From contig NZ_LT855392.1 of the NCBI RefSeq assembly GCF_900184735.1, positions 30,194 through 94,193 on the forward strand: a stretch of 64,000 nucleotides of DNA. The letters are read 5' to 3'. A model generated the notes under the pieces. The model saw only the letters and a program-made list of their open reading frames with translations. It searched no databases and had not been told where the DNA came from. This DNA comes from Paucisalibacillus globulus (GTDB lineage Bacteria; Bacillota; Bacilli; Bacillales; Amphibacillaceae). The translations under genes and the position numbers were made by a program. This document shows, in pieces, positions 1 through 64,000 of this stretch (its first letter is position 1; each line of letters opens with the position of its first letter).

Positions 1-94
1 TTCGCCCTTGACACCACACCCGTAAACCATTGTCGTGTTTGTCAAGAGCGATGGCGGTAAGATTTCCACCATCAAAAGTGTGGGTATTTTATTT

Positions 95-475
95 TTATGG
101 GCTTTTCATAGAACTTTTTACACTACCCATCATCTTCATTAAATCTGTTTCACTAATCCGTAATTTCTTGGCTTCTTCCTTCAATGGTAAAATGAAGTTC
201 TCGTAAAATGTTTGCTTCCGCTTCTCAATCAAAATATCCTTCGCATTCTCTGTTACAAACATTCCTACACCCCTTCGTTTATATAAAATGTCCTCCGTAA
301 CAAGCTCATTTATTCCCTTAGCTGCAGTGGCTGGATTGATTTTATAGAAAGCCGCAAATTCATTAGTTGATGGTACTCGTTCGCCTGCTTTTATCGTGTC
401 ATTTATGATTGAATCTTCTAGTTGTTCCTTAATTTGAAGGAATATTGGCTTGTTATCATCCAAATGGTTCTTCAT
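95..475 (-). CDS. GntR-family (YtrA subfamily) transcriptional repressor
   Basis: This 126-residue protein has an N-terminal GntR winged helix (about residues 8-75, with the typical segments IFLQIKEQLEDSI, RVPSTNEFA and RGVGMFVTE) followed by only a short helical tail, which is the YtrA-subfamily architecture. Such proteins usually repress an ABC transporter operon they belong to. Here the gene is last before the window edge, so any transporter genes would lie beyond base 1 and cannot be seen. A good promoter and an inverted repeat lie directly upstream (497-546), which suggests autorepression. Start chosen at the ATG preceded by an AAGGAG-type ribosome binding site. Confidence 0.85.
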   Translation of the reverse strand: MKNHLDDNKPIFLQIKEQLEDSIINDTIKAGERVPSTNEFAAFYKINPATAAKGINELVTEDILYKRRGVGMFVTENAKDILIEKRKQTFYENFILPLKEEAKKLRISETDLMKMMGSVKSSMKSP

Positions 476-496
476 CTTTAGGCTCCTTCGTTAAGT

Positions 497-520
497 GGTT
501 AATTACTTATGTAACTAACC
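497..520 (-). promoter_or_regulatory. Inverted-repeat operator of the GntR gene
   Basis: Two 10-base arms, GGTTAATTAC and GTAACTAACC, are separated by TTAT and match as an inverted repeat with one mismatch. The repeat overlaps the predicted -10 region of the GntR gene (TATGGT on the minus strand at 518-523). This position fits autorepression by the YtrA-type regulator; binding is inferred. Confidence 0.5.
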
Positions 521-546
521 ATATAACACAATATTTTATATGTCAA
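518..546 (-). promoter_or_regulatory. SigA-type promoter of the GntR gene
   Basis: On the minus strand TTGACA (541-546) is followed after 17 bases by TATGGT (518-523). The -35 is perfect and the -10 is moderate; the latter is covered by the inverted-repeat operator. Confidence 0.5.
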
Positions 547-570
547 CATAATTTGTAATTATTTTTAAAA

Positions 571-632
571 AATAATAAAAAAGGCCAGTTTCTCGGCATG
601 CTCATCTAAGCAAGTGAGAAACAGACCTCTTC
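571..632 (-). terminator. Terminator of the MBL-fold hydrolase gene
   Basis: GGCCAGTTTCTC (583-594) pairs with GAGAAACAGACC (616-627) with two mismatches. On the minus strand the hairpin is followed by a run of U (A-rich plus strand, 571-582), so it terminates the gene ending at 638. Confidence 0.7.
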
Positions 633-637
633 TATTT

Positions 638-1513
638 TTAACTTTCTAAGAGCCCATGAAGTGGTGTCTTTTGTGGATAGATAAGATAGTGCTCGCCCTC
701 TGTATGCACCACTAAATCTCCATAAACTGCTGTAGAAAATATATTTGTTTCTAAATCAAATAACTTCTTAATGACACGGTTAACTGGATGGCCATAATCA
801 TTGTATTTGCTATACGTAATAATTGCCACATCCGGGTCAACCATCTCTAGAAATTCTTCTGAGCTACTTGTTTTTGAACCATGGTGTGCAATTTTTATTA
901 TTTCTGCACGAACATCATATTTCTTCGCAACTTTTTCTTCTTGCTCATCTTCAATATCCCCTAAAAACAAGAAATCGATATCATTATAGCTAAGTTTTAA
1001 GGCAATTGATGACTGGTTATTGTTCTTCCTTTTGGCATATGCGTTTAAAATTCTAAAATCTAATAACGAGTCAATCGATATGTTTTCTCCTTCTCTTGCA
1101 ACAACCAGTGGAATTTCCCGTTTTCGTACTTCATTCATGTAATTTGCATATGCCCTAGTAATATGAAGTTTACCTGAGTCCAAAATTTTTGTAACCTTGA
1201 ATTCCTGCATGACCGCAGGTAACCCTCCTATATGATCTCTGTCTGGATGTGTAGCTATCAACAGATCAATCTTTTCAACTCCCAATTCTTTCAAATAAGA
1301 AACGACTTTATTACCAGCTTTTGGTGGACCACCATCAATTAAAATGGTTTTCCCGTTAGGAGTTTTCACAAATATACTGTCTCCTTGCCCAACGTTAATA
1401 AAATGCACTTCCATCTTTTTGACAGGTTGACTATGGGCAGGTGTACTGTCTAACGCCGCAAAAATCAGGAAAAATGCAATCAAAAAAGGAATAATTCTTC
1501 TGTATTGCAGCAT
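638..1513 (-). CDS. Secreted ComEC-type metallo-beta-lactamase-fold hydrolase
   Basis: The 291-residue protein has an N-terminal signal peptide (hydrophobic residues 8-22, likely cleavage near AHS) followed by a metallo-beta-lactamase fold. The metal motif reads THPDRDHIGG (about residues 88-97), the variant typical of the C-terminal domain of ComEC/Rec2 competence proteins and their stand-alone secreted relatives; later HHGSKTS and GHP segments complete the site. It lacks the ComEC membrane channel, so it is not ComEC itself. Family members are proposed nucleases or phosphodiesterases acting outside the membrane; the substrate is unknown. It is monocistronic, with its own terminator downstream. 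Confidence 0.8.
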   Translation of the reverse strand: MLQYRRIIPFLIAFFLIFAALDSTPAHSQPVKKMEVHFINVGQGDSIFVKTPNGKTILIDGGPPKAGNKVVSYLKELGVEKIDLLIATHPDRDHIGGLPAVMQEFKVTKILDSGKLHITRAYANYMNEVRKREIPLVVAREGENISIDSLLDFRILNAYAKRKNNNQSSIALKLSYNDIDFLFLGDIEDEQEEKVAKKYDVRAEIIKIAHHGSKTSSSEEFLEMVDPDVAIITYSKYNDYGHPVNRVIKKLFDLETNIFSTAVYGDLVVHTEGEHYLIYPQKTPLHGLLES

Positions 1514-1636
1514 GACGGATACATCCTTTATTAAAGAAACTTAGTGTTCCTTATTATCTTTTCACGTTCTGGTAGAAATATGATGTGAAACCTTTTTATT
1601 TTTAGTTCGTAAAAGTAAGTAAACTAAAAATAGGGG

Positions 1637-1828
1637 ATGTTTTCATTGTTTAGGGGGCTCACATTAGTTGGAAAAGTAAGTTTTGGGATTGGGATTGTTG
1701 CTATAGTTTTAGGTATCATTCTTTTTGTCGAGAATAATGTACCAATAAAAGAGCAGTATTTATCATTTAGTTTTATATTTTTGGGTATTGCGTCTTTTTT
1801 AGCTTGTTATTTAAACAAAAAGGAGTAA
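1637..1828 (+). CDS. Small two-helix membrane protein, unknown function
   Basis: The 63-residue product consists almost entirely of two hydrophobic segments (about residues 12-27 and 43-58) with a charged KKE end, so it is a small membrane protein. No family was recognised. The ATG at 1637 lies very close to the AGGGG ribosome binding site; a TTG at 1646 would have better spacing, so the start is uncertain. Confidence 0.55.
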   Translation: MFSLFRGLTLVGKVSFGIGIVAIVLGIILFVENNVPIKEQYLSFSFIFLGIASFLACYLNKKE

Positions 1829-1902
1829 GTTCCTCATTATTTAAAGGGATTTTTGTCCTACATGTCGAATTATATATTACCGTAGATTAAGGGGGAATTG
1901 AT

Positions 1903-1944
1903 ATGAGTACGAAACTTCATTCTTTAGAGGAATTAGCCAATTAG
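1903..1944 (+). CDS. 13-codon ORF with strong ribosome binding site; leader or broken gene start
   Basis: GGGGGAATTGAT followed by ATG is the best translation start in this stretch, yet the frame closes after 13 codons (MSTKLHSLEELAN). A 113-codon ORF starts 15 bases later in a different frame. This may be the N terminus of a gene now broken by a stop and frameshift, or a short upstream peptide. Nothing in the sequence decides between these. Confidence 0.3.
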   Translation: MSTKLHSLEELAN

Positions 1945-1958
1945 AATAGTAGTTAAAG

Positions 1959-2300
1959 GTGGAGATTTTAATTAACGTAGCAATGGTAGATATTACAGTA
2001 TCTAAAGAAAATCATGATTTAACAGAACGTGAATTAAAAATTTTGGAAGTATTACTCTTAAATCTAGCAGCAAGTGCCAATATGTTAGTAACCAAAGAAA
2101 ATATGATGTTTAATCCATTGGAGAAACAGGATAAAGATTTATTTTCTTTCCAGTTCGCTTGGCAAAAGTCTCTTCCAGAAGAATCGTATATCGAGTTCGC
2201 AGAGACTGTGGAGAAACGTTATCAAACGGCTCTTATGATGTCTGAAATTGATGATGTTTCGATTCGTCTTCAGGAGAATTCTTATCTAATAAAGAATTAG
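1959..2300 (+). CDS. Hypothetical protein (possibly the remainder of a disrupted gene)
   Basis: The ORF gives up to 113 residues from a GTG; an ATG at 1983 is an alternative. The product is soluble and helical with no recognised domain (segments LTERELKILEVLLLN and YIEFAETVEKRYQTALMM). Its own start has only a weak ribosome binding site, while the strong one belongs to the short ORF at 1903 in another frame, so the gene may be frameshifted. A bidirectional terminator follows. Confidence 0.45.
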   Translation: MEILINVAMVDITVSKENHDLTERELKILEVLLLNLAASANMLVTKENMMFNPLEKQDKDLFSFQFAWQKSLPEESYIEFAETVEKRYQTALMMSEIDDVSIRLQENSYLIKN

Positions 2301-2324
2301 GTTTGATACTTACTGGAATATAAG

Positions 2325-2364
2325 AAAAAACGCATTGGATTCTTTGAACCAATGCGTTTTTACT
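2325..2364. terminator. Bidirectional terminator between hypothetical gene and clpE
   Basis: ACGCATTGG (2330-2338) pairs perfectly with CCAATGCGT (2349-2357), flanked by A-run on the left and T-run on the right, so it can stop transcription from both converging genes. Confidence 0.85.
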
Positions 2365-2374
2365 ATTTTCATGG

Positions 2375-4519
2375 CTATGCTCTAGTTACTACTACTTCAC
2401 CATTCTTCACAGATACATGAACCTTATCCACATTTTCTTCTTCCAATAGAAGGTCTGTTAATGGATCTTCGATTTTATCTTGGATGACACGGCGAAGTGG
2501 ACGTGCACCAAATTTAGGGTCATATCCAAGTTTTACAAGTGCTTTTTTCGCGTCATTTGTAATGGTAATTTCAATATTATTTTCTTTAATTGTGTCAGTA
2601 AGTTCAGCTAACATTAAATCAATAATGCTCATTAAGCTTTCTTCTGTTAATTCATTGAAGTTAATAATCGCGTCAAAACGGTTTAAGAACTCCGGTTTGA
2701 AGTAAGCACTTAAGTTCTCTAATACGGATACAGACTCATGTTTTTCTTTATTAAAACCGACAGTAATCGGTTTTAAACCAGTTCCAGCATTGCTTGTCAT
2801 GATAATTACTGTATCCTTAAAGCTTACCCTTCTACCTTGTGAGTCTGTTAAATGGCCATCTTCCATGATTTGCAAGAACATATTTTGCACATCTGGATGT
2901 GCTTTTTCAATCTCGTCTAATAAAACAATGGAATATGGGTTACGACGAACACGTTCTGTTAATTGGCCAGCCTCGTCATGACCGATATATCCTGGAGGAG
3001 ATCCGATAAGTTTAGACACGGAATGCTTCTCCATATATTCACTCATGTCAAGACGAATCATTGCTTCACGAGTACCAAATAATTCTTCAGCAAGTGCTTT
3101 CGTTAGCTCGGTTTTACCGACACCAGTTGGACCAACAAAAAGAAATGATCCTATTGGACGATGCTTCGATTTTAATCCTGCACGGCTACGGCGGATTGCT
3201 TTTGCTACCTTATCAACGGCTTCTCCTTGACCAATTACTTTTTTACGAAGATTATCACCGATGTTTTTCATTTTTTCTTGTTCATCTGCTTGTAGTTTTG
3301 TCACAGGAATACCTGTTTTTTCTTCTACAATTAGTTGAATATCTGACACATCTACATCGATAACTTGTTCTTCACCTATTGCTTTCTCCAGTTGTTTCTG
3401 CAGTTGAATCTCTTGGTAGCGTAAGTTAGCCGCTCTCTCGTAGTCTTCTTGTTCTGCAGCTGCTTCTTTTTCTTTTATTATCTCATCTAGTCTATTTTGG
3501 ATAGAGTTTGAATCTTTTTGTGCGTTAGCTAAATTCAAACGAGAACCAACCTCATCCATTAGATCAATCGCTTTATCTGGTAAGAAACGATCTTGAATGT
3601 AACGATCTGATAATGTTACAAACGCTTGGATTGCTTCATCAGAATAGCGCACTTCATGGAATTTTTCGTATTTATCTTTAATACCATTTAATATTTGTAC
3701 TGCTTCTTCAGTAGATGGTTCCTTAACAATTATTGGTTGGAAACGACGTTCAAGTGCCGCATCTTTTTCAATTTGACGATACTCTTTTAATGTGGTTGCA
3801 CCAATAATTTGAAGCTCTCCACGAGCTAAAGCTGGTTTTAGAATATTACCTGCATCCATTTGCGAGCCTTCTGCAGTACCAGCCCCAACTAGTAAGTGCA
3901 CCTCATCGATGAACAGAATTGTCTCTTGACGTTGTTGCAACTCTTTGATTAGTTGTTTCATTCTCTCTTCGAATTGACCACGTACCCCAGTATTTGCAAC
4001 AAGGGATGCAACGTCTAATATATATACTTCCTTATTCATTAATTTTGCAGGAACTTGGCCTTCTGTTATTTTTAAAGCTAATCCTTCCGCAATAGCTGTT
4101 TTACCAACACCTGGTTCCCCAATTAGAACAGGATTATTTTTTGTTCTTCTATTTAAGGTTTCAATGACACGCTTCACTTCTTGGTCACGCCCAATTACTG
4201 GGTCGATATTACCAGAACGCGCAGCATCGGTTAAGTTTCTACCTAATTGATCTAATAGACCATTTCGTTTTGCTTGTTTTTGTTTCGTTTTTGTTGTTGT
4301 ATGTGAATTCATTTGACCATTATTTTGGAAAAAGTTTGACGCAAAATCATTTTCATGACTATCTGAAAATGGATTCTGGAAAAGTCCATTTGCATTCATC
4401 ATATTATCTTGGATTTCACGGAAACATGAATTGCATAGGTGCATTTGCATCTTCTCATGATTCATTTGCATAGCCATATTGATATTTGCTTCATTGACAC
4501 CACATTGTTGACACTTCAT
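2375..4519 (-). CDS. clpE: ClpE, ATP-dependent Clp protease ATPase subunit
   Basis: This Hsp100 unfoldase delivers substrates to ClpP under heat and misfolding stress. The start was placed at MKCQQCG (ATG at 4517-4519) because an AGGAGG site sits 7 bases upstream and because the longer reading frame runs through the promoter. The 714-residue protein shows the ClpE-specific N-terminal zinc finger (CxxC near residues 3-6 and a second CNSC), AAA domain 1 with GEPGVGKT, a UVR-like middle coiled coil, and AAA domain 2 with GPTGVGKT. B. subtilis ClpE is about 699 residues. Two CtsR operators cover the promoter. Confidence 0.93.
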
Positions 4520-4558
4520 ATATCCATTCCTCCTAATTAAGTAAGTATAAAGATCAAA

Positions 4559-4581
4559 TTTGACTTTGACTATCTTTGACC
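4559..4581 (-). promoter_or_regulatory. CtsR operator 1 of clpE, with an extra heptad
   Basis: Plus-strand TTTGACT ATC TTTGACC (4565-4581) is the exact CtsR direct-repeat heptad pair (AGTCAAA-type on the minus strand). A third heptad TTTGACT (4559-4565) abuts it. The site lies just downstream of the -10 hexamer. Confidence 0.88.
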
Positions 4582-4591
4582 TTATGACTTT

Positions 4592-4620
4592 ATTATACTC
4601 TGACCTTTTTTGACTTTCAA
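4592..4620 (-). promoter_or_regulatory. SigA promoter of clpE with CtsR operator 2 in the spacer
   Basis: Minus strand TTGAAA (4615-4620), 17-base spacer, TATAAT (4592-4597). A second CtsR heptad pair, TCTGACC TTT TTTGACT on the plus strand (4599-4615), fills the spacer, with one deviation from the consensus. Two operators bracketing the -10 predict tight heat-inducible repression by CtsR. Confidence 0.85.
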
Positions 4621-4716
4621 GTGTTTTGTTCAAAAAACATATTCTTCCATCTTATTTCATAACTATCTATGATGAGAATTAATCTATTTAATTAAAACCG
4701 AAAGTTGGTGTTAATA

Positions 4717-5196
4717 ATGACTGTTAAGAATACAGTCTTTATTAGTTTGGTAATTATACTTTTTATAGCCGGTTGTTCAGGTATGAATACTACTACAAAT
4801 CCAAAAGAATCTACTTTAACAGAGGATGAAAAATTGGAACAACGAATTCAGACGTTCTTGGATGAAGTTACTAAAGTAGTCATGGATAAAGACTTCGAGA
4901 CTTTCTACCAGATGTGGATTCCGCCAGAAGCCCAATTCGATGTTGATAAGGAAGAAATACGTAAATTATTTGATAATTGGTTTATAAAATATGATGAATA
5001 TAGTTTTGATTTTATTGAAATCTCAGAGATTCTGGAATCAGATGGTTATACAGTGATAATAGTTTTTGTAAACGCTAAAACGACCTTTAACGGAAAGGAA
5101 GAAAACGGAAAAGCTAGCGTAACCATTTTGGAAGTAGACAATGATTGGGGATATACTTTTGATTTTGACGGTGTTCGTTTTGTACGTGAAGACTGA
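4717..5196 (+). CDS. Lipoprotein of unknown function
   Basis: The 159-residue protein begins with a lipoprotein signal: a hydrophobic stretch ending in LFIAGC, where the Cys would be lipidated. The mature part is acidic and looks like an NTF2/DUF4878-type small fold (a region around TFYQMWIPPEAQFDV followed by alternating strands), but the family was not firmly identified. The ATG at 4717 was chosen over an upstream TTG at 4705 because the latter would only add four residues. It is monocistronic, ending at a bidirectional terminator shared with pdaA. Confidence 0.65.
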   Translation: MTVKNTVFISLVIILFIAGCSGMNTTTNPKESTLTEDEKLEQRIQTFLDEVTKVVMDKDFETFYQMWIPPEAQFDVDKEEIRKLFDNWFIKYDEYSFDFIEISEILESDGYTVIIVFVNAKTTFNGKEENGKASVTILEVDNDWGYTFDFDGVRFVRED

Positions 5197-5257
5197 AAAC
5201 TGCTATTAAATTAGAATTGGAAGACTTTGAACCAACTGAATAAGAATATGAAATAAA

Positions 5258-5295
5258 ACAAGCTCCCCTATCATCTTAGATAGAGGAGCTTTTCA
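5258..5295. terminator. Bidirectional terminator
   Basis: GCTCCCCTATC (5262-5272) pairs with GATAGAGGAGC (5279-5289) with one mismatch, with A-rich left and T-rich right flanks. It serves the converging lipoprotein and pdaA genes. Confidence 0.8.
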
Positions 5296-5311
5296 CATAA
5301 TTATGCATCAA

Positions 5312-6103
5312 TTAGTACCCATAAATAGGTTGTGGCATTTTTTTCTTTATTACAAAATCATCTAAACTCTTGAAAGTGTATCCTTCTTTTTTCAAATCTT
5401 GAATGATTTTCTCCAGTGCTTTTGCATTATCCTCCGATACTGCGTGAAGTAAGATAATGGCTCCTGGATGTACCTGCTTCATTACTTGATCATAAGCGTA
5501 CTGCCAACCTTTTTGAGCATTTGTATTCCAATCAATGATTGCTATGGACCAGAATACGTGAATATATCCTAGTTCATTTGCCCACTCTAGTGTTTGTTGA
5601 TTAAACATTCCTTTAGGTGGCCTCACATATTTAATATCTTTTTGATTAGAAGCCTTTGACACAGCCTGCTCTAATGTTTCTAATTCGCGCTTCATTACTT
5701 CTTTATTCACTGTTGTAAAATCTGGATGATGATAAGAATGGTTTCCTATTATATGACCTTCATCAACCATTCGTTTTATTAAATCGGTCGCAGAATTGAC
5801 GTAGTGCCCTGTTACAAAGAAAGTTGCTGGAACCTTCTCTTTCTTTAATACATCTAATATCTCATCTGTATAGCCTTGTTCATAGCCATTATCAAATGTT
5901 AAGTATAGTGTTTTTTCACCGGAATCGTCTACATAATATGCACCGTGTTCCCGTAGGATTTCACTATATTTTCCAACATCCGGAATTTCGTTATTTGAAT
6001 TCTTTTTATATCCCCAACCATAACCCCGAGCTTCTACCTCATTGAATTGAATACAAAAAAAGGCAAGAAAAAATATCAGGGTGGTTACCATAAGTTTACG
6101 CAT
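5312..6103 (-). CDS. pdaA: PdaA-like N-acetylmuramic acid deacetylase (spore cortex)
   Basis: This is a secreted carbohydrate esterase family 4 deacetylase. In B. subtilis PdaA removes the acetyl group from muramic acid after CwlD action, giving the muramic delta-lactam needed for cortex lysis at germination. The start at MRKLM (ATG 6101-6103) follows AGGTGGGG and gives 263 residues, the same length as B. subtilis PdaA; a longer frame would run into the next gene. Signal peptide at residues 1-26. NodB-fold motifs: TFDNGYEQGY (catalytic Asp region), HSYHHPDF (metal-binding His pair), RPPKG. It lies next to yfkD and other yfk-type genes as in B. subtilis. Confidence 0.88.
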   Translation of the reverse strand: MRKLMVTTLIFFLAFFCIQFNEVEARGYGWGYKKNSNNEIPDVGKYSEILREHGAYYVDDSGEKTLYLTFDNGYEQGYTDEILDVLKKEKVPATFFVTGHYVNSATDLIKRMVDEGHIIGNHSYHHPDFTTVNKEVMKRELETLEQAVSKASNQKDIKYVRPPKGMFNQQTLEWANELGYIHVFWSIAIIDWNTNAQKGWQYAYDQVMKQVHPGAIILLHAVSEDNAKALEKIIQDLKKEGYTFKSLDDFVIKKKMPQPIYGY

Positions 6104-6155
6104 AGATACCCCACCTATTTTTTTCTTACCTTTTGCAAAAACCTCGATATTTATT

Positions 6156-7463
6156 CTACAAAAATAGTGATGCTGCCCATCCAAAAATGAACAATGGAAT
6201 ATTAAAGTGGATAAACGTAGGAACACAAGTATCCCAAATGTGGTTGTGTTTGCCGTCTGCATTTAATCCTGATGTCGGTCCTAATGTACTGTCGGAAGCT
6301 GGAGAACCAGCATCCCCAAGGGCACCTGCTGTTCCAATTAATGCAGCAGTTGCTAGCGGTGAAAAACCAGCTGCTAAGCAAATCGGTACAAATAACGCCG
6401 CGATAATTGGAATCGTACCAAAGGACGAGCCAATTCCTATTGTAACCACTAATCCCACTAGTAAAAGTACAAAAGAGATTAATATCTTATTATCCCCTAA
6501 GAAACCTGATGACACCTCGACTAACGCATCAACTGCACCTGTTTCTTTTAGAATTGTCCCGTAACCAGATGCAACAAGCATCACAAATGCAATCGTACTC
6601 ATCATACTGACACCATCAGCGACAATCTTGTCACTCTTAGAGAATGGAACAACGAAGAAGGCAACCATCAAGATAAGTCCGGTTAATGCCCCTAATACTA
6701 GGTTTCCTGTAATAATTTGTACGATAAGTGCACCTAAAATGGCAACTATCGTAAGTAAATGTTTTGTATTAAATGTCACTTTTTCTTCTATCGGCTTAAC
6801 GATATTAGCCATACCTTCTACATCAGGCAGGGCCTCTTTATCTTTACGATATGTGAAGAATACACCAATTAATAATCCCACTATCATCCCTAAGCCAGGG
6901 ATTATCATTGCAAGTGATACTTCACTTAACGTAATATCTGCACCGTTTTGTGTCATGCCATCTAGAATAATACCATGGAAAATGAGTCCAAACCCCGCAG
7001 GTATCATGATATATGGAGCCTTCAGTCCAAATGTTAGTGCAAGAGCAACTCCCCGTCGGTCAATACGCATCTGATCAAATAGCTTTAATAACGGTGGTAT
7101 CAGAATAGGGATGAATGCAATATGAACTGGTACTACGTTTTGTGATAAGGAAGCTACACCTGCAATAGCAAGTAATAACATCGTCTTCTTTCCTGTTAAG
7201 ATTCTGATTAAGAAATTTACTAATAAGGTTGTAATTCCTGTATAGCTAATGGCTACAGCAAAAGCACCTAACAACACATAACTTAATGCAGTGTTGGCTT
7301 GCCCTCCCATTCCACTAATTAGCATTTCAATAGATTCAATTATATTTAACCCAGACATTAATCCAGCTACAACTGCTGAAATGATAATGGCTACTATAAC
7401 ATTTACTCGGAACAAACTTAAAGTTGTCATTAATAATACCGAAATAACTACTACCCATTCCAT
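6156..7463 (-). CDS. YuiF-like NhaC-superfamily Na+/H+ antiporter family protein
   Basis: The 435-residue protein is a polytopic membrane carrier with about 11-12 hydrophobic segments. The pattern (MEWVVVISVLLM, QNVVPVHIAFIPILIPP, GSSFGTIPIIAALFVPI, GDAGSPASDSTLGPTSG) is that of the Na+/H+ antiporter/amino-acid permease family that includes B. subtilis YuiF. The ion or amino-acid substrate cannot be read from the sequence. The gene ends 52 bases before the pdaA start and has a GGGGGAA ribosome binding site, so it may be cotranscribed with pdaA. Confidence 0.75.
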   Translation of the reverse strand: MEWVVVISVLLMTTLSLFRVNVIVAIIISAVVAGLMSGLNIIESIEMLISGMGGQANTALSYVLLGAFAVAISYTGITTLLVNFLIRILTGKKTMLLLAIAGVASLSQNVVPVHIAFIPILIPPLLKLFDQMRIDRRGVALALTFGLKAPYIMIPAGFGLIFHGIILDGMTQNGADITLSEVSLAMIIPGLGMIVGLLIGVFFTYRKDKEALPDVEGMANIVKPIEEKVTFNTKHLLTIVAILGALIVQIITGNLVLGALTGLILMVAFFVVPFSKSDKIVADGVSMMSTIAFVMLVASGYGTILKETGAVDALVEVSSGFLGDNKILISFVLLLVGLVVTIGIGSSFGTIPIIAALFVPICLAAGFSPLATAALIGTAGALGDAGSPASDSTLGPTSGLNADGKHNHIWDTCVPTFIHFNIPLFIFGWAASLFL

Positions 7464-7678
7464 TTTTCTTCCCCCTAAGAAACTATCACTTTATTACTTT
7501 ATCATACTAAAGCAATAAAGCATAAAAATCAACCCCTATTATAGAAAAAATAAGTAGACTCCATTTTCCGAAAAGACAGTTTTCTTTTTTGATTTATAAT
7601 TTGATTTATAAAGAGATCTTATGTATCATTTCAACACCATAACACCATCAATAAGATTCATCATAAAAAGAATGCATT

Positions 7679-7715
7679 GTAAAAAGCCCTGCATGTACAG
7701 AGCCTTTTAGAATTT
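7679..7715. terminator. Probable terminator downstream of yfkD
   Basis: An imperfect hairpin AAAAGCCCTG ... CAGAGCCTTTT (two mismatches) lies just after the yfkD stop on the minus strand, with an A-rich plus-strand flank that reads as U on the transcript. Confidence 0.5.
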
Positions 7716-7721
7716 CAGTAG

Positions 7722-8519
7722 TTACTTTATCTCAACCGAAAATGATACATGGTCTTGAATTGGAATCCATGCACCAATTCCTTGTTTTGTTACATTTTTA
7801 ATAACCAATGATTTCTTGGTGCCTTTTAATTGAATATATACTTCTCCAAATGTTACCTTCCCTTTCTCGTTTACAGCTGGAGCAAATGCGTGTAGATATC
7901 CGTACTTTTGTGATGGAACACTATAAGAATTGCCTTTTTTTGTTCCTGCTCCAATTGTTGTTGCATAGGAAAGGGGTAATTTTGTTTCTTGTTTGGCTTT
8001 TATAATCATCATTTGTTTCACATCATCTGGGTTAGCGATTTTATTTGTTAAAGCACCTTTAATTTCCTTTTGTGCTTGCTGGTTATAACTTAATTTCTGA
8101 GCATCCTTACCACCAATATTATTCAGTTCATTAACATTTATGTTTTGATACTCCCAATTAATATTGGTATCATCAGATTCGTAGTTAAGTGGCCAACGTC
8201 CTAGAAATACCATTCCGCGGTAGCCAAAGCCAATTGGCGATGGATCAATTGAGGACTCATTTAGCATTTTAATTAAATTGGGGTTACTTATCGGAACCTC
8301 CGTACTATCCATTAATTCTTGTGTTAATTCACTTGGCTCAATTACTTCTTCATCTTCAGTAGAATTGGGAAATGTATTTTCTTTTGAAATATCCACGACA
8401 TGACTTGGAATTTCGAATTGATTCTTTGTTTCTTCCTTTTTTTCCGCTGCAGAGATCAAAATTGGAGCTTGGAGCACTAGTAGAAATGTAATTAATGCTA
8501 TGATATATTTATTCTTCAT
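7722..8519 (-). CDS. yfkD: YfkD-family secreted protein
   Basis: From the ATG at 8517-8519 (AGAGGA site upstream) the product has 265 residues, very close to B. subtilis YfkD (264). It has a signal peptide (residues 4-22, ending ISAAEK), an acidic linker, and a C-terminal beta-rich domain beginning near GFGYRGMVFLGRWPLNY. The function of the YfkD family is unknown; it is restricted to Bacillales. It is divergent from an MFS gene like yfkF, as expected for this locus. Confidence 0.75.
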   Translation of the reverse strand: MKNKYIIALITFLLVLQAPILISAAEKKEETKNQFEIPSHVVDISKENTFPNSTEDEEVIEPSELTQELMDSTEVPISNPNLIKMLNESSIDPSPIGFGYRGMVFLGRWPLNYESDDTNINWEYQNINVNELNNIGGKDAQKLSYNQQAQKEIKGALTNKIANPDDVKQMMIIKAKQETKLPLSYATTIGAGTKKGNSYSVPSQKYGYLHAFAPAVNEKGKVTFGEVYIQLKGTKKSLVIKNVTKQGIGAWIPIQDHVSFSVEIK

Positions 8520-8683
8520 CTGTCCATTCCTCTCTTTTTTGCAGTATGGAAATTGTAATTTCCTGTTCTGCATAAGTAAGTGTATCTAAGGTATTCGCCC
8601 AATGCTATTACCTTAGATTTCTTACCTTAGTTTTTTCGAGGGTTTACATTTTATACATAGTTATCATCTTTAGGGGGAACAAA

Positions 8684-9868
8684 ATGGTATTAAATCGATT
8701 TCGCTTTTGGATTCTTATTGCACTTGTTATGATATCTGGGTTATCTCAAGGGATGCTTTTACCACTTCTAGCAATTATTCTAGAGCAAGGTGGGGTATCT
8801 TCCTCCCTAAATGGATTACATGCGACCGGACTTTATATCGGTGTCCTATTAGCATCACCTTTTATGGAGAAACCCATGCAAAAATATGGATTTAAACCCA
8901 TTATCATTGTCGGAGGATTACTCGTTATCATTTCTTTGGCATTATTTCCTGTTTGGCAATCTCTATGGTTCTGGTTTATCTTGCGGGTTGCGATTGGAAT
9001 TGGTGATAATATGCTTCACTTCGGCACACAAACATGGATAACATCTACAGCAGATAAACAGACCCGTGGAAGAAGCATCTCACTTTATGGGATGTCATTT
9101 TCTTTTGGATTTGCGATTGGACCTTTATTAACGAGACTAATGGAAGTAAATGAAGCACTGCCATTTATTGCCTCTGCACTGCTAAGTACGATTGTTTGGG
9201 CACTCATGTTATTTGTAAGGAACAATTGGCCAAATGCAGATGAAGATACGGGTGTAACCGCTACAAAGGAAAGTTCACTTAAACGGTTTATTCAAACAAC
9301 GAAAATAGCATGGATTGCCCTGCTTCCACCACTAGCATATGGGTTCTTAGAAGCGACATTACACGCAACATTTCCTATATATGGATTACGTATTGGACAT
9401 GATGTACAGATACTCTCCCTGATCATTCCTTGTTTTGCAGCTGGGAGTTTGATTACCCAGTTACCACTTGGGATCTTAAGTGACCGTATTGGTAGACGAA
9501 AAATACTACTGATTATCTTAACACTTGGTCTTGCTTGCTTTATCGGAGCAGCATTCTTAGAGGATTCAGCTGTAGCGTTATTTACATTCTTTACACTAGC
9601 AGGAATGTTCGTAGGATCAACTTACTCGATGGGTATCTCCTATATGACAGACCTTCTTCCACCTAATTTATTACCTGCTGGGAACTTACTGTGTAGTATT
9701 GCTTTTAGTATTGGTAGTCTTGGGGGGCCATATTTTGGTGGATTATTTATTCAATTATTACCAGGGGTATCTTTCTTCTATATGATTGCCATTGTGTTGG
9801 GATTCATTATCGTAGCGATGGTGTTAAAAAGGAATAATGTTGTAGAAACGATAGTTGATGCTAGTTAA
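8684..9868 (+). CDS. MFS transporter, YfkF-like
   Basis: A 394-residue major facilitator with 12 predicted membrane segments. The loop 2-3 motif is degenerate, but the loop 8-9 motif GILSDRIGRRK is intact. The family includes multidrug-type exporters such as B. subtilis YfkF; neighbourhood with yfkD supports that relation. AGGGGG ribosome binding site 6 bases before ATG. A strong bidirectional terminator follows. The substrate is unknown. Confidence 0.78.
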   Translation: MVLNRFRFWILIALVMISGLSQGMLLPLLAIILEQGGVSSSLNGLHATGLYIGVLLASPFMEKPMQKYGFKPIIIVGGLLVIISLALFPVWQSLWFWFILRVAIGIGDNMLHFGTQTWITSTADKQTRGRSISLYGMSFSFGFAIGPLLTRLMEVNEALPFIASALLSTIVWALMLFVRNNWPNADEDTGVTATKESSLKRFIQTTKIAWIALLPPLAYGFLEATLHATFPIYGLRIGHDVQILSLIIPCFAAGSLITQLPLGILSDRIGRRKILLIILTLGLACFIGAAFLEDSAVALFTFFTLAGMFVGSTYSMGISYMTDLLPPNLLPAGNLLCSIAFSIGSLGGPYFGGLFIQLLPGVSFFYMIAIVLGFIIVAMVLKRNNVVETIVDAS

Positions 9869-9880
9869 ACACTTTCCATA

Positions 9881-9919
9881 AAAAACAGGAGGTCCAACTA
9901 TTATTGGATCTCCTGTTTT
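9881..9919. terminator. Bidirectional terminator overlapping the permease stop
   Basis: AAAACAGGAGGTCCAA pairs with TTGGATCTCCTGTTTT, one mismatch, loop CTATTA. It serves the MFS gene (+) and the amino-acid permease gene (-), whose stop codon lies inside the hairpin. Confidence 0.85.
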
Positions 9920-10602
9920 ATATATTTCCCATATCGAATCTCCAGGCGATTTTGTAGGAAGGATATTGCAATACCAATTGGCCAGTAGATTAATGCTACT
10001 AATATATACATGGTCATCGCATCAAAGGTACGTCCTGCAACTATTTGAGATTTTTGAAAAAGCTCTGGGACGGTGATGATAGCAGCTAATGATGTACCAA
10101 GCATAATACTTAAAAACACGTTGGCTAATGGAGGGATTGCAATTCGAATAGCTTGCGGTAAAATAATTACTCTCATTGCATTCCAATATCCAATATTTAA
10201 TGCTTTCGCTGCTTCCCACTGTCCTTTATCAACACTGGATAAAGCAGCCCGATAAATCTCTGCGATATAAGCAGCACTATTTAAACCAAAAGCAATTGCC
10301 GCAGCAACAAATGCAGTTAGTTCAATTCCTATAATCGGAAGACCGTAATATATTAAAAATAAAAAAACAATTATAGGAGTACTTCTCATGAAAGATATGT
10401 AGATTCTAGAAGGCAACCTAAGAAAAATCGCATTTGAACTCCTACCTAACGAAATAAAGAAACCTAGGAGTAAACCGATCACCATTCCAAGAATAGCTAA
10501 GGAAATGGTCATTGGAACACCTTCTAGTAGAAAAGGTAGACTCTCCCAAGCTAATTGGAAATCAAACAAGTTCTTTAGTTGTACATGATCAATTTCGAAC
10601 AT
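9901..10602 (-). CDS. Amino-acid ABC transporter permease (HisM/GlnP type)
   Basis: The 233-residue protein is a polar amino-acid ABC permease with five to six membrane spans. The EAA-type loop, EAAKALNIGYWNAMRVIILP, contacts the ATPase. It begins 9 bases after the substrate-binding protein gene and is preceded by AAGGTGA, so the two form an operon. No ATP-binding subunit is encoded on either side: the next gene is the convergent MFS gene. The ATPase must come from elsewhere. Confidence 0.87.
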   Translation of the reverse strand: MFEIDHVQLKNLFDFQLAWESLPFLLEGVPMTISLAILGMVIGLLLGFFISLGRSSNAIFLRLPSRIYISFMRSTPIIVFLFLIYYGLPIIGIELTAFVAAAIAFGLNSAAYIAEIYRAALSSVDKGQWEAAKALNIGYWNAMRVIILPQAIRIAIPPLANVFLSIMLGTSLAAIITVPELFQKSQIVAGRTFDAMTMYILVALIYWPIGIAISFLQNRLEIRYGKYIKQEIQ

Positions 10603-10611
10603 GATATCACC

Positions 10612-11460
10612 TTATTCAATGCCTTCGATTTCAATAACTTCCTCTTCTGGTTCCTTAGAAACATCAAGTCCACCGAAAAACTCTGCTGAAATCTCGGTTA
10701 ACGTGCCATCCTCTTTCATATCAGCAATAATTTCGTTTACTTTTTCCATTAACACCGTCGCTTCTTTTTGCATGACAACATTATTCGTTGTTGGGTGGAA
10801 CTTCAAATCAGGATGTAACGTAATATTGAATTCTGGAAATGCTTGGATTGCAAGACTTTGCAAGTAATAATCATTAATTACTGTATCCGTTCTACCATTG
10901 TGTACATCTCGTAAATATGCATCATTTGTTACATTACCATATGTAACTACTTCAGCACCATATTTTTCGGCAATTGCACTATATACGGTTGTCGCAGCTC
11001 CTCCTGCTTTTTTCCCCTTTAAATCCTCTAGTGTATAAATACCAGATAAATCATCTTTCCGAACAATCATCGTAGCAAAAGAATACTTAACAGGTTCTGA
11101 GAATGCAAATTTCTCACGGCTTTCTTCCCTTGGTCCTGCTTGTATCATATCTACTCTGCCACTTTGTAATGCAGAAAGCATCGCATCAAATGCCATCGTT
11201 TCAAACTTAATCTCTACCCCTAATCGATCTGCAATTTCACGAAAAACTTCAACATTGTACCCCGTTAATTCATCCGAACCTTCTGGATAATAAGAAGCAG
11301 GATATAATGTACCGGCAGTACCTACGACAATCTCACCTGATTCTTCAATAGAAGCCCATATTTTATCCTCAACTTCTGCTTCCTTATCTTCATTACTTCC
11401 ACATGCGCCTAAAATAAGAAGTGCAATAAATATTATCGAAAAAACACCAAGCTTTTTCAT
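10612..11460 (-). CDS. Amino-acid ABC transporter substrate-binding lipoprotein
   Basis: The 282-residue protein carries a lipoprotein signal (LLILGAC, Cys at residue 20) and a family 3 solute-binding fold (GYNVEVFREIADRLGVEIKFE; MDAMLSALQSGRVDMIQAGP-like segment; LEDLKGKKAGGAATTVYS). It would capture an amino acid outside the membrane for the adjacent permease. The C terminus ends in an unusually acidic tail after the last domain (EEEVIEIEGIE). The specific ligand is not evident. Confidence 0.85.
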   Translation of the reverse strand: MKKLGVFSIIFIALLILGACGSNEDKEAEVEDKIWASIEESGEIVVGTAGTLYPASYYPEGSDELTGYNVEVFREIADRLGVEIKFETMAFDAMLSALQSGRVDMIQAGPREESREKFAFSEPVKYSFATMIVRKDDLSGIYTLEDLKGKKAGGAATTVYSAIAEKYGAEVVTYGNVTNDAYLRDVHNGRTDTVINDYYLQSLAIQAFPEFNITLHPDLKFHPTTNNVVMQKEATVLMEKVNEIIADMKEDGTLTEISAEFFGGLDVSKEPEEEVIEIEGIE

Positions 11461-11612
11461 TTAAATATTCCTCCTCGGATAACTGTTATATTATTTCAAC
11501 AATTTTGATTGTAACAGTGAAAATTAGTTAAATCAACTTCTAGGTTTATCGGAAAATTCTGTTCACTTTGTTTCTCTTTAACAATGAAACAACAGGATAA
11601 CTCAAATACCAT

Positions 11613-11651
11613 TTGACAATATCTACAATGGTGATATTATAGTAATTAATA
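11613..11651 (+). promoter_or_regulatory. Promoter of the P1B4 ATPase with PerR-like box over the -10
   Basis: TTGACA (11613-11618), 16-base spacer, TATTAT (11635-11640). TTATAGTAATTAATA (11637-11651) matches the PerR box TTATAATNATTATAA at 11 of 14 positions and overlaps the -10. A second Fur/PerR-like match lies at 11678-11692 (TGAAAACGATTATTA, 11 of 14 to the Fur core). B. subtilis pfeT is PerR-controlled, so the site makes sense; binding is inferred. Confidence 0.55.
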
Positions 11652-11715
11652 CTAAATAATAATAATTCTAATCTAGTTGAAAACGATTATTAATTTCATT
11701 TATGGAGGGGATAAG

Positions 11716-13638
11716 TTGGAAGCTAATAATAGTATGTCACCAGTACTTCACTCAAAACGGAATAATATAAATTTTATTAGTAAAATTCAGCCACATATAG
11801 AGCTAATTGCCGCACTATTTAGTGGGCTAATCATTCTATTAACTTGGATATCAGAAAAACATATGTCAGAAACTACCTTTGTATTGTTACATGTTCTTGC
11901 ATTTGTGATTGGTGGTTATGCAAAAGCAAAAGAAGGAATAACAGAAACCATTCATAATAAAGAATTAAATGTGGAGTTGCTAATGATTTTTGCAGCAATT
12001 GGTTCTGCAATTATAGGGTATTGGACAGAGGGCGCTATTTTAATTTTTATTTTTGCATTATCAGGGGCTCTTGAAACCTATACGATGAACAAGAGTAAAA
12101 AAGAGATATCATCTCTACTGAAACTACAACCAGAAGAAGCAACTAAAATTTCAAATGGAAAAGAAGAGGTAGTCTCTGTCAACCAATTATCTATCGGGGA
12201 TGTAATTTTGGTGCGTGCAGGAGAAAGAATTCCGGCAGATGGGATTATTACGAAAGGTTTAACCGCGATTGATGAGAGTGCGATCACCGGTGAATCCTTA
12301 CCTGTAACCAAAAATATAGCGGATGAGGTCTTAGCTGGTACCGTTTCGCTTGATGGGACGATTACGGTAAAAATCACAAAAGATGCTCATGAAACCATGT
12401 TTCAAAAGATTATTAATATGGTTCAATCCGCGCAAGATGAAAAGTCCCCTTCCCAATTATTCATTGAACGTTTTGAAGGGACCTATGTAAAAGTTGTTCT
12501 AATTGCTTTTGGAGTCATGATGTTTTTACCCTATTTATTGTTTGATTGGACATTGGAAACTAGTATATATCGAGCTATCATTCTACTTGTTGTCGCTTCA
12601 CCATGTGCACTTGTTGCATCAATTATGCCTGCGACTCTTTCCGCCATTTCAAATAGCGCGCGTAAAGGTGTTTTATTTAAGGGTGGCGTTCATCTAGAGA
12701 ATCTAAGTCAAATTAAAGCGATCGGCTTTGATAAAACCGGTACATTAACCAATGGAAAATTAATTGTGACAAATGCTTATTTTTCTTCAGATCGTGATGT
12801 AGATAAGGTTATTGCAATTACTGGTGCCATCGAGAATGAATCAACCCATCCTCTTGCAAAAGCAATCACTGCTTATAGTCAGGAAAAGGTTAATATAAAA
12901 GAAATTCAGGTTAATCACATGAAAACGGTACATGGTAATGGCGTTGAGGCAGAGATTGATGGTAAGCTTTGGCAGATTGGTAAGCCTGATTATGTTGGTA
13001 TAGAACTAGCTGAATCATTCCATGATGGAATCTTATCAAAATTAGCAACGGAAGGTAAAACCGTGGTATTTGTTAAAACAGATAATAAAATTGTTGGGGT
13101 CTTTGCATTGAAGGATACTATTCGGAGGGAAGCAAAGATAGCCATTAGAAACCTAAACAAACAAGGAATTAAAACCATCATGTTGACTGGGGATAATGAT
13201 CTTACTGCTAAAGCAATTGCGGAAGAAGCTGGTATTGATGCGTATATTGCTAACTGTCTTCCAGAAGAAAAGGTAAACCATCTTAAACAGTTAAAAGACA
13301 GATACCATAATGTTGCCATGGTTGGTGATGGGATTAATGATGCACCTGCATTAGCAACTGCGAACTTAGGTGTTGCTATGGGTGAAGGTACAGATGTTGC
13401 GCTTGAAACTGCAGATGTTGTGTTAATGAAGAATGATTTGTCTAAAATTACAAATGCGTTTAGGCTTTCTGGTCGGATGAATAGGATTGTGAAACAGAAT
13501 GTTGTTTTTTCAATTGGTGTTATTGCTATATTGATTCTATCTAATTATTTTGAGGTGTTGGATCTTCCTCTGGGGGTTATTGGTCATGAGGGGAGTACGA
13601 TTTTGGTTATTTTGAATGGATTACGGTTGTTGAAATAA
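11716..13638 (+). CDS. pfeT: P1B4-type metal-efflux ATPase (PfeT/ZosA-like)
   Basis: This P-type ATPase exports a transition metal, by family most likely Fe(II). It has the phosphorylation motif DKTGTLT, the dephosphorylation motif near AITGES, and MVGDGINDAPA. Subtype marks are SPC in the sixth helix (VVASPCALVA) and HEGST in the last helix (GVIGHEGSTIL), which define P1B4 ATPases; there is no N-terminal CxxC metal domain. Start set at TTG 11716 with GGAGGGG upstream, giving 640 residues (B. subtilis PfeT about 637). PerR/Fur-like boxes lie upstream. Near the 3' end codon choice shifts toward G and T endings. Confidence 0.85.
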   Translation: MEANNSMSPVLHSKRNNINFISKIQPHIELIAALFSGLIILLTWISEKHMSETTFVLLHVLAFVIGGYAKAKEGITETIHNKELNVELLMIFAAIGSAIIGYWTEGAILIFIFALSGALETYTMNKSKKEISSLLKLQPEEATKISNGKEEVVSVNQLSIGDVILVRAGERIPADGIITKGLTAIDESAITGESLPVTKNIADEVLAGTVSLDGTITVKITKDAHETMFQKIINMVQSAQDEKSPSQLFIERFEGTYVKVVLIAFGVMMFLPYLLFDWTLETSIYRAIILLVVASPCALVASIMPATLSAISNSARKGVLFKGGVHLENLSQIKAIGFDKTGTLTNGKLIVTNAYFSSDRDVDKVIAITGAIENESTHPLAKAITAYSQEKVNIKEIQVNHMKTVHGNGVEAEIDGKLWQIGKPDYVGIELAESFHDGILSKLATEGKTVVFVKTDNKIVGVFALKDTIRREAKIAIRNLNKQGIKTIMLTGDNDLTAKAIAEEAGIDAYIANCLPEEKVNHLKQLKDRYHNVAMVGDGINDAPALATANLGVAMGEGTDVALETADVVLMKNDLSKITNAFRLSGRMNRIVKQNVVFSIGVIAILILSNYFEVLDLPLGVIGHEGSTILVILNGLRLLK

Positions 13639-13670
13639 ATTATTGTTAATTATAAAAAAAATACTAAAAC

Positions 13671-13707
13671 AAAAACGGAGAATTGACTTGAGTCAGTCTC
13701 CGTTTTT
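13671..13707. terminator. Bidirectional terminator
   Basis: AAAAACGGAGA and CTCCGTTTTT form the outer stem and TGACT/AGTCA an inner stem. It lies between the convergent pfeT and yfkH and overlaps the yfkH stop. Confidence 0.88.
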
Positions 13708-14514
13708 GAATTTGCTTAGTGTTGCGTTGAGAATGCCGCCTACAATGACGATGAAGGCGGAGATGTAGAACCAGATCATGAGTGTGATGACTGCTCCTAG
13801 GCTGCCGTATGTTGCGGAGTAGTGACCTAGGTTCGAAACGTAATATGAGAAAGCGTAGGAAGTTAATTGCCAGGCTACTGTTGCAAACAGTGCGCCCCAA
13901 AATGCTTCTCGGAAAAGTACTTTAACGTTTGGTGCAATTTTATATAGAAATAGAAATACGATAAAGAATACAATTGATGTAAGTACCCAGCGTAACATTT
14001 CCCATACTGATAGAAAGTCATCTGATAATCCAAAAAAGGAAAATAAATAAATTCCAATCATCCTACCAAGCACTGGGAGTAAGATGGCAAGAACGAGCAC
14101 ACCAATCATTGCAAACGTTAGCCCAATTGCAATTAGTCGATTTACAATAAAAAAACGATCCTCTTCTACCTCATATGCACTATTCAGCACCCGCATAATC
14201 GCATTAATTCCATTAGATGCAGCCCATAGTGTCCCTATAATCCCTATTGATAATAGTTGTCCATTTTGTTGCGATACTAAATTCATCACATTTTCCTCAA
14301 TTATTTGCATGGAGTCGGGAGGGGCAACAGATGAAAGCATACGAATTAGAATATTTGCATCAACTGGTAGATAACCGACTAAGGTAATGACAACTACTAG
14401 TAAGGGAAAAAGTGATAATAGAAAGAAATAAGCTAATTGTGCGGACAAACCAAAACTTTCTTCCTCTAATATTCGCCCAATTAGCTTTTTCATAAATGTA
14501 ATGATTTGCTTCAA
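13693..14514 (-). CDS. yfkH: YihY/BrkB-family membrane protein (YfkH-like)
   Basis: The 273-residue protein has six hydrophobic segments and the YihY signatures: AQLAYFFLLSLFPLL near the N terminus, LWAASNGINAIMRVLNSAY in the middle, and YGSLGAVITLMIWFYI near the C terminus. Function of the family is not settled (earlier misannotated as RNase BN). It is the last gene of a yfkJ-yfkI-yfkH order identical to that recalled for B. subtilis; the gap to the upstream gene is 28 bases. Confidence 0.82.
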   Translation of the reverse strand: MKQIITFMKKLIGRILEEESFGLSAQLAYFFLLSLFPLLVVVITLVGYLPVDANILIRMLSSVAPPDSMQIIEENVMNLVSQQNGQLLSIGIIGTLWAASNGINAIMRVLNSAYEVEEDRFFIVNRLIAIGLTFAMIGVLVLAILLPVLGRMIGIYLFSFFGLSDDFLSVWEMLRWVLTSIVFFIVFLFLYKIAPNVKVLFREAFWGALFATVAWQLTSYAFSYYVSNLGHYSATYGSLGAVITLMIWFYISAFIVIVGGILNATLSKFKNGD

Positions 14515-14542
14515 ACTCCAACCTCCTATATAAGGTTCATGT

Positions 14543-14836
14543 TCAGCCTTCTAATCTTTTTGGTTTTGAAGTGACTCGAGCAATTGAGTTCTCTACTGTC
14601 TGTAGCGCATTAGCAGCGTTTTCTGTTTGATACACTAGGCTTTCACTAAACTCTTCCATTGCAATTCTTGCATTGTGGATTGATAATGCAGGATTCCTGA
14701 TAATATCCGTAGATTTGTTCTTTGCTACTTGAAGTTTATGCTTGGTATATTTTCTTGTTTCCCAATCAAATAATGCTGCTGCACCACCTAAAGCTGCTCC
14801 TATAGCAATGCTTGAAATCAATCTTCTTTTACCCAT
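14543..14836 (-). CDS. yfkI: Small YtxH-like protein (YfkI position)
   Basis: The 97-residue protein starts with a short glycine/alanine-rich hydrophobic segment (IAIGAALGGAAALF) and continues as an amphipathic helical region, the layout of YtxH-type stress proteins. Its place between the phosphatase and YihY genes corresponds to yfkI. No enzymatic motif is seen. AAAGGAGAGG precedes the start. Confidence 0.62.
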   Translation of the reverse strand: MGKRRLISSIAIGAALGGAAALFDWETRKYTKHKLQVAKNKSTDIIRNPALSIHNARIAMEEFSESLVYQTENAANALQTVENSIARVTSKPKRLEG

Positions 14837-14854
14837 GATGACCTCTCCTTTTTG

Positions 14855-15325
14855 TTATATGTTATGCTTTTCCCTAATATACGAAAGAAGTTTAGAGCAT
14901 CCTTCCATCACTAGTTCATATGTGTAATCAAATTTCCCAGTATAGTATGGGTCGGGAACCTCACGCTCTTTAGCATCTTCCACAAAGTCCATTAATTTCG
15001 CTACCACAATATCGGTATTTTGCGAGTTAATATTCTGTAGGTCTTTTATATTTTGGTCATCCATCGCAATAATATAATTAAAATCGTCCCAATCTTTTTT
15101 AGAAACTTGTCTAGCTTTCATTCCTATGTAGGAAATATTTTGTTGATCTAATATATCCCTTGTGCCCTGGTGAGGTATTTTTCCAACATGCCACCCACCA
15201 ATACCACCAGAATCTACCTCAATTAGTTTTGTTAAATTTGCTTTTACAAGCATATCTCGGAATACAGCTTCAGCCATTGGAGAACGGCAAATATTACCAA
15301 GACAAACAAATAATACACGAATCAT
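14855..15325 (-). CDS. yfkJ: Low-molecular-weight protein-tyrosine phosphatase (YfkJ-like)
   Basis: The 156-residue protein has the catalytic P-loop CLGNICRSP at residues 8-16 (Cys nucleophile, CX5R) and the general-acid loop VPDPYY near residue 120. B. subtilis YfkJ is an LMW-PTP linked to ethanol-stress resistance. It heads the yfkJIH operon; the stop is 18 bases before yfkI. Confidence 0.9.
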   Translation of the reverse strand: MIRVLFVCLGNICRSPMAEAVFRDMLVKANLTKLIEVDSGGIGGWHVGKIPHQGTRDILDQQNISYIGMKARQVSKKDWDDFNYIIAMDDQNIKDLQNINSQNTDIVVAKLMDFVEDAKEREVPDPYYTGKFDYTYELVMEGCSKLLSYIREKHNI

Positions 15326-15459
15326 TATTCATAACCACCCTTCAAACCTATTATAATCAAACTAGTTCACAGAATTAAGTGAAATGATTAAATAGTTTGT
15401 AATTTATATTGAATGTTCTAAATATTATATCTATAATAGGACAAAAGGGAGGGAGAAAT

Positions 15460-16821
15460 ATGCAAGAGATAATCAACAATATTAGTAGTTTTGTCTGGGG
15501 GCCACCAACATTAATCTTAATTGTTGGGACAGGGATTTACTTAACTCTTCGATTAGGCTTTTTGCAATTCCGTACACTTCCATATGCTTTACGACTCGCA
15601 TTTAGCCCTAAAAGACAAGACAAAGCTTCAAAAGGAGACATAAGCCATTATGAAGCCTTAACAACCGCCATGGCGGCCACTATTGGGACAGGGAATATCG
15701 TCGGGGTAGCAACTGCGGTTGTACTCGGTGGACCTGGGGCAGTCTTCTGGATGTGGATTACCGCATTATTTGGGATGGCGACAAAGTATGCCGAAGCAAT
15801 TCTAGCGGTAAAATACCGTGTGGAAAACAGTAAAGGAGAAATGTCTGGTGGACCGATGTACTACTTAGAAAAAGGATTAAACGCAAAATGGTTGGGCATA
15901 CTTTTTGCTATTTTTGGTGCTATAGCTGCATTTGGTATTGGAAATATGGTTCAATCCAACTCAGTATCAGATGCTTTAGAGAGTTCCTTTAACATCCCAA
16001 CTTGGGCGACTGGTGTTGCATTAACATTGTTTGCTGGTTTAGTTATTATTGGTGGTATTAAATCGATCGGAAAAGTAACCGCTTTCTTTGTTCCGATTAT
16101 GGCTTTATTTTATGTTCTTGGTGGACTTGTCATTATTGTAATGAATTTTGATATTGTACCTGCAGCAATTGGCTTGATCTTTACAGATGCTTTTTCAGCT
16201 AGTGCGGTTGGAGGAGGTATCTTAGGTACCGTAATTCGCTACGGGGTTGCACGTGGTGTATTCTCCAACGAAGCAGGACTTGGTTCTGCACCAATTGCAG
16301 CTGCTGCAGCTAAAACGGACTATCCAGGACGTCAAGCGCTTGTATCTATGACTCAAGTATTTATAGATACGATTATTGTGTGTTCTATCACAGGAATTAC
16401 AATTGTTATGGCGGGATTAGCTGGTGGTGGATTAGAAGGTGGACCACTTACACAAGCATCGTTTGCACATTTCTTAGGTGACTGGGGTGGCTACATCGTA
16501 ACTATTGGTATTGTTCTATTCGCCTTCTCTACACTGGTTGGTTGGTCTTACTATGGTGAAAAATGTTTTGCGTACTTATTTAACGATAAAGTAGTTCCAA
16601 TTTATCGTGTTGCATTTGTTATCGCCATTTTCTGGGGTGCCGTACAAACTCTAGATCTAGTATGGGGTATTTCAGATGTCATGAACGCTTTAATGGCAGT
16701 CCCTAACTTAATTGGTCTACTCGGACTTTCCGGTGTAGTTGTTTACGAAACTAAGAAATTCTTAGAAGTAGCTAAGCAGGAAAAAGAACAAGAAAGACTT
16801 GCTAAGGCTTCTGGGGAATAA
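15460..16821 (+). CDS. Sodium:alanine/glycine symporter (AGCS family)
   Basis: The 453-residue polytopic protein carries AGCS signatures: MAATIGTGNIVGVATAV, GGPMYYLEKGL, SNEAGLGSAPIAAAAAKTDYP-type loop (split here as NEAGLGSAPIAAAA), and a WSYYGEKCFAYLF segment. It imports alanine or glycine with Na+. The ATG at 15460 was chosen because GGGAGGG lies 5 bases upstream; a longer frame from 15409 has no such site. No riboswitch was seen in front. An IS256 element begins 27 bases after the stop. Confidence 0.87.
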   Translation: MQEIINNISSFVWGPPTLILIVGTGIYLTLRLGFLQFRTLPYALRLAFSPKRQDKASKGDISHYEALTTAMAATIGTGNIVGVATAVVLGGPGAVFWMWITALFGMATKYAEAILAVKYRVENSKGEMSGGPMYYLEKGLNAKWLGILFAIFGAIAAFGIGNMVQSNSVSDALESSFNIPTWATGVALTLFAGLVIIGGIKSIGKVTAFFVPIMALFYVLGGLVIIVMNFDIVPAAIGLIFTDAFSASAVGGGILGTVIRYGVARGVFSNEAGLGSAPIAAAAAKTDYPGRQALVSMTQVFIDTIIVCSITGITIVMAGLAGGGLEGGPLTQASFAHFLGDWGGYIVTIGIVLFAFSTLVGWSYYGEKCFAYLFNDKVVPIYRVAFVIAIFWGAVQTLDLVWGISDVMNALMAVPNLIGLLGLSGVVVYETKKFLEVAKQEKEQERLAKASGE

Positions 16822-16882
16822 GAACAAGATATTTTGAAGATAAATAAAGGGCAGTTTTTCTCTAATTGGGGGAGTGTAATAT

Positions 16883-16932
16883 AAACTGTGTAAGTAAGAG
16901 AGCGTACGGCTCTTACTTCGCAGTTTATTTTT
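16883..16932 (+). terminator. Strong hairpin in the left end of the IS
   Basis: AAACTGTGTAAGTAAGAG (16883-16900) pairs with CTCTTACTTCGCAGTTT (about 16909-16925) with small mismatches, followed by ATTTTTTTA. It can terminate read-through from the symporter into the transposase gene, a known self-limiting device of insertion sequences. Confidence 0.75.
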
Positions 16933-16976
16933 TTATTGTTACACTATAACTATAAATGATTGGGGAGTTGTTTATA

Positions 16977-18212
16977 ATGGCGAAATCTAAGCGTGATCCA
17001 AAGGCAGTAGAGTTAGCTAATAGAATTATAGAACAATATCAACCAGAATCCGTACAAGACATGCAGAATGCACTAAAAGATATATTTGGCCCTATGTTTG
17101 AAACGATGTTAAAAGGAGAAATGAATCATCATTTGGGCTTCAACTCCAATGATAAAGGGGAAAAGAACACAGATAATAGAAGAAACGGTTATGGAAAGAA
17201 AACCCTAAATACTAGTGCTGGTGAAGTAAAAATAGAAGTGCCACGAGATCGTGATGGCTCTTTTGAGCCTAAAATTATTCCTAAGCGTAAAAAGGATGTT
17301 TCCGAAATAGAGGATAAGGTAATTGCCATGTATGCACGCGGAATGTCTCAAAGAGATATTTCTTCAACAATAGAAGACATTTATGGCTTTTCAGTCTCTC
17401 ATGAGATGGTTTCTGATATCACTGATACCGTGCTGCCCGACTTAGAAGAATGGCAAACTCGTCCGTTAAATGACTGTTATCCATTTGTATTTGTGGACTG
17501 CATGTACACAACCATTCGCAATCAATATGAAACAAAGAAGTATGCCGTGTATACTATTTTAGGTTATACCATGGAAGGAAAAAAGGACATTCTTGGTCTA
17601 TGGCTAAATGAAACGGAAAGCAAGCATAAATGGATGCAAATCTTCGATGAAATAAAGGCTAGAGGGGTCGAAGATATCTTCTTTATTTCTATGGATGGCG
17701 TATCTGGATTAGAGGAAGGTGCCCGCTCCATATTCCCTGATGTCATCGTTCAACGATGCATTGTACATTTAATTCGGAATTCCATTAGATACGTCCCAAG
17801 TAAAGATTACAAAGCATTTACCTCCTCTTTACGAAAGGTTTATGGAGCTCAGAGTCTAAAGGCTTGTCAAAGTACATTTGAAACCTTTAAACAACAATGG
17901 TCTGCTTACCCAGGAGCTATTGACGTCTGGGAACGTAATTTTGAGCACGTTGAACAACTATATGATTTTGGTAGTGCGGTCCGCAGAATTATGTATACCA
18001 CTAATGCGGTGGAAAGTATCCACTCTAGCTTTAGAAAAGCAACCAAAAAAGGAGCATTCCCAAACGAGAATGCCCTACTAAAAGTTCTTTATTTACGAGT
18101 TAAAGAATTAGAAAATAAATGGGAAGGTGGTCATATCCAAAACTGGTCCATAGCCATGAACCAGCTATTAATGGATGACCGATTAAAGGATAGGGTTCTC
18201 AAATATATCTAG
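16977..18212 (+). CDS. IS256-family transposase
   Basis: The 411-residue protein is a full-length mutator-type DDE transposase: first Asp in FVFVDCMYTTIR, second in FFISMDGVSG, Glu in TTNAVESIHSSFRKATK, plus the family marker QRCIVHLIRNS. The reading frame is intact, so the element could be active. The ATG at 16977 was chosen; the upstream ATG at 16956 would place the start before the GGGGAG site. Confidence 0.93.
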   Translation: MAKSKRDPKAVELANRIIEQYQPESVQDMQNALKDIFGPMFETMLKGEMNHHLGFNSNDKGEKNTDNRRNGYGKKTLNTSAGEVKIEVPRDRDGSFEPKIIPKRKKDVSEIEDKVIAMYARGMSQRDISSTIEDIYGFSVSHEMVSDITDTVLPDLEEWQTRPLNDCYPFVFVDCMYTTIRNQYETKKYAVYTILGYTMEGKKDILGLWLNETESKHKWMQIFDEIKARGVEDIFFISMDGVSGLEEGARSIFPDVIVQRCIVHLIRNSIRYVPSKDYKAFTSSLRKVYGAQSLKACQSTFETFKQQWSAYPGAIDVWERNFEHVEQLYDFGSAVRRIMYTTNAVESIHSSFRKATKKGAFPNENALLKVLYLRVKELENKWEGGHIQNWSIAMNQLLMDDRLKDRVLKYI

Positions 18213-18296
18213 GTGTGTGATTAACACTTACACACTTTATTTGACAAACCCCTAATTGGGGAGAAAAAATGTCCTTTTTCTTCTTGATGAACATGA

Positions 18297-18839
18297 TTAT
18301 TCCTCCAACAAATAACCTGCTTGCCTCAATGCTTCACAAGCCTCATCCAATTGCGTCTCACTATCCGCTTCAATCGTATGTAAATGAACCCCTTCAGTTA
18401 AGTTGGATAATAGAGAAGCGCCTGTTTTTCTTAATTCTGCTAAGAAAACATCTACTTCCCGTCTGTTTTTTACCATTAAGGAACCCGTGATGTCCCCGTA
18501 TATTGGATGTTCTACCATGACATTTCGAATAGTAACTCCATAATCAACTAATGTATATAACTCATCAGCAGTTTGTTCCGGTGTATGTTGAACCACAATT
18601 ACTCTTGATATTTTCTGTTCATTGTTGTTCTCTTTTAAATACACATAACCTCTTGCAGTTGCAATAATCGGTTCTCCTGTCGCCTTAAGTAAAGAAATAT
18701 CTTGCACAATCACTTGCCGACTAACATTCGTGCGAGTAGATAATTCCTTCCCTGTAATTGGATCGGCCTCTTCTTTTAACCAGGACAAGATTAATTTCCT
18801 TCGTTTTTCCCCAAGAATCTTATTGGTTTCTCTGCTCAT
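18297..18839 (-). CDS. niaR: NiaR (YrxA) niacin-responsive transcriptional repressor
   Basis: The 180-residue protein has an N-terminal HTH (residues 12-70, ELSTRTNVSRQVIVQDISLL) and a C-terminal 3H domain, named for three conserved His seen here in HPIYGDITG, GVHLHTI and the VVQHTPE region. NiaR represses NAD-biosynthesis and niacin-transport genes when nicotinate is plentiful. The start MSRETN was preferred over an upstream ATG because GGGGG lies in front. A palindrome in front of the divergent transporter genes (18976) is a candidate target. Confidence 0.87.
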   Translation of the reverse strand: MSRETNKILGEKRRKLILSWLKEEADPITGKELSTRTNVSRQVIVQDISLLKATGEPIIATARGYVYLKENNNEQKISRVIVVQHTPEQTADELYTLVDYGVTIRNVMVEHPIYGDITGSLMVKNRREVDVFLAELRKTGASLLSNLTEGVHLHTIEADSETQLDEACEALRQAGYLLEE

Positions 18840-18963
18840 CTTCAAAACCCCCGTATAATATTTAAACAATTATCGAATGAATAACATATCTACTATTATA
18901 TCCTATCACTCTTTACCCGCAACAAACTATAAAACAAAATTAATGATTGATTTTTATCTCACG

Positions 18964-18995
18964 TTGTGTAAATATATGTGTAAAGACACATGTAA
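18964..18995 (+). promoter_or_regulatory. Palindromic operator, candidate NiaR site
   Basis: ATGTGT AAAG ACACAT (18976-18991) is a perfect 6-base inverted repeat, preceded by a half-site-like TTGTGTAAAT. TGTGTAAAGACACA resembles the TGTCTTTACACA-type NiaR sites I recall from Bacillales NAD genes. It lies between niaR and a transporter operon, 50 bases before the first start codon. Assignment is inference. Confidence 0.5.
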
Positions 18996-19041
18996 AATCA
19001 AATTGTATTTTACTATCAATCTACTAAAGGAGACAAACGAA

Positions 19042-19230
19042 ATGAGTGGAAAACTTTCCAAGCGCTTATGGGGGTTTGTGATTATTGTAACAATCCTCCT
19101 AGCTTACATTATCCCATATACTGTTTTATCAGACGTGCATGCATGGTATGGGAGTTTTTTATTTTGGGGAATAGCTGGCCTTATCATCATATTGGCAAAC
19201 ATTGTGCTTACTAGGGATTGGAGAGAGTAA
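19042..19230 (+). CDS. Small membrane protein accompanying an SSS symporter
   Basis: The 62-residue protein has two membrane helices (about residues 8-26 and 35-55) and a short RDWRE tail. Small proteins of this kind (DUF997/DUF3311 type) commonly precede sodium:solute symporter genes, as YhdT precedes PanF. AAAGGAGA precedes ATG. Its TAA stop is one base before the TTG start of the symporter, so translation is probably coupled. Confidence 0.7.
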   Translation: MSGKLSKRLWGFVIIVTILLAYIIPYTVLSDVHAWYGSFLFWGIAGLIIILANIVLTRDWRE

Positions 19231-19231
19231 A

Positions 19232-20701
19232 TTGAATACAAGCTTAATTATCTGGGGAATTATTGTTTACATTATTATTGCATCCGCTATTGCATTGTTA
19301 TCCCGAAAAGGAAATCTTCCGGGAATGTCAGGTTACTTTATTGGTAACAGGAAAATGAACGGGATATTATCCGCTCTAAGCTATAGCGCAACAACCTATA
19401 GTGCTTTTATGATGGTTGGTCTAGCAGGGCTTACCTATCAAGGTGGTGTAGGTGCATTAGGCTTTGAAATAATTTATTTTATAGGGGTTTCATTAATATT
19501 AATCTTCGGACCAAGATTTTGGTTAGCTGGGAAAAAGAATGGTTATGTGACACCCTCTGAAATGCTTGGAGATCGTTACCAGAGTAAAACGGCCGCTGCT
19601 GTTATTGCACTAATGAGTTGTTTATTTTTGATTCCTTATAGCGCCGTACAATTAGCTGGAGTTGGTTATCTATTACAAGGAATGACCGATAATGCCATTC
19701 CATTTTCAGTTGGGGTCATTATTGCAGTTGTTCTTGCAGTATTCTTTTCATACACGGCAGGGATTCGTTCAGTTGTATGGACGGACTCCCTACAAGCAAT
19801 ATTCATGATCATTACGTCGACTATTGTTGTTGTCATCATTGTCAATTCACTCGGAGGCTTTGGTCAGTTTTTCGAAAATCTGCGAGTAGAACAACCAGAG
19901 TCACTAACTGTTCCAGGCAATGGATACTTTAGTTTCCTAACTTTTCTAGGATTAACGATTCCATGGTTCTTCTTTAGTATCTCGAATCCTCAAGTGAGTC
20001 AACGATTATTTATGCCGAATTCTTTTAAAGGATTACGACAAATGTTAATCGGATTTCTTGTTTTTGGATTTATCTATACGTTTGTTTCTGTTATGTGGGG
20101 ATTCTCTGCATTACAGCTATTCCCAGATTTAGAAAAAGCAGATTTAGCAACACCTTCATTACTATCTTCTGATGTCGTTCCACCGCTATTAGGTGTTATA
20201 GTAATGGTTGGAATCTTGGCAGCCGCTGTATCTACAATTGATTCTATTATGCTGACTTTATCTTCCATGTTTGCACGAGATGTTTACGGAAACATAAAGA
20301 GTCGTCCAGATGATAAAAAGCAGTTGAAGGTAGGTAAGATTGTAATTCCTATCATTGCAATATTAGCTTATGCTTTTGCAGAATTGGAATTAAACCTAAT
20401 AGCTGTACTATCAGTTGCTGCTTCTTCCGGTTTAATAGTAGGGGTACCAGCCATTGTAGGTACATTTTTCTGGAAACGTGGAACCGCTTCTGGTGTTATT
20501 GTCAGTGTAATTGTTAGTGCATTAATTGTATTAATTCTTGAAGCAACTGGAGCAAAGCCACTTGGATTAGGTTCAGGTATTTGGGGGCTAATACTATCAA
20601 CAGTGTTATTTGTAGGCGTTAGTTTGGTGACTCAGGCACCTAAGGAGAAAGCTGAAGAATTCTTGAACTTAATGAAGGAACATCGTAACAAAACGGTTTA
20701 A
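19232..20701 (+). CDS. Sodium:solute symporter (SSS family), substrate unknown
   Basis: The 489-residue protein has about 13 hydrophobic segments and SSS hallmarks: a YSATTYSAFMMVG unwound first-helix region, GGVGALG, and WTDSLQAIFM. The start is TTG 19232 with GGAGAG upstream, directly after the small partner. The gene pair is divergent from niaR and sits behind a NiaR-like palindrome, so nicotinate or a related NAD precursor is a possible substrate; proline or pantothenate would be the default family alternatives. Confidence 0.8.
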   Translation: MNTSLIIWGIIVYIIIASAIALLSRKGNLPGMSGYFIGNRKMNGILSALSYSATTYSAFMMVGLAGLTYQGGVGALGFEIIYFIGVSLILIFGPRFWLAGKKNGYVTPSEMLGDRYQSKTAAAVIALMSCLFLIPYSAVQLAGVGYLLQGMTDNAIPFSVGVIIAVVLAVFFSYTAGIRSVVWTDSLQAIFMIITSTIVVVIIVNSLGGFGQFFENLRVEQPESLTVPGNGYFSFLTFLGLTIPWFFFSISNPQVSQRLFMPNSFKGLRQMLIGFLVFGFIYTFVSVMWGFSALQLFPDLEKADLATPSLLSSDVVPPLLGVIVMVGILAAAVSTIDSIMLTLSSMFARDVYGNIKSRPDDKKQLKVGKIVIPIIAILAYAFAELELNLIAVLSVAASSGLIVGVPAIVGTFFWKRGTASGVIVSVIVSALIVLILEATGAKPLGLGSGIWGLILSTVLFVGVSLVTQAPKEKAEEFLNLMKEHRNKTV

Positions 20702-20705
20702 CTAT

Positions 20706-20744
20706 AAAAAGTCCGTGATTATTAGGTATCACGGACTTTTTTCT
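20706..20744 (+). terminator. Terminator of the SSS symporter operon
   Basis: AAAAAGTCCGTGAT and ATCACGGACTTTTTT form a perfect 9-base GC-rich stem with loop, flanked by A and T runs; probably bidirectional. Confidence 0.9.
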
Positions 20745-20830
20745 ATTTCTTGGGGTTAATATGTCGATGAGAGGCTCTATCAACTCTTTTTTCTTGATTG
20801 CCACTAAGAAATATACATGACCACCTCAAG

Positions 20831-21502
20831 CTATTCTGCTAATGGAACAATACATGATTCATCATTATTCTTTGCGGCATTGACATAGCTGGAAACATTA
20901 TAAGCTGTTAGTTCTTCCGGTTCTACTTGAAATAAAAACTCTCTTGCTTCAACCGGTTCCAACCGTTCGGGTGTAATCCACTCATCTTCCATAGCCTTTG
21001 GTAAAATAATGGGCTCACGATGATGGATTTCTTTCATAAATAGATTAGAGTCACGTGTTAGAATCGTACAAGTAAATAAATCCTTATCATGCTGACTCCA
21101 CTTATCCCATAAACCGGCAAAGGCAAATAATTTTCGATTCGCAACATGGATACGTTTTGGTTGCTTGCTGCCATCTTCATTTCTTTTCCATTCATAAAAA
21201 CTATCCGCTATCACTAAGCAACGTTTGCGGGACATAAGATTTTTAAAGCTTGGCTTTTCGTGTGCGGATTCACTTCTAGCATTGATCATCTTGTAGCCAA
21301 TTTTCTCATCCTTTGCCCATGAAGGTACAAGACCCCAGCGCAGATAACCCGCTCGTTTTCTTTTTCCGTCATGGATTATGGCAAGTACATTTTGTCCTGG
21401 TGCAACATTATAACTTGGATGATAGTCCCTTATTTCTTGTTCGAGTCCAAATTCCTCCAGAATCTCTAGTTCATCAGCTAGCATGGTATATCTTCCGCAC
21501 AT
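20831..21502 (-). CDS. SRAP-domain abasic-site processing protein (YedK/HMCES family)
   Basis: The 223-residue protein begins MCGRYTM, with the catalytic Cys at position 2 that forms a thiazolidine crosslink with abasic sites in single-stranded DNA. Other SRAP marks are NVAPGQ (Asn), ARSES (Glu-rich loop around NARSES), SFYEWKR and HHREPIILP (active-site His). The start is fixed by the need for Cys2. It protects stalled forks with AP sites. Confidence 0.92.
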   Translation of the reverse strand: MCGRYTMLADELEILEEFGLEQEIRDYHPSYNVAPGQNVLAIIHDGKRKRAGYLRWGLVPSWAKDEKIGYKMINARSESAHEKPSFKNLMSRKRCLVIADSFYEWKRNEDGSKQPKRIHVANRKLFAFAGLWDKWSQHDKDLFTCTILTRDSNLFMKEIHHREPIILPKAMEDEWITPERLEPVEAREFLFQVEPEELTAYNVSSYVNAAKNNDESCIVPLAE

Positions 21503-21518
21503 ATAACAAATCCTCCAA

Positions 21519-22514
21519 TCAAAAAATACTTAAATCCCATTGTGATGCGATATGCTTTAATAATTTCATTCCTGCAACACTATTACCTCTTTCCTCAAGT
21601 GCAGGGCCATAAACCCCAATCCCGCATCCTTCTATAAAAGGAAATTGTGCGTTTCTCACCCTTGGCGGCGCTAGGGCAACAATCCCACCTGACACACCAC
21701 TTTTCGCTGGAATACCAACATAAGTTGCAAATTTTCCCGATGCATCATACATCCCACATGTTAGCATGATTGCTTTGGTAATTCGAGCGATTTGTCGGGG
21801 TATTATTTCCTCCTCACTATCTGGATCTTCTCCATCATTAGCTAGAATTAGCCCAATCTTAGCTAAATCGGTAACTGTCGTTTCGATGGAACACTGTTTA
21901 AAGTAGGTTTCTAATGTAACATCAAGTGGTGACTCAAGAGATTCTGTTTCTAATAAATAATAACCAATAGCACGATTCCTTGCAGATGTCTCATCTTCTG
22001 ATGCAAAGACTTGTTGATTAATGATTGGTCGATATCCAATCATCTTTTCCAACAGTTCGAAGACAGGCTCTAATTTCTCTTGTGAATTTTTCCCCTCAAG
22101 AAGGGAAGTTACCGTAATTGCCCCAGCGTTTACGAACGGATTAAAGGGTTTATTTGGACTTTTCATCTCTAAATGCATAATGGAGTTAAATGCCTCACCA
22201 GTAGGTTCAACATCCACCCGGTCCAACACATAACTTACCCCTCTTTCCATACAGGCAACAATAAAGGTAAGGATTTTTGAGATACTTTGGATCGTAAATG
22301 TAACATCCGTATCACCGGAAGTGATGTTCATCCCGTTTTTCCCATAAATGGCAATCCCAAGATGATCTGGATTAGCTTCTGCCAGTACTGGAATATAGGA
22401 TGCCACTTTTCCTTCTTCTGTTGTCTTCTGGTAAAAGGCCACCCAATCATCCACATAATTTTGCAACCATTCTTTATCTATTTGTGTATTTAAATTCATA
22501 GTTCCTTGAACCAT
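21519..22514 (-). CDS. glsA: Glutaminase A
   Basis: This 331-residue enzyme hydrolyses glutamine to glutamate and ammonia. The serine-dependent beta-lactamase-like fold shows the SxxK pair in TIQSISKILTF, the NAGAITV segment and the SGVSGGIVA loop. The start at 22514 follows AGGTGAG; an ATG five codons later (MNLNTQ) is an alternative and would give the more usual 325 residues. It lies 16 bases downstream... of the SRAP gene's start side, so the two minus-strand genes are probably cotranscribed, glutaminase first. Confidence 0.92.
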   Translation of the reverse strand: MVQGTMNLNTQIDKEWLQNYVDDWVAFYQKTTEEGKVASYIPVLAEANPDHLGIAIYGKNGMNITSGDTDVTFTIQSISKILTFIVACMERGVSYVLDRVDVEPTGEAFNSIMHLEMKSPNKPFNPFVNAGAITVTSLLEGKNSQEKLEPVFELLEKMIGYRPIINQQVFASEDETSARNRAIGYYLLETESLESPLDVTLETYFKQCSIETTVTDLAKIGLILANDGEDPDSEEEIIPRQIARITKAIMLTCGMYDASGKFATYVGIPAKSGVSGGIVALAPPRVRNAQFPFIEGCGIGVYGPALEERGNSVAGMKLLKHIASQWDLSIF

Positions 22515-22596
22515 AATACTCACCTCAACTTCTAAGCATTACAACATACTATCTCTAGTATGCATCGTTACGATATGGATAATGATTTTATTTGTA

Positions 22597-22636
22597 CAAA
22601 AAAACAGTGGGAGAATCAACCTCCCCACTGTTTGTA
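22597..22636 (-). terminator. Terminator of the acyltransferase gene
   Basis: AAACAGTGGGAG pairs with CTCCCCACTGTTT across a short loop, with an A-run on the plus-strand left giving U on the minus transcript. Confidence 0.85.
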
Positions 22637-22652
22637 TATTCCCAGATGTATT

Positions 22653-23417
22653 TTATCGTGTAGTAATGGCGTAATCCTCTTTGATTTCTTCCTGATTAAT
22701 TGTTTGAGGCAGACCTGACTGAACAATATCTTGAAGCTTATTAGCAAGCTCGGCGCTTTTTAGCGTTTGATAGGACTCAGGAAAAATCGGTTCATGAATG
22801 GTCATCTCTACCGTTGCACCTTTAACTCGCCCACCATTTTCCTCTAGCATTTTATAAGTTCCATTGATTGTCACCGGAACGATTGGAACATTTGCTTTTG
22901 TAGCTAAACGGAGACTGCCTGGTTTAAATTCACTAAGTGCAGCTCCTTTACTTCTCGTGCCTTCTGGAAAAATCACAAGGGAATATCCGTTTTTCAGATT
23001 TTCAATCCCTTGGTTAATCGCCTTCATGGACTGACGACGATCTGTACGGTCAATAAATACACAATTTAATAGTCCCATCCAAGTTCTAATAATGGGCAAC
23101 TTATTAATTTCTTTCTTCGCAATAAAGCCGATTGGTTTACCAAGATGTCCTAAGAAGGATAGAATATCAAATAAACCTTGATGGTTTGCAACGTATAACA
23201 CGGCACCTTCTGGTATTTTTTCTCTCCCTGTAACTTGAACATTCGTGCCAGTAGCTTTCATCACTTTTGCCGAGACATTTTTCGGTGTTTCGAATATTTC
23301 TTTTCTTATTTCATTTGAAGTCGGTTGTAGATACAATTTCTTTGCTCTTTGTAGTTTAAAAATACTTCCTATAACTAATAAAACTGCGTACGTATAAATC
23401 TTGAAAGTAAATAGCAT
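22653..23417 (-). CDS. plsC: 1-acyl-sn-glycerol-3-phosphate acyltransferase
   Basis: The 254-residue membrane-associated enzyme makes phosphatidic acid. It has an N-terminal hydrophobic anchor, the NHQGLFD box (HX4D, catalytic), RTDRRQ, the FPEGTRSKG glycerol-phosphate binding box, and the VPIVPVTINGTY block. It is longer than B. subtilis YhdO/PlsC by an N-terminal extension. GGGGGAAC precedes ATG. Confidence 0.87.
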   Translation of the reverse strand: MLFTFKIYTYAVLLVIGSIFKLQRAKKLYLQPTSNEIRKEIFETPKNVSAKVMKATGTNVQVTGREKIPEGAVLYVANHQGLFDILSFLGHLGKPIGFIAKKEINKLPIIRTWMGLLNCVFIDRTDRRQSMKAINQGIENLKNGYSLVIFPEGTRSKGAALSEFKPGSLRLATKANVPIVPVTINGTYKMLEENGGRVKGATVEMTIHEPIFPESYQTLKSAELANKLQDIVQSGLPQTINQEEIKEDYAITTR

Positions 23418-23482
23418 AATGTTCCCCCCAAGACTCTATTATACTGCTTAGTCGATGATGTTCAAGGTACATTTGCTATCCG

Positions 23483-24001
23483 TTAATAATCCTCATTAAT
23501 CCGTTGCTCTATTTTCTTAGTAATCTCATCACTAAGTTCTCTATCATGAAAGAGGTCGTACCAAGAGTTGTCTCTTCCAGCTAGCCCTTCCAGGTCCAAT
23601 AATATAAACCATATTACTTCTAAACTTTTCTTTATAGATGATTCTTCCTCTTCTGTAATGGACCCCTTCTTCAACGCTTCATCTAGGATGAGTTGAACTT
23701 CTCTCAGCATATGTCCTATTTCATGAATATTGTTGGAATGAGTATAGAACCTCATTTGTTTTTCCCACAATTCTCTTTTATAGTTTGATAACAATTGTTT
23801 CCCGTGTTCCGTCTCGAGTGCCTCTTCAATATTCATCTCTTTCATATCTCTTATTAAATATCGTGTATCACTAACTAAATGATAATAGTCCATGCCAGCT
23901 TCATTTTTCATATTTCGTATGTCTTTATATAATGATGAACTTAAGAGCATTAGCAGAAAACAACTTAAACCTAATAACCCAATCACCAAATTCTTTTTCA
24001 T
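23483..24001 (-). CDS. Membrane-anchored helical protein, unknown function
   Basis: The 172-residue protein has one N-terminal membrane helix (about residues 4-25) followed by a charged, all-helical domain probably outside the membrane. No cleavage motif is obvious, so it may stay anchored. No family recognised. It is monocistronic in appearance, lying between the CAP-domain gene and plsC on the same strand. Confidence 0.55.
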   Translation of the reverse strand: MKKNLVIGLLGLSCFLLMLLSSSLYKDIRNMKNEAGMDYYHLVSDTRYLIRDMKEMNIEEALETEHGKQLLSNYKRELWEKQMRFYTHSNNIHEIGHMLREVQLILDEALKKGSITEEEESSIKKSLEVIWFILLDLEGLAGRDNSWYDLFHDRELSDEITKKIEQRINEDY

Positions 24002-24102
24002 TATATCCCCACCAATGTTCTAGTATCTCATTAATATTAACATAAAATTCTGAATAAAATAAGCAAGAAAAAGGACGATATACTCTTTATACCGTCCCAT
24101 CA

Positions 24103-25269
24103 CTACTTTCCAATAAATTGTTGGGTCCATACAATATCTTCTTTCACAAAACCCACGCCAATATGCGTATAATTGGCATTTAGAATATTCGCACGGTGGC
24201 CTTCACTATTCATCCAGGCTTGCACCACCTCTTCAGGTGTAAATTGACCTCTTGCTATATTTTCACCTGCAGAATAGTAGGTTACACCAAACTGGTCCAT
24301 CATATCAAAGGGGGATCCGTATGTTGGACTTGTGTGATCGAAATAATCGTGTTCAGCCATATCAACTGACTTTGCACGGGCTGTTTCTGCGAGTTTTTCG
24401 TCCAACTTTAACGGTGCTAGACCTTGTTTTACTCGTTCAATATTCGTTAGTTCAATAACTTGTTTTTCAAATACCTCTTGGTTTACATCGTGATCCAGTC
24501 GTTTAATAAACTGCTGTGTCCAATGAAATCCATCATCGGAAAATCCAATCCCAATATGGGTGAATTCCGGATGCAGGATATTTTCCTTATGACCAACACT
24601 TGCCATCCAAGCCTGAACTACTTCTTGTGGTGAAGTTTGACCTCTTGCTATATTTTCACCTGCCGAGTAATACTTCACGCCAAAACTAGTCATCATATCA
24701 AATGGAGAACCATATGTTGGACTAACATGAGAAAAATAGTCATTGACTGCCATATCAACTGATTTTTCCCGTGCAACTTTTGCTAATTTCTTATCTAGTT
24801 TCAACGGCTTTAAATCCTGCTTTTTTCTCTCTACATTGGTAAGCCTAAGTACTTCTTGTTCAAACTCCTCTTGGTCAACAATGACTTTTTTGGGTGAGTT
24901 TTCTTTCTGTTGATTCTGTTTTTCTTTAATTTGTTTTTGCTTGGTTTTAGATTTTTTCTTTAAAATCTCTTGTGTCGCTTTTTCTTGAACTCTAACCTTA
25001 TGTTCTGTTTCTTTTATGTCTTTTTCGTTCCTTATAGCTAGTACTTGTTTATTTAATCTCTTCCAATCGACCTGTGCTAATAGATTTTTATCCATATCTC
25101 CCGGTATGTGAAAATATTCATCTATAGTAGAAGCAATATATTTATAATAAGTACCATCCTTGAAAATATATCGTTCAAATCCTTTATTTTCTGCTGATAC
25201 GAATCCTGGCATTACAAAAATTGTAATAAATATAAAGAGTAATCCTTCTCGTATGTATTTATACTCCAT
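24103..25269 (-). CDS. Secreted protein with two tandem CAP (SCP/PR1) domains
   Basis: The 388-residue protein has a signal peptide (residues 8-26), a YkwD-type N-terminal segment, a KQ-rich linker (about residues 105-130) and two CAP domains of about 120 residues each. Both copies have the family blocks VERKKQDLKPLKLD / IERVKQGLAPLKLD, DYFSHVSPTYGSPFDMM / DYFDHTSPTYGSPFDMM, and AGENIARGQ, with His and Glu of the CAP cavity in both. Close similarity of the copies implies internal duplication. In Bacillaceae one CAP domain (YkwD) is usual. The molecular role is unknown. Confidence 0.85.
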   Translation of the reverse strand: MEYKYIREGLLFIFITIFVMPGFVSAENKGFERYIFKDGTYYKYIASTIDEYFHIPGDMDKNLLAQVDWKRLNKQVLAIRNEKDIKETEHKVRVQEKATQEILKKKSKTKQKQIKEKQNQQKENSPKKVIVDQEEFEQEVLRLTNVERKKQDLKPLKLDKKLAKVAREKSVDMAVNDYFSHVSPTYGSPFDMMTSFGVKYYSAGENIARGQTSPQEVVQAWMASVGHKENILHPEFTHIGIGFSDDGFHWTQQFIKRLDHDVNQEVFEKQVIELTNIERVKQGLAPLKLDEKLAETARAKSVDMAEHDYFDHTSPTYGSPFDMMDQFGVTYYSAGENIARGQFTPEEVVQAWMNSEGHRANILNANYTHIGVGFVKEDIVWTQQFIGK

Positions 25270-25517
25270 GTTGCTTACACCCCTTTACACCAATTCTCTA
25301 CAAGGATTCGACAATTCTTATGTTCATTATCGCATGTTTTTTCAAGAATGAATTTTCCAGTTTTATTACAATTGAATAAAACTGTAAAGCAATTGAAACT
25401 TGAGTTCGCAGTAAATATGGCTTATTTTATATAGTAGCGTCACATTTTTAGACTTAACCCAATTATTGCTAATAATGTTAACTAGATTGCAGATAATAAT
25501 AATATATTGTCTTTAAC

Positions 25518-25538
25518 ACCCATAAATTTTTTGTCGAA
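25518..25538 (+). promoter_or_regulatory. Candidate SigI-type promoter of mreBH
   Basis: ACCC (25518-25521) followed after 13 bases by CGAA (25535-25538) resembles the SigI promoter pattern known for B. subtilis mreBH and lytE. It lies about 50 bases before the mreBH start. The -35 element is one C short of the usual ACCCC, so this is tentative. Confidence 0.35.
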
Positions 25539-25587
25539 CTAGAATGTTATATCGAAATACTATTCGTCATCATTGGAGGAACTCATT

Positions 25588-26595
25588 ATGTTTTCTAATG
25601 CAGAAATCGGAATCGATTTAGGAACTGCAAATATACTAATTTATTCAAAGAATAAAGGAATCATCTTAAACGAACCATCGGTTGTAGCAATCGATATTAA
25701 TACAAAGCAAGTTGTTGCTGTCGGACAAGAAGCAAAAGAAATGATTGGTAAAACACCAAGGAACATCGTACCTATTCGTCCATTACGAGATGGCGTTATT
25801 GCGGACTATGATATTACGGCACAAATGCTAAAAGCTTTCTTGAAAAAAGTAAGCAAAAAACTCGGCATGTCGATGCGTAAGCCAAATGTAGTTGTTTGTA
25901 CACCTTCTGGTAGCACAACAGTTGAAAGAAGAGCAATTCATAATGCAGTAACTAGCTACGGTGCTAAGACCGTTCATTTAATTGAAGAACCTGTAGCTGC
26001 AGCAATTGGTGCTGATTTACCAGTTGATGAGCCAATTGCTAATGTAATTGTTGATATTGGTGGAGGTACTGCTGAGATTGGAATTATTTCCCTTGGTGGC
26101 GTCGTTTCTTCTAGCTCAGTTCGAGTTGGTGGAGACAAAATGGATGACGAAATTATCCAGTACATCCGCAAGAAATATAATATCTTAATCGGTGAACGCA
26201 CTGCTGAAAATGTAAAAATGGAAATTGGCTATGCTCACCCAAACCACAAAGAAGAGTTTGTCGATATCCGTGGTCGTGATATGGTGACAGGGTTACCGAA
26301 AACCATCTCTATCTCTTCACATGAGGTGTATGAAGCAATCAAAGAATCTCTAGAGCGCATTTTACATGCAATCCGTGTCACACTAGAAAATTGTCCACCA
26401 GAACTAAGTGGTGACATCGTGGATCACGGAATCGTCATTACCGGTGGTGGCTCTTTATTAAAAGGTATGCAAGAGTGGCTTGCAAATGAACTATCTGTAC
26501 CAGTTCATTTAGCACCAAATCCTTTAGAGTCCGTAGCAATCGGTACAGGTAAAGCAATTAAGATGATCTCTAAGCTTGAAAAAGCTGCAAAATAG
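25588..26595 (+). CDS. mreBH: MreBH, actin-like cell-shape protein
   Basis: The 335-residue MreB-family ATPase guides lateral wall synthesis; in B. subtilis MreBH directs the hydrolase LytE. The start after GGAGGAAC gives exactly the B. subtilis MreBH length. Motifs: phosphate-1 [11 protein letters not shown], phosphate-2 [11 protein letters not shown], adenosine GGGSLLKGM. The opening residues [22 protein letters not shown] read more like MreBH than MreB or Mbl. It stands alone, away from mreCD, also as expected for mreBH. Confidence 0.85.
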
Positions 26596-26601
26596 TACTG
26601 T

Positions 26602-26629
26602 AACGGGGGTTTAGACTCCCGTTTTTTTG
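26602..26629 (+). terminator. Terminator of mreBH
   Basis: AACGGGGGT and ACTCCCGTT form a stem (one G-U pair), followed by seven T. Confidence 0.88.
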
Positions 26630-26643
26630 TTGCCTTTTGAGTT

Positions 26644-27168
26644 GGGGGCATGATTTATGGGATTGGGCGCATGGTACTGGGATTTGGGCGCATGCTTGAG
26701 GGGCGCGGGTACATGGTACTGGGATTTGGGCGCATACTTGAGGGGCGCGGGCGCATGGTATTGAGATTTGGGCACATGCTCGGGGGGCGCGGGCGCATCG
26801 TACTGAGATTTGGGCGCATGCTCGAGGATAGCGAGTATATGGTACTGAGATTTGGGCGCATGCTCGAGGAGCGCGGGCGCATCGTACTGAGATTTGGGCA
26901 CATGCTCGAGGGGCGCGGGCGCATGGTGCTGAGATTTGGGCACATGCTCGAGGGGCGCGGGCTCATGGTGCTGAGATTTAGGCACATGCTCGAGGGGCGC
27001 GGGGACATGGTGCTGGGATTTGGGCGCATGCTCAAGGATAGCGGGTACATGGTACTGAGAATCGGGCGCATACTCAAGAAGTCCAGGTGCATGATTCATA
27101 AAATTGGGCACATATTCGAGGGACGCAGGCTCATGATTCTTGGGTTTGAGCTCAGGTCCGTAGGCTAA
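26644..27168. repeat. Repeat array A: 25 tandem 21-bp units
   Basis: Twenty-five head-to-tail units of exactly 21 bases, consensus GGGnnCATnnTnnnnnnnnnn, with no spacers and no length variation. Two alternating unit types give a 42-bp higher-order period: one ends TGAGATTT or TGGGATTT, the other GAGGGGCGC or GAGGATAGC. The last two or three units are degenerate. Because 21 is a multiple of three, long reading frames exist on both strands (plus: GRMLEGRGRMVLRF 14-residue repeats; minus: HAPKSQYHVPAPLE type), so open frame is not evidence of coding. The array is far richer in G+C than its surroundings. See array B at 57989. Confidence 0.93.
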
Positions 27169-27464
27169 ATCTTCACAACCTCCCTCCCTTACCAAAATAA
27201 CCTCACAAATTAAACAATAACTGTTTACAAATTTTTCAGAATACATTAAACTATATTCAAGAGTCATGTTTAAAACGCTTATACCGTTCATCCACATGGC
27301 CTATCCTAAAAGTTATTTTATGTATAATTTACTGCCTAGCTTGTTCACAGCTCAGCAACCTGATCTGTTTCAACAAGCCTTAAGCCAGTTCATAATGATT
27401 GCAGCATTTAGCTGTGTTCATTTTGAATTGGCTTTTTTTATTGAAATTAGAAAGGAGTGAAGCC
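27169..27464 (+). other. Intergenic region before the CoA-transferase operon
   Basis: About 300 AT-rich bases between array A and the CoA-transferase. It must carry the operon promoter, but no hexamer pair stood out. No sigma-54 -24/-12 motif was found. No riboswitch fold was recognised. Confidence 0.4.
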
Positions 27465-28625
27465 GTGTCAGGAGCTTTAGAGAAAATAAGAGTTCTTGAT
27501 TTAACTCGGGTTCTTGCAGGTCCATATTGTACGATGATTCTAGGAGACTTAGGTGCTGAGGTAATTAAAGTAGAAGCACCTGGCGGAAGTGATGAGACGA
27601 GAAAATGGGGACCGCCATTTCAGAATGACGTTAGTGCCTATTATCTTTGTGCAAACCGTAATAAAAAAAGTATCACGCTCAACCTAAAAACAGAAGAAGG
27701 TATCCAAACGATTAAAGAACTTATAAAGGAATCCGATGTTATTATTCATAATTTCAAAACGGGTACCATGGATAGATTCGGAATTGATTATGAACAACTA
27801 GCGGAGATAAATCCGGGAATAGTTTATTGCTCAATCACTGGGTTTGGGGAAACCGGTCCATATAAGGACTTACCCGGCTATGATTTTATCATTCAAGGGA
27901 TGAGTGGATTGATGTCTATAACAGGAGATGATCAATCTGGACCGCAAAAAGTAGGTGTAGCTATTACGGATATTCTAACTGGCTTATATGCAGCAATTGG
28001 CATTCAGGCTGCACTTTTAGAACGCGAAAAGTCTGGAAAAGGACAAAAGCTTGATCTCTCACTTTATGATACAGCTGTTAGTGCACTGATTAACATCGGA
28101 AGTAATTACCTCATGTCCGGAAAAATTCCATCTCGACTTGGAAACCATCATGCAAACATCGTGCCATACCAAACCTTTCAGACAATGGACGGTGAAATAG
28201 TAGTTGCGGTTGGAAATGATAATCAGTTCAAAGCTTTTTGTACTATTTTAGGAAAAGATCAATATAGTGAAGATGAGCGTTTTAAGACCAATCCAGCGCG
28301 TGTGGAGAACCGAGATATCATTGTTCCGTTAATCCAGGAAATCCTTGTGACAAAGCCTACTAGTTATTGGCTAGATAAATGCCATGAGAATAATATTCCA
28401 TGTGGACCTATTCAAAACTTACAGGAGGTCACAGAAGACCCACAGTTACAAGCAAGGGACATGTTCCTGGAAACGGAACATCCTACTGCTGGTCTTATCA
28501 AAATGATTGGTAGCCCATTAAAACTATCACGGACACCTGTGTCACTGCGACATCACCCTCCAAATGCGGGTGAGCATAATAATGAAATTTTACATTCTAT
28601 CAATAAATCTAATATTAACCAATAG
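27465..28625 (+). CDS. Class III (CaiB/BaiF) CoA-transferase, probably glutarate-specific
   Basis: The 386-residue enzyme moves CoA between acids through an aspartyl-CoA intermediate; the catalytic Asp is in PGYDFIIQGMSG. Other family marks: RVLDLTRVLAGPYCTM, DLGAEVIKVE, LANRN-type CANRNKKSITLNL. GTG 27465 is used because AAAGGAG lies 7 bases upstream. It is followed after 12 bases by a glutaryl-CoA dehydrogenase and then a semialdehyde dehydrogenase, so glutarate (with succinyl-CoA as donor, as for mammalian SUGCT) is the likely acid. That specificity is inferred from context. Confidence 0.82.
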   Translation: MSGALEKIRVLDLTRVLAGPYCTMILGDLGAEVIKVEAPGGSDETRKWGPPFQNDVSAYYLCANRNKKSITLNLKTEEGIQTIKELIKESDVIIHNFKTGTMDRFGIDYEQLAEINPGIVYCSITGFGETGPYKDLPGYDFIIQGMSGLMSITGDDQSGPQKVGVAITDILTGLYAAIGIQAALLEREKSGKGQKLDLSLYDTAVSALINIGSNYLMSGKIPSRLGNHHANIVPYQTFQTMDGEIVVAVGNDNQFKAFCTILGKDQYSEDERFKTNPARVENRDIIVPLIQEILVTKPTSYWLDKCHENNIPCGPIQNLQEVTEDPQLQARDMFLETEHPTAGLIKMIGSPLKLSRTPVSLRHHPPNAGEHNNEILHSINKSNINQ

Positions 28626-28637
28626 GAGAGATGAAAA

Positions 28638-29840
28638 ATGAATTTTAATTTTACAGAAGAACAAAATATGTTACGCGAAACAGTGAGAAGCTTTGTAGAT
28701 AAGGAGATCATGCCTTATATTGCGGAATGGGATCGTGAAGGACAATTTGACCAAAATATATACAACAAATTAGCTGACCTTGGCTTAATGGGTGTATGTA
28801 TACCAGAGGAATATGGTGGAAGTGGTATGGATTACAATGCACTAGCTATTGTGTGCGAGGAACTTGAGCGTGGTGATACGGCATTCCGTACAGCTGTTTC
28901 TGTTCATACAGGTCTTAACTCTATGACTCTATTACAATGGGGTAATGAAGAACAAAAACAAAAGTATTTAACACCTCAAGCGAAAGGTGATAAAATCGGT
29001 GCCTTTGGACTAACTGAGCCTGGTGCTGGATCTGATGTTGCTGCCCTCCAATCTACTGCAATAAGAGATGGTGATCATTACATCTTAAATGGACAAAAAA
29101 CATGGATTTCTCTTTGTGATGTTGCAGATCATTTCTTAGTATTTGCTTACACAGATAAATCGAAGAAGCACCATGGTATTTCTGCTTTTATCGTAGAGCG
29201 TACTTGGGATGGGTTTTCTTCTAAAGCAATTAAAGGAAAACACGGAATTCGTTCTGGTAATACTGGTGAACTTTTCTTTGATAATGTGAAAGTCCCTGCA
29301 GAAAACTTGCTTGGTGAAGAAGGAGAAGGATTCAAAATTGCGATGTCTGCACTTGATAACGGACGCTTTACGGTTGCAGCTGGCGCGGTTGGTCAAATCA
29401 TGGCATGTATAGAATCTAGTGTGAAATACTGTCATGAACGTGAGACATTTGGAAAGCCAATTGGTCGCCACCAATTAGTACAACAAATGATTGCAAAAAT
29501 GGAAGCTGGTTTACAAATGAGTCGCCTCCTAGTATATCGTGCTGGAGAGCTGAAGAACGAAGGGAAGCGTAATACTCGAGAAACTTCTCTTGCAAAATGG
29601 CAAGCATGTGATTTTGCTAATAAAGCAGCAGACGATGCAATGCAAATTCATGGTGCTTATGGTTATTCTGATGAATATCCAGTTGAGCGTTACCTACGTA
29701 ACTCGAAAGCTCCAGTTATTTACGAAGGAACACGCGAAATTCATACGGTTATGCAAGCAGAATATGTCCTTGGATACCGTACCGATAAGCCATTAAATCA
29801 AATGCTACCAGCTTGGAATCCAGATAAAGAATTAGTCTAA
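28638..29840 (+). CDS. gcdH: Glutaryl-CoA dehydrogenase (acyl-CoA dehydrogenase family)
   Basis: The 400-residue flavoenzyme would oxidise and decarboxylate glutaryl-CoA to crotonyl-CoA. Acyl-CoA dehydrogenase blocks are present: GLTEPGAGSD, the C-terminal IHGAYGYSDEYPVERYLRN-type helix and the catalytic Glu in YEGTREIH. The segment FRTAVSVHTG (Arg near residue 84) aligns by eye with YRSAMSVQSS of human GCDH, whose Arg holds the gamma-carboxylate, which favours glutaryl-CoA over a simple acyl-CoA. AGGAGAG ribosome binding site. Second gene of the operon. Confidence 0.8.
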   Translation: MNFNFTEEQNMLRETVRSFVDKEIMPYIAEWDREGQFDQNIYNKLADLGLMGVCIPEEYGGSGMDYNALAIVCEELERGDTAFRTAVSVHTGLNSMTLLQWGNEEQKQKYLTPQAKGDKIGAFGLTEPGAGSDVAALQSTAIRDGDHYILNGQKTWISLCDVADHFLVFAYTDKSKKHHGISAFIVERTWDGFSSKAIKGKHGIRSGNTGELFFDNVKVPAENLLGEEGEGFKIAMSALDNGRFTVAAGAVGQIMACIESSVKYCHERETFGKPIGRHQLVQQMIAKMEAGLQMSRLLVYRAGELKNEGKRNTRETSLAKWQACDFANKAADDAMQIHGAYGYSDEYPVERYLRNSKAPVIYEGTREIHTVMQAEYVLGYRTDKPLNQMLPAWNPDKELV

Positions 29841-29850
29841 TTAAACCTAT

Positions 29851-29895
29851 AAAAATCGCACCTGCAAATTGATAGAATAATGCAGGTGCGTTATG
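29851..29895 (+). terminator. Hairpin between gcdH and the semialdehyde dehydrogenase
   Basis: CGCACCTGCA (29857-29866) pairs perfectly with TGCAGGTGCG (29881-29890). Only a weak T run follows (TTATGC), so it may lower, not stop, read-through into the next gene, or stabilise the upstream transcript. Confidence 0.6.
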
Positions 29896-29935
29896 CTTAC
29901 TTATAGAATAAAAGAATAATTGGGGAGGATGGAAT

Positions 29936-31384
29936 ATGATTTCTACATTAACGAAAAGTATTTACATTAATGGAGAATGGCGTGAAGTTGACCAATCAAA
30001 AACACAAACCGTTTATAACCCAGCAACCCTTGAGCCCATTACAGATGTAGCTAACGGAGGACAAGAAGAAACGCGTGATGCTATTGAAGCAGCAACTAAT
30101 GCTTTCCCAGCTTGGAGTGAAATGACTGGAAGACAGCGTTCCCGTATATTATATAAAGCGGCAGAACTCATGCGTAAAGATGCAAAACGCCTGGGCGAGA
30201 TTTTGACTAGAGAGCAAGGAAAACCACTTAATGAGGGAATTGGTGAAGTAAAAGGTGCGGCAGGGTTTTTACTTTGGTATGCAGAGGAAGCTTCTCGTGG
30301 TTATGGTGAGTGGATTCCTTCATCAGTAAAATCGAAGCGTATGTTAGTAATTCCTAAACCAATTGGTGTAGTAGGAGCAATCACACCATGGAACTTCCCT
30401 TCTTCTATGATTACTAGAAAATTAGGCCCAGCACTTGCTGCGGGTTGTACAGTTGTATTAAAGCCATCACCAGAGACTCCTCTATCGGCGATTGAGATTG
30501 TTAAAATATTCGAAGAAGCAGGCATGCCTCCAGGTGTTGTTAACCTAGTTACAGGTGATGCACAGGCTATCGGAAAAGAAATGCTTACTAATAAAGATGT
30601 TAAGCTTATTACCTTCACTGGTTCCACTGCGGTTGGAAAGTATTTAATGCGTGAGGCTGCAGATCAAGTGAAGAAGGTATCCCTCGAACTTGGAGGACAC
30701 GCACCCATTATAGCCTTTGAAGATGCAGACTTAGATAAAGCAACGACATTGTCTATTGCAAGTAAATTCCGTAACAATGGTCAAACATGTATTTGTGCAA
30801 ATCGACTCTACGTACATGAATCTATTGCAGATGAGTTTACGTCTTTATTAAAAGAAAAGCTGGAGAAGATGAAAGTCGGTTATGGAATGGATGAAGGAGT
30901 AGAGCTTGGTCCACTAATTAGTGAACAAGCTCGTGAAAAGGTTGAAGCTCATCTTGCAGATGCCCTTGAGAAAGGCGCTGAGATTGTTTCTGGTGGTAAC
31001 AAATGGGACGGTGAGTTGCAAGGATATTTCTGCCCTCCGACTATAGTTAAAAATGCTACCGATGATATGGTGGTCATGAATCAAGAAACATTTGGACCAC
31101 TATTCCCAATTCAAACCTTTAAAGACGAAGCTGATGTCATTAAGAAGGCGAATAATACGGATTATGGATTAGCAGCCTATATTTTCACACAAAACACCGC
31201 CCGCACATTACGTGTTGCGGAGAGGTTAGATTATGGTATGGTTGGCGTTAATGATGTCTTCCCTTCCGTTCCAGAAGCACCATTTGGTGGTATTAAGCAA
31301 TCCGGTAGTGGTAGCAAAGAAGGCGGCCATCATGGAATGGATGAATTTTTAGAGATGAAGTTAGTGTCGATTGCAATTGATTAA
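29936..31384 (+). CDS. NAD(P)-dependent (glutarate/succinate) semialdehyde dehydrogenase
   Basis: The 482-residue aldehyde dehydrogenase has the GabD/DavD-type motifs: PWNFPSSMITRKLGPALAAG, general-base Glu in LELGGHAP, catalytic Cys in NNGQTCICANR, and GVNDVFPSVPEAPFGG near the end. The family oxidises succinate or glutarate semialdehyde. Placement after the CoA-transferase and glutaryl-CoA dehydrogenase favours glutarate semialdehyde. GGGAGGA site before ATG. Confidence 0.85.
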   Translation: MISTLTKSIYINGEWREVDQSKTQTVYNPATLEPITDVANGGQEETRDAIEAATNAFPAWSEMTGRQRSRILYKAAELMRKDAKRLGEILTREQGKPLNEGIGEVKGAAGFLLWYAEEASRGYGEWIPSSVKSKRMLVIPKPIGVVGAITPWNFPSSMITRKLGPALAAGCTVVLKPSPETPLSAIEIVKIFEEAGMPPGVVNLVTGDAQAIGKEMLTNKDVKLITFTGSTAVGKYLMREAADQVKKVSLELGGHAPIIAFEDADLDKATTLSIASKFRNNGQTCICANRLYVHESIADEFTSLLKEKLEKMKVGYGMDEGVELGPLISEQAREKVEAHLADALEKGAEIVSGGNKWDGELQGYFCPPTIVKNATDDMVVMNQETFGPLFPIQTFKDEADVIKKANNTDYGLAAYIFTQNTARTLRVAERLDYGMVGVNDVFPSVPEAPFGGIKQSGSGSKEGGHHGMDEFLEMKLVSIAID

Positions 31385-31396
31385 TGTACAAATTAA

Positions 31397-31426
31397 AGGT
31401 GCTAGAGTTGCTCTAGCACCTATTTA
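31397..31426 (+). terminator. Terminator of the glutarate operon
   Basis: AGGTGCTAGAG and CTCTAGCACCT form a perfect 11-base stem with loop TTG, followed by ATTTAC; likely used from both sides. Confidence 0.8.
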
Positions 31427-31445
31427 CGTATTATTCTGGTTAATA

Positions 31446-32519
31446 TTATTCCACTTGTATCTCTGATTTTCCACTACTTTTATCTGAAAGTACATAATAG
31501 ATATATACTTTTCCGTCCTTTTGATTCTGAAATAATACTGAAAATGCATTTAAATTTTCTTCTTTGTCCCAATAGAGAAGAACTTGGGCTTGCAATTCGC
31601 CATTCATTAACGCTTTAGTATCCCCTATTTCACCATCGTCATTTGGGTATTGATAATCTTTATTTCCAAAATCATACCTCCAATATTCACGACCATCCAT
31701 GTTTGATATGCCCTCATGATAATTTTTTCCGAGGAGACTCTCGACTTGTTCCTTTCTTAAACCCAGAGTAACATTTTCCTGAACCATTGCTGCTATTTCA
31801 TTTTCTTTCTTATGAATGGTTGTATTAATTGTTTCCTTTTTCTTATTGGATTCAATTGATATGTCAGGTTCTACACTTTGCAGATACACATTCGATTTAG
31901 GACTTCCATTTATTTCAAAGACATATTCCTTGTCTTCTGTAACAGTCAGAGTAATCATTTCCGAAGAAAATAAAGCCCTTCCTTTATTTGGTATAGGATC
32001 TATAATAACCGCTTCTAATGATGTAACTCCCGTGAGCTCTTCCTTTGTAAAAGTGAATTCAAAATAATCGCCTATTTCTACCGGAGAGCCGTCCGCGTTC
32101 ATACTACCTTGTGTTGCTTTTAATTCCCCATTTTGATAGACATTTAATTCTAATTGAGGGATATCAACATCTGTATTGTTAATTATTTTTACAACTAGAT
32201 ATTCTTCCTTAGCATCTGACACTACTAAATTAGAATCTGAAGAACTATTAGATGGATTTTGGTCATTTATTCCAAGGAAGTCCTTGCCACTATTAGTTAA
32301 TATCGGTATTACCGTAACCACCAATAACAATGTAACAGCTACCGATGCTAAAAGATATTTCCATTGAACAGTATTTTTAGTTGGTTTAGGAGGCATATCA
32401 TTCATTCTTTTCTTTATCTCACCGAATACCTCATTCTTTTCTATTTCAGTAAGCTTTACCTTGTGATTAATCGAAACAAACGTTTGATTTAATTCATCTA
32501 ATTGATCAAACTGTTTCAT
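31446..32519 (-). CDS. Transmembrane anti-sigma factor (RsiX-like)
   Basis: The 357-residue protein has a cytoplasmic N-terminal part of about 50 residues, one membrane helix (about residues 51-70) and a long extracytoplasmic domain, the layout of B. subtilis RsiX (368 residues). The outer part has a beta-rich domain (YLVVKIINNTDVDIPQLELN) and a C-terminal segment GLRKEQVESLLGKNY that resembles small lipoprotein-type repeats. Its start overlaps the sigma-factor gene by 14 bases, so production is coupled. It is predicted to sequester the sigma factor at the membrane. Confidence 0.8.
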   Translation of the reverse strand: MKQFDQLDELNQTFVSINHKVKLTEIEKNEVFGEIKKRMNDMPPKPTKNTVQWKYLLASVAVTLLLVVTVIPILTNSGKDFLGINDQNPSNSSSDSNLVVSDAKEEYLVVKIINNTDVDIPQLELNVYQNGELKATQGSMNADGSPVEIGDYFEFTFTKEELTGVTSLEAVIIDPIPNKGRALFSSEMITLTVTEDKEYVFEINGSPKSNVYLQSVEPDISIESNKKKETINTTIHKKENEIAAMVQENVTLGLRKEQVESLLGKNYHEGISNMDGREYWRYDFGNKDYQYPNDDGEIGDTKALMNGELQAQVLLYWDKEENLNAFSVLFQNQKDGKVYIYYVLSDKSSGKSEIQVE

Positions 32520-33030
32520 GTCGATAAGCCCCCTTCTCTAATTCTTTTCGTAATGCCTTGATTCCTCTGAACAAATTTACCTTCACTTTATTTTCTGTCC
32601 ACCCCAAAATATCTGCAGTCTCGCTAATTGAAAACTCTTTAATCTTTCTCAGAATGATGACATCTCGATAAGCCCTCTTTAATTTACTAAGTCCCATATA
32701 TAATTCCTGTTCCGCTTCATTAAGCATTGCAATTTGTTCTGGATTTGGTTCTGTTGCATGTATAATTGGAAACGAATCTACTAAAAATAAAAGTGGTTTT
32801 TTCTTCCGTATATAGTCAATTGTTAAATTTCTTGCAATACGAAATAGCCATCCTCTGACATTATCCCCTTGGAATGATTCAAAATTGCTATAGGCACGTA
32901 GAAAAGTATCTTGCAATACATCTTTTGCAAGCTCATGATCACCAATCAAAAAGTAAATATAATTATAAATATCATTGTTGTATGCATTGTACCATTCGCC
33001 AATCTGCTCTTTCCTGTAGTGTTGGTCCAT
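32506..33030 (-). CDS. sigX: ECF RNA polymerase sigma factor, SigX-like
   Basis: The 174-residue protein has sigma region 2 (DIYNYIYFLIGDHELAKDVLQDTFLRAY) and region 4 (ISETADILGWTENKVKVNLFRG) and no other domain. The start MDQHYR was chosen because GAGGAAATGAGG precedes it; the longer frame adds MRGNEV. The upstream TGTAAC-16-CGTT promoter resembles the autoregulated SigX promoter. With the RsiX-like partner this supports a SigX-type envelope-stress module, but other ECF groups cannot be excluded. Confidence 0.75.
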   Translation of the reverse strand: MDQHYRKEQIGEWYNAYNNDIYNYIYFLIGDHELAKDVLQDTFLRAYSNFESFQGDNVRGWLFRIARNLTIDYIRKKKPLLFLVDSFPIIHATEPNPEQIAMLNEAEQELYMGLSKLKRAYRDVIILRKIKEFSISETADILGWTENKVKVNLFRGIKALRKELEKGAYRHETV

Positions 33031-33073
33031 GACCTCATTTCCTCTCAATCTATAATTTGCTTTTCACTATATC

Positions 33074-33099
33074 AACGGATGAACAACACAAAAGTTACA
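33074..33099 (-). promoter_or_regulatory. ECF-type autoregulatory promoter
   Basis: On the minus strand TGTAAC (33094-33099) is followed after 16 bases by CGTT (33074-33077). This fits the TGTAAC/CGAC-type SigX promoter with one change in the -10, about 45 bases before the sigma-factor start. Confidence 0.6.
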
Positions 33100-33104
33100 C
33101 TAAA

Positions 33105-33132
33105 TAAAAAATACGCTCTATGACGAGCGTAT
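33105..33132 (-). terminator. Terminator between the accessory cluster and sigX
   Basis: ATACGCTC (33111-33118) and GAGCGTAT (33125-33132) form a perfect stem; the plus-strand A-run to the left gives U on the minus transcript. It overlaps the stop of the 42-codon ORF and lies only 6 bases from the -35 of the sigma-factor promoter. Confidence 0.75.
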
Positions 33133-33246
33133 GAAGGTTGGAAAGACTCCTAGTCTATCTGTTACAGATTCTATTGAAAAGTCATTGTCTAATTTGTCTT
33201 CAAGGAGAAATATACTTCGACAGAGGTCTTTATATTTTCCAAGCAT
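33118..33246 (-). CDS. 42-residue protein, apparent fragment of a DUF4279-like domain
   Basis: The frame begins with ATG after AAGAGGAC and reads MLGKYKDLCRSIF followed by LLEDKLDNDFSIESVTDRLG and VFPTFIRSS. The pattern (strand, DN-FSIESVTDRLGVFPT) looks like the first third of DUF4279 proteins, which are often in toxin-immunity or defence neighbourhoods. It stops in the terminator hairpin, so it is most likely a truncated remnant, though it may still be translated with the hydrolase gene 9 bases upstream. Confidence 0.45.
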   Translation of the reverse strand: MLGKYKDLCRSIFLLEDKLDNDFSIESVTDRLGVFPTFIRSS

Positions 33247-33255
33247 GTCCTCTTA

Positions 33256-34092
33256 TTAATTTGCTGTTTGTCTAACAAATTCTAGAAATTCTTCTTCTTC
33301 CTCTGAAGCCGGATGGTGATTACTCTCCTCGAATATTGTCAAAGAAGCATTAGGAATTAATTCAGCAATCTCGACTCCAAACTTCATTGGACATTGTGCA
33401 TCATATTTTCCTGTGTAAATATAACTTGGTACATTTACTCTTCTAAGTTCCTCTCGAATATCATACGTTGGATACTCTACTTTTCTAAAATAATCTAATC
33501 TTGGTCCCACTGTCTTACCACTATTAGGCTTCTTCATTGATTCTTGAAGTTTCTCCTCAGAATAATAAGACATTAATGCCCATTCATATCCTACTTCTCT
33601 CCGTTTTTCAAGCGGAGTAGTTGGGTCTTCTAATAGATTCATGATTTCTACGATTCTATTAAAGTTTGGATTTTTACTACAGTAGATGGAGTCAGGATCT
33701 GCCCCATATTCATAACTTGCAGCAGCCCCGCCAGCAATAATCTTTGTTAATGATTTAGGGCTTTGAATTGCATATTTTAATGCAAGCATACCTCCCGTTG
33801 AGTGGCCAGCAAATCCCCATGTTTCTAGACCTAATGCTTCTCGAATCGCTTCTAAATCTAAAACAGTATTATCCATGCTATATTCACTCTGATCATTTGC
33901 CCCGGCAGAATTCCCAGCACCTCTCAAATTAATAAGGTATACGTGATAATGTGCAGTAAATGGATTAGCAAATGAATTACCTTTTTCGTTGTATTCACTA
34001 TAATGATGGGTTACAGCAAGAGGCTCTCCTTCACCCTTTTCAAATAGTTCAAATACCCCTCTTTTTGTTTCAATTAATCTTTGTTTCCACAT
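33256..34092 (-). CDS. Alpha/beta hydrolase, proline iminopeptidase-like
   Basis: The 278-residue protein has the nucleophile elbow FAGHSTGGML, oxyanion region, acid Asp in YTGKYDAQCP and catalytic His in ESNHHP. INLRGAGNSAG matches the DxRGxGxS strand-4 loop, with Asp replaced by Asn, common in this family. The substrate is unknown. It follows the NUDIX gene by 18 bases in a five-gene minus-strand run. Confidence 0.78.
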   Translation of the reverse strand: MWKQRLIETKRGVFELFEKGEGEPLAVTHHYSEYNEKGNSFANPFTAHYHVYLINLRGAGNSAGANDQSEYSMDNTVLDLEAIREALGLETWGFAGHSTGGMLALKYAIQSPKSLTKIIAGGAAASYEYGADPDSIYCSKNPNFNRIVEIMNLLEDPTTPLEKRREVGYEWALMSYYSEEKLQESMKKPNSGKTVGPRLDYFRKVEYPTYDIREELRRVNVPSYIYTGKYDAQCPMKFGVEIAELIPNASLTIFEESNHHPASEEEEEFLEFVRQTAN

Positions 34093-34110
34093 AATACATC
34101 CCCCTTGTTT

Positions 34111-34581
34111 TTAATTACCCAAATAAAGTCCTATATAATTTTTTATGTATTCACGAATGATCGGCATATCAGGAGGACTTAAATTATTTGGAAGATTATT
34201 TATGCTAAAGAAATTCAACTCTTGCACTTCACTTTCTTCCTTTTTCAACTCACCCTCGAATTTTCTACATATATAAGTTGCAACTACATTATAAACCTGG
34301 TCACCGTGAGGGTATTTGTAATAGAATTCCTCACCAGAATACACATTAACTAGCGTCATACTTTTTGCAACAAGTCCTGTTTCTTCAAGTAATTCTCTTT
34401 GGGCAACTTCCTGCAAAGATTCTCCCAAATCCATGGAGCCACCGGGTAATCCCCAACAATTATTGTCTGTTCTCAATTGTAGTAAAAGCCTTTCATTCTG
34501 ATCCACCACCAAAACACAAGCCCCCACCATGATTAGTGGACGAGTCCCAACTATTTTTCTCAATTTCTTTATGTATCCCAT
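34111..34581 (-). CDS. NUDIX hydrolase
   Basis: The 156-residue protein has a complete Nudix box, GGSMDLGESLQEVAQREL continuing LEETGL (GX5EX7REUXEEXGU) near residues 48-70. It hydrolyses some nucleoside diphosphate derivative. The N terminus (YIKKLRKIVGTRPLIMVGA) is typical of the stand-alone Bacillus NUDIX proteins often found beside antibiotic-modifying genes. 11 bases separate it from the upstream kinase-like gene. Confidence 0.87.
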   Translation of the reverse strand: MGYIKKLRKIVGTRPLIMVGACVLVVDQNERLLLQLRTDNNCWGLPGGSMDLGESLQEVAQRELLEETGLVAKSMTLVNVYSGEEFYYKYPHGDQVYNVVATYICRKFEGELKKEESEVQELNFFSINNLPNNLSPPDMPIIREYIKNYIGLYLGN

Positions 34582-34592
34582 AAAACTCCCCT

Positions 34593-35714
34593 TTATATTT
34601 TCTCGAATATATCTGCTGCTTCTTCTGCAAATCTAAGTTGCAATAAAACTATTTGCGTGTATTTATCAATTTCATCACCATATCTAGCTGGAGAATTTTG
34701 AGCTATTATCTTTGTCAATTTAGGGACTTCCCATATACTTCGAAAAGCAACTGCTACGCAAAAGCCATACCGTACCAGGAGTGGATTACCATTCCACCCT
34801 ACCTGTTTTAGTCCATTTAAATAGCTATTGAATAATTGCTCTTGGTATTCCCAAGCCTTTGTAATAGGAATATCATCCTGACTGATTGCTAGTCCAAATA
34901 ATCTTCCTATGTCTTCCCCTAATCCAGATATACTTAGAAACTGCCAATCTATTAGGATTAACCTTTGACTTTTATTGCTTATGTACATATTTTGTTTACT
35001 TAAATCTTGATGTGAGAGAACTCGCGGTAGGTTATTTAATTTATTAAGATATTTCTTCTCGTTTTGTCTTAAGTCAAGATAAGTTTTCAAGATGGTATCA
35101 ATTGTCTTGCTAGGTTCTGTGATTTTTGGATAATATTTACTTGGTCTTGGTGCGTAAAGGTCACATCCATCAATCCAAGATTTTAGCCAATTTCGAGAAA
35201 TCCATTCTTCTTGCGGCAAAGGAAATTTCCCACTAGCAAAAGTTCCATGAAATAATCCCATTTGTTTTGCAATAAAAAAGAACTCCGCTAAGGAAAATTC
35301 TCTGCTATTGTTCTCCTTTATTTCTTCCATCCACAACCATATTTCCGTGTCTGATTTCACTTCTATCTTATAACAATCTGGTGTTTGAATAACTTTGGGT
35401 AATTCGTTTAATAAACCTGATTTAAAAACTAAGGCCTCACGCTTCCAATAGTTAAAATGATTTGGATTATTCTTTTCTTCTGCTTCCTGCTCAACAACCT
35501 TTATTATCAGCGACCACGTTGTATCAGCACCCTCTACTCTAGCTAATCCACACAAACGATAAATTCCAGAAGTCGTGAAATTTTGAGTTCTGCTTTTGAT
35601 AGGATTAACTCGCCAATTCAAGATTAGAAAATCCTCTTTCTTCAGTATCTTCTTTACACACATATGAAGTATGTCTAAATCAATGGTTATTTCTGATGCT
35701 TTTACTGATTTCAC
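34593..35714 (-). CDS. APH-family phosphotransferase
   Basis: The 373-residue protein has the aminoglycoside/choline-kinase fold: catalytic loop LSHQDLSKQN (HxDxxxxN) near residues 231-240 and the metal-binding IDWQF a little later. The N-terminal lobe is divergent and no VxK Lys could be placed firmly. Related proteins phosphorylate antibiotics, choline or small metabolites; the substrate here is unknown. The neighbour upstream is a nucleotidyltransferase, only 5 bases away. Confidence 0.78.
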   Translation of the reverse strand: MKSVKASEITIDLDILHMCVKKILKKEDFLILNWRVNPIKSRTQNFTTSGIYRLCGLARVEGADTTWSLIIKVVEQEAEEKNNPNHFNYWKREALVFKSGLLNELPKVIQTPDCYKIEVKSDTEIWLWMEEIKENNSREFSLAEFFFIAKQMGLFHGTFASGKFPLPQEEWISRNWLKSWIDGCDLYAPRPSKYYPKITEPSKTIDTILKTYLDLRQNEKKYLNKLNNLPRVLSHQDLSKQNMYISNKSQRLILIDWQFLSISGLGEDIGRLFGLAISQDDIPITKAWEYQEQLFNSYLNGLKQVGWNGNPLLVRYGFCVAVAFRSIWEVPKLTKIIAQNSPARYGDEIDKYTQIVLLQLRFAEEAADIFEKI

Positions 35715-35719
35715 GATAA

Positions 35720-36535
35720 CTATCTCCTAGTTTTCTGAGAGGTATTAAGCTCCTGAATTTCTGTATTAATATAATTCTTATAAATATGAAGCTCCTCTGA
35801 ATCGTACCTGCCTGTTTCTGTTTTACCAGAATAATCATCAACAACTTTTCGAATGGTAGTTTTCAATTCAATAGGCAATATTTCTAGTCCCCGTTTCCCT
35901 GCTTCCTGTTTAGAAGAAATTACTCCTTCCTTTAAATATAAGAGAACTCGAAGTAAATTCAACGAACAATAAATTGGGTCATTTACTATATTTTTCAAGC
36001 AGTCTTCATAGTCTTCCATAATAGAAGACACGTAGTCTTTTTTAGAAACTGAAGGAAACACTTCATCAATTGGTTCCCCATCTAGACATATTCCCCGATG
36101 ATTCATAATCGTGATATGGGCCGCCAAATCTGGGTCCACATTAATTGCGTCATTAATAATTTCAGTCGTCCCTTTCCTTAGTTCGTCCACATACCTTTCT
36201 CTCCAATGCTCACTATAGTGGAAATCATATGGACATGGGTGTTGCCAATTATGTAATACACTCATATTTAAAAAGCTAATTTCAATGGGAAAAGGAGAGT
36301 TGGAACTGGCCAAAAAAAGTTGTGCTAATCTCCTTTTAGTTTTTTCAAATACTGGTTTCTTAATTACAACTAAAATATCTATATCACTTTTATTCGGATT
36401 AAAGCCTCCCATAGCCAGCGAACCATGAAGATAAATACCAATAATATTACGGTTACAAACCTCTTTAATCTCTGCCTGCAAAGTTAAAACAAATTCTTTA
36501 ATTTCTGGAGTACAATTTTCCCATGAATAAGACAT
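35720..36535 (-). CDS. Aminoglycoside-nucleotidyltransferase-like protein
   Basis: The 271-residue protein has a Pol-beta-type nucleotidyltransferase core, HGSLAMGGFNPNKSDIDI (GS and DxD metal ligands) and a C-terminal helical domain with LNLLRVLLYLKEGVISSKQEA, as in ANT(9)/AadA and DUF4111 proteins. It might adenylylate an aminoglycoside or another metabolite; resistance is not proven by the motif. In an apparent operon with the APH-like kinase. Confidence 0.8.
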   Translation of the reverse strand: MSYSWENCTPEIKEFVLTLQAEIKEVCNRNIIGIYLHGSLAMGGFNPNKSDIDILVVIKKPVFEKTKRRLAQLFLASSNSPFPIEISFLNMSVLHNWQHPCPYDFHYSEHWRERYVDELRKGTTEIINDAINVDPDLAAHITIMNHRGICLDGEPIDEVFPSVSKKDYVSSIMEDYEDCLKNIVNDPIYCSLNLLRVLLYLKEGVISSKQEAGKRGLEILPIELKTTIRKVVDDYSGKTETGRYDSEELHIYKNYINTEIQELNTSQKTRR

Positions 36536-36549
36536 TTAGATTCCTCAAT

Positions 36550-37401
36550 CTATTTAATATTTTGGTCCAACCAATCTTCCACAATCTGAAAGAAATTATC
36601 TTCCTTCCACAAAAGTAATGTATTGAGTTCGCCAATCTCTTTTTCAAAATCCCGAAACATACAATCCGCTACAAAATAACCTAGCCTTGTATAACCAAAA
36701 TTTTCTCCTCCATTGATGGAAAACCACTCCTTAAAAATCTCTTTATTCGATCTACCACTACGTAAATCCTTCGTAAATTCATTTAAAATTACCTGCCTCT
36801 TACCTCTTGCAAATTCGAGCCACTCGTCTTCATTATCATTAAATGAAAAATAGATGGAATCGTTTAACCCCGTAACGATTTGCTTTGAAAAATGAGTTGC
36901 TGTTCCTTCCTGTAACAACCATGTATATGGATGGTCCCACTGAACTGATTTCCAGTTCATGTGATGGTTATTGGAAATGATATTATGGGCAGCATGGCCA
37001 AATTCGTGTGCAATCAATACTTTTAAGGGATCTTCTTTATAAGATAATCTTTCCATTGCCAATGTGATATCCGGTATTATTTGATGATTCGTGTAGCCGT
37101 TAGAACCATATGCACCCACAATTAGGTTAACCGTTATAGGAAAATCAAGTTGATAGTCTAATAGATATCGTTGAACAATGCCCTCTATCAGCTCACCAAT
37201 ACGCTCATGAACCTTTTCTATAGATTCCCAATCAGTTGGATATTTTTGAAGCGCTTGATTTAGCCTCCTATCAGTATTCTTACAATGAAATTGAAAATAG
37301 AACTTGAAAATATCAGAGTGTCTTTCATAGTACTGTCTTAAACTACTAATAGCAGGATTATCTGGAAAGGAACCAAATGTATCATTAATTTTCATTTTCA
37401 T
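36550..37401 (-). CDS. Zinc metalloprotease-like protein (HEFGH)
   Basis: The 283-residue protein has no signal peptide and has a gluzincin-type active site: HEFGHAAHN near residues 126-134 and, after a spacer, a WLLQEGTATHFSK segment supplying the likely third ligand Glu. Family not firmly identified (peptidase MA-like, DUF2268 type). It heads the minus-strand run that continues into the nucleotidyltransferase and kinase genes, so it may serve the same accessory function. Confidence 0.65.
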   Translation of the reverse strand: MKMKINDTFGSFPDNPAISSLRQYYERHSDIFKFYFQFHCKNTDRRLNQALQKYPTDWESIEKVHERIGELIEGIVQRYLLDYQLDFPITVNLIVGAYGSNGYTNHQIIPDITLAMERLSYKEDPLKVLIAHEFGHAAHNIISNNHHMNWKSVQWDHPYTWLLQEGTATHFSKQIVTGLNDSIYFSFNDNEDEWLEFARGKRQVILNEFTKDLRSGRSNKEIFKEWFSINGGENFGYTRLGYFVADCMFRDFEKEIGELNTLLLWKEDNFFQIVEDWLDQNIK

Positions 37402-37549
37402 TACAGCCTTTCTACTTTTTTACTATAATGTAAGGCTAATTACATAGAACAACAGTGGAAATTAGAAAAAAACAAGATGTTTGTCCAATTGCACCCTCAA
37501 ATTCAGAATAAACTATTACGTAAGAAAACTTATATAAGGAGGGATAGAA

Positions 37550-38347
37550 ATGAAATTATACCTTGATCCCGGTCATGGTGGTTCTGACCCCGGTGCACAA
37601 GGAAATGGCTTAAAGGAAAAGGATATTAACCTTGATATCGCATTAAACATTCAAAGTCTCCTAACAACCCAGTATGAGAATGTATCCGTTAAGATGAGTA
37701 GAACTAGCGATATAACTAAAAGCCTAGTTCAGCGAACAAATGAAGCTAATTCATGGGGTGCGGATTATTATCTATCCATTCATTGCAATGCTTTTAATGG
37801 ATCTGCACAGGGCTATGAAGATTATATTCATAACGCTCTACCTAACTCCTCCCAGACTGCTAAATACCGTGATATACTTCATGCTGAAATTACTAGTGTA
37901 AATCAGTTACAAAATCGTGGGAAGAAGAAGGCTAATTTTCATGTCCTACGAGAGTCTACTATGCCAGCTTTTTTATCTGAGAATGGGTTTATTGATAATA
38001 GTCATGATGCTGCTTTAATGCGAGATCCTTCATGGCGAATGAAAGTTGCCCAAGGACATGTAAATGGCATTGCTCGTGCATTCAATCTAAAACGAAAGAT
38101 TCAAGATCCAGGACCTTCTGTTTTGTATCGTATTATTGCTGGTTCCTTCCAATCAAGAGACAATGCAGAAGAACGTATTGCAACTCTCAACCAAAACCAA
38201 ATTGAAGCCTTTATTTCCTCTGTAACGGTTTCCGGAAAGCGCTGGTATCGAGTGCAAGCAGGCGCATTTACAAAAAGGACAAACGCAGAGGAACATCTAG
38301 CAACTGTAAAACGTATTGTTCCAGACGCTTATATTGTACAGGAGTAG
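37550..38347 (+). CDS. CwlC-like N-acetylmuramoyl-L-alanine amidase with SPOR domain
   Basis: The 265-residue protein is an Amidase_3 zinc enzyme: first ligand in YLDPGHGGSDPG, Glu after LKEKDINLDIA, LSIHCNAF, and catalytic Glu in FLSENGFIDN. A C-terminal SPOR repeat (about residues 190-265; YRIIAGSFQSRDNAEE and WYRVQAGAFTKRTNAEE) binds denuded glycan. It lacks a signal peptide, as does B. subtilis CwlC, the mother-cell lytic amidase of sporulation (255 residues). AAGGAGGG site before ATG. Confidence 0.87.
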   Translation: MKLYLDPGHGGSDPGAQGNGLKEKDINLDIALNIQSLLTTQYENVSVKMSRTSDITKSLVQRTNEANSWGADYYLSIHCNAFNGSAQGYEDYIHNALPNSSQTAKYRDILHAEITSVNQLQNRGKKKANFHVLRESTMPAFLSENGFIDNSHDAALMRDPSWRMKVAQGHVNGIARAFNLKRKIQDPGPSVLYRIIAGSFQSRDNAEERIATLNQNQIEAFISSVTVSGKRWYRVQAGAFTKRTNAEEHLATVKRIVPDAYIVQE

Positions 38348-38753
38348 CGGTAATAACAAAAAGTCTAGTCAACAATTGTCCACTTGAGATAACTAAGTAG
38401 TCTGTACTAGTTGAGATGACATTAGCCCGATTCATTATGAGATTGGGCTGTTTCTTTTTTCACTTCGCGGATAGCCTTACCACATTCAACCTTTCCTCTT
38501 GGCGGAATAACCCCTTTAAAACTATCTTGTTACCAATCTAGTAGTAGAACCTTATTTATTATGAGATTGAATCACGCTTCCCTTATCTGACAAATTTGTT
38601 TATTATCTTTATTCTAACAAAAATTCGGCGCTCAACCATTTGTTTTTAGAAATTTTTATCATGAATCATACGAACTTAATAATACTAATGAGTTTTCTAT
38701 AATACATTGATATGAAGGTCTAGAACAATCAAGAAGTAAAAGGGGGAAAATCC
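38348..38753 (+). other. Intergenic region after the amidase
   Basis: About 400 bases. A terminator-like hairpin AGCCCGATTC ... GATTGGGCT followed by GTTTCTTTTTT lies at 38423-38460. The rest is AT-rich with no ORF of note; the phrase ATTATGAGATTG occurs twice (38432 and 38556 region) without further structure. The promoter of the next gene is not obvious. Confidence 0.5.
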
Positions 38754-39218
38754 ATGTCAGAGAATCAAGATGTATTATTTGAAAAAGATGAGAAAGATAA
38801 AATTCAAAAAGTTGAAGGAGAACCTACCGCAGCATTTAAAGGTGCCTCATGGGCCGCTTTATTAATTGGTGTTTCGGCATACTTTATTGGATTATATAAT
38901 GCAACAATGGAACTAAATGAAAAAGGGTATTATTTTGCTGTTTTAGTCTTTGGTTTATATGCTGCAGTATCCTTGCAAAAAGCTGTTAGGGACAAAGAAG
39001 AAGGAGTGCCAGTTACTAATATTTATTACGGTATTAGTTGGTTTGCATTAATCATAGCTATATCATTAATAGCTATTGGCTTGTATAACGCCGGCAGTAT
39101 TACATCAAGTGAAAAAGGATTTTATGGAATGTCATTTGTTCTAAGTATATTTGCTGCCATTACCGTTCAGAAAAATATTCGAGATACACAAAAAGCTAGG
39201 GATAATAATAACTTATAG
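38754..39218 (+). CDS. YiaA/YiaB-like membrane protein
   Basis: The 154-residue protein has four membrane helices arranged as two copies of the YiaAB two-helix motif: GASWAALLIGVSAYFIGLYN...KGYYF...SLQKAVRD and GISWFALIIAISLIAIGLYN...KGFYG...TVQKNIRD. Function unknown. Start after AAGGGGGAAA. A bidirectional terminator (39246-39293) follows. Confidence 0.82.
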   Translation: MSENQDVLFEKDEKDKIQKVEGEPTAAFKGASWAALLIGVSAYFIGLYNATMELNEKGYYFAVLVFGLYAAVSLQKAVRDKEEGVPVTNIYYGISWFALIIAISLIAIGLYNAGSITSSEKGFYGMSFVLSIFAAITVQKNIRDTQKARDNNNL

Positions 39219-39245
39219 CTTACATACACATTGCCATTGGTATTA

Positions 39246-39295
39246 AAAAGAAACAGTAACAATCACTTGAGATAGATTGTTGCTGTTTCTTTTAA
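39246..39295. terminator. Bidirectional terminator
   Basis: AAAGAAACAGTAACAATC and GATTGTTGCTGTTTCTTTT form a long stem with one mismatch, between the yiaA-like gene (+) and the DUF3870 gene (-). Confidence 0.88.
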
Positions 39296-39304
39296 CGATT
39301 TCCC

Positions 39305-39637
39305 TTATAAAGTTGAGGCACCCTTCTTCTTCTCCAAATATACCCCATACTGCTTATGCAGATCCTTCAGTGCAGAAACAATCGCATTACCAGCTTTTCC
39401 CATGTAATGTCTCTTAACCGATTTAACAGGATCCTCTATGCCATCTTGTAAACTATATCCTCTTAATAAATGCTGAACAAAGTCTCGACCGTGTTCGGTT
39501 GCTAAGGTGCAACTAGCAGCGACAATCACTCCGTATTTCTGATCAATTTCAGCTGTGATGGTCAAGGTTTCATACATATTCTGTGCTGCCATTCCAGATG
39601 GCAATCTAGCATGTCCTGCAATAAAAACTGTATTCAT
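39305..39637 (-). CDS. DUF3870 protein
   Basis: The 110-residue protein (MNTVFIAGHARLPSG, IAGHA and EIDQKYGVIVAASCTLAT blocks) belongs to DUF3870, which has no assigned function. Its start codon overlaps the stop of the IclR gene (TAATG), so it is translationally coupled to a regulator within the lysine-catabolism locus. The conserved Cys and Thr could form a small-molecule site, but this is speculation. Confidence 0.75.
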   Translation of the reverse strand: MNTVFIAGHARLPSGMAAQNMYETLTITAEIDQKYGVIVAASCTLATEHGRDFVQHLLRGYSLQDGIEDPVKSVKRHYMGKAGNAIVSALKDLHKQYGVYLEKKKGASTL

Positions 39638-40404
39638 TAGTCTACCACTCCTTGAACAAAGCCACGAAATCCTAGTTTTCTAGAAATAACTTCAGCGGCT
39701 TCCTCTGACTTTGCCTTGATTGATCTCAGATTATCACCTTCGAAGTACGTAGACAAGCCACTAATGGTTAGGGCAGCGATAACACGATTACGATAATCAT
39801 AGATTGGATACGATATTCCAGTTGTATTTTCATCTTGCTCGCTTATGCTATATGAATAGCCTTCGATACGAATCCGTTGAAGTTCTTCTTCAAATTTCAA
39901 GCGATTTATTTTCCCCTTCGTCTCAGCCTGACTGATGATTACTTCTTGCTTTTCTTTCGGGAGATTTGCCAATAAAAGCTTTGGTCCTGAACCGACATAT
40001 AAGGGGGAGCTCTTACCAATCCTCGTGTATAAGCGTATAGCCTTTGAGCTTTCCACTTTTTCAATATAGATTGCTTCATTATGATTGATGACTACGAGAT
40101 GGACTGCTTCTTGAATCTCATTTGCCAATGTCTCCATATAGGGAAATGCAATACGTCTAACTTCTAATTGATCGGAGACCAGTTTCCCTAACTCTAAAAG
40201 CTTTAGACCCAGACGATATCGACTGTCATGCTCATTCTCTTTTAACTTATAAACATAGTTCATCGATTCAAGTGTCGTGAGTAAACGATAAGCTGTTGGT
40301 TTAGGAAGTTTGGAGCGTTCGGATATTTCCTTAAGAGATAGCTCATAAGTTTTTTCATCGAATAAATTTAATAGACTGAGTGCTTTTTTTACACTTTGAT
40401 TCAT
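39637..40404 (-). CDS. IclR-family transcriptional regulator
   Basis: The 255-residue protein has the IclR winged helix (residues 1-65, LKEISERSKLPKPTAYRLLTTLE) and the C-terminal effector domain (IGKSSPLYVGSGPKLLLA; GISYPIYDYRNRVIAALTISG). It lies just downstream of lysine 6-dehydrogenase and is likely the local regulator. A short palindrome TTGCG TT CGCAA (40416-40427) overlaps its own ribosome binding site, possibly for autoregulation. Confidence 0.87.
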   Translation of the reverse strand: MNQSVKKALSLLNLFDEKTYELSLKEISERSKLPKPTAYRLLTTLESMNYVYKLKENEHDSRYRLGLKLLELGKLVSDQLEVRRIAFPYMETLANEIQEAVHLVVINHNEAIYIEKVESSKAIRLYTRIGKSSPLYVGSGPKLLLANLPKEKQEVIISQAETKGKINRLKFEEELQRIRIEGYSYSISEQDENTTGISYPIYDYRNRVIAALTISGLSTYFEGDNLRSIKAKSEEAAEVISRKLGFRGFVQGVVD

Positions 40405-40429
40405 TTCAATTCTCCTTGCGTTCGCAATT

Positions 40430-40462
40430 AGAAAAAGGTCCCTCCGCTTACGCAGGAGGGAT
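40430..40462 (-). terminator. Terminator of the lysine dehydrogenase gene
   Basis: TCCCTCCGC and GCAGGAGGGA form a GC-rich stem; on the minus strand it is followed by CCTTTTTC. IclR expression therefore depends on read-through or its own promoter. Confidence 0.75.
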
Positions 40463-40467
40463 AATCT

Positions 40468-41640
40468 TTACAATTTTACTTTAGAATTAGAAGTCACTAC
40501 AGACTCACTTATGTGAACTCCTCGTTTGGCCATCTCATTAATGTAGATATCACCAGGAACACTTTGTTCTGGTGGAAATACACCTTTCTTAGCAATGGTT
40601 CCATTACCAATCATTTGAGCCACAACGGAGATCGTATTTGCTGTTGCTCTAGCCATTGCCGTTACGTTATGCTCACGATCTTTGAATGTCGCCATTTCAT
40701 ATTGATACGTAGTTTCCTCTCCATCCTTCACTCCAGAAACAACTACACGTAGAAGTACCGCATCATCGCGATCTCCTAATTCAACTATTGGGTCAAGTAC
40801 CTTCAAGAAAACTTCTCTAGGATTAATCTTTTGACCTCGTAATTCAATTTCATAATCATTGCGAGTAAGATTTAAATCAACTAGTAATTGAAACTTCTCC
40901 GCATGACCTGGGTAACGAATCGTCTTATACTCTAGCGTTTCAATGTCCGGATAAGAGATGGATAGTGTTGATGTTCCACCTGAAGTATGGAATGCCTCTA
41001 ATGGACCAAACTTTTCAAAATGAAGACGCTCCACTTCGGATAATGATGGGACTTCCTGTTTTATACCGTTTCGAATAATTAATGATGGATCTGTGTAATG
41101 GTCAAATAGTCCTTCCATCGAAAACACATGAAAATACTCTAGTGGTGGTTCTGGTTTTACTGGAATTCCACCAACATATAGTTTAATAGATTTTAATTCA
41201 TCTAGTTTACTTGCTCCATAGCCTGATAGAATGTTAATCATTCCTGGTGCTACTCCAAGGTCAGGAATCAGGGTTACGTTTGCAACTTCAGCATCTTCGT
41301 GCATAGCTAGAACTTTATCGGTTATATGTCCGATATGACCACCTAAGTCGACAGAACTTACTCCGACTTGAATGGCTGTTTTCGCTACAATTTCATTAAA
41401 GGAGTAGAATAGAGCGTTTATGATTACGTCATATTGACGCATGAAGTTTGCTAGTTCTTGTTCGTCTGATGCGTTTACCTGGAATGCTGTTAGTTTTGGT
41501 GAGTTTAGTTGGTCTACTACTTGTTGTGCGCGTTGTAGGTCGATGTCTGCTAGGCCTATTGCTGTTACTCCTTCGCTTTGTGTTAGGTCTCGTGCTGCTT
41601 CTTTTCCCATTAATCCTGATCCTAATACTCCGACTTTCAT
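40468..41640 (-). CDS. lysDH: L-lysine 6-dehydrogenase
   Basis: The 390-residue protein is a saccharopine-dehydrogenase-fold enzyme matching the Geobacillus lysine 6-dehydrogenase from memory along its length ([80 protein letters not shown]). It would oxidise the epsilon-amino group of lysine with NAD to aminoadipate semialdehyde (piperideine-6-carboxylate). Rossmann motif GSGLMG at residues 7-12. The start after AAAAGGAG was preferred to the longer frame. The 5' 200 bases have C-ending codons unlike the rest. Confidence 0.88.
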
Positions 41641-41658
41641 CGAATCACTCCTTTTGTG

Positions 41659-41674
41659 AATTATCATGATAATT
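41659..41674. promoter_or_regulatory. Perfect 16-bp palindrome before lysine dehydrogenase
   Basis: AATTATCATGATAATT is perfectly self-complementary and lies 19 bases upstream of the dehydrogenase start, between that gene and the GC-rich repeat element. A candidate operator for the IclR-type regulator; the regulator is not proven. Confidence 0.45.
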
Positions 41675-41702
41675 GTTAATAACTTTCTTGCCAGGTCCGC
41701 GT

Positions 41703-41811
41703 CCCGAATACACTACGCTTTCCACGGGCGGCTGGTGAGCCTCCTCGCTCGTTCCGAGCTGCGGGGTCTCACCTATGCCTATCCTCCCGTAGGAGTCTCC
41801 GTGTATTCGGG
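41703..41811. repeat. 109-bp GC-rich element with perfect 11-bp inverted ends
   Basis: CCCGAATACAC (41703-41713) and GTGTATTCGGG (41801-41811) bound the element. Inside are further pairable parts such as GGTGAG (41743 region) with CTCACC (41769 region). The GC content is much higher than in the flanks. The internal text (CGGGCGG..GGTGAGCCTCCTCGCTCG..CTGCGGGGTCTCACC..CCGTAGGAG) resembles a dispersed intergenic repeat I recall from many Bacillaceae genomes. No ORF. It lies between aldehyde dehydrogenase and lysine dehydrogenase genes of the same strand and could be transcribed as a structured RNA. Confidence 0.75.
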
Positions 41812-41878
41812 CCGCTCAGTGTTATTATTATGAATTCTACTTCTTTTAAAAAATCCTCAAACCACTAAATTCTTTTAC

Positions 41879-43369
41879 TTACTCCACGTCTATCTGTGCA
41901 CGTTGTAGTTTGCCGCTGTAGTCTACGTAGACGGATTTCCATTCGGTGTAGACGTCTAGGGCTTGGATGCCGGAGTCGCGGTGGCCGTTTCCGGTGCCTT
42001 TTGTTCCTCCGAATGGTAGGTGGATTTCGGCTCCTGTTGTTCCGGCGTTTACATAGACAATTCCTGTGTCTAGGTCGCGTTGTGCTTTGAATACGCGGTT
42101 TACGTCTTTGGTGAAGATAGAGCTGGATAGACCGTAAGTTACGCTGTTGTTTACTTCGATTGCTTCTTCAAAGCTTTTTACTGGTACAAGTGAAACTACT
42201 GGTCCAAAGATTTCCTCTAGTGCGATGCGCATGGTGCTTGTAACATCTGTGAACAATGTCGGTGCAAAGTAATTTCCATTTGCATGGTCACCTTCTGTTA
42301 GCTCATATCCACCAGCAAGAAGTTTTGCTCCCTCTTCTTTTCCAATTTCAATATACTGCTTAATTTTCTCGATACCAGCTTTATTAATGATTGGACCTAC
42401 TTTGTTATTAGAATCTAATCCATTTCCAATCGTTAGCTTTTCCATTTCAACTAGTAAGCGTTCTTCCAATGCTTCTTTTACATCTTCATGAACGATGACA
42501 CGGCTACATGCTGTACAACGTTGTCCACTTGTTCCAAAGGCGCTCCAAAGAATTCCTTCTACTGCTAAATCAAGATCTGCATCATCCATTACGATAACAG
42601 CATTCTTTCCTCCCATTTCAAGCGATACCTTCTTCAACTGACGGCCACATTCCGCAGCAATATTACGACCAACATCATTAGAGCCTGTAAAGGAAATGAC
42701 ACGAATATCATCATGGTGAACCATCGCATCTCCAACTTCTGAGCCACTACCAAATACAACGTTTAAAACACCCTTCGGTAAGCCAGCTTCTTCAAATATT
42801 TTAGCAAGCTCATAAGCCATAATTGGAGTTTCTGTTGCTGGTTTCCATACCACGGCATTACCTGCAACAATTGCCGGGAAGGACTTCCAAGTCGCAATCG
42901 CAATTGGGAAGTTCCAAGGGGTTATAATCCCTACTACTCCAATTGGGGAACGAACACTCATAGCAAATTTATCCTTCAGTTCAGCAGGTGTTGTTTGACC
43001 GAATAGACGTCTACCTTCTCCTGCCATGTAGAATGCCATGTCGATTCCTTCCTGAACTTCTCCACGAGCTTCTTCAATCACTTTCCCATTTTCCATTGTT
43101 AGAAGCTGAGATAATTCTTCTTTTCTTTCCTTTAATAGATAACCAACACGATATAACACTTCTGCACGTTGTGGTGCAGGTACTAATGCCCATTCTTTTT
43201 GTGCTTTTTTAGCCGCTTCAACCGCAGCATTTACACTCGCTGCACCTGATAACGGAACATCTAGAATTGTTTCGCCAGTTGCAGGGTTTATGACAGGGTT
43301 TGTTTTTTCAACTTCAACCCATTCTCCATTAATAAAGTTTGCTAGTTTCTTAGTTTTTACTTCTACCAT
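41879..43369 (-). CDS. Aldehyde dehydrogenase, probable aminoadipate-semialdehyde dehydrogenase
   Basis: The 496-residue enzyme has standard ALDH motifs: [13 protein letters not shown], general-base Glu in LEMGGKN, catalytic Cys in GQRCTACSR. The C-terminal [25 protein letters not shown] resembles the corresponding loop of ALDH7-type enzymes, which act on aminoadipate semialdehyde. Context with lysine 6-dehydrogenase supports that substrate. It follows the ThDP enzyme by 39 bases. The last 200 bases show C-ending codons unlike the rest of the gene. Confidence 0.82.
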
Positions 43370-43408
43370 TTTGTAATAACCTCCTAATATTATTTGCTAC
43401 ATGTATAG

Positions 43409-45067
43409 TTATAGGGACTTTCCCCTCAATGATGATATGGTTGATGTGACTGATATATTCTCTACATCCGTCATGATTTCTATTACGGTAGGTAAGCCAC
43501 TTATTAATGCTTGCTTTAGCGCATTTCGGAATTCTTCGATGGTAAATACCGTGAAGCCTTCTGCTCCAACTCCTTTTGCCAAAGCTTGGAAGGATACAAT
43601 TCCTAAATCTGTTCCTATCACTCTTTCTGGATAGTGGATTTCCTGATGCATACGAATGGTTCCATAACTATTATTATTGAAAACTAGTGCAATAACTGGT
43701 GCACTCTCCCTTACCGCAGTCTCCAGTTCTTGGAAGGTCATCATAAACCCGCCATCACCGGAGAGAGAAACAACCGTTTGATTTGGTACAGCTAGCTTAG
43801 CGCCAATTGCGGCTGGTAAACCATAACCCATTGCACCAGAAGTTGGTCCGACATACGTATTCTTCTCTCTAAAAGGATAGAATCCATGTAACCATCCTGC
43901 AAAGTTCCCAGCATCATTCGTGATTAACGTATCTTGCGGCAACATATCTACAAGTGCTTTTATAATATGCTTGTTGATGACATCTTTTTCGGATGCTTCT
44001 ACATTACTTACCCCTAGATAACGTAGTCGACTTTCCTCTGCCCATGATGGCCACGAGCTAGTAAAGTTTATATCAGTTAGTGCTATTAACGCCTGTTTCA
44101 TATCTGCAATGACACCTAAGTCAGGAGGATACACTTTTCCGATAACATCCTGCTCAATATCAATATGGATAAGCTTCTGTTCTCTCGACAACAAGGAATA
44201 ATCCTGAGTGGTTACTTCAGATAATCTAGTGCCAAAAGCTAATATCACATCTGCTTCTTTTACCGTCTCTATAATTGTCTTAGGGGTCCCCAGACCTAAA
44301 TGCCCAGCATATAGTTCATGATTATTTGGAAATGCATCATGACGACGAAATGCTGCCATTACCGGAATTTGTAGTTTTTCAGCAAAATGGACTAGCTCTT
44401 CTTCAGCTTGTGAAAGCTTCACGCCACCTCCAGCAATAATAAGTGGTTTTTTTGCTTCACGTAGCATACCTTCTACTAAATTGATTTCTTCTTTAGATGG
44501 AGAAGGCTTGGGTATTGTTATTTCCGGACCGAAGTGCATTTCCGCTTCGACTGGCAGTACATCCTCAGGGAGTGAGACAACTACGGGCCCAGGTCTTCCT
44601 GAACGAGCAATCCGAAATGCTCTTCCAACAATCTCCGGCATTCTCTCCGGGTCCTTTACCTCCACAGCCCATTTTGAAATTGGTTTAAAAAATTGATCCA
44701 GGTCTACTTCTTGGAATCCTTCCCGGCCACGGAATTTGCTATGTACTTGCCCTAGGAAGACAACCATTGGGGTGGAATCCTGATATGCGGTATGAACTCC
44801 AATCGTTAAATTTGCAGCCCCAACCCCTCTTGTGGCAAGTACTACACCTGGTTTATGAGAAGCTTTAGCATATCCTTCCGCCATAAATGATGCTCCACCC
44901 TCATGCCTTGCAGATACTAAATCAATGGATGGCTCATCATAAAGTGCATCTAATAGGGGTAAGTAACTTTCCCCTGGCACACAGAATACCTTATCAATAC
45001 TCTCTCTTTTCACACATTCTACAATCGCTTGAGCAGCGGTCATTTTCGTTTTTACTTGTGTACTCAT
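43409..45067 (-). CDS. ThDP-dependent enzyme of the acetolactate-synthase type; candidate 2-oxoadipate decarboxylase
   Basis: The 552-residue protein has the three ThDP-enzyme domains: N-terminal Pyr domain with the activating Glu in VPGESYLPLLD, a central FAD/transhydrogenase-like domain (LIIAGGGV), and the C-terminal PP domain with GDGGFMMTFQELETA and NNNSYGTIRMHQE. It is like IlvB, but no small subunit IlvN follows and no branched-chain genes are near. ATGA overlap with the aminotransferase gene means they act together. By context it may decarboxylate the 2-oxo acid formed by that aminotransferase. This activity is inferred. Confidence 0.8.
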   Translation of the reverse strand: MSTQVKTKMTAAQAIVECVKRESIDKVFCVPGESYLPLLDALYDEPSIDLVSARHEGGASFMAEGYAKASHKPGVVLATRGVGAANLTIGVHTAYQDSTPMVVFLGQVHSKFRGREGFQEVDLDQFFKPISKWAVEVKDPERMPEIVGRAFRIARSGRPGPVVVSLPEDVLPVEAEMHFGPEITIPKPSPSKEEINLVEGMLREAKKPLIIAGGGVKLSQAEEELVHFAEKLQIPVMAAFRRHDAFPNNHELYAGHLGLGTPKTIIETVKEADVILAFGTRLSEVTTQDYSLLSREQKLIHIDIEQDVIGKVYPPDLGVIADMKQALIALTDINFTSSWPSWAEESRLRYLGVSNVEASEKDVINKHIIKALVDMLPQDTLITNDAGNFAGWLHGFYPFREKNTYVGPTSGAMGYGLPAAIGAKLAVPNQTVVSLSGDGGFMMTFQELETAVRESAPVIALVFNNNSYGTIRMHQEIHYPERVIGTDLGIVSFQALAKGVGAEGFTVFTIEEFRNALKQALISGLPTVIEIMTDVENISVTSTISSLRGKSL

Positions 45068-46242
45068 GACGATTTCACGCCCTTACTTGTAAATTCCTTC
45101 AATCTTCTAATTACCTCATCAATGCGGTTAAGCTCAACAGATAAAGAAATACGAATATATCCTTCACCAGAAGGACCGAAAGCAGTGCCTGGTGTAACAA
45201 TGACACCCGCTTCTTCTAAAAGTCTTTCTGCAAATTCAGCCGAAGTATATCCAGTAGGAATTCTTGACCAAATAAAGATGGAGCCACGTGGCTTTTCAAC
45301 TTGAAAACCCACTTCCATTAAACCTTGATACATACGTTCCATTCGTTCTTTAAATATTTGATTATGTTTTCTCACATCTGACAAATCACTTCTTAAAGCA
45401 AGTGCTGCTGCCTGTTGAATTGCTAGGAATTGACTTGTATCAATATTACTTTTGTAAGTATGAAGTGCCTTAATCAACTCTTTATTCCCTACTACATACC
45501 CAATCCGCCATCCCGTCATATTAAAACTCTTGGAAAGCGAACCAAACTCAACAGCTACTTCCTTTGCATTTGGTGCTTGAAGAATACTTGGTGACGTATA
45601 TCCATCAAATGTAACCAAGTCATAAGCTGCATCATGAATAACTGCGATATTATTCTCCTTACCAAATGTAATCGCTTCCAAAAAGGTGTTTAATTCGACA
45701 GTTGCTGCTGTTGGATTTCCTGGATAATTTAAAAACATAAGCTTCGCGTCCTGTTTATCCTGTTCAGAAATACGGTCATACATTGGTACATAGCCATTTT
45801 GCGAATCCAACGGAAGATACGTACTATTACCACCAGCTAAATGTACCGCCGTCTTGTAAACGGGATAACCTGGATCAGGAATAAGAACCGTGTCACCAGG
45901 ATTAATAGCAGCTTGTATAAGATTGGCAATTCCCTCTTTAGAACCGATTAATGTTAGCACTTCTGTCTCTGGATCTAACTCTACCCCGTAGTGGCTTTGA
46001 TAAAAATAGGCCACTGCTTCTCTAAATTCTTTACTGCCATCATAGGGAGAATATCGATGATTCGTAGGATTTTGTACTTCCTCACAAAGCTTATCAATAA
46101 TAAACTTTGGAGTTGGTAGGTCTGGTGCACCGATTCCTAAATCAATCACATCTACACCAACAGCCTTCAGTTCCTCTTTCCTTTTTTGAAACTTTGAAAA
46201 AAGATACGGCGGTAAGTCCTTTACCTTATTTGACACGTACAT
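45064..46242 (-). CDS. Class I/II PLP aminotransferase, candidate aminoadipate aminotransferase
   Basis: The roughly 392-residue enzyme is of the LL-DAP/AlaT-like fold type I group: FLNYPGNPTAAT, HDAAYDLVTFDG, and the PLP Lys in GSLSKSFNMTGWRIGY. MYVSNK (46242) was chosen as the start because the first ATG at 46254 overlaps the AAGGATGGG site. Overlap with the ThDP-enzyme gene suggests it supplies its 2-oxo acid; 2-aminoadipate is the proposed substrate. Kynurenine is an alternative, given the divergent kyn operon. Confidence 0.78.
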   Translation of the reverse strand: MYVSNKVKDLPPYLFSKFQKRKEELKAVGVDVIDLGIGAPDLPTPKFIIDKLCEEVQNPTNHRYSPYDGSKEFREAVAYFYQSHYGVELDPETEVLTLIGSKEGIANLIQAAINPGDTVLIPDPGYPVYKTAVHLAGGNSTYLPLDSQNGYVPMYDRISEQDKQDAKLMFLNYPGNPTAATVELNTFLEAITFGKENNIAVIHDAAYDLVTFDGYTSPSILQAPNAKEVAVEFGSLSKSFNMTGWRIGYVVGNKELIKALHTYKSNIDTSQFLAIQQAAALALRSDLSDVRKHNQIFKERMERMYQGLMEVGFQVEKPRGSIFIWSRIPTGYTSAEFAERLLEEAGVIVTPGTAFGPSGEGYIRISLSVELNRIDEVIRRLKEFTSKGVKSS

Positions 46243-46268
46243 GGTTCTACCCATCCTTCCGTTTCAAT

Positions 46269-46289
46269 ATACGAAATGCCATTTCATAT
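46269..46289. promoter_or_regulatory. Inverted repeat at the start of the aminotransferase transcript
   Basis: ATACGAAAT GCC ATTTCATAT is a 9-base inverted repeat with one mismatch, just downstream of the predicted transcription start. Candidate operator for the divergent aminotransferase/kyn region. Confidence 0.4.
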
Positions 46290-46299
46290 ATCTGACATC

Positions 46300-46328
46300 A
46301 GTATAAAGGTATTAATTAAAATTTTCAA
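46300..46328 (-). promoter_or_regulatory. SigA promoter of the aminotransferase-ThDP-ALDH operon
   Basis: Minus strand TTGAAA (46323-46328), 17-base spacer, TATACT (46300-46305). A strong match to the consensus. Confidence 0.75.
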
Positions 46329-46368
46329 TTATTATTAAAAAACTAAATATTTTTGTTACAATGAATAT

Positions 46369-46382
46369 AGAAAGCGCTTACT
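46369..46382 (+). promoter_or_regulatory. cre-like site in front of kynU
   Basis: AGAAAGCGCTTACT fits the CcpA operator consensus TGWAANCGNTNWCA except at both ends. It lies 24 bases before the kynU start, downstream of a TACAAT -10-like hexamer (46357-46362), so CcpA could block elongation when glucose is present. Confidence 0.5.
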
Positions 46383-46405
46383 TATTTTAAACAGAGGTGA
46401 CCATT

Positions 46406-47677
46406 ATGAATACTAGTAGGGAATACGCTTGTAGCTTGGATAGAAATGATTCTTTGAAAGGGTTTCGAGAAGAATTTTATATTTCCAATGAAAAAATTTA
46501 TTTAGATGGAAATTCTTTAGGACTTCTTTCGAAAAGATCGGAGAAGGCTGTATTAGATATCCTGAACTCATGGAAAACATTAGCAATCGATGGTTGGACA
46601 GATGGAGTTCACCCTTGGTTTTATTTATCTGAAAAAATTGGTGAGAATTTTGCTACCCTTGTCGGGGGAATTTCTAAGGAACTCATTGCAACAGGCTCTA
46701 CTACCACTAATCTACATCAATTACTGGCAAGTTTTTATCAACCAGATGGTAAAAAAACTAAAATCCTTGCCGATGAATTAAACTTCCCATCCGATATTTA
46801 CTCAATGAAGAGTCAACTTAAGCTAAAAGGCTATGACCCTCAAGAGCATCTAGTAAAAGTGAAAAGCAAAGATAGTCATTTGCTAGAAACGTCGGATATC
46901 GTGAATGCCATGACTGATGATATTGCATTAATAGTTCTTCCTAGTGTTCTGTACCGTAGTGGACAAATTCTGGATATGCAGGCTATTACCCATGCAGCAC
47001 ATGAACGAGGTATCCTAATTGGCTTTGACTTATGTCACTCAATTGGCTCCATTCCACATGAGTTATCCAAATGGGGTGTTGACTTCGCCTTTTGGTGTAC
47101 ATATAAGCATCTAAATGGAGGCCCAGGTAGTGTCGGTGGGATTTATGTGAATGAAAGGCATCTTGGTAAGGAGCCAGGACTATCTGGGTGGTTTAGTTCT
47201 GCTAAAGAAAAACAATTTGACTTAGAGCATGACTTAACTCCAGCATCCACGGCTGGTGCTTTTCAGATAGGGACACCACATGTATTAAGCCTTGCACCAC
47301 TTATTGGCTCACTTTCGATATTTCAAGAAGCTGGTATCGAAGCTATTCGTAAAAAATCATTACAATTAACGGATTATCTTATCCATCTAATAGAAATTGA
47401 GTTAGAAGATTTCCAATTTGAGTTAGCCTCCCCTAGAGAACATCAGGCTCGTGGTGGACATATTTATTTAACACACCCACATGCAGCGAGTATTTGTAAG
47501 GCTCTAAAATATGAAGGGATAGTTCCGGACTATAGGATCCCTAACGGTATAAGACTGGCTCCTGTTGCCTTATATAATACGTTTGAAGAAGTCTGGCAAA
47601 CGGTTCAAACTCTAAAAAGAATTATGTTAGAAGAACATTATCGAAAATTTGAAAATACAAGAGGAGTAATCGCCTAA
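46406..47677 (+). CDS. kynU: Kynureninase
   Basis: The 423-residue PLP enzyme splits kynurenine into anthranilate and alanine. Family blocks: [16 protein letters not shown], the cofactor region [14 protein letters not shown], and the PLP Lys in [12 protein letters not shown]. The ATG after AGAGGTGACC was chosen over the GTG at 46397. First gene of the kynU-kynB-kynA operon; its stop overlaps the kynB start (TAATG). Confidence 0.93.
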
Positions 47678-48312
47678 TGACAAAATGGATCGATATTACA
47701 CAACCTTTAACAAATGACATGGCACACTGGCCTGGTGATAGACCTTTTACGTATGAGGTAGCTGCTACAAAAGAACAAACTGGTTCTGCTAATGTAGGAA
47801 AGATTACTACTAGTGTCCATATGGGAACCCATGTTGACGCTCCATTTCACTTTGATAATAACGGAGAAACAATGGAACAAATCCCTATTGATGTTTATAT
47901 AGGAAAAGCACTTGTCATTGATGTTAGTGAAAATAAGACCATAACACCTGAGGTACTGGATAACTTTAATTTAGAAAGTGTGAAGCGACTATTAATTCGT
48001 ACTTCGCTTCCTAACAATCCAAAATTCTTTCCTGAAGACTTACCTGTATTAGCCCCTACTATAGGGAACTATCTTGCAGAAAAGGGAGTTCGCCTATTAG
48101 GGGTAGATATGCCTTCTGTCGATCCCATAACTAGTAAAACACTAGACACTCATCATGCTCTTTATCGAAATGGGATCCATATTTTAGAGAACATCATGCT
48201 TGATGGTGTAGAGCCCGGAGAATATGAGTTAATCGCCCTTCCCTTAAAAATTGTTGGTGGAGATGGTAGCCCTGTCAGAGCAGTACTTAGACCCCTTAAG
48301 GAGGAAATTTAA
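47677..48312 (+). CDS. kynB: Kynurenine formamidase
   Basis: The 211-residue metal-dependent cyclase-family enzyme hydrolyses N-formylkynurenine. The metal motif [12 protein letters not shown] (HxGTHxDxPxH) is at about residues 48-59, and VDMPSVDP follows. Typical KynB length (about 208). Translationally coupled to kynU by one-base overlap. Confidence 0.93.
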
Positions 48313-48313
48313 C

Positions 48314-49162
48314 ATGCGAGATGATTACAATTGGGAGCTACATTCCGACGATATTGGTGCCCATACAGATTTTAAAGAAAAGATGACCTATGGTGACTAT
48401 TTACAACTTGAGTTACTACTAGATAGCCAGAAACGGCTCTCTACCCATCATGATGAAATGTTATTTATCGTCATTCATCAAGTAAGTGAGCTATGGTTAA
48501 AGCTCATGATCCATGAAATTGAAGCAGCAACCGATGCGATCCAAAAAGAAGAATATCAATCGGCTTTCAAGATGCTTGCCCGTGTAACTAAGATCCAATC
48601 ACAAATTATTCAGTCATGGGATGTACTATCTACCCTCACACCAGCTGAATACATGGAATTTCGTAACTTCTTAGGTAATGCATCTGGCTTTCAATCCTAT
48701 CAATATCGATTGGTTGAATTTGTATTGGGATACAAAACACCTCATATTGTAAAAATCTATGAAAAAAACCAACTGTTACATAAACGGTTAAAAGCAGCAT
48801 TTGAGGCACCCGGACTTTATGATGTTTCCATTCAAGCACTGAGTAAACAAGGATTCGATATTAACGATCACATTCTGAATCGGGATTTTTCTAATAAATA
48901 TGAGCAAGATCCGACAGTAGCGAATGCATGGTTAGAGGTTTATCGTAATAAAGACACATACTGGGATCTATATCAATTAGCAGAAAAACTCGTTGATATT
49001 GAGGATTGGTTTCAGCAATGGAGATTCCGTCATATGAAAACAGTTGAACGGATTATTGGTCATAAAACTGGAACTGGTGGTACTTCAGGTGTTGGGTATC
49101 TAAAAAGTGTATTGGAGCATTACTTCTTTCCAGAATTATGGGAAATTCGAACAAAATTATAA
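48314..49162 (+). CDS. kynA: Tryptophan 2,3-dioxygenase
   Basis: The 282-residue heme enzyme opens the indole ring of tryptophan to give N-formylkynurenine. It has [13 protein letters not shown], the [14 protein letters not shown] helix, and the C-terminal [28 protein letters not shown]-type segment with the heme-ligand His. The ATG at 48314 follows AAGGAGGA that lies inside kynB; the longer frame from 48251 lies within kynB and is rejected. Confidence 0.94.
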
Positions 49163-49206
49163 TAAAGCGCTTAGAGGATCTATAGACCTCTAAGCGCTTC
49201 TTTATT
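49162..49206. terminator. Bidirectional terminator of the kyn operon
   Basis: AAGCGCTTAGAGG and CCTCTAAGCGCTT form a 13-base stem around GATCTATAGA, followed by CTTTATTA, with a complementary A-rich left flank. Confidence 0.85.
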
Positions 49207-49208
49207 AA

Positions 49209-50450
49209 TTAGTTATTACCGTTTCCTTTATTCCCATTTCCATTGCCATTATTACCATTACCATGATTGCCGTTGTTACCTTTGCCGTTACTTCCATTTC
49301 CATTATTTCCTTTGTTTGCTTTCTTCTCTGCTTTCTCTAATGCCTTTTCAGCTTTCTTTTCAGCCTTTTCTTGTGCTTTCTCTGCTTTCTTTTCGGCTTT
49401 TTCTAGAGCTTTTTCGGATTTCTTTTGGGCTTTTTCTAGTTCTTTTTCGGCTTTTTTATTGTCTGGTTTTGCAACTTCTACAACTTCTAGATTTTCTGAC
49501 TCTTTTGAGATTGCCTTTTTCTTATCTGTTTCTGGTGCCTCTACAGTTAATGTTGATTTTTCCTTAGAGTCTTCCATTTTATTTGTTTCTTCTACTGTTT
49601 CTACTTCTTCATCTAATTCAACTTCATCTTTTGTCGCTACTTTACTAGCTCTCTTCTCGATTTTCTCAGCTAATTTAGCAAATGACTTTTCGATATTTTT
49701 CATAATTGCAGCTTGTGCTTTTGGATTATCAATTTTAGCAAGAACTGCCGATAGAGCATTGATATTGTTAGCAATTTTCACTTTAACTTGCGCAACTCCT
49801 TCATCCTCAACTACTACTTCTTCTCCGTCTGTTACTTCCTCTTCTTTGACTACTTCTTCATCTGTAGTTTTATCTACTTCTTCCGTTTCAGTTGAACCTT
49901 CACTATCTTCAGTAGATTTTTCTTCAACAGATTCTTCTGCAGTACCTTCTTCTACTGTTTCTTCTTTTGGCTCTTCTGTGTTATCTCCAAGAGTTAACTG
50001 TGCTTTTTCATTATTTTCTAGAGCTTTTTGAAGCAATTCACCAGCTTCTTCATACTTACCATCTTGGATAAGTGCATTTGCTTCAGCGATACGTTCAGAA
50101 GCAATCTCTGCTAATAATTGACTCTTTTTATAATCATTGAAAGTTAAGGCTAATTGAATTTTTTCTTGCATGACTTCAACAAAGTAGAAAAAGTCTCCAG
50201 GGATTAAGCCAGCATCCGCATCCTTTTCCGTTGTACCGTCTTCAACTGTCCCTTCTTCTGTAACTACTTCATCCGTCTTTGTTTCTTCTACTTTAGTATC
50301 TTCATTCGAAGTAGTATCTTGAGATTCCGTGAAAGTTATTATTCCCTGATCACTTTCTTCAGCTAGTACAGTAGTTGCTCCAGATGTTACAACTACAGAT
50401 GCTAGCACCGTACTCGTTACTAAACTTGATAGTTTTCGTGAAAATTTCAT
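49209..50450 (-). CDS. Secreted DUF5667 protein with Lys/Glu coiled coil and Gly/Asn tail
   Basis: The 413-residue protein has a signal peptide (to about TVLAEE), a DUF5667 region (GLIPGDFFYFVEVMQEKIQL and RIAEANALIQDGKYEEAGEL), a long acidic segment, an AEKKAEKALEKAEKKAEKAQ-type coiled coil and a C-terminal Gly/Asn/Lys low-complexity tail of about 35 residues. Probably surface-associated; no enzymatic motif. Start at 50450 follows GGGAGGAAAT; GTG at 50456 is possible. Composition makes opposite-strand frames open. Confidence 0.7.
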   Translation of the reverse strand: MKFSRKLSSLVTSTVLASVVVTSGATTVLAEESDQGIITFTESQDTTSNEDTKVEETKTDEVVTEEGTVEDGTTEKDADAGLIPGDFFYFVEVMQEKIQLALTFNDYKKSQLLAEIASERIAEANALIQDGKYEEAGELLQKALENNEKAQLTLGDNTEEPKEETVEEGTAEESVEEKSTEDSEGSTETEEVDKTTDEEVVKEEEVTDGEEVVVEDEGVAQVKVKIANNINALSAVLAKIDNPKAQAAIMKNIEKSFAKLAEKIEKRASKVATKDEVELDEEVETVEETNKMEDSKEKSTLTVEAPETDKKKAISKESENLEVVEVAKPDNKKAEKELEKAQKKSEKALEKAEKKAEKAQEKAEKKAEKALEKAEKKANKGNNGNGSNGKGNNGNHGNGNNGNGNGNKGNGNN

Positions 50451-50582
50451 GCACACATTTCCTCCCTAGAATTTTTCAGATAATTGCATTCAGAAGATTC
50501 GTCGTCTTGGACAAATATATGTCTTATTTTGATGAAACAAATTAAAATGTTACTATTTTCCTATTTACCTAAAATGGTAAAA

Positions 50583-50615
50583 ATAAAAAAAAGCCCCCTA
50601 AATTGGGAGCTTCTA
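50583..50615 (-). terminator. Terminator of the gene ending at 50618
   Basis: AAGCCCCC and GGGAGCTT pair across a short loop, with a plus-strand A-run (50583-50592) that gives U on the minus transcript. Confidence 0.7.
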
Positions 50616-50617
50616 GA

Positions 50618-51292
50618 TCAAAGATCTTCAAGGATACGGAAGACTACTTTGTATTTTTCTTCATCCATTAAGTCTGTAATGTGGACTTGTTTTCCATGGC
50701 CGAAAATCACTTCTGTGTCGGTCATTGCAATGACCATTGTTTTAGTGTTATTTTCCACGTCTAAGAAGACATCACCAACAACTGGTTTGACTATATCCTC
50801 ATCACTATCAGTTAAGTAGGTAATAGACTCGTCTTGAATTTGTTGTTCTTCTGGGACAAGACTTTTATCGTAATAGGCGATTTCTTGACTTGCTTCTTGC
50901 CTTCCTGGAACCATTACGACATATTCATGATGTTTTACCCCATTATCTCTTGTTGTAACTACATTTCCATCTTCAATACTGGCTACTTTTTCAATCGAAT
51001 TTAAAGAATAATGATCAAGAAAATCTGGTGCTGGCTTTGTGATTAATATGTAATCACCAGGATTCGGTTTCACATTCTCATTGATCGTATATCGTTTACC
51101 ATAAAATATGAATGTATCATTATGTTTCGGCTTATAAAAGGAGATATCATTGGCACTTGTTAACACTTGTTTCATATCTTTCAATCGATATAGATGGACC
51201 GATTTTTTAAACATTGGCTTAACAGCATAAACTTTGTGTAACTCATTTTGATAAAAAACAAATTGACCTTTACGAACTTGAAATAACTTCAC
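50618..51292 (-). CDS. Hypothetical protein, beta-rich
   Basis: The 224-residue soluble protein appears to consist of repeated SH3-like or KOW-like strands (GQFVFYQNELHKVYAVKPM; GDYILITKPAPDF; GDVFLDVENNTKTMVIAMT). No family was recognised. TAGGAGGAATTC precedes the start. It is monocistronic with its own terminator. Confidence 0.6.
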   Translation of the reverse strand: MKLFQVRKGQFVFYQNELHKVYAVKPMFKKSVHLYRLKDMKQVLTSANDISFYKPKHNDTFIFYGKRYTINENVKPNPGDYILITKPAPDFLDHYSLNSIEKVASIEDGNVVTTRDNGVKHHEYVVMVPGRQEASQEIAYYDKSLVPEEQQIQDESITYLTDSDEDIVKPVVGDVFLDVENNTKTMVIAMTDTEVIFGHGKQVHITDLMDEEKYKVVFRILEDL

Positions 51293-51386
51293 AGGAATTC
51301 CTCCTAGGAAAGAATTTGAATAACGAATAAAAAAAGACTAACCTTATCATTTGTAACAATTCCAGAATTAAACATACTATCTTCCA

Positions 51387-52439
51387 TCATCGTACATTCT
51401 TATCCATATGTACAAACGGGAGATCGGTATTCACTGTTCCTAATATTTTCTTGAGCTGTATTTTCTCACCTGCTAGCCATTTTCTAAAATCAAGAACAAT
51501 CGGTTCCCTGTCACCACCAAGTACAAACCATACTTTTAACTCTTTAGGAAAATAAGCAGAGGTGTGTATAGTACCAGCCCAATTTTTATACTGGTCAGAG
51601 AATATCCCTTTATCCGAATCATTCATCATTCGGAAAGCCTGGTATGCGTCTGTAACATGTTGCCTCTGTTTCTCGATTGCCTCCATTCGCCGATAAGAGT
51701 CATCTAAATGGTACCGGTTTTCATGAGTCAATTCCTCAAAATGATTCGTACAAACGTTTGATTGACGTACGTGAGTCCCTCGTGGAGTTGCTTCTACAAT
51801 ATAGGTCTCTCCAGTTTTATCTAACACAACATAGCTAAAGGAATGGCGATGTGGGACTTCTTTGAGCATCTGAACAGCTTCCGTGACATTAGCACAATTT
51901 TCTAATACCATTCTACCAATCATATTGCATATAAAACCATCCCCAGGCTTCTTCCGATGCATAAAGTTATACCCCATCGTCAGACCTTTCTCATTCATCC
52001 CATCCATTCTTCCAGTAATTCTTTGAGAAGGACCAATGACAGCATATCCTTGATCCGTCGGGGAAAAGAGAGTATACCGTCCCTCATATGTTTTTGGATG
52101 ATAGTCATAATTTCGAACCATATAATCCGAATCAGTAAAAATAGAACAACCACTTCGCATATAGTGAAGACGATAGCCACCAAACTCACGAAGAACTTCC
52201 CCAATGTCCCATTTTAATGCATCTTGTAATCCTAAAAGTTCTTCCCAAATTCCAGGGGCAAACGGTAGTATTGCATTTTTCACTTCTTCCTCGTCAATAA
52301 TGAAGTGTTGTTTTCTGATTTTCCATATTCGTTTTCTATTTTCAATTGTTAAGGAATCCTTTAACAATTCCCCTTGCATCAATCCAAATTCATAGTGAGA
52401 CCCTCGAAATTGTATGACATCACTGTAGATTTGCTTCAC
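51387..52439 (-). CDS. C45-family (AAT-like) Ntn amidohydrolase
   Basis: The 350-residue protein resembles acyl-CoA:6-aminopenicillanate acyltransferase/choloylglycine hydrolase relatives. The likely nucleophile is Cys98 in MRSGCSIF, which would need autocleavage or exposure; NYDYHP and DGMNEKGLTMGYN are further family blocks. No signal peptide. Related Bacillus proteins are uncharacterised amidases; a role in cleaving N-acyl signals or peptides is possible but not shown. Confidence 0.72.
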   Translation of the reverse strand: MKQIYSDVIQFRGSHYEFGLMQGELLKDSLTIENRKRIWKIRKQHFIIDEEEVKNAILPFAPGIWEELLGLQDALKWDIGEVLREFGGYRLHYMRSGCSIFTDSDYMVRNYDYHPKTYEGRYTLFSPTDQGYAVIGPSQRITGRMDGMNEKGLTMGYNFMHRKKPGDGFICNMIGRMVLENCANVTEAVQMLKEVPHRHSFSYVVLDKTGETYIVEATPRGTHVRQSNVCTNHFEELTHENRYHLDDSYRRMEAIEKQRQHVTDAYQAFRMMNDSDKGIFSDQYKNWAGTIHTSAYFPKELKVWFVLGGDREPIVLDFRKWLAGEKIQLKKILGTVNTDLPFVHMDKNVR

Positions 52440-52487
52440 ATTGTCACCTCATACTTAAACAATAAGGATAGAACCCATGATTCTATC

Positions 52488-54365
52488 CTAATGTTGATTT
52501 TCTAGTTCTTCAATTAGTAAAGAAAGTTCTTCCCAGCGTTCCATTTTAGTATCTAACTCTTCTTGTACCCGTTGTTGTTCAGCAAATAACTTTTGAACTT
52601 TCTCCGAATCACTTCCAGCCTCCACAATTCCTGCTTCAAGCTCAACTATTTTTTCTTCTAAGGAAGCGATTTGGTCCTCAATTTCATTCCATTCCTTCTG
52701 TTCCATATAGGAAAGTTTCTTTTTTTGTTTAGGCTTTGGTTCCTCTTTTGTTATCTTAGGGACTTTCTTTTCTGCCGGTTGTTCCTGTTCTTGATACTCA
52801 CTATAATTCCCATAAAACGGGCTTATTTTACCATTCCCCTGAAATACTAGTAACTTCTCCACCACACGGTCTAAGAAGTATCGATCATGGGAAACTGTAA
52901 TAACTACGCCAGGGAAATGATCTAAGTATTCCTCTAAAACACCAAGTGTTTGAGTGTCCAGGTCATTAGTAGGCTCATCCAGAAATAGTACATTTGGTTC
53001 AGTCATTAGTATTTTTAAGAGATATAGCCGCCTACGTTCTCCACCGGACAATTTGCGAATATAATTATATTGCTCCGAACGCGGAAATAAGAACCGCTCT
53101 AACATTTGTTCTGCTGAAATGGCATCCCCGTCTTTCGTGTATACTACTTCCGCAATTTCCTTGATATAATCAATTACACGCATTTCACCATCTAGTTCTT
53201 CATCGCCTTGTGTGTAGTAACCTATTTTAACTGTTTCTCCAATGATTACTACTCCCTGATCTGGCTTAATACGTTGTGCCATAATATTTAATAAGGTTGT
53301 TTTTCCAGAACCATTTGGACCGATAATACCAACTCTATCTCCAGGAATAATTAACTGACTGAAGTCACTTATTAGCTTACGTCCTTCAAAAGACTTTTCA
53401 ATTGATTCTAGTTCAATAACTTTTTTCCCAAGGCGGGTAGAGCCCACTTGAAATTCAACATGGTTATTATCTGTATGGAAAGTCTTTTCCTTCATGTCAT
53501 GAACTCGTTCTATTCTAGCCTTCTGCTTTGTTCCTCTAGCTTTAACACCAGCTTTTAACCATGCAAGCTCTCTTCTTAATGTATTAGCATGCTTCTGTTG
53601 GTTACTACGTTCTAATTCTTCTCTTTCTGCCTTCTTCTCCAGGAATATCTCGTAATTTCCTTCGTACACATATAAATTCCCTCTATCCAGCTCAAATATC
53701 TTATTTGTTACTCGATTTAAGAAATACCTATCATGTGTAACTAGTAATAGTGCTCCCTTAAAATTTTGCAAATATTTCTCTAACCATTCTACAGTCTCAT
53801 TATCTAAATGGTTTGTAGGCTCATCTAATATGAGTAGATCCGCAGGTTGAATTAGCGCTTTAGCGATAGCAATCCGTTTGCGCTGTCCACCAGAAAGCTG
53901 CGTTACACTTTTATTAAAATCTGTTATTCCAAGCTTTGTTAGAATTGTCTTTGCAGTAGTATTAGCTTCCCAAGCTTCGTGCTCATCCATCTTTTGTTGA
54001 GCTCTCATTAAAGCTTCTTGAACCTTCTCGTCATTTGGTGATTCTGCTAGCTTTTGCAGTGTCGATTCATATTCGCGCATGACTTTCATAATCATTGCAT
54101 CACCATAGTAGATTTGCTCAATTACAGACAAGTTAGGATCTAATGATACTTCCTGTGGTAAATACTCAATCCGATAGTCTTTTGGAGCTTGGATGCTTCC
54201 TGATTCAGATGAATCTAGACCAGCAATAACTTTTAAAAAGCTCGATTTCCCTGTACCATTTACTCCAATTAAGCCAATACGATCCTGTTCTGTAATGGTA
54301 CATGTTAAATCTTTAAATAATATCTTATCTCCATAAGACTTTTGTAGGTTTTCAATTGTTAGCAT
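52488..54365 (-). CDS. yfmR: ABC-F family ATPase (Uup/YfmR type)
   Basis: The 625-residue soluble protein has two ABC ATPase domains (Walker A GVNGTGKSS and GPNGSGKTT; signatures LSGGQRKR and LSGGERRR; Walker B LLILDEPTNHLD and VLFLDEPTNDLD), a P-site linker of Arg/Lys-rich helices between them, and a C-terminal coiled coil (about residues 560-625). This matches B. subtilis YfmR, which binds the ribosomal E site and helps stalled translation. No membrane domain. Confidence 0.85.
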   Translation of the reverse strand: MLTIENLQKSYGDKILFKDLTCTITEQDRIGLIGVNGTGKSSFLKVIAGLDSSESGSIQAPKDYRIEYLPQEVSLDPNLSVIEQIYYGDAMIMKVMREYESTLQKLAESPNDEKVQEALMRAQQKMDEHEAWEANTTAKTILTKLGITDFNKSVTQLSGGQRKRIAIAKALIQPADLLILDEPTNHLDNETVEWLEKYLQNFKGALLLVTHDRYFLNRVTNKIFELDRGNLYVYEGNYEIFLEKKAEREELERSNQQKHANTLRRELAWLKAGVKARGTKQKARIERVHDMKEKTFHTDNNHVEFQVGSTRLGKKVIELESIEKSFEGRKLISDFSQLIIPGDRVGIIGPNGSGKTTLLNIMAQRIKPDQGVVIIGETVKIGYYTQGDEELDGEMRVIDYIKEIAEVVYTKDGDAISAEQMLERFLFPRSEQYNYIRKLSGGERRRLYLLKILMTEPNVLFLDEPTNDLDTQTLGVLEEYLDHFPGVVITVSHDRYFLDRVVEKLLVFQGNGKISPFYGNYSEYQEQEQPAEKKVPKITKEEPKPKQKKKLSYMEQKEWNEIEDQIASLEEKIVELEAGIVEAGSDSEKVQKLFAEQQRVQEELDTKMERWEELSLLIEELENQH

Positions 54366-54430
54366 AGTAGCCCTTCCTTATAAGAATGCATAATGCCTAG
54401 TTCCAGACATGACCTGCATTCTCTCTTTAA

Positions 54431-54613
54431 TTATTCATTAGAATTCTTTTTACTTCGAATGACTTCTTTCACCAATAGCACTATTAATAATAGTAGCCAA
54501 GACGAGACAATATAGAAAATCATTTTACTTAATTGATTCATTTCATCTAAGAAAAATAGCATGCCTATCCAAACAGCAGCCATGATTAAGATTTGATATA
54601 GTAGTGGTTTCAT
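54431..54613 (-). CDS. Small two-helix membrane protein
   Basis: The 60-residue protein has two hydrophobic segments (residues 5-23 and 31-50) and a basic KEVIRSKKNSNE tail. A GGGGGGA-like ribosome binding site precedes the ATG. No known family recognised. Confidence 0.55.
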   Translation of the reverse strand: MKPLLYQILIMAAVWIGMLFFLDEMNQLSKMIFYIVSSWLLLLIVLLVKEVIRSKKNSNE

Positions 54614-54676
54614 ACTAATCCCCCCTTAGATTCTAAATAATAGTTTACATGACACATTCATATTTTACCATTTGTT

Positions 54677-54720
54677 AAAAAAAACCGGGGATAACAACTA
54701 ATTGTTGCCATCCCCGTTTC
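54677..54720 (-). terminator. Terminator of the rib operon
   Basis: CCGGGGATAACAAC and GTTGCCATCCCCG form a long stem around TAATT; the plus-strand A-run at 54677-54684 is U on the minus transcript. It overlaps the end of ribH. Confidence 0.85.
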
Positions 54721-55186
54721 GTAAAAATTGGTTTATTATATTTGCCATCTCGATAGCTGATATAGCGGATTCTGATCCTTTATTACCAGCTTTAGTCCCA
54801 GCACGCTCTACGGCTTGCTCAATCGTTTCGGTAGTAAGCACCCCAAAGATTACTGGCTTCTCAGTATCTAATGATACGCGGGAAACACCTTTTGCCACTT
54901 CACTACTTACAAAGTCAAAATGTGGTGTTGCCCCACGAATAATCGTTCCTAAGGTAATTACTGCATCATATTTATCATTTTGAGCCATCTTTTTAGCTAC
55001 TAATGATATTTCAAATGCACCTGGAACCCAGGCAACATCAATGTTTTCCTCTTGTACATCATGTCTTTTCAATGTATCAATCGCACCATCTAATAACTTA
55101 CTTGTAATAAATTCATTAAATCTTCCAACTACGATTCCAATTTTTAAATTACTACCGACTAACTTTCCTTCAAATGTTTTTCCCAT
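54698..55186 (-). CDS. ribH: 6,7-dimethyl-8-ribityllumazine synthase
   Basis: The 162-residue enzyme condenses the RibB product with 5-amino-6-ribitylaminouracil. Blocks: [60 protein letters not shown]. Third gene of the ribE-ribB-ribH operon; AAAGGAGAG precedes ATG. Confidence 0.95.
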
Positions 55187-55213
55187 TTTTGTTCTCTCCT
55201 TTTTTTATTTCTC

Positions 55214-55834
55214 TTATTGTTTCACCTGTTCTATTTGATTTTGTCGATATGCGACCAGATCTTCAATGGATATTAGTTTCAAATCGAGTTTCTCGGCCAT
55301 TTCCAAAAGATCAGGTAATCGAGCCATTGTCCCATCTTCTTTAATAATTTCACAAATGACACCAGATGGCGATGCACCACTTAGAATCGCTAAGTCAATA
55401 GCTGCCTCTGTATGTCCTCGTCGAACAAGAACGCCACCTTCCTTCGCAATTAGCGGGAACATATGGCCAGGCTTTTTAAAATCCGTACTATTGGCATTAG
55501 GGTTTACAATTTCCTTAATTGTTTTTGAACGCTCTTCTGCACTAATTCCTGTTGTTGTACTTTTATGGTCAACACTAAGTGTAAAAGCTGTTCCTAATGG
55601 ATCTGTGCTTTGTTCGACCATCATCGTAAAACCTAGCTTCTTTGCAAGCTCTTGTTGGATAGGGACACAAACTAGCCCTTTTCCATGTGTAATCATAAAG
55701 TTTATAACAGCCGGAGTTACCCTATCTGACAAGGCTATAAAGTCTCCTTCATTTTCTCGGTTTTCATCATCAACGACGATAATTGGTTTTCCTGCTTTTA
55801 AATCTTCCACTGCTTCTTCAATTTTATTAAACAT
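55214..55834 (-). CDS. ribB: 3,4-dihydroxy-2-butanone 4-phosphate synthase (RibB only)
   Basis: The 206-residue protein converts ribulose 5-phosphate to the four-carbon precursor of riboflavin. Motifs: [12 protein letters not shown] (metal Glu), [31 protein letters not shown]. In most Bacillus this gene is a ribBA fusion of about 400 residues; here the GTP cyclohydrolase II half is absent and the gene ends normally. MFNKIEEA was chosen as start because the upstream ATG overlaps the AAAGGA site. Confidence 0.92.
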
Positions 55835-55846
55835 ACTTGTCATCCT

Positions 55847-56500
55847 TTACATAAAACCATTTTGTCTTAATAAATCTGTCGATATCCCCGATTTTTGTGA
55901 TAGCTTATCTTGTTGATTAAATAATTGATGAACATATTTTGCGAGCATATCACATTCAATATTTACTACATCACCTTGCTTCTTTTCTCCTATAACCGTT
56001 TCTTGAACTGTAAGAGGAATCAATGAAATAGTAATGATATTCTTATTTACGTTAAAGATTGTTAGACTTGTCCCATCAACCGTTATCGACCCTTTAAGCA
56101 TTAAATATTTTCCTAATTCTTCTGGAACTCTTATATCATAATAAATAGCATTTTCTTTTCTTTGTTTACGTGTAATTTCACCAGTTCCATCAACATGACC
56201 TGAGACAAAGTGACCACCAAATCGACCATTAGCTGCCATTGCTCTTTCTAAGTTTACCGATGACCCACTATTCAAATCCCTCAATGAGGTAGATTTAATT
56301 GTTTCAGGCATAACATCTACTTGAAATTCCTTCATTGTGAAATTCGTAACTGTAAGACAAACCCCATTAACGGATATACTATCTCCAAGCTTTACATCAC
56401 CCAATATCTTCTGGGCTCCAATTGTCATTTCGATTGAGTTCTCGGATACTTTTTGAATGCTACTCACGATACCCTTTTCCTCAATGATTCCTGTAAACAC
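55847..56500 (-). CDS. ribE: Riboflavin synthase alpha subunit
   Basis: The 217-residue enzyme dismutates two lumazines to riboflavin. It begins MFTGIIEEKGIV (GTG start after AAAGGGTGA) and has two lumazine-binding repeats (SVNGVCLTV with FQVDVMPETI; TVDGTSLTIFNV with FTISLIP-like ISLIPLT). First gene of the operon, directly after the FMN riboswitch. Confidence 0.94.
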   Translation of the reverse strand: MFTGIIEEKGIVSSIQKVSENSIEMTIGAQKILGDVKLGDSISVNGVCLTVTNFTMKEFQVDVMPETIKSTSLRDLNSGSSVNLERAMAANGRFGGHFVSGHVDGTGEITRKQRKENAIYYDIRVPEELGKYLMLKGSITVDGTSLTIFNVNKNIITISLIPLTVQETVIGEKKQGDVVNIECDMLAKYVHQLFNQQDKLSQKSGISTDLLRQNGFM

Positions 56501-56520
56501 TTCTATCACCCTTTCTCTGT

Positions 56521-56552
56521 AAAATAAAAAACCCCTGATTTCACTTCAGGGG
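56521..56552 (-). terminator. Riboswitch-controlled terminator before ribE
   Basis: CCCCTGA and TCAGGGG with a 7-base loop, followed on the minus strand by TTTTTTATTTT. It is the expression platform of the FMN riboswitch. Confidence 0.85.
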
Positions 56553-56645
56553 CATAAGGGCAGAATTTTACGCAAACATAACAAGCTCAGGAATAAACAA
56601 ATGCTAAAAGCATAAGAATTCCAAGCCTACTTGTTTCCTACAAAA

Positions 56646-56789
56646 TTCCTTCTCCCATCCAGACTATACTGTCGGCTCTGGAATTGCACCAGATCCACCG
56701 TAAGAACTTAACAGTTCTCACGGGTCACGGACTTAGAAGTTTTAGCTTCATCACCGCCGGTTGGGACTTTCACCCTCCCCCGAAGGAAT
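56646..56789 (-). promoter_or_regulatory. FMN riboswitch (RFN element)
   Basis: On the minus strand the conserved RFN parts occur in order: CTTCGGGGGAGGGTGAAAG, CCCAACCGGCGGTGATGAAG, AGTCCGTGACCC, GGATCTGGTGCAATTCCAGA, GCCGACAGTATAGTCTGG, ATGGGAGAAG. The outer helix is ATTCCTTC with GAAGGAAT. It should stop rib transcription at the downstream terminator when FMN is bound. Confidence 0.95.
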
Positions 56790-56813
56790 ACATAAAAATA
56801 TTCAATTTTGTTA

Positions 56814-56842
56814 AGTATAAATCCTTTTTTATTCAGATTCAA
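56814..56842 (-). promoter_or_regulatory. SigA promoter of the rib operon
   Basis: Minus strand TTGAAT (56837-56842), 17-base spacer, TATACT (56814-56819), about 25 bases before the riboswitch. Confidence 0.75.
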
Positions 56843-56968
56843 CTTTATTTCATAGGTTACTCACCTATAGGTTTCCTATTTTTACGTAAAGGTGTCTAGT
56901 AACCACGTGATTATCCAGTCATTATCGTACATAATATAGATATAAAAATAATGCATGGGGGAATTTAT

Positions 56969-57958
56969 ATGGGATTAGATAAAGGCAAAAAGAATTGTAT
57001 TACGGACGTCGAGGGTGTGCAAGTTGGCCATAAAACTTTATACGAAAAGTTAAATGAGGAAGAAACTATTTGCACAGGAGTAACAGCAATCCTTCCACAT
57101 TCAGGTAATCTTTTCTATGACAAAGTAAGGGCAGCAAGCTATGTTATAAATGGGTATGGAAAAACTAGCGGACTCGTTCAAGTGGAAGAGTTAGGTTTAA
57201 TTGAATCACCAATTATGCTGACAAACACCCTAAGTGTAGGTCCTGTCATGGAAGGAACTATCACCCATATGTTAGAACAAAATAAAGAACTAGGAAGCTC
57301 TGCAGGAACATTAAACGTAGTGGTTGGAGAATGCAATGATGGCTTCTTAAATTCAATGCGACGACAAGCAGTAAGACCGGAACATGCAATCGAAGCCATT
57401 CAAAACGCTAAAAGTAGCGCATCAGAACAAGGCGCAGTTGGTGCTGGAAAAGGCATGATTTGTTTTGGTTATAAAGGCGGAATCGGAACCGCTTCCCGAA
57501 TCGTTACAGCAGCAGGGGGAAAATATACGGTTGGTTGTTTAGTACTTAGTAATTTCGGAGAAGGTGATGATGCATTATTTGCAGATTTCCCTAAAAAGAA
57601 AAATCCGAATAGTACAGATGGATCCATTATGATGATTGTTGCAACTGATGCTCCACTGTACGATAGACAACTAAAGCGACTGGCAAAACGCACTGCTGCA
57701 GGGCTTGGCCGAGTTGGGAGCCATATGAACAATGGCAGTGGTGATATTGCCATTGCATTCTCTACTAGTAATACATACCCACATAACGCTAATGAACATC
57801 TAGATTCTATTTCTTATCTGAGGGATGACCATAAAGCAATGAACCAATTATTCCAAGCAGTCACCGAGGCGACTGAAGAAGCAATTATTAATTCACTTAA
57901 ATATGCAGAAACCACAGTTGGACAGCGCGGGAGAATAATTGAAAAGGCACCACTATAA
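56969..57958 (+). CDS. P1-family (DmpA/BapA-type) peptidase
   Basis: The 329-residue protein is of the DmpA/OAT-fold aminopeptidase family: GVQVGHKTL, GVTAILPH, GTLNVVVGECNDG, GAVGAGKGMICFGYKGGIG, and the nucleophile region NNGSGDIAIAFST. Such enzymes self-cleave before Ser of this motif and cleave N-terminal D- or beta-amino acids. ATG 56969 follows GGGGGAATT. Confidence 0.85.
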   Translation: MGLDKGKKNCITDVEGVQVGHKTLYEKLNEEETICTGVTAILPHSGNLFYDKVRAASYVINGYGKTSGLVQVEELGLIESPIMLTNTLSVGPVMEGTITHMLEQNKELGSSAGTLNVVVGECNDGFLNSMRRQAVRPEHAIEAIQNAKSSASEQGAVGAGKGMICFGYKGGIGTASRIVTAAGGKYTVGCLVLSNFGEGDDALFADFPKKKNPNSTDGSIMMIVATDAPLYDRQLKRLAKRTAAGLGRVGSHMNNGSGDIAIAFSTSNTYPHNANEHLDSISYLRDDHKAMNQLFQAVTEATEEAIINSLKYAETTVGQRGRIIEKAPL

Positions 57959-57970
57959 TGTGGTGCCTTT
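57943..57970 (+). terminator. Terminator of the P1 peptidase gene
   Basis: AAAGGCACCAC and GTGGTGCCTTT form a perfect 11-base stem containing the stop codon in the loop. Confidence 0.85.
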
Positions 57971-57988
57971 GATTTGGAAATATGAACT

Positions 57989-58344
57989 AGTCTCATGCTT
58001 CAGGGTCTTGGGTGGATGGTAAACGATTTCGGGTGCATGCTTTACAATACCGGGGCATCCTCCATACTCATGGGCACATGATTCGCAATGTGGGGACCAT
58101 CCTACTCACTACCGGACGCATGTTTCGCGATAATGGGGACATGCTCTTCTCCATCGGGCGCATACTCCAGGATTTCGGGGACATGCTCTTCTCCATCAGG
58201 CACATACTCCGGGATTACGGGAGCATGTTACTCTCCATCGGGCACATACTCCGAGATTACGGGAACATGCTACTCTCCATCGGGCGCATACTCCGGGATT
58301 ACGGGAACATGCTCCAAGATATCAGAGACATACTACCCACTCCC
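57989..58344. repeat. Repeat array B: 17 tandem 21-bp units
   Basis: Seventeen head-to-tail units with the same skeleton as array A (GGGnnCATnnTnnnnnnnnnn). All are 21 bases except one of 20 (58052-58071). Units alternate between GGGCGCATACTCCGGGATTAC-like and GGGAACATGCTACTCTCCATC-like, giving the same 42-bp higher-order period. The 3' part is more regular than the 5' part. A plus-strand frame reads 14-residue repeats of GRILRDYGNMLLSI type, like the array A frame. The array ends 12 bases before the stop of the convergent pseudouridine synthase gene. Confidence 0.92.
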
Positions 58345-58355
58345 GGGACCACCCA

Positions 58356-59255
58356 CTACCTACTCTTCGCCATAAACGACTTCGGCTCATCCGCTCTAAA
58401 TAACATTAATTTATCTGTAACAGGATGATTGAATGATAGTACTTTTGCATGTAGACCTAATCTTCCAATTTCATTTGTTTTTGCACCATATTTTTTATCC
58501 CCTACAACAGGGTGACCCATGTCACTCATATGTACGCGGATTTGATTTTTACGTCCTGTTTCTAGTTTTGTCTCTAATAGAGTGAATTGTTTATTTCCTT
58601 GGATACGTCGGTAATGTGTGATGGCGAGTTGACCACCTTTATCTTGTGCCGAGTACATTTTATGAGTTTTACTTTCCTTTAACCATGATTTTATGGTTCC
58701 TTCTGGCTTCTTTACTTCCCCTTCAACCAATGCTAAGTAAGTGCGCTCTTTGACAATTTCTTTCCAATTATCTTGGAGCTTTCGTTTCACTTTTTCACTT
58801 TTGGCAAACATCATGACTCCAGAAGTTTCCTTATCCAGTCGGTGAACAACAAATACACGATTAGCAGGATTTTTTCTTCGTACATGTTCCATTAACTGAT
58901 GTAAAACAGTCCTATTTTTCTCTTTCTCAGTTGCAATTGAAAGGATACCTGCATCTTTATTGATAACAATAATCGAATTATCTTCAAATAAGATTTCAAG
59001 TCCAATCAATGTACTTTCCTTAACTGCAACTTTGTTCTTTAACACACTAACTTGCTGGCCAGGCTTTAGTAAATAATTGTGCTTTGTCTCAATATGATCA
59101 TCAATTTTCACCTGTCCACGAGTTAGTATGGATTTAACAGAGTTTCTACTTCGATTAGACATCTGTTCTAATAAAAATGGCAACAATTCTACCTGTTTCT
59201 TAACTTCAAAATTCATTGTCCCGTTTCTTTGTTGCTCTTGTTTTCGAAATGACAT
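58356..59255 (-). CDS. RluA-family 23S rRNA/tRNA pseudouridine synthase
   Basis: The 299-residue protein has an N-terminal S4 RNA-binding domain (about residues 15-75, SRNSVKSILTRGQVKIDDH) and the RluA catalytic domain with the Asp in VHRLDKETSGVMMFAKS, plus GRKNQIRVHMSDMGHPVVGDKKYG. It is like RluD/YjbO-type enzymes of Bacillus, but the exact target cannot be told. AGGAGAC upstream. The helper gene at 59268 ends 13 bases before its start and is on the same strand. Confidence 0.87.
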   Translation of the reverse strand: MSFRKQEQQRNGTMNFEVKKQVELLPFLLEQMSNRSRNSVKSILTRGQVKIDDHIETKHNYLLKPGQQVSVLKNKVAVKESTLIGLEILFEDNSIIVINKDAGILSIATEKEKNRTVLHQLMEHVRRKNPANRVFVVHRLDKETSGVMMFAKSEKVKRKLQDNWKEIVKERTYLALVEGEVKKPEGTIKSWLKESKTHKMYSAQDKGGQLAITHYRRIQGNKQFTLLETKLETGRKNQIRVHMSDMGHPVVGDKKYGAKTNEIGRLGLHAKVLSFNHPVTDKLMLFRADEPKSFMAKSR

Positions 59256-59267
59256 GTTTATAGTCTC

Positions 59268-59498
59268 CTAATCTTCATCTTTTACATCAATGTCTTCAGG
59301 AATTGGTTCATGTAAGTATTCCTGAATCATTAATTTGTACTTTTCTACTTGCTCAAAATGAGTGGTAAACTGTTCTTTATTGATAAGATACTGTTCCCCA
59401 TCATGTATGGCTCTAATTTTCCCTTGCAATATTAGCGACTTCACTCTAATCTCATTCATGGATAAATAATCTGCTAGTTCTGGTATTGTTACGTACAT
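59268..59498 (-). CDS. Small excisionase-like HTH protein
   Basis: The product (76 residues from MYVTIPELADYLSM) has a MerR/excisionase-type HTH, residues 1-45 (IPELADYLSMNEIRVKSLILQGKIRAI, then INKEQF), and an acidic tail ending DIDVKDED. A longer frame from 59531 has no ribosome binding site. Such Bacillaceae proteins of about 75-90 residues are uncharacterised; the position before the pseudouridine synthase suggests cotranscription. Confidence 0.7.
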   Translation of the reverse strand: MYVTIPELADYLSMNEIRVKSLILQGKIRAIHDGEQYLINKEQFTTHFEQVEKYKLMIQEYLHEPIPEDIDVKDED

Positions 59499-59646
59499 TA
59501 AGAACACATCCTTTTCCCCTGAAATTATCATGAAAGTGAATAACCAATCCTAACTTTACTAAATTATTCAATAGTAAAATTGTCCTATATATACTATAAT
59601 CACCTTATAAATAATTTACAGCAACTAACAGGAGAATTATACACGA

Positions 59647-60999
59647 ATGCATTTAAAATTAGAAAACATAACTATTAATTATACTTTATATAATTCCCCA
59701 AAAAAGAATACGGATTATATTGTTTTGATTCATGGTCTGGGTTTAGACTCCTCAATGTGGGAACCGTTAATCCCTTGCTTACAAGACCATTATCATATTC
59801 TAACGTTTGATATGAGAGGTCACGGCGAAACAGTTGGACAAACCGATCATATCACTTGGGATCTATTAATAGAAGATTTCTATTCTTTAACATCTAAACT
59901 TCAGCTAAACGAATTTCATTTGGCAGGTTTAGGATTTGGTGGGAACCTTGCAGTTAAATTCAATGAGAAATATCCGGAAAAAGTCAAGAAGATCATTTTA
60001 ACTTCTACTTACATGTATTTCCCTGAGAATATTACAAAAAAGGAATTACAAAAGCGACAGAAACTCGTCACCGATGGGAATATGTCGGAGCTTTCTAAGA
60101 ATATGATACATCAGATTGTTCATAACCTTACACCGGAGATAGAACTGCTATTATGGAAGGCATATGGAAAGGTTGATCAAAAAACTTACTTCAACCTATT
60201 AAAAATGCTTGCAGAAACGGTTTCACTTGAAGACTTAAGAAATATTGATAAGGAAGTACTTCTTATCCAAGGTGATAAAGACCCCCTCTTCCCTATCCAG
60301 CAGACTAATCTTTATCAAAGTTATTTAAAGGACGCCGTTAGCTATACTGTACCGAATTCCTCTAATCTTGTTCCATTAGATAACCCTTCTAGTTTCTCCA
60401 CATTAGTTGGTAATTTTATCAAAGAAGGAAATAACGGTAACTTTACTACGATTATGGAACAAGAGTTTACCAATAACATTGAAGACCTATTTTCCAATTC
60501 ATTTGAGACCCTGGAAATCAACATCATTAATGGATTCTCTGTAAAGTACCAAGGTGTTGAAGTAGAGGGAAAGTGGAATCAACGTAAGGCAAAAAACTTA
60601 TTAGCTTATCTTGCTTATCACAATCCTTCTACAAGAGAAGATCTGATAGAAGAGTTTTGGGGAGAGAATGACCTAAGTAGTGCACAAAATAATTTGCGAG
60701 TCTCTTTAAATCATCTTAAACGGATTTTACGCGAACAGCAGTTAGAATCCCATTTACAAATCGAACGCGATCATATTAGTTTATCTGGAGACATATCTTT
60801 CGACCTATCCAACTATATGCATCTTCTTCAAGTGTGTAGTGCAGAAATAAATCCATTAAGAAAGAAAGCATTATATGATGAACTTAAACACCTATATCAG
60901 GAAAGAATGTTTCTTGATATGTATGATGAGTGGCTACTATCCATCCAACAGGAAATTGATGCAAGAATATACGCACTTACTAGGTCTATAGAACCATAA
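59647..60999 (+). CDS. Alpha/beta-hydrolase fold fused to SARP/BTAD-like DNA-binding domain; catalytic residues lost
   Basis: The 450-residue protein begins with a complete alpha/beta-hydrolase fold (about residues 1-260: IVLIHGLGLDSSMW, FDMRGHGET, LLIQGDKDPLFP). The nucleophile elbow reads AGLGFGGNL, so the expected Ser is Gly96, and the place of the catalytic His in the usual GHLVPLENP is SNLVPLDNP, with Asn240. The C-terminal part (about 291-450) is an OmpR/SARP-type winged helix (KAKNLLAYLAYHNPSTREDLIEEFW; NNLRVSLNHLKRIL) and a short BTAD-like helical region. It is probably a transcription factor whose hydrolase fold senses a ligand. It stands alone, with its target unknown. Confidence 0.78.
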   Translation: MHLKLENITINYTLYNSPKKNTDYIVLIHGLGLDSSMWEPLIPCLQDHYHILTFDMRGHGETVGQTDHITWDLLIEDFYSLTSKLQLNEFHLAGLGFGGNLAVKFNEKYPEKVKKIILTSTYMYFPENITKKELQKRQKLVTDGNMSELSKNMIHQIVHNLTPEIELLLWKAYGKVDQKTYFNLLKMLAETVSLEDLRNIDKEVLLIQGDKDPLFPIQQTNLYQSYLKDAVSYTVPNSSNLVPLDNPSSFSTLVGNFIKEGNNGNFTTIMEQEFTNNIEDLFSNSFETLEINIINGFSVKYQGVEVEGKWNQRKAKNLLAYLAYHNPSTREDLIEEFWGENDLSSAQNNLRVSLNHLKRILREQQLESHLQIERDHISLSGDISFDLSNYMHLLQVCSAEINPLRKKALYDELKHLYQERMFLDMYDEWLLSIQQEIDARIYALTRSIEP

Positions 61000-61082
61000 A
61001 AGAATTTCAGTTTATACAAAGAAGCTTGGGGCTATTAGTACCCCAAGCCTTTTTAAACTGCAAGTTTGTTTCCTCTATAAGT

Positions 61083-61514
61083 CTAATTATTTACCTCACG
61101 TTGTCTATATTCTAAAAACTCGACCTTAGGTACATCTAACGCACTACAAAGGGAATCAATTGGATATTGGTTCTCCAAAGTTTCGATGGCCTTATACTTT
61201 TCCTCATCCCCTTGAAGAAGAATTTGCAAATATGATTTCAAGGCCTCTACTTCAATTTTTAATTCTTCTATCTGTTTTTCAACCGACTTGTTATTCATTA
61301 CTTTTTCTATATGATGGATAGATCGCTCAAAGGCATTTGGACCTTCTTTTTTATATTTTTTGATCCATTCATAAACGTTGTCACGATGTCTAATGCCCAA
61401 GTCTTGGACGACTTCTTGAACAGGTTGTTCTTCGTCTAGTACACGTCGAATCGCTTCTAATTTTATCTGTTTACTGTATCGGCTGTATGGCTGTCTTTTA
61501 TTTTTCAACCCCAT
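61083..61514 (-). CDS. Solitary IS3-type transposase OrfA with truncated OrfB start
   Basis: The 143-residue protein has the IS3 OrfA helix-turn-helix (YSKQIKLEAIRRVLDEEQPVQE), a leucine-zipper-like coil (VEKQIEELKIEVEALKSYLQ) and a C-terminal segment ALETL-like YKAIETLENQYPIDSLCSAL that resembles the first HTH of OrfB. There is no DDE catalytic domain. It is either an IS remnant with a fused start of OrfB or a domesticated DNA-binding protein. The start (ATG after AGGGGTG, or the following TTG) is uncertain. Confidence 0.65.
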   Translation of the reverse strand: MGLKNKRQPYSRYSKQIKLEAIRRVLDEEQPVQEVVQDLGIRHRDNVYEWIKKYKKEGPNAFERSIHHIEKVMNNKSVEKQIEELKIEVEALKSYLQILLQGDEEKYKAIETLENQYPIDSLCSALDVPKVEFLEYRQREVNN

Positions 61515-61803
61515 CACCCCTATTACTAAAAGATAACCGTTTTTTCTTATTTAGATACTATTTATTATACTGAATTCACCATTACACATTCATTACATAA
61601 TCGTAAAGGTGAGTTGTTATTAGTCCTTATGTCATGGTCGAAGGATGGAAGATTGGGTAAACTATTTCTATCAGGATGGTTAGCAATCCGGTCTACTGGT
61701 ACAAATCAATAAATATCATCTTCACTGTCGATGGCGTAATACCATTCTTTTGTGATTCTAATAAAAAAAGCTTACAATGTGTTGGAGGAAAGGAGATACA
61801 TCT
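61515..61803 (+). other. Intergenic region before yojN
   Basis: About 290 bases with no clear gene. A 27-codon frame (61631-61714, MSWSKDGRLGKLFLSG) lacks a well-placed ribosome binding site. The promoter for the yojN-yojO pair must lie here, but no hexamer pair is convincing. Confidence 0.35.
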
Positions 61804-62676
61804 ATGAATATAAACTACCAATTACCCAATGAAATTACTGAAATTTTAAATCAAAAGAGAAACAATACCGATACATTTCAAGAGTTAATTCGACCTGGTG
61901 GTTATATGCCACCAACTACTGATTTACTAATGGATGCCATAACAGCTTTAAGCATGGGGAAAAATATTTTACTAAAAGGCCCCACAGGTGCTGGTAAAAC
62001 AAAATTTGCTGAAACTCTATCCAACCTATTTAACCAACCTATGTTTAGTGTGAACTGCTCTGTCGATTTAGATGCAGAAAGCTTACTTGGTTTTAAAACA
62101 TTGACCTATCAAGGGGAAAAACAAGTTATCGAATTTGTTCCTGGTCCCGTCATTAATGCTATGACACATGGTACATTTTTATATATTGATGAGGTAAATA
62201 TGGCAAAGCCAGAGACCTTACCTTTAATAAATGGTGTACTTGATTACCGAAGAACCATTACAAATCCATTCACAAATGAAGTGATCACAGCAAACGATGG
62301 CTTCGGTGTTATTGCAGCAATAAACGAAGGCTATATTGGGACTGTCCCATTAAATGAAGCCTTGAAAAATCGCTTTATCGTATTGGAGATTCCGTATATT
62401 GAGGGAGAACAATTGAAACAACTAATTCAATCTAATACGAAGTTGGAAGATGAAACGATGGTTAACTTATTTGTGAAATTATCATCGGACTTAATCCAAG
62501 CGGTCATACAAGGAAAGCTTTCTGAGGATGCTGCATCCATTCGCGCTTTACTTGATGCTTGTGATTTGAGTGAACTGATTCCTCCAAAACGTGCCATCCT
62601 TCGTTCTATTGTGGACAAGCTGGACGAAGAACGCGAAAGGGAATTTGTGAAGAACTTAGCAGAAACTTATTTTTAG
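61804..62676 (+). CDS. yojN: MoxR/CbbQ-type AAA+ ATPase (YojN-like)
   Basis: The 290-residue AAA+ ATPase has Walker A GPTGAGKT (residues 59-66), Walker B LYIDEVNM and sensor region IAAINEGY. CbbQ/NorQ-type ATPases act with a VWA-domain partner to remodel metalloenzymes; the partner YojO follows 14 bases later. ATG 61804 follows AAAGGAGA. It resembles B. subtilis YojN (304 residues), whose client is unknown. Confidence 0.85.
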   Translation: MNINYQLPNEITEILNQKRNNTDTFQELIRPGGYMPPTTDLLMDAITALSMGKNILLKGPTGAGKTKFAETLSNLFNQPMFSVNCSVDLDAESLLGFKTLTYQGEKQVIEFVPGPVINAMTHGTFLYIDEVNMAKPETLPLINGVLDYRRTITNPFTNEVITANDGFGVIAAINEGYIGTVPLNEALKNRFIVLEIPYIEGEQLKQLIQSNTKLEDETMVNLFVKLSSDLIQAVIQGKLSEDAASIRALLDACDLSELIPPKRAILRSIVDKLDEEREREFVKNLAETYF

Positions 62677-62690
62677 TTAGGAGAAATAGC

Positions 62691-64000
62691 ATGCATGTCT
62701 TTAATGATGCGAGGGTCGATACCAATCTATTCTTACAGCTTCAAGACCTTTCCACCGTTTTATCTGGTGATGTAGATCTCAAATTTGATTACAATTATGG
62801 ATCACTGATTGATCTAGTCGATTATAAACTCACAGCAAGCAGCTTTTGGGACAATACCAATCCATCCATTAAAGAGCCAGGTCTTAAAACTGATGTCTAT
62901 TTACGTGCACTAGGTACACTGAGACATTCCACTATACCAGAGATGAAGAATTTTGTAGATTCCATCGCTGAATTTGATTTGCCTAAATTTGCTAATCAGT
63001 TATTTGCTCTCCTGGAAGACCTCCGTTTAGAGGAAATTATTAAACATGACCGACCTGGAACTGTACGAGCATTTTCTGTTAGAAGAAAAGCATACCAGCA
63101 TTATTTTGGAACACAATTAGTCGTTAATGCAAATCGAAATTTCCCATTAGATGAACTCTTTTGTTTAATTTACTTACAACTTGCAGCAGACAATCCAGAT
63201 CCATCTTTCCCAAAGGCAACAACAAGTCAAATTCAACAGCTGGATGAACTTAAACCTCTTCTTTTTCAAGTGTTTGAAGCAAGAAGCACTTTAGACACTA
63301 CAAGAATTGCGGAACAAATTGTATTTCGTTTAACGGGATATAAGGATACATTAAATGAGTACTTTGTCTTCCCTGTCAGTCATATTGAGAGATACGAGAA
63401 AAATACATTATTTGATGAGTTGACTCGTACAGACCCTCTGACAAATTGTGATTTTGAGGAAGTAGACCAGGATGAAAGTGAATACTTTGATCAAGAGTTT
63501 TCCACTTGGCACCGTGAAAATAAAAATGAAAATCGCAAACAGAATTTCCTTCAATTTGAATTAGAGCAGGGTACAAAGACTAGTATCTTAGGTGGTGGTG
63601 CTCGCGAAACTGAAGACGGTGACCAAGCAATGGCCTCTATTCAAAGCGCATCCGGTCAAAGTAAGCAAAATGACTACTCTGAAATGGAAGCATTGGAAAA
63701 AGAAGAGACATCTCGTAACGGTGGCCAGTCTGATGAATTTGGCGAAGAAAATAAACATGCTGTAAAAATTGACAAACCGGCAACAGATCCTACTAAAGAT
63801 GATATGGAGACTTATCAGAATTTCGTTTCAGAAATAGAACCATATAAACGAAAGCTAGCGAAAACGATTGAAAAGACGATTGAACATAAGAAAAATCAAC
63901 CTAGGCAAGACCTTGTTTTCGGAAGGCTATCTAAGAAACTACTACCAATCGTATTAGATGAAAATCCTAGAGTCTTTTATAAAAAGAATGAGGATTCTAA
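62691..64000 (+). CDS. yojO: YojO-like partner of the AAA ATPase, truncated by the window end
   Basis: The frame is open from ATG 62691 (TTAGGAGAAATAGC upstream) to the window edge, at least 436 codons. The visible part is acidic and helical, with a low-complexity region rich in Glu, Asp, Gln and Ser around residues 260-380, as in CobT/NorD-type proteins before their VWA domain, which should lie beyond base 64000. It begins MHVFNDARVDTNLFLQLQ. Identity is based on context with yojN. Confidence 0.75.
   Translation, partial: MHVFNDARVDTNLFLQLQDLSTVLSGDVDLKFDYNYGSLIDLVDYKLTASSFWDNTNPSIKEPGLKTDVYLRALGTLRHSTIPEMKNFVDSIAEFDLPKFANQLFALLEDLRLEEIIKHDRPGTVRAFSVRRKAYQHYFGTQLVVNANRNFPLDELFCLIYLQLAADNPDPSFPKATTSQIQQLDELKPLLFQVFEARSTLDTTRIAEQIVFRLTGYKDTLNEYFVFPVSHIERYEKNTLFDELTRTDPLTNCDFEEVDQDESEYFDQEFSTWHRENKNENRKQNFLQFELEQGTKTSILGGGARETEDGDQAMASIQSASGQSKQNDYSEMEALEKEETSRNGGQSDEFGEENKHAVKIDKPATDPTKDDMETYQNFVSEIEPYKRKLAKTIEKTIEHKKNQPRQDLVFGRLSKKLLPIVLDENPRVFYKKNEDS

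Follow-up and report, generated by a model that had tools for sequence, protein, structure and literature searches.

A family of putative one-component regulators joining a triad-less alpha/beta-hydrolase fold to a SARP-type output domain

Several alpha/beta-hydrolase-fold proteins are known from signalling. KAI2, D14, GID1 and RsbQ signal via partner proteins; KAI2, D14 and RsbQ retain the catalytic triad, and GID1 retains the Ser and loses the His. Bacterial regulators with enzyme-derived sensors include the ROK, DeoR and MocR types. The biofilm switch relies on SinI, the anti-repressor of SinR. With regard to the operators of SARP regulators, the AfsR paper (PMC10936776, in excerpt) gives a repeat spacing of 11 or 22 bp and a distance of 8 bp from the last repeat to the -10 element, and for PimR heptameric repeats separated by 4-bp spacers have been reported (PMC5930380, in excerpt). 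A c-di-GMP riboswitch upstream of sinI has been recorded for Bacillus methanolicus MGA3 (PMC4342826, in excerpt). Here, we describe a locus that combines features of these systems, in a 64,000-nucleotide stretch of Paucisalibacillus globulus DNA (hereafter the window).

Architecture of the fused regulator

The gene at 59647..60999 (+) of the window codes for a 450-aa protein in which a pseudo-alpha/beta-hydrolase is fused to a SARP-type winged helix and a shortened BTAD-like part. The first-pass annotation, made from the sequence alone, had described a full hydrolase fold joined to a SARP/BTAD-like winged helix, and profile comparisons bore this out for both halves. The hydrolase-fold domain, a putative sensor, comprises residues 1-263 (59647..60435, +). 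Pfam Abhydrolase_1 matched residues 25-131 at 8e-22 and other hydrolase families matched residues 23-247; the nearest curated enzyme families, all of them far under their cut-offs, were 3-oxoadipate enol-lactonases and intracellular PHA depolymerases. A hydrolase profile built from 55 family members matched esterases, enol-lactonase, RsbQ and KAI2/D14 in the PDB, with the best matches to an esterase (~1e-37) and an enol-lactonase (~1e-32) and weaker ones to KAI2/D14 (~1e-23 to 1e-20). On the basis of Pfam and of the profile matches to the PDB, the N-terminus belongs to the alpha/beta-hydrolase fold superfamily. Structure prediction gave models of low confidence, with a pLDDT of 38.7 for the full-length AlphaFold model with three sequences and a pLDDT of 53.8 and a pTM of 0.60 for the hydrolase domain alone; the latter model shows the N-terminal half of the sheet, but neither the cap nor the region of residue 240. 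A Foldseek search with the low-confidence model adds little, as the 50 rows listed, by title nearly all hydrolase-fold enzymes, had TM values of 0.43-0.56 and rmsd values of 9.5-15 Å. One of these 50 rows was the designed protein cage 4iq4.

Six orthologues in synteny, all of the same genus as the window and with 51-81% identity and lengths of 448-452 aa, have retained this architecture. For the hydrolase domain, comparison of the window with two of them gave dN/dS values of 0.11 and 0.08, which indicates that purifying selection acts on this domain. Because of the six syntenic orthologues of the same architecture and these dN/dS values, the fused open reading frame is neither a chance product nor a frameshift.

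The C-terminal part starts with a SARP/OmpR-type winged helix at approximately residues 288-380 (60508..60786, +), in which Trans_reg_C matched residues 314-371 at 2.9e-4, a score under the cut-off of this family; at an E of 0.01, Trans_reg_C was found in 11/23 family members. It is followed at 60787..60996 (+) by the beginning of a BTAD-like domain, recognised from alignments and shorter than in relatives of ~510 aa. A direct Pfam BTAD match was obtained neither for the window protein nor in the list of 25 families covering 23 members, and the PF03704 matches of the window's genome do not include the fused gene. By hhalign, a profile of 53 C-terminal regions matched Bacillales BTAD regulators, collected via family PF03704, with a probability of 99.7 over 217 columns, and 99.3 was obtained with a second set, compared to 0.3 for the hydrolase profile as negative control; the RR control set consisted of 21 sequences, including four edge-cut BTAD proteins of ~597 aa and one protein of 537 aa. 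In the PDB, the C-terminal profile found weak kin in a DrrB-type response regulator (0.13), AfsR (0.58) and EmbR (0.81), and the matches scoring better, such as designed TPRs and CspZ, are no wHTH proteins. The 217 aligned columns span the BTAD, yet the window protein stops inside it: the length is ~450 aa in the window clade versus ~500-536 aa in many other relatives. At the level of profiles, the C-terminus thus appears homologous to BTAD regulators, with an OmpR-type winged helix. We refer to it as a SARP-type output rather than to the protein as a classical SARP family member, since the wHTH-BTAD sits C-terminally here.

Loss of the catalytic residues across the family

In the window protein, the codon at 59932..59934 (+) is GGA, placing Gly96 where the nucleophile elbow would have Ser, and the codon at 60364..60366 (+) is AAT, placing Asn240 where the catalytic base His is expected. 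The catalytic acid position is retained as Asp212 (60280..60282, +). The loss of Ser and His with retention of Asp, as first annotated, could thus be read directly from the codons.

In order to assess the family, 101 relatives and 397 genomes of the order were searched. After removal of three fragments, duplicates and contained copies, 60 long family proteins (window included) were left, among them L072, a 381-aa protein with a profile match only up to position 375, and L069 and L070, which are identical over the tree columns. They were compared to 31 unfused hydrolases, which are a best-scoring sample plus eight from the window's genome and no census. All unfused hydrolases sampled carry both residues (Ser 31/31, His 31/31), whereas Ser96 and His240 occur together in 0/60 family proteins. 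Position 96 is occupied by Gly in 44 of the 60, by Arg and Ser in 4 each, by Gln, Ala and Ile in 2 each, and by Lys and Tyr in 1 each. At position 240, we found Asn in 21, Phe in 15, Ser in 9, Thr in 3, His in 3 and others in 9; another three proteins carry a His one column before 240, and Ser is absent from all three. Position 212 is Asp in 54/60.

These replacements follow the clades. Gly96 is invariant in the window clade (7/7) and in a clade whose fused genes adjoin sinI (13/13; hereafter the sinI clade), whereas position 240 is Asn in 7/7 members of the former and Phe in 12/13 of the latter. Of the two replacements put forward for conservation analysis, Gly96 was thus conserved in both clades and Asn240 in the window clade only. 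The clade-wise change at position 240 would be compatible with differing ligands or with differing pocket packing.

Triad loss extends to f48, another bacterial family of the class with matches in 21/148 genomes, in which 0/20 sequences have Ser and His together. Among these 20 are one protein of 726 aa and four that lack an in-frame C-terminal domain (three of 301 aa and one, at a contig edge, of 320 aa); two further f48 matches lie outside the 20. Since the three free-standing 301-aa relatives do not combine Ser and His either, triad loss occurs without fusion too within f48. The search for close homologues with an intact triad, which would have marked the protein as an ordinary enzyme, thus returned none among the 60 and none among the 20, and the sequences indicate that triad loss is a trait of the whole family. 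In a sample of the phylum, matches were obtained in 2/398 genomes, namely the window's own and one with an f48 match, and a plasmid search with the sinI-clade protein L018 as query gave no match.

A tree calculated without columns 96, 239 and 240 and without the f48 proteins placed all 60 proteins on one side of one branch with an SH-aLRT of 100; this is consistent with, and no proof of, a single origin of the 60. The sinI clade of this tree comprises 13 rows (SH-aLRT 99) and includes L076, in which the dead hydrolase is joined to a LuxR-type GerE HTH (PF00196, 1.1e-16) replacing the wHTH-BTAD. Its 4.5-kb locus is devoid of sinI and of the promoter motif treated below. From this one exchange of output domain, the hydrolase would seem to be a portable input module.

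A direct-repeat promoter and its candidate target genes

TTACA-N6-TTACA was first spotted by eye in the upstream regions of many fused genes, and the spacing test was therefore run on a pattern picked from the same data: with up to one mismatch, it recurred at a spacing of 11 in 14/60 upstream regions of 150 bp each, compared to 0-3 regions for other spacings and to a mean of 1.3 and a maximum of 5 in 100 shuffles. Two of the 14 regions, those of the window and of L009, hold weak matches without the -10 geometry. Exact 7-mer self-repeats showed the same spacing in 7/60 upstream regions, and the remaining spacings in the range 8 to 23 gave 0-2. Read on the target strand, the complete motif is TGTAATG-N4-TGTAATG-N10-TAnnnT. 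In 25/25 target-side sites (10 before the c2 gene introduced below, 11 before sinI, 3 before c18 and 1 other), TAnnnT lies at one fixed offset, compared to 9 or fewer at other offsets. The distance from the 3' repeat to the -10 element is therefore fixed, at 10 bp counted from the heptamer versus the 8 bp given in PMC10936776 (in excerpt).

The motif accompanies the fused genes. With up to one mismatch, it was present in 33/40 fused-gene neighbourhoods (38 matches, 31 of them exact, in 1.32 Mb of strands) and absent from 7/40, compared to 2 matches and no exact one in 0.43 Mb of control loci. In L149, it lies 1.8-2.8 kb from the fused gene, and 4/20 f48 loci contain it. For 12/60 fused genes, the promoter lies upstream and points away from the fused gene; for 0/60 does it point at it. 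A divergent gene was called behind most of the away-facing promoters checked, and none was called in L157.

The window's genome contains a single exact copy of the motif, at 61564-61597 (-). It consists of the predicted direct-repeat operator TGTAATG-AATG-TGTAATG with an 11-bp period (61580..61597, -) and of the -10 element TATAAT (61564..61569, -), 10 bp past the downstream repeat and pointing at the gene c2. Conservation across nine c2 promoters amounts to 0.98-1.0 in the repeats and 0.80 in the -10 element, versus 0.44-0.49 in the flanks. A plain sigma-70 promoter scan found nothing at the c2 promoter, as expected if an activator substitutes for the -35 element. In a search for a regulon beyond the neighbouring gene, the loose pattern with 2 mismatches gave about as many matches as its control; only 0-mismatch matches are therefore relied on.

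The predicted target c2 (61083..61517, -) codes for a 144-aa HTH protein of the IS3 OrfA type (HTH_Tnp_1, 1.8e-11) and was assigned by synteny and co-occurrence. It is convergent with the fused gene, and a terminator-like hairpin lies between the two (61022..61050). Seven orthologous loci of the window genus share the order S58 peptidase, RluD-like protein, excisionase-like HTH protein, fused gene and c2, with a MoxR AAA gene further along in all seven. Among 61 genomes, the fused gene is present in 14 and c2 in 11, all 11 with the fused gene and each with one copy of c2 (Fisher p 8.7e-10, descent not corrected for); since 9/11 of the c2 genomes belong to one genus, this co-occurrence is phylogenetically clustered. 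The promoter precedes c2 in 10/11 genomes (the c2 of G023 is without the site), and a perfect repeat is found in 8/8 loci in which c2 adjoins the fused gene, one of them from another genus. We considered c2 as the OrfA of a mobile IS3 transposase and rejected this, given its single copy in the 11 genomes, its synteny within the genus and the MoxR AAA gene as the next gene of the window.

The fused gene's own promoter region contains another conserved block, TAGTAAAATTGTCCTAT (59572..59588, +), which was detected in an alignment of 7 orthologous intergenic regions; its TAGTAAA half forms an inverted repeat with a TTTACTA-N10 before it (from 59555). As a regulon marker, the pattern TAGTAAA...TCCTAT was rejected: counted genome-wide with up to 3 mismatches, it gave 77 and 63 matches versus 100 and 91 for the reversed control and, because the control matched more often, no regulon.

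In 12/12 BTAD-type members of the sinI clade, the fused gene is followed by a small gene carrying a SinI motif. In the 11 listed, these genes code for 42-65 aa, and the gap had looked empty under a 70-aa ORF filter. Pfam SinI scored above its cut-off in 5/5 proteins tested of the 12 found by motif. In 11/12 loci, the promoter motif is situated in the gap between the two genes, and in 7/12 sinI is preceded by a c-di-GMP-I riboswitch that exceeds the gathering score. A GGDEF-EAL gene adjoins the fused gene in L136 and c2 in L128. Elsewhere in the window's genome, two ORFs with a SinI domain (45 and 110 aa; C1:14384 and C1:14784) lie 0.3 kb from each other; we take them to be an ordinary sinI-sinR pair, and the window's fused gene is not beside them. 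The adjacency of one clade to sinI, often with a c-di-GMP riboswitch, points to a hitherto unrecognised input to the sinI/SinR biofilm switch of Bacillales.

Proposed mechanism and relation to known systems

The architecture, the family-wide triad loss, the purifying selection, the conserved promoter geometry and the adjacency to the fused gene are established by the sequences. Building on them, we consider it probable that the fused protein is a one-component activator with a pseudo-hydrolase sensor and a SARP-type output acting on TGTAATG repeats, with clade-specific targets. The N-terminal alpha/beta-hydrolase fold, having lost nucleophile and base, would serve as sensor, and a small molecule inside the old substrate pocket would set the activity of the regulator. 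We infer that the C-terminal winged helix and BTAD-like part bind the two 11-bp-spaced TGTAATG repeats 10 bp before the -10 element, and that the bound regulator activates by bringing RNA polymerase to a promoter without the usual -35. The neighbouring gene switched on would differ by clade: in the window the IS3-OrfA-type HTH protein gene at 61083-61517, and in another clade sinI for the SinR anti-repressor, which would often stand behind a c-di-GMP riboswitch too. Regulation of genes by the fused protein is, at this level, well supported, and the direct regulation envisaged in the first-pass annotation gains from the conserved SARP-type promoter beside the fused gene. Since the operator is short and exact and occurs once in the window's genome, binding and regulation are readily accessible to tests, and the protein might serve as a reporter for its ligand.

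The main rival shares everything with this explanation except the input: the hydrolase domain might be a protein-interaction or dimerisation module, so that a partner protein instead of a ligand sets the SARP-type activity. Dead hydrolase folds serve protein contacts elsewhere, as in neuroligins, and residues around the former active site differ among clades, with Asn, Phe, Ser or Thr at position 240 and, in some members, Arg, Gln, Ile or Lys at position 96. However, across the window and sinI clades His29 (18/20), Asp34 (20/20), Gly98 (19/20), Gly99 (20/20) and Tyr181 (20/20) are conserved, as expected if a cavity matters; the elbow residue Gly94 is looser, with Ala in 7/13 of the sinI clade. 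The conserved His29, Asp34, Gly99 and Tyr181 would be compatible with a retained cavity in the hydrolase domain. Besides the targets, no partner gene is conserved in the neighbourhoods outside the window genus, which also speaks against a protein-contact role, and we regard this role as rather unlikely.

A second alternative leaves the fused protein out of the regulation: the direct-repeat promoter might belong to another BTAD-type regulator, its closeness to the fused gene being inherited synteny. GTTACA repeats of the same period do occur in the vicinity of BTAD regulators of 1090 aa and of genes for acyl-CoA ligases or transporters, so that this type of operator is not exclusive to the fused regulators, and in two genomes (G002 and G003) the promoter before c2 is intact with the linked fused gene missing. 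Other fused paralogues exist in both of these genomes, and one of them may act on the site. Against another regulator, the motif stays with the fused gene in clades whose neighbouring genes differ (sinI, c2, c18 and divergent genes), and two genomes of the window genus (G004 and G006) have other BTAD proteins, yet lack the fused gene, c2 and an exact site; a site with 1 mismatch occurs in G006. We therefore hold this alternative to be improbable. It is very improbable that the protein is a trigger enzyme, active by an unusual nucleophile and also DNA-binding: the fold and the catalytic Asp are retained, but the nucleophile position is Gly in 44/60, the four Ser-bearing proteins are without the His and, as Gly pairs with Asn or Phe, there is no nucleophile-base pair. 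That the gene is a functionless, decaying fusion, for which the shortened BTAD of the window clade might be quoted, can practically be dismissed in view of the low dN/dS, the intact gene in synteny in seven members of the genus and the conserved motif.

Returning to the one-component activator, a wider reading, towards which we incline somewhat less than against it, is that of a receptor family that lost catalysis, was fused to a SARP-type output and perceives a diffusible signal of the ester, lactone, acyl or polyhydroxyalkanoate-like kind; the first-pass annotation had likewise suggested that an ester, lactone or lipid signal could be the ligand. One clade would gate biofilm commitment via the SinR antagonist, with c-di-GMP acting on the same transcript, and the window genus would be wired to a domesticated transposase HTH. 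If this is true, two signals converge on one small gene, sinI, in one clade. Under the proposed mechanism, the alpha/beta-hydrolase fold, among the largest enzyme folds, would join the sensor domains of bacterial one-component regulators, with a clear record of a fold still under selection after the loss of catalysis. We found no description of hydrolase-SARP fusions, or of such a regulator before sinI, in the open-licence literature, and the SARP-like promoter looks new here, as does the enzyme-derived sensor on an otherwise known SARP-type mode of one-component regulation.

Compared to the B. methanolicus MGA3 account (PMC4342826), the same riboswitch-sinI pair is found here, downstream of 7 fused genes, together with an adjoining regulator gene and a direct-repeat promoter that are unmentioned in the excerpt of that account. 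With the SARP regulators AfsR, EmbR and PimR, the fused proteins share, at the level of profiles, a homologous wHTH and BTAD-type output and, by sequence pattern, operators whose direct repeats are spaced by one helical turn (11 bp) shortly before the -10 element (PMC10936776, in excerpt). They differ in that the output is C-terminal instead of N-terminal as in SARPs (the same excerpt), in the repeat TGTAATG with 10 bp from heptamer to -10, in the dead-hydrolase sensor and in the BTAD part, which is shortened in the window clade. Like hydrolases of the enol-lactonase, esterase and intracellular PHB depolymerase type, they have the fold, the HG of the oxyanion loop and mostly the Asp, but unlike the active enzymes they never retain Ser and His together. 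The ROK, DeoR and MocR types likewise use a (pseudo)enzyme domain as effector-binding part, as would be the case here, but with other folds and other DNA-binding domains. Like KAI2, D14, GID1 and RsbQ of Bacillus, the fused proteins would use the hydrolase fold for signalling; unlike these, they have lost both Ser and His and have the fold joined to a DNA-binding domain. The kinship with KAI2/D14, which are not the closest kin by sequence, is limited to the common fold, and the fused protein would, if the wider reading is true, be a single-polypeptide bacterial counterpart of the plant hydrolase-fold hormone receptors.

Genes and elements around the fused gene

The convergent HTH gene c2 (window 61083-61517, minus strand), the predicted target of the fused regulator, encodes a protein of the IS3-OrfA type and is present in one copy, syntenic throughout the genus. 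It was found in 11 of 61 genomes, and all 11 also have a fused hydrolase regulator; c2 is apparently a domesticated piece of transposase. On the other side, the divergent region ahead of the fused gene carries the inverted repeat TTTACTA-N10-TAGTAAA and a conserved TCCTA (window 59555-59588). Judged by eye, this repeat is complete in five of seven orthologues, and its TAGTAAA half is present in all seven. The divergent gene for an 87-aa excisionase-like HTH protein (window 59268-59531, minus strand; TIGR01764, 1.1e-7) is likewise kept in 7/7 genus loci. Further elements of the window are an FMN riboswitch (56643-56791, minus strand; Rfam RF00050, 118.6 bits) and a tandem repeat array of 4.3 copies of a 42-bp unit (58135-58315), which lies within a short ORF adjoining an RluD-like gene.

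sinI-like genes and c-di-GMP context

In the relatives' loci L129, L131-L136, L138, L143 and L145-L147, the gap directly 3' of the fused gene, which had appeared empty under a 70-aa ORF filter, contains a small sinI-like gene, encoding 42-65 aa where sizes were listed. In 7 of these 12 loci, the sinI-like gene is preceded by a c-di-GMP-I riboswitch. A GGDEF-EAL gene adjoins c2 in L128 (10087-12357) and the fused gene in L136 (9240-13339), where it is followed by a GGDEF gene and two more c-di-GMP-I riboswitches lie ahead of these genes.

Variant arrangements of the dead hydrolase

At L076:1614-2714, the dead hydrolase is joined to a LuxR-type GerE HTH replacing the wHTH-BTAD part, which is a domain swap found in nature. 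Stand-alone relatives of the domain (301 aa; L291, L292, L293) have no in-frame DNA-binding part, and they too are missing Ser and His. Separately, fused hydrolase-BTAD paralogues stand in tandem, two or three abreast, in L163, L164 and L078-L082 (f14, a family of the order).

11-bp repeats at other genes

In two genomes (L225, G235:C5:324124; L141:1967-2290), an 11-bp TTACA repeat also lies upstream of the gene for a membrane-type protein of about 105 aa, alike by eye in the two. This gene, which adjoins the fused gene in one case and lies 15 kb away in the other, is a possible second target of the fused regulator. In L219 and L222, GTTACA-N5-GTTACA repeats adjoin ABC substrate-binding and acyl-CoA synthetase genes and share the contig region with BTAD regulators of about 1090 aa. 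The 11-bp repeat may be an operator type common among Bacillales BTAD proteins.
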